Source: Flavobacteriaceae bacterium UBA5079 (GTDB taxonomy: Bacteria > Bacteroidota > Bacteroidia > Flavobacteriales > Flavobacteriaceae). Taken from it: a stretch of DNA of 10,323 nucleotides. Shown one piece after another: positions 1 to 10,323 of the stretch (position 1 is its first letter; every line of letters starts with the position of its first letter). Where the stretch lies: positions 23,059 to 33,381 of the forward strand of contig DIAL01000089.1 in the NCBI GenBank assembly GCA_002414705.1, read 5' to 3'. The notes under the pieces are model-generated. The model did not search any database, was not told where the DNA came from, and worked only from the letters and a program-made list of their open reading frames with translations. The position numbers and the translations under genes were made by a program.

Positions 1-64
1 TAAAACGATCGCTTAAATGAGAACCTAGAAAACCAGCCGCTCCTGTTATTAATACCTTTTTCAT
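1..64 (-). CDS. NAD-dependent sugar-nucleotide epimerase/decarboxylase, N-terminus only (runs off the left edge)
   Basis: Only the first 21 codons are visible. They read as a beta strand followed by GAAGFLG at residues 8-14, the GxxGxxG dinucleotide-binding loop of extended short-chain dehydrogenases that act on nucleotide sugars. The ATG overlaps the last base of the upstream UDP-glucose dehydrogenase stop codon (TAATG), so the two are almost certainly translated in succession. Following a UDP-glucuronate-producing enzyme, the likeliest roles are UDP-glucuronate decarboxylase (giving UDP-xylose) or UDP-glucuronate 4-epimerase (giving UDP-galacturonate). That choice is inference from context; the substrate-specific residues lie outside the window. 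Confidence 0.85.
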   Translation of the reverse strand, partial: MKKVLITGAAGFLGSHLSDRF

Positions 65-1374
65 TAATCTATTGTCTTTCTTCCTATTGAACTATAATAA
101 AAGCCTTCATTTTTAATATCCTGAACGTCGTATAAATTTCTACCATCAAAAATAACTGGTGCATTCATTTCAGATTTCAGTTTATTAAAATCTGGTGTTC
201 TAAAGATACTCCATTCTGTACAGATAATCAAGGCATCGGCATTTTGAATTGCCGAGTACATATCTGATGCAAACGTAACTTGATTTCCAAATTTTCGTTC
301 AACGTTCTCCATGGCTTCTGGATCGAATGCGGTTATGGAAGCGCCATTTTTAAGTAAATCTTCTATAATATATAAAGCTGGTGCTTCACGAATATCATCG
401 GTTTCTGGTTTGAAAGCCAAGCCCCAAATAGCTATTTTTTTGTCTTTTAAATCGCCTTTAAAAAACGCATCAATACGCGGTAAAAGTACTCGTTTTTGTA
501 TATCATTTACCTTAATAACTGCATTTAGAATATCAAAGTTATAATTATTGTCTTTTCCTGATTTATGGAGTGCTTTAACGTCTTTAGGGAAGCAAGAGCC
601 ACCATATCCAATTCCAGGAAATAGGAAGCGTTTACCAATTCTTGAATCGGTTCCCATACCAATTCGTACTTTATCAACATCAGCTCCAACTTTTTCACAG
701 AAGTTTGCTATTTCGTTCATAAAGGTAATTTTGGTTGCTAAAAATGAATTAGCTGCGTATTTGGTAAGTTCTGCCGATTTCTCATCCATGATAATTATCG
801 GATTTCCAGAGCGCACAAATGGCTTATAGAGTTTTTCCATAAGTTGAGTTGCTTTATCTGAACTGGAACCAATAACAATACGTTCTGGCTTTAAAAAATC
901 TTCAACCGCAAAACCTTCCCGTAAGAATTCTGGATTGGAAACCACATCAAATTCTACAGTCGTTTCATTAGCAATAGCTTCAGTAACACGATCGGCTGTT
1001 CCTACAGGAACGGTACTTTTATCGACAATTACTTTGTAGCTTTTTATTAATTTTCCAATATTTTTTGCAGCTCCTAACACATAGGATAAATCAGCCGAGC
1101 CATCTTCATCCTCTGGAGTTGGTAGTGCCAAGAAAATAATATCGCCATGGTTTAGGCCTTCTTCCAATGAGGTAGAAAACTTTAAACGATTTGCCTGTAT
1201 GTTTCTATCGAAAAGTGTATCTAGTAATGGTTCGTAGATTGGTACGATACCATCTTGCATTTTTTTAACTTTACTTTCGTCAATGTCTATACATAAGACA
1301 TTGTTACCTGTTTCGGCTAGACATGTTCCGGTAACTAAACCTACATAGCCTGTTCCTATTACTGATATGTTCAT
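64..1374 (-). CDS. ugd: UDP-glucose 6-dehydrogenase
   Basis: Cytoplasmic enzyme that oxidises UDP-glucose to UDP-glucuronate with two NAD+, supplying acidic or pentose precursors for the polysaccharide. The 436-residue length is normal for the family. An N-terminal Rossmann domain opens with GTGYVG (residues 7-12). The central domain carries the conserved ELTKYAANSF stretch with Lys205, and GGSCFPKD places the catalytic cysteine at Cys261. The C-terminal UDP-binding domain contains AFKPETDDIREAP (about 320-332). All key residues are present, so it should be active. It starts 30 bases after the upstream membrane-protein gene and overlaps the downstream epimerase start by one base. A GDP-mannose or UDP-ManNAc dehydrogenase is the alternative within the superfamily, but the motif set and the epimerase/decarboxylase neighbour favour UDP-glucose. 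Confidence 0.95.
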   Translation of the reverse strand: MNISVIGTGYVGLVTGTCLAETGNNVLCIDIDESKVKKMQDGIVPIYEPLLDTLFDRNIQANRLKFSTSLEEGLNHGDIIFLALPTPEDEDGSADLSYVLGAAKNIGKLIKSYKVIVDKSTVPVGTADRVTEAIANETTVEFDVVSNPEFLREGFAVEDFLKPERIVIGSSSDKATQLMEKLYKPFVRSGNPIIIMDEKSAELTKYAANSFLATKITFMNEIANFCEKVGADVDKVRIGMGTDSRIGKRFLFPGIGYGGSCFPKDVKALHKSGKDNNYNFDILNAVIKVNDIQKRVLLPRIDAFFKGDLKDKKIAIWGLAFKPETDDIREAPALYIIEDLLKNGASITAFDPEAMENVERKFGNQVTFASDMYSAIQNADALIICTEWSIFRTPDFNKLKSEMNAPVIFDGRNLYDVQDIKNEGFYYSSIGRKTID

Positions 1375-1396
1375 TTATTGTATTTTAAGTAGCTTA

Positions 1397-1404
1397 CAAA
1401 TATA
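1397..1404 (-). promoter_or_regulatory. Candidate -7 promoter element ahead of ugd
   Basis: The minus strand reads TATATTTG, an exact match to the Bacteroidota -7 consensus TAnnTTTG, ending 22 bases before the ugd ATG in the 30-base gap after the preceding gene. No TTG is present at the usual 17-23 base spacing, so this is at best a weak internal promoter that would let ugd and the epimerase be expressed apart from the rest of the operon. The match may be chance in AT-rich DNA. Confidence 0.3.
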
Positions 1405-2547
1405 TCATATTCGACTATCTTCCTTAAAAGATTCTCTAATAATCAATAAGTAAATAGCAATGTTGGAATATGTAAAAAAATTTCCAGCAATAAAAATAAT
1501 GCTTATTACCACAAAAAGAAATAAAGTAGATATTTTATTTAATTTAAAGGTTAAAAAGACTTTTGAGAGGGTTATTAGGTAGACTACAGCTCCAATTATT
1601 CCAAAGAAAAACAGAAGATCAATAAATCCCATTTCAGATTTTAAAGAAAAATCATTTATACCTCCTATCACATAATTAGTCAAATGCCAATTATCTTTTA
1701 AAAAGGGTAAGGTATCATTCATTAAATTATAATTTCTGAAGGATAATAATGTGGTTAGAAAGCCATCATTCACTCTAATATCATTAAACACTCCGAATTG
1801 AAAGAAATTTAAATATCCGAAAATTATTAAAATAATTAGGAGTAACGATATACCGATTATTATTTTCTTGTTTTTGGTGAATGCAAATAAATAATAGACT
1901 AAAATAAAAAATACGGATACATAAACAGCTTTAGTGCCTATTAACAAACTACCCAATAAAATGAAAATGGCCATTGGTTTGACTATAAAATTTTCTTTGT
2001 ATTTATTTAAAAAATAAAATAGTGTTATTATGTAAATATATGATCCGGTTGACGAATTTACGAACAACCCGTTATAACCGAATCTATCACCAGTGTAAGA
2101 CTTTAAAAAATGAATACTAAACAGGAAGCCAATAAAAACTAAAACCGTATTTAATGTTATAATGTATTCAAATGTTTTAAATAAAATATCACGTGCTTTT
2201 TCATTAAGCGGTTTTTCCTTAAAATAGAACAATAATAAAAGTAGAAATAAGTACTTAAAAAAAAGACTAATAATATCAATCTGGAATGAGTTTGGAATAA
2301 ATAATTGACCAAATAAGAAGCAACCTAATATGGCACAAAACAATAATTTAAGCTTTATATCTTTACTAAAAACCAACGAAATAGTGAAAAGACATAAAGC
2401 AAGACCCTTAACTATTATTTGTGTCATTGAATTTTCATGGAAATAATATATAGATATTTTACCAATATTTTCTGATATAAAAAATAATAGTAATAATAAC
2501 GAGGCTAAATAATTAGTTATAAAAATTGTGGCCTTATTATTTATCAT
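1405..2547 (-). CDS. Polytopic membrane protein, polymerase/ligase-like (third Wzy/WaaL-type protein of the operon)
   Basis: A 380-residue, very hydrophobic protein with about ten predicted membrane helices, for example near residues 7-25, 45-61, 66-83, 92-109, 128-148, 170-184, 191-205, 209-224, 229-246, 310-328 and 341-357. The longest non-membrane stretch is about 247-305. Features resembling bacterial glycan polymerases are an RFGYNGLF segment (155-162), a GTK segment at a helix start (204-206), and SEMGFIDLLFFFGIIG (304-319), which recalls the acidic-D-x-L...GxxG helix of Wzy-like exopolysaccharide polymerases. It starts inside the acetyltransferase gene (11-base overlap) and is followed by ugd. 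Likely role: joining repeat units, or ligation, on the periplasmic face of the inner membrane. The family is inferred from topology, short motifs and context; no catalytic residue is certain. Confidence 0.7.
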   Translation of the reverse strand: MINNKATIFITNYLASLLLLLFFISENIGKISIYYFHENSMTQIIVKGLALCLFTISLVFSKDIKLKLLFCAILGCFLFGQLFIPNSFQIDIISLFFKYLFLLLLLFYFKEKPLNEKARDILFKTFEYIITLNTVLVFIGFLFSIHFLKSYTGDRFGYNGLFVNSSTGSYIYIITLFYFLNKYKENFIVKPMAIFILLGSLLIGTKAVYVSVFFILVYYLFAFTKNKKIIIGISLLLIILIIFGYLNFFQFGVFNDIRVNDGFLTTLLSFRNYNLMNDTLPFLKDNWHLTNYVIGGINDFSLKSEMGFIDLLFFFGIIGAVVYLITLSKVFLTFKLNKISTLFLFVVISIIFIAGNFFTYSNIAIYLLIIRESFKEDSRI

Positions 2548-3073
2548 TTCTATATTTTAATATTTTGGCAGGAACACCACCTACAATAGCAAAATCCGGG
2601 ATGTCTTTTGTAACTACGGCTCCTGCTGCTACGATTACATGGCTTCCTATGTTACAGCCTGCCGTAACAATAACATTTGCACCTAGCCAAACATCATTTC
2701 CAATACATGTTTCAAAATAATTTTTCCCCTGTGCTTGTATTGGTATATCTAAACTGTCATATCTATGATTTCTGGAATAGACTTTAACGTCTGGTCCCAT
2801 TATAACATTATTTCCAATATGCACATTAGCCTGAATTAAACAGTTAGTTCCTAATTCTGAATAATTACCCAAGGTTGCATTCGGTGATATTTCGGCTCCT
2901 TTTTTCACTCGCGGTTTATGTCCACATTTCTTCAGATATTTGCGAACCAAAAAGCTTCTCAATTTTGGGAAAAATAGAGCATAAGGTCTATAATCTTCAG
3001 GTGTTTGTTTAAAAAATAAAACATATACTAAATATACTATTTTTCTAAAGGAAGATATATTATTGGTTTTCAT
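2537..3073 (-). CDS. Hexapeptide-repeat O-acetyltransferase (left-handed beta-helix family)
   Basis: A 178-residue acyltransferase that probably moves acetyl from acetyl-CoA to a hydroxyl of the polysaccharide or of a lipid-linked sugar. Residues 1-55 form a basic, partly hydrophobic N-terminal extension. From about 58 the sequence becomes imperfect [LIV]-G-x-x hexapeptide turns (ATLGNY, VHIGNN, TCIGND, CNIGSH). RNHRYD (101-106) provides the likely catalytic His103 of the maltose/galactoside/colanic-acid acetyltransferase group, and the C-terminus has the typical GGVPAKILKYR end (165-175). It overlaps the upstream ligase gene by 14 bases and the downstream membrane protein by 11, indicating translational coupling. 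Family confidence is high; the acetylated sugar cannot be read from sequence. Confidence 0.9.
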   Translation of the reverse strand: MKTNNISSFRKIVYLVYVLFFKQTPEDYRPYALFFPKLRSFLVRKYLKKCGHKPRVKKGAEISPNATLGNYSELGTNCLIQANVHIGNNVIMGPDVKVYSRNHRYDSLDIPIQAQGKNYFETCIGNDVWLGANVIVTAGCNIGSHVIVAAGAVVTKDIPDFAIVGGVPAKILKYRNDK

Positions 3074-4289
3074 TACTTAAAGCTATTTTATTTATGGCAA
3101 AAAACATGGCAAAAAACGTTATTCCCATATTACGAACCAACACATTTTCAGTAGTTGAGATACAAATCACGAATACTATTAACAGTAATTGCTCATATTT
3201 TTTTGTTTTGATTGCTTGATAACTATTGAAAGTTAAGAAAAAGAAGAAGACTGTTAAACCCATTAATCCTAATTCTATCAAATAATTTAAATACTGATTA
3301 TGCGAATTGTATTTTTTTTCAAAAGAAAAGAACATTTCATTTTCAATATAAGCTTCTTTTAACACTGTCATTTCCATTCCTGTACCATAACCAAAAAATG
3401 GTTTTTCCAAAACTTTTTCAACTGCTACTTGCCATCTTGCCATTCGTGAATCAGAAACTAATTTTTTAGTTGTATTACTATTACCTACATTTTCTGTTAA
3501 ATCCCAAACAATACCTCGTTGCCATTTTTTAACGAAATATGTGTCTTTCAAAACATAAAGCATAGACACCATTAAAAACAAACCCGTTCCTAGTACAATT
3601 AAACGTTGTTTTTTGCTTTTTAATTTTAGAAACACATAAAATAAAGCGTATATAAGGGCTGCAATAAAAACAATACGGCTGTTCAGAAATAGTAAGCTCA
3701 CGAAAAACACTGAATAAATTACTATCTGAATTTCTTTTGCTAATTTGTAGTGGTTAAATTCCCACATAGCAGAACTTACCAAAATGTATAAACCTAAATA
3801 TGTAGGATGGGAATCATGCAAAGGCAGAACGAATTTTTGAGTTGTATACCTATAACTAAACAAGTATCTTAAAGTGAAATTTTCTGCATCTATGTAATTT
3901 ATGAGAACATTTATGAGTAAAAATAAACAAACAAAAAACAAGCTTATTGTTAACCCAAAAAATAATGATTTCTGGACTTTTCGAAAATCTAATTTCGATT
4001 TAAAACCTAGAACTAAAGGTATTATTAGAAAAGTAGCTATCCTCCCTAAAAAATTAAAACCAGTACTAAAATTGTCCGAATAAAAAACACCTAAAACATA
4101 TGCAAAAAATAGCATAGCTGTGGATGTTAAAAAGAATTTATAATTGTAGGTTACGTTTTTTTTGTCAATCTTAAAAACAACAATAAAAATAGATAATGCC
4201 AAAAAAACATTACTTGCTGGTAAATATATGGGCACAAAGAAAGAAAATAGAAAGAAAGGTATTAGTGAATATTTATCTATGTAATTCAT
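3060..4289 (-). CDS. O-antigen ligase / Wzy_C-domain membrane protein (WaaL- or Wzy-like)
   Basis: A 409-residue polytopic inner-membrane protein with about eleven helices. The large periplasmic loop (about 250-335) carries the Wzy_C (O-antigen ligase) signature: SRMARWQVAVEKVLEKPFFG (281-300), then YGTGM, then NSHNQYLNYLIELGLMGL (328-345) with His330 as the conserved loop histidine. A further conserved-type arginine sits in LNSRIVF (Arg205). Such proteins use undecaprenyl-diphosphate-linked glycan as donor, either polymerising it (Wzy) or transferring it to lipid A or another acceptor (WaaL). The ATG overlaps the upstream stop as ATGA (4 bases). Because a separate Wzy-type polymerase lies directly upstream, ligase is the more economical role here, but sequence alone does not separate the two. 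Confidence 0.88.
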   Translation of the reverse strand: MNYIDKYSLIPFFLFSFFVPIYLPASNVFLALSIFIVVFKIDKKNVTYNYKFFLTSTAMLFFAYVLGVFYSDNFSTGFNFLGRIATFLIIPLVLGFKSKLDFRKVQKSLFFGLTISLFFVCLFLLINVLINYIDAENFTLRYLFSYRYTTQKFVLPLHDSHPTYLGLYILVSSAMWEFNHYKLAKEIQIVIYSVFFVSLLFLNSRIVFIAALIYALFYVFLKLKSKKQRLIVLGTGLFLMVSMLYVLKDTYFVKKWQRGIVWDLTENVGNSNTTKKLVSDSRMARWQVAVEKVLEKPFFGYGTGMEMTVLKEAYIENEMFFSFEKKYNSHNQYLNYLIELGLMGLTVFFFFLTFNSYQAIKTKKYEQLLLIVFVICISTTENVLVRNMGITFFAMFFAINKIALSNENQ

Positions 4290-5503
4290 TTAAATCCTTT
4301 TAAACTAAAATTAATCCTGTAAGTCATAATCTTTATTAATGCAATAATTATTAACATAATGTAAAACGTTAAATCAAAATATCCTGTGTGAATGCACATA
4401 AGTGTGTTAATGGTAAACAATGCATATAAAGTTAAAGAAAATGGATCCTTTTTTTCTTTCATTATTTTCTTTATGTACTCAATGAGAAAGGCAATTAGCA
4501 AGAAACCAAAAAACACCAGAAAATATCCACCGTCTATAAATAAGGCACCTTGTAAAGTAGGCGTTATACTCCATGGTTTTCCATTTGGCATTTTTCTTGC
4601 TCCAACAATTTCGCCTACAATATTTCTAACCCCTAATTGACTTCCTGGTAATAATGTTTTAAAATTAGAAAAAGCTAATCCTAAATAATACGGCTTATTT
4701 TCTGTTTTTTCAATGATAGTTTTAACCATTTGCTGGTCAAATCTAAAAAGAGCGAGTGTTGGTATAAATTGTTTTAAAACAGGTTTATCCTCAAAATATG
4801 TTATGTCCATATTCTTGTAATAACGTGTTAGGCTATACTTTAAACTCACTCTAAAGGAAGAGATATAAGACATTAACATGACCACCACCAACAAGCCAAT
4901 TAGGTTTTTTTTGGTAAAAATATTCTTATACCTATTTTGAAAATCATTTCTAATTACAAAAAAAAGAATAACAGTACCTCCCACTAAAATTATTAAAGGA
5001 GATCTGTAACCTAAAGAAATTATAAATAAGGCTTGCGTTATGATGAAAATTATATATTTAATTTTAAATTTTTTGTTTGCTAAAAGTCTTTCAGCAAAGA
5101 AAATTAATGATATAATGATGCTTGTATAAACTATAACATTTGTAATAGCAAAAGTCCCAAACCTTTTAGTAGCCGACAATATTAGTATGCCTCCATTTAG
5201 ATAATGCGTTAAAATAATTAAGCAAAAACTGAATGTATTTATCAAAACAAATAAAACAAAAATTACTTTAGGTTTAAACCTCCCTTTTATATTACTTTTA
5301 AACTTTATTTTTATTGTGCGTGTGAATAAAGTGCCTATTAAGAAGCCTATAAAGCCCAAAAAGCATAATATGTATAATTTCGTGTTTTCTAATATTTCAG
5401 AAAAAAAAGGAAAGTTTATAATTCCTGTCAAATTAACAGCAAGAAAAATAACCAAAAATATTCTTAAATAAGGTAATGGTTTGATTTCAATATTTTCATT
5501 CAT
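4286..5503 (-). CDS. wzy: O-antigen/capsule repeat-unit polymerase, Wzy-like
   Basis: A 405-residue polytopic membrane protein, first gene of the minus-strand operon. It shows helices throughout, SLGYRSPLI (about 163-171) with a likely functional arginine, a long hydrophilic loop (about 217-315) with a LPGSQLG segment, and TPTLQGALFIDGGYFLVFFG (315-334), the T-x-x-G...D-G-G pattern of oligosaccharide repeat-unit polymerases. Its expected role is joining flipped repeat units at the periplasmic face. A GTG at 5509 would add two residues, but the ATG at 5503 is preferred: the best promoter would start transcription near 5516, leaving about 12 bases of leader before the ATG and almost none before the GTG. 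The stop overlaps the next start by 4 bases. Confidence 0.82.
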   Translation of the reverse strand: MNENIEIKPLPYLRIFLVIFLAVNLTGIINFPFFSEILENTKLYILCFLGFIGFLIGTLFTRTIKIKFKSNIKGRFKPKVIFVLFVLINTFSFCLIILTHYLNGGILILSATKRFGTFAITNVIVYTSIIISLIFFAERLLANKKFKIKYIIFIITQALFIISLGYRSPLIILVGGTVILFFVIRNDFQNRYKNIFTKKNLIGLLVVVMLMSYISSFRVSLKYSLTRYYKNMDITYFEDKPVLKQFIPTLALFRFDQQMVKTIIEKTENKPYYLGLAFSNFKTLLPGSQLGVRNIVGEIVGARKMPNGKPWSITPTLQGALFIDGGYFLVFFGFLLIAFLIEYIKKIMKEKKDPFSLTLYALFTINTLMCIHTGYFDLTFYIMLIIIALIKIMTYRINFSLKGFK

Positions 5504-5514
5504 AATCACTTTTG
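5480..5514 (+). promoter_or_regulatory. Weak candidate promoter for the divergent glycosyltransferase
   Basis: The plus strand has TTTG (5480-5483), a 23-base spacer and CACTTTTG (5507-5514), one mismatch from TAnnTTTG. Transcription would begin near 5520, giving a leader of about 40 bases before the ATG at 5561. It overlaps the start of wzy, so the two divergent transcription units would share or compete for the same short region. The spacing is at the upper limit and the -7 box is imperfect. Confidence 0.25.
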
Positions 5515-5521
5515 TATACTA

Positions 5522-5550
5522 CAAAAATATGCAACTTAAAAAACAAACAA
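5522..5550 (-). promoter_or_regulatory. Promoter of the minus-strand polysaccharide operon
   Basis: The minus strand has TTG (5550-5548), an 18-base spacer, then TATTTTTG (5529-5522), an exact fit to the Bacteroidota sigma-A pattern TTG-N17-23-TAnnTTTG. Transcription should begin near 5516, about 12 bases before the ATG at 5503. It is the best promoter in the window and would drive everything from wzy down to ugd and the epimerase. Confidence 0.6.
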
Positions 5551-5560
5551 GAAATAAACT

Positions 5561-6634
5561 ATGAAATTATTTTTAATCTCAAATATGTATCCATCTGCAG
5601 CAGATTCTTTATTTGGAGTTTTTGTTCAAAACTTTAAAAATGAATTAGAAAAACAAGGTGCTACATTTAGTAAATTAAGTTTAATAAAAGGAAAATCTAG
5701 TTCAATCTTTAAAAAACTATCAAGTTATATAAATCATTATTACAGTTGTATTAATAATTATGCATCCAATGATTATGATTTAATATATGTACATTATTTA
5801 ACGCATCACATTCCTATATTATCACTCTTTAATTTAAACAAAAAGAAGGTGGTAATAAACTCTCATGGAAGTGATATTATTGGTTTACAAAATTCCCCTT
5901 TTTTAAATTTTTTTGCTAAACGGATTTTAAAAAAAGTACATTTGATAGTTGTTCCTACAAGTTATTTTAAAGCAAAAATTATAGATTATTATCCTTTTTT
6001 AGATTCAAACAAAATCTATGTTTCACCATCAGCAGGAATAGAAGCTCATAAATTTTATTCAAAACAACAAAAAACATTTACCAGTAAAACCCTTTCATTA
6101 GGTTTCATTTCTCGTTTTATAGAAGAAAAAGGTTGGAAAACATACTTGCAGGCATTAGTTGAACTAAAAGAAGCGGAGATTCCTTTCAAGGCAGTAATGG
6201 CTGGGAAAGGTCCAGACGAAAGTCAGATTTTAGAATTTATTGAAGAAAATGAATTGAGCACAAATCTCAATTATTTAGGATTGGTTAAACAAGACGAATT
6301 AATTGATATTTATAATGATTTAGACCTCTATATTTTTCCAACTTATAGAGAAGCTGAAAGTTTAGGATTAACAGGTTTAGAAGCCATGTCCTGTGGTGCT
6401 GCAGTAGTATCATGCAATGTTTCTGGACCAACAACATATGTTGAAAATAATATAAATGGTTATTTATTCCCACCTAAAGACACCACAGAGCTCGTAAAAA
6501 TCATAAAGCACTATTATAAACTCAACTCTAATGAAAAAGAAAAAATGTCACTTGCGGCCTTAGAGACTGCTAAACAATATGAAAGTAAACGTGTCAATAA
6601 AAAACTGTATGAAAAACTTATTCAAACGTTGTAA
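5561..6634 (+). CDS. Family 4 glycosyltransferase (GT-B fold)
   Basis: A 357-residue retaining glycosyltransferase that transfers a sugar from a nucleotide-sugar donor onto the growing lipid-linked oligosaccharide at the cytoplasmic face. The N-terminal half opens with the FLISNMYPS strand-turn and the Gly18-Val20 loop typical of GT4 enzymes, with HGSD at 102-105 in the acceptor domain. The C-terminal donor domain has RFIEEKGW (Arg185 and Lys190, diphosphate contacts), AGKGPDE (214-220) and the E-x7-E motif REAESLGLTGLEAM with Glu266 and Glu274, followed by GxxVV and NGYLFPP. The length is full and the motifs intact. It is the only plus-strand gene in the window, divergent from the operon and ending 4 bases from the wzx relic. 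No Shine-Dalgarno sequence precedes the ATG, as is usual in this phylum. The sugar transferred cannot be inferred. Confidence 0.92.
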   Translation: MKLFLISNMYPSAADSLFGVFVQNFKNELEKQGATFSKLSLIKGKSSSIFKKLSSYINHYYSCINNYASNDYDLIYVHYLTHHIPILSLFNLNKKKVVINSHGSDIIGLQNSPFLNFFAKRILKKVHLIVVPTSYFKAKIIDYYPFLDSNKIYVSPSAGIEAHKFYSKQQKTFTSKTLSLGFISRFIEEKGWKTYLQALVELKEAEIPFKAVMAGKGPDESQILEFIEENELSTNLNYLGLVKQDELIDIYNDLDLYIFPTYREAESLGLTGLEAMSCGAAVVSCNVSGPTTYVENNINGYLFPPKDTTELVKIIKHYYKLNSNEKEKMSLAALETAKQYESKRVNKKLYEKLIQTL

Positions 6635-6640
6635 AATATC

Positions 6641-6669
6641 ATTTATATATATTCTTTCTTATATAAATA
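6641..6669. terminator. Possible weak AT-only hairpin between convergent gene ends
   Basis: ATTTATAT at 6641-6648 can pair with ATATAAAT at 6661-6668, plus one more A-T pair inside. It lies where the glycosyltransferase and the wzx relic meet. The stem holds no G or C and no clear T-tract follows in either direction, so it may not act as a terminator. Confidence 0.15.
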
Positions 6670-6899
6670 ACACTCACCAGATTCCAAAAATCTAAACTAA
6701 CTGACGTTGCAATAGCAACACCATTGACACCATAATTATTAACTAAAACCAAGTTTAGAGAAATGTTAATTAGTAAAGCTATAAAAAGTATGTTTTGAAA
6801 AGCTTTCTGGCTGCGTGTCATTTGTAGAATAGACCCAACAGGACCACAAACTGCATTGAACATTGGCCTACACATAAAATGATCAATGCTTTTTTCCTA

Positions 6900-6915
6900 G
6901 CTTAAAATTTTAAGC
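6900..6915. repeat. Perfect 16-base palindrome at the relic boundary
   Basis: GCTTAAAATTTTAAGC is self-complementary over all 16 bases. It sits where similarity to the intact wzx gene fades, 26 bases past the stop codon of the secreted-protein gene. On the plus strand it is followed by ATTTTTG, on the minus strand by an A-run, so it resembles a terminator only for plus-strand transcription, and a poor one. It could also be a recombination scar or coincidence; the intact wzx copy has the non-palindromic version CTTAAAATCTTC here. Confidence 0.4.
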
Positions 6916-6941
6916 ATTTTTGAATTACGTTTTCTGAACAA

Positions 6942-8933
6942 TTAATTCTTTATTAGTTTTAAATTGATTTTTGAATCATTCATTATCAATTGAATAATAT
7001 ATAATCCATTTGGAAGATTAGTGGCATTTATATATAATTGATCTTCTAATTCTTCAATAGAAACTAAGCCATTTAGATGCTTACCAAGCATATCATAAAT
7101 ATCAATTTTATAATTGCTATTAAAATTCATGCCTTTTACTTCAACAATATTTCTAGTAGGGTTTGGAGAAAGAAATATATTACTAGTATCTAATTCATAC
7201 TCTTCAGTCCCCAGAGTAATTTGATTATAATTATACATGGATTCGCCATATTCGTTATAAGACTTTATTCTAAAGCGATATTCTACATTTGACAGTAAAT
7301 TATTAGCAATTGTTAAACTATAACTTGTTAAATCTTTATCGGCCAAAATGTGAAATTCTTCTCCAGTGTTTTCATTTTCTAAAATAAATCCTTTGATACA
7401 GGGAGGGTTTGTTGCTTCCCAATTAAACAATATAGAATCAACAGTATTATCTAATACTTGACTATCAAAGTTTAACACCATATCTGGGTTTGTACATCTT
7501 TCAAAAAATGCTGTAATCTCAAGATTCTCTTCAGGTATCGTATAAAAATCCTCATTTAAAACTTCGGACCAATGACTTAATCTATATATGGCATTTTCTC
7601 CGTCAATAATCTGAAAATCAGGAGAGCCTATTTCCAATATTAAATTCTCTACAAAAACCTTTGTTGTTGGTGTTTCATAGCTTGGACCATCTATATTTAC
7701 TTGAAGACTTTCAGGTGAGGTTAAAAACGTAACTTCTGTTGTTTTAGGGAAAATCTCAACAGATTCTTCAGTTATTTGACCAAAATTATCTCTTACCTTT
7801 ACGATAAACCTAAACCAAACATTTGAAGACGTCTCGCCTGCATCTGGAATTGTATAGTATCCACTTCTCACGCCTGATGCCACTGAAGGTCCATCATGTA
7901 TGTGATCATTATGAAGAAATTCAACAAACCACTCGAAATTTTCTGACGAAATCTCACCATCAACTATATCTGTTGCGGAGGCTTCAAAGTATATTGTTTC
8001 ACCTGCTTGATATAGACTAGTACTTAAAGGATAGCTCAAGGTTACATCAGCAGGTGCATCATAAGGGACAACTGTTAAATAAAAGAAATCACTCCATGCT
8101 TCGCCAAAGTTATTAAATACCCTTACTTGATATTCACCTTCATAACCCGAATGTGTTCCGCCAAAACTATAAACATTAGAATTGGGTCCATTATTAAGTC
8201 TATTTCCATCTCTAAACCATTCATAATTTAAAGTTTCAGCCCCTGCTGCTCTTAACTCAAATCTAGTACGCTCCCCATCCATAGTAACTGTATCTTCCGG
8301 AGATTGAAGCACTATGGGCTCATTACCTTCATAATAATCAATTTTATAAAAAACATTATATATACGACTAAAGTAATAGAAGTAACCATCTGGACTCAAT
8401 TTTAGGTATACGCCTCCTCTTGGGATATCTGTGCCAAATGTTTCCCTAGTATCAGATAAATCATGTATATGATCATGCCCATCGAATTCCGGCGTAATTG
8501 TATTAATCCATTGTTTATTAAAATCTATAAAAAAGTATTTATTTACATATTCTTGTGGATACATAGGAGTAATTGTTTCATAAAATGCGCCACCAGTTAG
8601 TGCGTCACCTGCCATTCCCTGTTCTCCAAAATGTGGATAAGCATAAGTTGGTTCATCGTATACTGAAGTAGAAGTAGTATTTAGACCCTCTTCGATAGGC
8701 CACCCAAAATTTCGATTACTTTGACTAGCATCATTAATTTCTTCCCATTCATCTTTTCCAACATCATTAATAAATATCGTACTAGATTCTCTATGAATAT
8801 TCATTGTATAAGGATTTCTAAGGCCAATCCCCCAAAATAACTCTTGTACACCACCTTCTCCGTAATACGGATTGTCGGTTGGAACACTACCATCTTTATG
8901 AATACGCAAAACTTTACCATGAGTAGTATTCAT
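6942..8933 (-). CDS. Body fragment of the broken sugar dehydrogenase gene (catalytic C-terminal half to T9SS domain)
   Basis: This is the longest ATG-initiated frame of the broken gene, 663 codons, and is what an automatic caller would report. Its ATG at 8933 is an internal methionine in MNTTHGKVLRI and not a natural start: the same frame stays open and family-like upstream to 9254, just after an in-frame TGA (9257-9255). Translated alone it would lack the signal peptide and the first propeller blades including HTGGAI, so it should be neither exported nor folded properly. The C-terminal end shows the sorting-domain pattern LSPNPTRN ... YDMLGKHL ... LPNGLYIIQL, ending in a lysine-rich tail, as type IX cargo does. 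Confidence 0.6.
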   Translation of the reverse strand: MNTTHGKVLRIHKDGSVPTDNPYYGEGGVQELFWGIGLRNPYTMNIHRESSTIFINDVGKDEWEEINDASQSNRNFGWPIEEGLNTTSTSVYDEPTYAYPHFGEQGMAGDALTGGAFYETITPMYPQEYVNKYFFIDFNKQWINTITPEFDGHDHIHDLSDTRETFGTDIPRGGVYLKLSPDGYFYYFSRIYNVFYKIDYYEGNEPIVLQSPEDTVTMDGERTRFELRAAGAETLNYEWFRDGNRLNNGPNSNVYSFGGTHSGYEGEYQVRVFNNFGEAWSDFFYLTVVPYDAPADVTLSYPLSTSLYQAGETIYFEASATDIVDGEISSENFEWFVEFLHNDHIHDGPSVASGVRSGYYTIPDAGETSSNVWFRFIVKVRDNFGQITEESVEIFPKTTEVTFLTSPESLQVNIDGPSYETPTTKVFVENLILEIGSPDFQIIDGENAIYRLSHWSEVLNEDFYTIPEENLEITAFFERCTNPDMVLNFDSQVLDNTVDSILFNWEATNPPCIKGFILENENTGEEFHILADKDLTSYSLTIANNLLSNVEYRFRIKSYNEYGESMYNYNQITLGTEEYELDTSNIFLSPNPTRNIVEVKGMNFNSNYKIDIYDMLGKHLNGLVSIEELEDQLYINATNLPNGLYIIQLIMNDSKINLKLIKN

Positions 8934-9232
8934 GTCTTGCGCATTAGTTGGAGTACTATTATCACCTGTTGTTGTGAATAAATAGCCATTATTATCAATT
9001 ACAATAGCACCACCTGTATGCCAAATAGCAGTTAATGGACTTAAATCTATTAGAATTTGTTCTGAATCTAAATCTATTGTTGAATTTAAAAATTCAAATC
9101 TAGAAACCCTATTGTGAGTTGAGTCCTCTGTGGTATAAGTAACGTAAATATATGGTGAAGTTGGATAATCTGGATCAACTTGTATCCCAACTAATCCTCT
9201 GTCTCCTGATGTTACAGTAATTGTTGGAATTC

Positions 9233-9257
9233 TTACAATTGGTCTTCTATTAAATCA
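9233..9257 (-). other. Frameshift site in the secreted sugar dehydrogenase gene
   Basis: The upstream frame reads GAC CAA TTG TAA and stops at 9233. The downstream frame opens after TGA at 9257-9255 and reads CCA ATT GTA AGA, giving IVRIPTITVTSGDRG. Adding one A to make GAC CAA ATT GTA joins them as DQIVRIP with no other change. No slippery heptamer or long homopolymer is present, so a programmed shift or phase-variable tract is unlikely. Confidence 0.85.
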
Positions 9258-9448
9258 TTATTTTGAATTAAATAAACATAACCACTTTGATTAGCGAGCA
9301 AAGCCGTGTCTTCATCTATAAATGTAAAGCAACTAATATTTTCTAATTCATCTGTCACTTCAACAAGTGAGAATCCCACAGGTAAATTTTGAGCTGTAGT
9401 GACATTAAAAAAAAGTATAACTAAAAAACTGCTAATAATGAATCTCAT
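9233..9448 (-). CDS. N-terminal fragment of the broken sugar dehydrogenase gene (signal peptide and first strands)
   Basis: This 71-codon frame holds the true start of the gene. It begins with Met-Arg, a hydrophobic core and a signal peptidase I-type site after TTAQ (residue 20), then LPVGFSLVEV and LLANQSGYVYLIQNNDLIED, which match the opening of PQQ sugar dehydrogenases. It ends at a premature TAA (9235-9233) reached only because of the shift. A small secreted peptide could be made but has no recognisable function of its own. Confidence 0.6.
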   Translation of the reverse strand: MRFIISSFLVILFFNVTTAQNLPVGFSLVEVTDELENISCFTFIDEDTALLANQSGYVYLIQNNDLIEDQL

Positions 9449-9485
9449 GTTTTAATAAATTTTCCGTTAATATATTGAAATCTTA

Positions 9486-9515
9486 CAAATATAATTTAAC
9501 TTTTATTATTAACCA
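9486..9515 (-). promoter_or_regulatory. Candidate promoter of the secreted sugar dehydrogenase gene
   Basis: The minus strand reads TATATTTG at 9493-9486, an exact TAnnTTTG, with TGG (one mismatch to TTG) at 9515-9513 after a 19-base spacer. Transcription would begin near 9480, about 30 bases before the ATG at 9448. It lies in the 78-base gap after wzx, so the gene could be expressed independently of the flippase. Confidence 0.4.
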
Positions 9516-9526
9516 TTTTTTTTGAG

Positions 9527-10323
9527 TTAAAACACGGTTTTACGAATATAAATATAACTTGTAATGTTCCAAAAGGCTAAACTTATTGCTGTTGCAGTAG
9601 CAACTCCATTTATTCCATGTTTCTCAACTAATAATATATTTAAAGTTATATTAATTATTAAGGCAATAAATAGAATGTTTTGAAATACTTTTTGTCTTCC
9701 AGTCATTTGTAGAATAGAACCAACAGGTCCGCATACTGCATTGAACAGTTGGCCAACGCATAAAATGATTAATGCTGTCGAGCCTAACTTAAAATCTTCA
9801 CCAAAAAACCTTAAAATAATGTCTTTAAATAATATAATTACAATAACGACCAACAATGAAATTATTAAATTAACTATTGTAGAGAATTTAACCAACTTTT
9901 TAAATAAAGCCATATCATTATCATGGAAAGCAGATGATAGTTTAGGCGCTAAAATAGAATCAATAGCTTGAAAAGTAAAGCTGGTCACTGCAGCAATCTT
10001 TAAAACGACACTATAAACTCCTACAACACTACTCTCTCTATAAATACCTAAAATAATAGTATCAGACCATCCCAAAAACACAATCATGGATGCAGAAAAA
10101 AGCATAGGTAAAGACTTTAAAACAAAGCCTTTCGATTTATAATTTGTGTGTTTTGAGAGTGGAAATAAATATTTATAAATATAAATAATCGAAATCAAAA
10201 ATAACACAAATATACCTAGCGTATGAGCTATAATACTGGTTACTGGCGTTGATTCATAAATTAAAATAAATACACCTAAAAAAAGCAATGAAAAAACAAA
10301 ACGACCACCATTAAACAAAAAAG
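9527..10323 (-). CDS. wzx: Wzx-type polysaccharide flippase, C-terminal part (runs off the right edge)
   Basis: At least 263 residues of a polytopic inner-membrane protein with about eight helices visible (near 7-20, 28-49, 68-83, 98-115, 147-165, 181-203, 212-231 and 237-256, counted from a TTG at 10318). The GWSDTIILGIYRESSVVGVYSVVLKIA stretch, seen here at about 83-109, and the C-terminal GPVGSILQMTGRQK ... NILLVEKHGINGVATAT pattern are typical of the MOP-superfamily oligosaccharide flippases that move undecaprenyl-linked repeat units to the periplasmic face. The TTG is unlikely to be the start: the frame stays open to the window edge, and full flippases are usually 420-500 residues, so roughly the first 40 per cent lies outside. 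The visible part has no frame damage. Confidence 0.88.
   Translation of the reverse strand, partial: FLFNGGRFVFSLLFLGVFILIYESTPVTSIIAHTLGIFVLFLISIIYIYKYLFPLSKHTNYKSKGFVLKSLPMLFSASMIVFLGWSDTIILGIYRESSVVGVYSVVLKIAAVTSFTFQAIDSILAPKLSSAFHDNDMALFKKLVKFSTIVNLIISLLVVIVIILFKDIILRFFGEDFKLGSTALIILCVGQLFNAVCGPVGSILQMTGRQKVFQNILFIALIINITLNILLVEKHGINGVATATAISLAFWNITSYIYIRKTVF

Follow-up and report, generated by a model that had tools for sequence, protein, structure and literature searches.

A stranded wzx tail downstream of a putatively secreted dehydrogenase gene in a Flavobacteriaceae polysaccharide locus

Surface-polysaccharide loci evolve by gene swaps, and the joins usually stay invisible: the end product alone survives. 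In the window, the whole stretch of 10,323 nucleotides from Flavobacteriaceae bacterium UBA5079 analysed here, the 3' end of a wzx flippase gene occurs twice in the same orientation, with a gene for a putatively secreted protein between the copies. How did a second wzx tail come to lie there? We conclude that this stranded tail is genuine, and most likely a recent scar left by an imprecise exchange; since another genome, G301, bears a scar of the same kind, it is a fairly ordinary sign that surface-sugar clusters are reshuffled.

The two wzx tails and their neighbourhood

The last ~255 bases of wzx are found at 6661-6916 and 9546-9803. They share an ungapped direct repeat (6661-6862 and 9546-9747; 76% over 202 nt), beyond which a further 28 nt agree at 89% with the register shifted by one base. 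Local alignment of the two stretches scores 132, against 13.8 +/- 2.0 (maximum 21) when the relic is resampled 500 times under a first-order Markov model. Apart from the match to itself, a search of the own genome with the segment 6639-6915 yields a single place, the wzx tail, at 77%. Nucleotide alignment and own-genome search thus bear out the first-pass annotation, which had described an intact and a decayed copy in the same orientation; its count by eye of 51 identical residues in 72 is also what the protein comparison returns. It had further placed the dehydrogenase gene exactly between the tails: between them it lies, but 25 nt separate its stop codon from the relic, whose recognisable part begins at 6916. 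Neither flank of the intact copy, upstream or downstream, clearly matches this junction.

Table 1. Features of the window discussed in the text.
Feature	Coordinates	Strand	Basis
UDP-glucose/GDP-mannose dehydrogenase family gene	64..1374	-	domain scan; conserved left flank of variable region
O-antigen polymerase-type gene (PF01901)	4286..5509	-	domain scan
GT4-type glycosyltransferase gene	5561..6634	+	domain scan; convergent with relic
Relic: ~92 final codons, probably from a different wzx; two one-base gaps	6639..6916	-	alignment, codon analysis, tail scan
Junction (25 nt) from dehydrogenase stop codon to first recognisable relic base	6917..6941	.	
PQQ-dependent sugar dehydrogenase-like gene, putatively secreted by a T9SS-type route (GSDH, Ig and fn3 domains; sorting tail)	6942..9448	-	
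wzx flippase gene, 3' two thirds	9527..10323	-	MatE (PF01554) above cut-off
Intact copy of the repeated wzx tail	9546..9803	-	repeat and local alignment

The intact copy ends a gene with the attributes of a Wzx flippase of the MOP superfamily: the domains, a full-length membrane product and a polysaccharide locus around it. Its 5' part lies outside the window, across an N gap (L003/L024), and P0002 is a whole Wzx protein identical to the window's (426 aa, with precomputed MatE and Polysacc_synt domains). The identical wzx is also represented by P0001; the contigs encoding P0002 and P0001 measure 116,210 and 18,747 bp. The relic keeps an open frame of 78-85 aa only (78 aa at 6639-6875), too short for a complete transporter. 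Local alignment places its two 1-nt gaps near 6895 and 6862, and 4 nt separate its stop codon from that of the glycosyltransferase gene, which runs towards it. The relic's wzx has lost about four fifths of its length, and the missing part is found nowhere else in its own genome at such similarity.

The protein encoded between the tails combines GSDH (PF07995), Ig/fn3 and a T9SS sorting tail. The GSDH and sorting domains score above cut-off in a single frame; the gene start lies in a different frame, and the signal peptide was assigned by visual inspection. In this assembly the frame is broken once, near 9240, giving a 71-aa ORF and then one uninterrupted frame that spans 770 aa from stop to stop. 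The eight closest relatives measure 834-848 aa at 46-52% identity; relatives of the dehydrogenase occur in Lacinutrix iliipiscaria and Oceanihabitans (P0123, P0125). The window's own dehydrogenase is absent among the protein-database matches, from which we draw no conclusion, as the gene is on the contig in any case. GC content is not decisive (0.28-0.37 in windows within this gene, 0.22-0.35 for the sugar genes at 1501-6500). A plasmid origin was rejected: among 72,556 plasmid records, three match at E<=1e-20, with 24-27% identity. Upstream of the gene, at 9486-9493, stands a match to TANNTTTG, the promoter motif of Bacteroidetes, to which we give no weight because the motif occurs at chance level (18 matches against 19.4 expected; 2 against 1.3 for the two-box form). 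The putatively secreted dehydrogenase is a rare cargo.

On the relic side, the glycosyltransferase has its best match (54%) in G081, where the gene is inverted too, and the polymerase is 45% identical to its counterpart in the wzx loci of G081 and G300; in G081, this relic-side block is part of a wzx locus. The gene at the left flank is 96-97% identical to that of G004 and, across 270 aa, to that of G001, both of them genus mates.

Divergence and kinship of the tails

Changes between relic and intact copy are distributed 16/7/34 over the three codon positions (chi-square p 5e-5), with dN 0.18 and dS 1.25. Towards four other loci, the two copies have a similar dN (0.20-0.27 for the relic, 0.18-0.27 for the intact copy). 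Judged by these codon patterns, the divergence accumulated mostly under purifying selection, which points to a relic derived from a once-working, different wzx and to recent decay. A fresh duplication, already dismissed in the first-pass annotation, is ruled out by the 51 of 72 residues and by a dS of 1.25 with low dN; the tree test agrees.

Silent differences amount to a proportion of 0.58 between the tails and to 0.68-0.81 between either of them and the four other loci, so that relic and intact copy are fairly close kin. Tree testing on this short stretch rejects the two as sisters (p-AU 0.0115; 73 columns, with a long relic branch of 0.31 against a median of 0.11). The intact tail groups with P0003 (support 90/88), and a single group of relic, intact tail and P0003 is not rejected (p-AU 0.462). 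With the shortness of the alignment and the long relic branch in mind, sisterhood within the lineage is rejected, and the tails probably differ in ancestry. The end of an unrelated transporter, an outcome that the first-pass annotation had set against its own reading, is ruled out as well: the relic belongs to the same wzx subfamily, at 71%.

In all seven related loci whose order was read (of the eight closest; L090 was left out), wzx is directly followed by downstream sugar genes, and no second wzx tail of this type was found in 20 related loci (17 distinct places). Scanning 397 genomes of the family recovered 91 wzx tails in 84 genomes; two of the tails are bodiless, the window's relic and one in G301, and the window's is the sole listed pair of tails that share a contig no more than a few kilobases apart. 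Among 120 listed of 322 protein matches, the closest full-length Wzx to the relic is P0004 of Gaetbulibacter sp. PBL-D1, with 56 of 72 residues (78%). The best full-length match in the 397 genomes is in G375 (68%), and nothing closer than G375 came from a search with the intact wzx in 336 genomes that are 99% complete or better, a sample overlapping the 397. No donor or pre-exchange strain was found in these collections.

Origin of the stranded tail

The relic is probably the 3' tail of a once-working wzx of another lineage, stranded by imprecise recombination that replaced part of the polysaccharide locus. This reading is favoured by the codon divergence, the tree test, the unbroken order downstream of wzx in relatives and the scar in G301. 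It is also favoured by the relic-side block, which in G081 sits in a wzx locus. In a conserved flank, donor DNA would have paired with the locus, while its other end would have been joined without matching homology inside the 3' part of one wzx. Such an event would set wzx and the dehydrogenase gene against the last ~92 codons of another wzx and the glycosyltransferase and polymerase genes; the stump, no longer coding for a flippase, would later have gained its two gaps. The window's sequence enters wzx mid-gene right after the 25-nt junction, and the relic displays the loss of sequence at the join expected of homology-facilitated illegitimate recombination.

The first-pass annotation had offered two histories, an exchange at wzx or a fusion of two loci that left the tail of an older flippase. 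The first four of these lines of evidence agree with either history, and the 120 listed matches, in which no full-length wzx exceeds 78% to the relic, do not separate the two. Its further idea, that the repeats serve as an active boundary across which modules come and go, found no support. Repeats at ~76% identity are poor substrates for ordinary homologous recombination, and among the related genomes and loci searched none has cleanly lost the dehydrogenase gene and kept a single tail of this type.

In G301 (L115), an unrelated full wzx is followed by ~18 codons of the gene next to it, which is asnB-like, and these run in frame into a tail from the wzx subfamily of the window. The complete asnB-like gene comes after the tail, its start codon 2 nt behind the tail's stop codon. 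The kinship of the 130-aa frame rests on BLASTP (43% over 93 aa) and the tail profile (E 3e-38); a Pfam scan returned no MatE, and a sub-threshold unrelated match only. An asnB-like start joined to mid-wzx is what a non-equivalent join predicts: the cuts in donor and recipient do not correspond in position. The joining of an unrelated wzx to an old wzx tail supports untidy replacement of modules. The window's relic and the G301 tail both lack a body, belong to one wzx subfamily, stand directly behind a complete wzx and are cut at nearly the same codons; unlike the window, G301 has a new wzx from an unrelated subfamily, no cargo gene in between and a tail fused to an asnB-like start. As these two unrelated scars are cut within ~ten codons of one FGE(D/E)F site, untidy exchange in the polysaccharide loci of Flavobacteriaceae might favour the wzx 3' end as its landing zone, and a tail ahead of a same-strand gene might persist by preserving translational coupling, as the G301 layout would allow; we regard this generalization as distinctly doubtful.

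Could two full wzx genes instead have flanked the dehydrogenase gene, through an old duplication or the fusion of whole operons, the second being later deleted from its 5' side? The tails do share a subfamily, differ at fewer silent sites from one another than from the four other loci and may form one group with P0003; but their rejected sisterhood, the lack of a second tail in the 20 related loci and of another listed tail pair in the 397 genomes make this history unlikely. A circle carrying a wzx tail and the dehydrogenase gene, inserted by a Campbell-type single cross-over, would leave a cargo flanked by direct repeats as seen here, and circular intermediates have been proposed for Rhs tip displacement (PMC2935791). 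The copies, however, differ at about a quarter of their bases, the plasmid records hold three distant dehydrogenase matches and no circle was found: such an insertion is highly improbable. Least credible of all is a merger of two strains' reads in one scaffold, for although the assembly is a draft (173 contigs, 88% complete) with N runs, one within wzx, and a frameshift in the dehydrogenase gene, positions 6639 to 10323 are free of N and 74 aa of the relic frame reappear unchanged on an 850-bp contig (P0241) that may itself stem from related data.

With imprecise exchange as the probable origin, a wzx stump that diverged while working and decayed recently marks, and roughly dates, the join. 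A simple scan for bodiless tails finds such scars (two among the 91 tails, which come from 84 of the 397 genomes), which makes the frequency and position of untidy exchange countable.

Comparison with known systems

Literature searches that covered wzx/wzy remnants, pseudogenes or truncated wzx, capsule loci and gene fragments in Bacteroidetes, and the wzy loci of Flavobacterium psychrophilum listed no paper about wzx-tail relics in Flavobacteriaceae; analogues come from other systems. For T6SS effector-immunity modules of Vibrio cholerae, displacement via homology-facilitated illegitimate recombination has been proposed (PMC5361080). There, as would hold for the window, a new module displaces the old one and leaves a partial remnant downstream, including a shifted effector 3' end, and one end of the join lacks matching homology. 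V. cholerae keeps a useful immunity gene and stacked events, whereas the window holds a non-coding flippase stump and a single event. Rhs C-terminal tip displacement likewise leaves dissociated older 3' ends downstream of a complete gene (PMC2935791); in Rhs, a conserved core bears a variable tip and a circular intermediate is proposed, whereas in the window the conserved tail of a homologous gene is stranded, with a cargo gene between. Finally, the galactose-initiated O-antigen clusters of Salmonella, where wzx/wzy alleles are exchanged at fixed places, resemble the window in retaining degraded genes of the same pathway as locus fossils (PMC3715488). Their wzy remnants are described as products of serial deletion after another wzy took over; in the window, wzx is complete and the wzx tail beside it records a join.

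Divergence and decay of the repeated wzx tail

As the first-pass annotation had claimed, the tail of wzx is present twice, and the repeat (6661-6916 and 9546-9803) is real, far beyond chance. The relic and the intact tail share 51 of 72 residues, with two one-base gaps in the relic. In this species the wzx gene itself is whole: an N run past the window edge conceals two residues, given by the identical database protein P0002 (426 aa). In the scaffold, the N run in wzx (L024 2-601) stands for two residues only and the one in an epimerase gene (L023 8059-9123) has the same few residues on either side; gap sizes there are therefore unreliable.

Gene layout of the window (G000:C150:23059-33381; draft genome of 3.4 Mb, 173 contigs, 88% complete)
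Feature	Position	Strand	Remark
wzx	9527 to past window edge	minus	
Secreted sugar dehydrogenase gene	9448-6942	minus	
wzx relic	6916-6639	minus	
Glycosyltransferase gene	5561-6634	plus	
O-antigen polymerase-type gene	left of glycosyltransferase gene	minus	
Wzy_C-type gene	left of O-antigen polymerase-type gene	minus	
Hexapeptide acyltransferase	left of Wzy_C-type gene	minus	
Membrane protein	left of hexapeptide acyltransferase	minus	sub-threshold Wzy_C match only
UDP-glucose dehydrogenase family gene	leftmost in listed order	minus	

Differences between the two tails fall at codon positions 1/2/3 as 16/7/34 (72 codons; chi-square p 5e-5), with dN 0.18 and dS 1.25. Towards four other loci the relic shows dN of 0.20-0.27 (68 codons) and the intact copy 0.18-0.27, those loci differing among themselves by 0.19-0.30. 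Both the codon-position pattern and a dN like that of the intact copy indicate that nearly all divergence accrued while the relic's gene still functioned. Later decay shows in the loss of the 5' part, in the two gaps and in a pair of changes at otherwise invariant columns; in this 24-row set, which excludes four more distant rows, two of the other 23 rows have one such change and 21 have none.

In a tree of tails (28 rows, 73 columns; P0029, in which the tail motif was not found, was excluded), the intact copy clusters with database protein P0003 (support 90/88), and the relic lies on an unresolved backbone with a branch of 0.31 versus a median of 0.11. Relic and intact copy as sisters are rejected (p-AU 0.0115); grouping both with P0003 (p-AU 0.462), or the relic with P0004 of Gaetbulibacter sp. 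PBL-D1 (p-AU 0.357), is not. Silent sites differ by 0.58 between the two tails and by 0.68-0.81 between either and the four other loci, which counts against a deep split. Given the rejected sisterhood and the silent-site closeness, the copies are kin within one subclade, and probably not duplication products in this species.

Neighbouring block and cargo gene

A scan of genome contigs yielded 15 loci, with gene order listed for 11 (all except L090, L094, L095 and L098); wzx is present at 56% or above in eight. In all seven of these with order read, a hydrophobic protein of 408-436 aa, which we infer to be the polymerase, follows wzx within 8 bp, then a glycosyltransferase gene; a hexapeptide gene (64-70% identity) is nearby. 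The best match to the window's glycosyltransferase (54%) comes from genome G081, where the gene is inverted too and stands next to a related polymerase (45%) within a wzx locus; G300, a genome of that genus, has a non-inverted gene at the corresponding place. The block beyond the relic is hence of a type that occurs in wzx loci, with the relic at its edge. The glycosyltransferase genes compared (window 5561-6634; L111 8100-9170; L114 8020-9081) also differ in order: relative to the polymerase gene, the window and G081 show opposite arrangements. Positions 1405-5509 encode three polymerase/ligase-type membrane proteins, one recognized by its sub-threshold match only; since G081 has counterparts to all three, the trio alone is no sign of locus fusion.

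The dehydrogenase has no match in the 20 loci searched (17 distinct places) except the locus fetched with it. With the best three candidates per genome scored, two of 397 family genomes reach E<=1e-30, its own and one at 33%, and none of five genus mates has a match spanning more than about 165 of 663 residues. Proteins 46-52% identical exist, for example in Oceanihabitans, Lacinutrix and Robiginitalea. The frame is broken once near 9240 (9233-9448, 6942-8933), which may be a true mutation or an assembly error; the remainder of the 2.5-kb gene is open. It is best seen as cargo. Another polysaccharide locus (L112 of G027, 14803-17049) encodes a protein that combines a CotH domain and a T9SS sorting tail, so secreted T9SS proteins may recur as passengers.

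A second scar and the replacement model

A profile built from 16 wzx tails, run on the 397 genomes, found 91 places in 84 of them. The frame is open for at least 316 aa at 89 places (the value of 316 belongs to the wzx of the window, which an N gap interrupts); the short ones are the relic (85) and one in G301 (134; L115, G301:C1:783000-802900, scar at 13501-15079). There, the gene of a complete 405-aa PF01943 flippase, which shows no similarity to the window's wzx by BLASTP at 1e-4, overlaps the beginning of an asnB-like gene. Only ~18 codons of the latter are present before the frame runs on into a wzx tail (last ~112 codons) that belongs to the window's subfamily. A complete asnB-like gene follows 2 nt past the stop codon of that tail; the two asnB-like starts align across 38 nt. 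The plain order wzx, asnB-like gene occurs in G081, G300, G027 and G069. The fusion, the repeated start and this plain order suggest that in G301 donor and recipient were cut at non-equivalent points: one cut falls just within the asnB-like gene, the other within wzx. In both scars the break in wzx lies close to the FGE(D/E)F codons, with two cases a lead only.

The simplest reading of the window is that part of the locus was replaced by recombination, with a conserved flank as anchor and a sloppy other end; G301 exemplifies the type of product. The newcomer could be either wzx with the dehydrogenase or the relic with the sugar genes. The first-pass annotation, which invoked exchange at wzx or locus fusion, was right in kind; the repeats, which it suggested could act as a module boundary, look like scars rather than a boundary at work. 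The route of one anchored flank and one sloppy end is that proposed for T6SS module displacement (PMC5361080). The wzx tail scar adds another case of a known kind of event, and such scars are countable across genomes.
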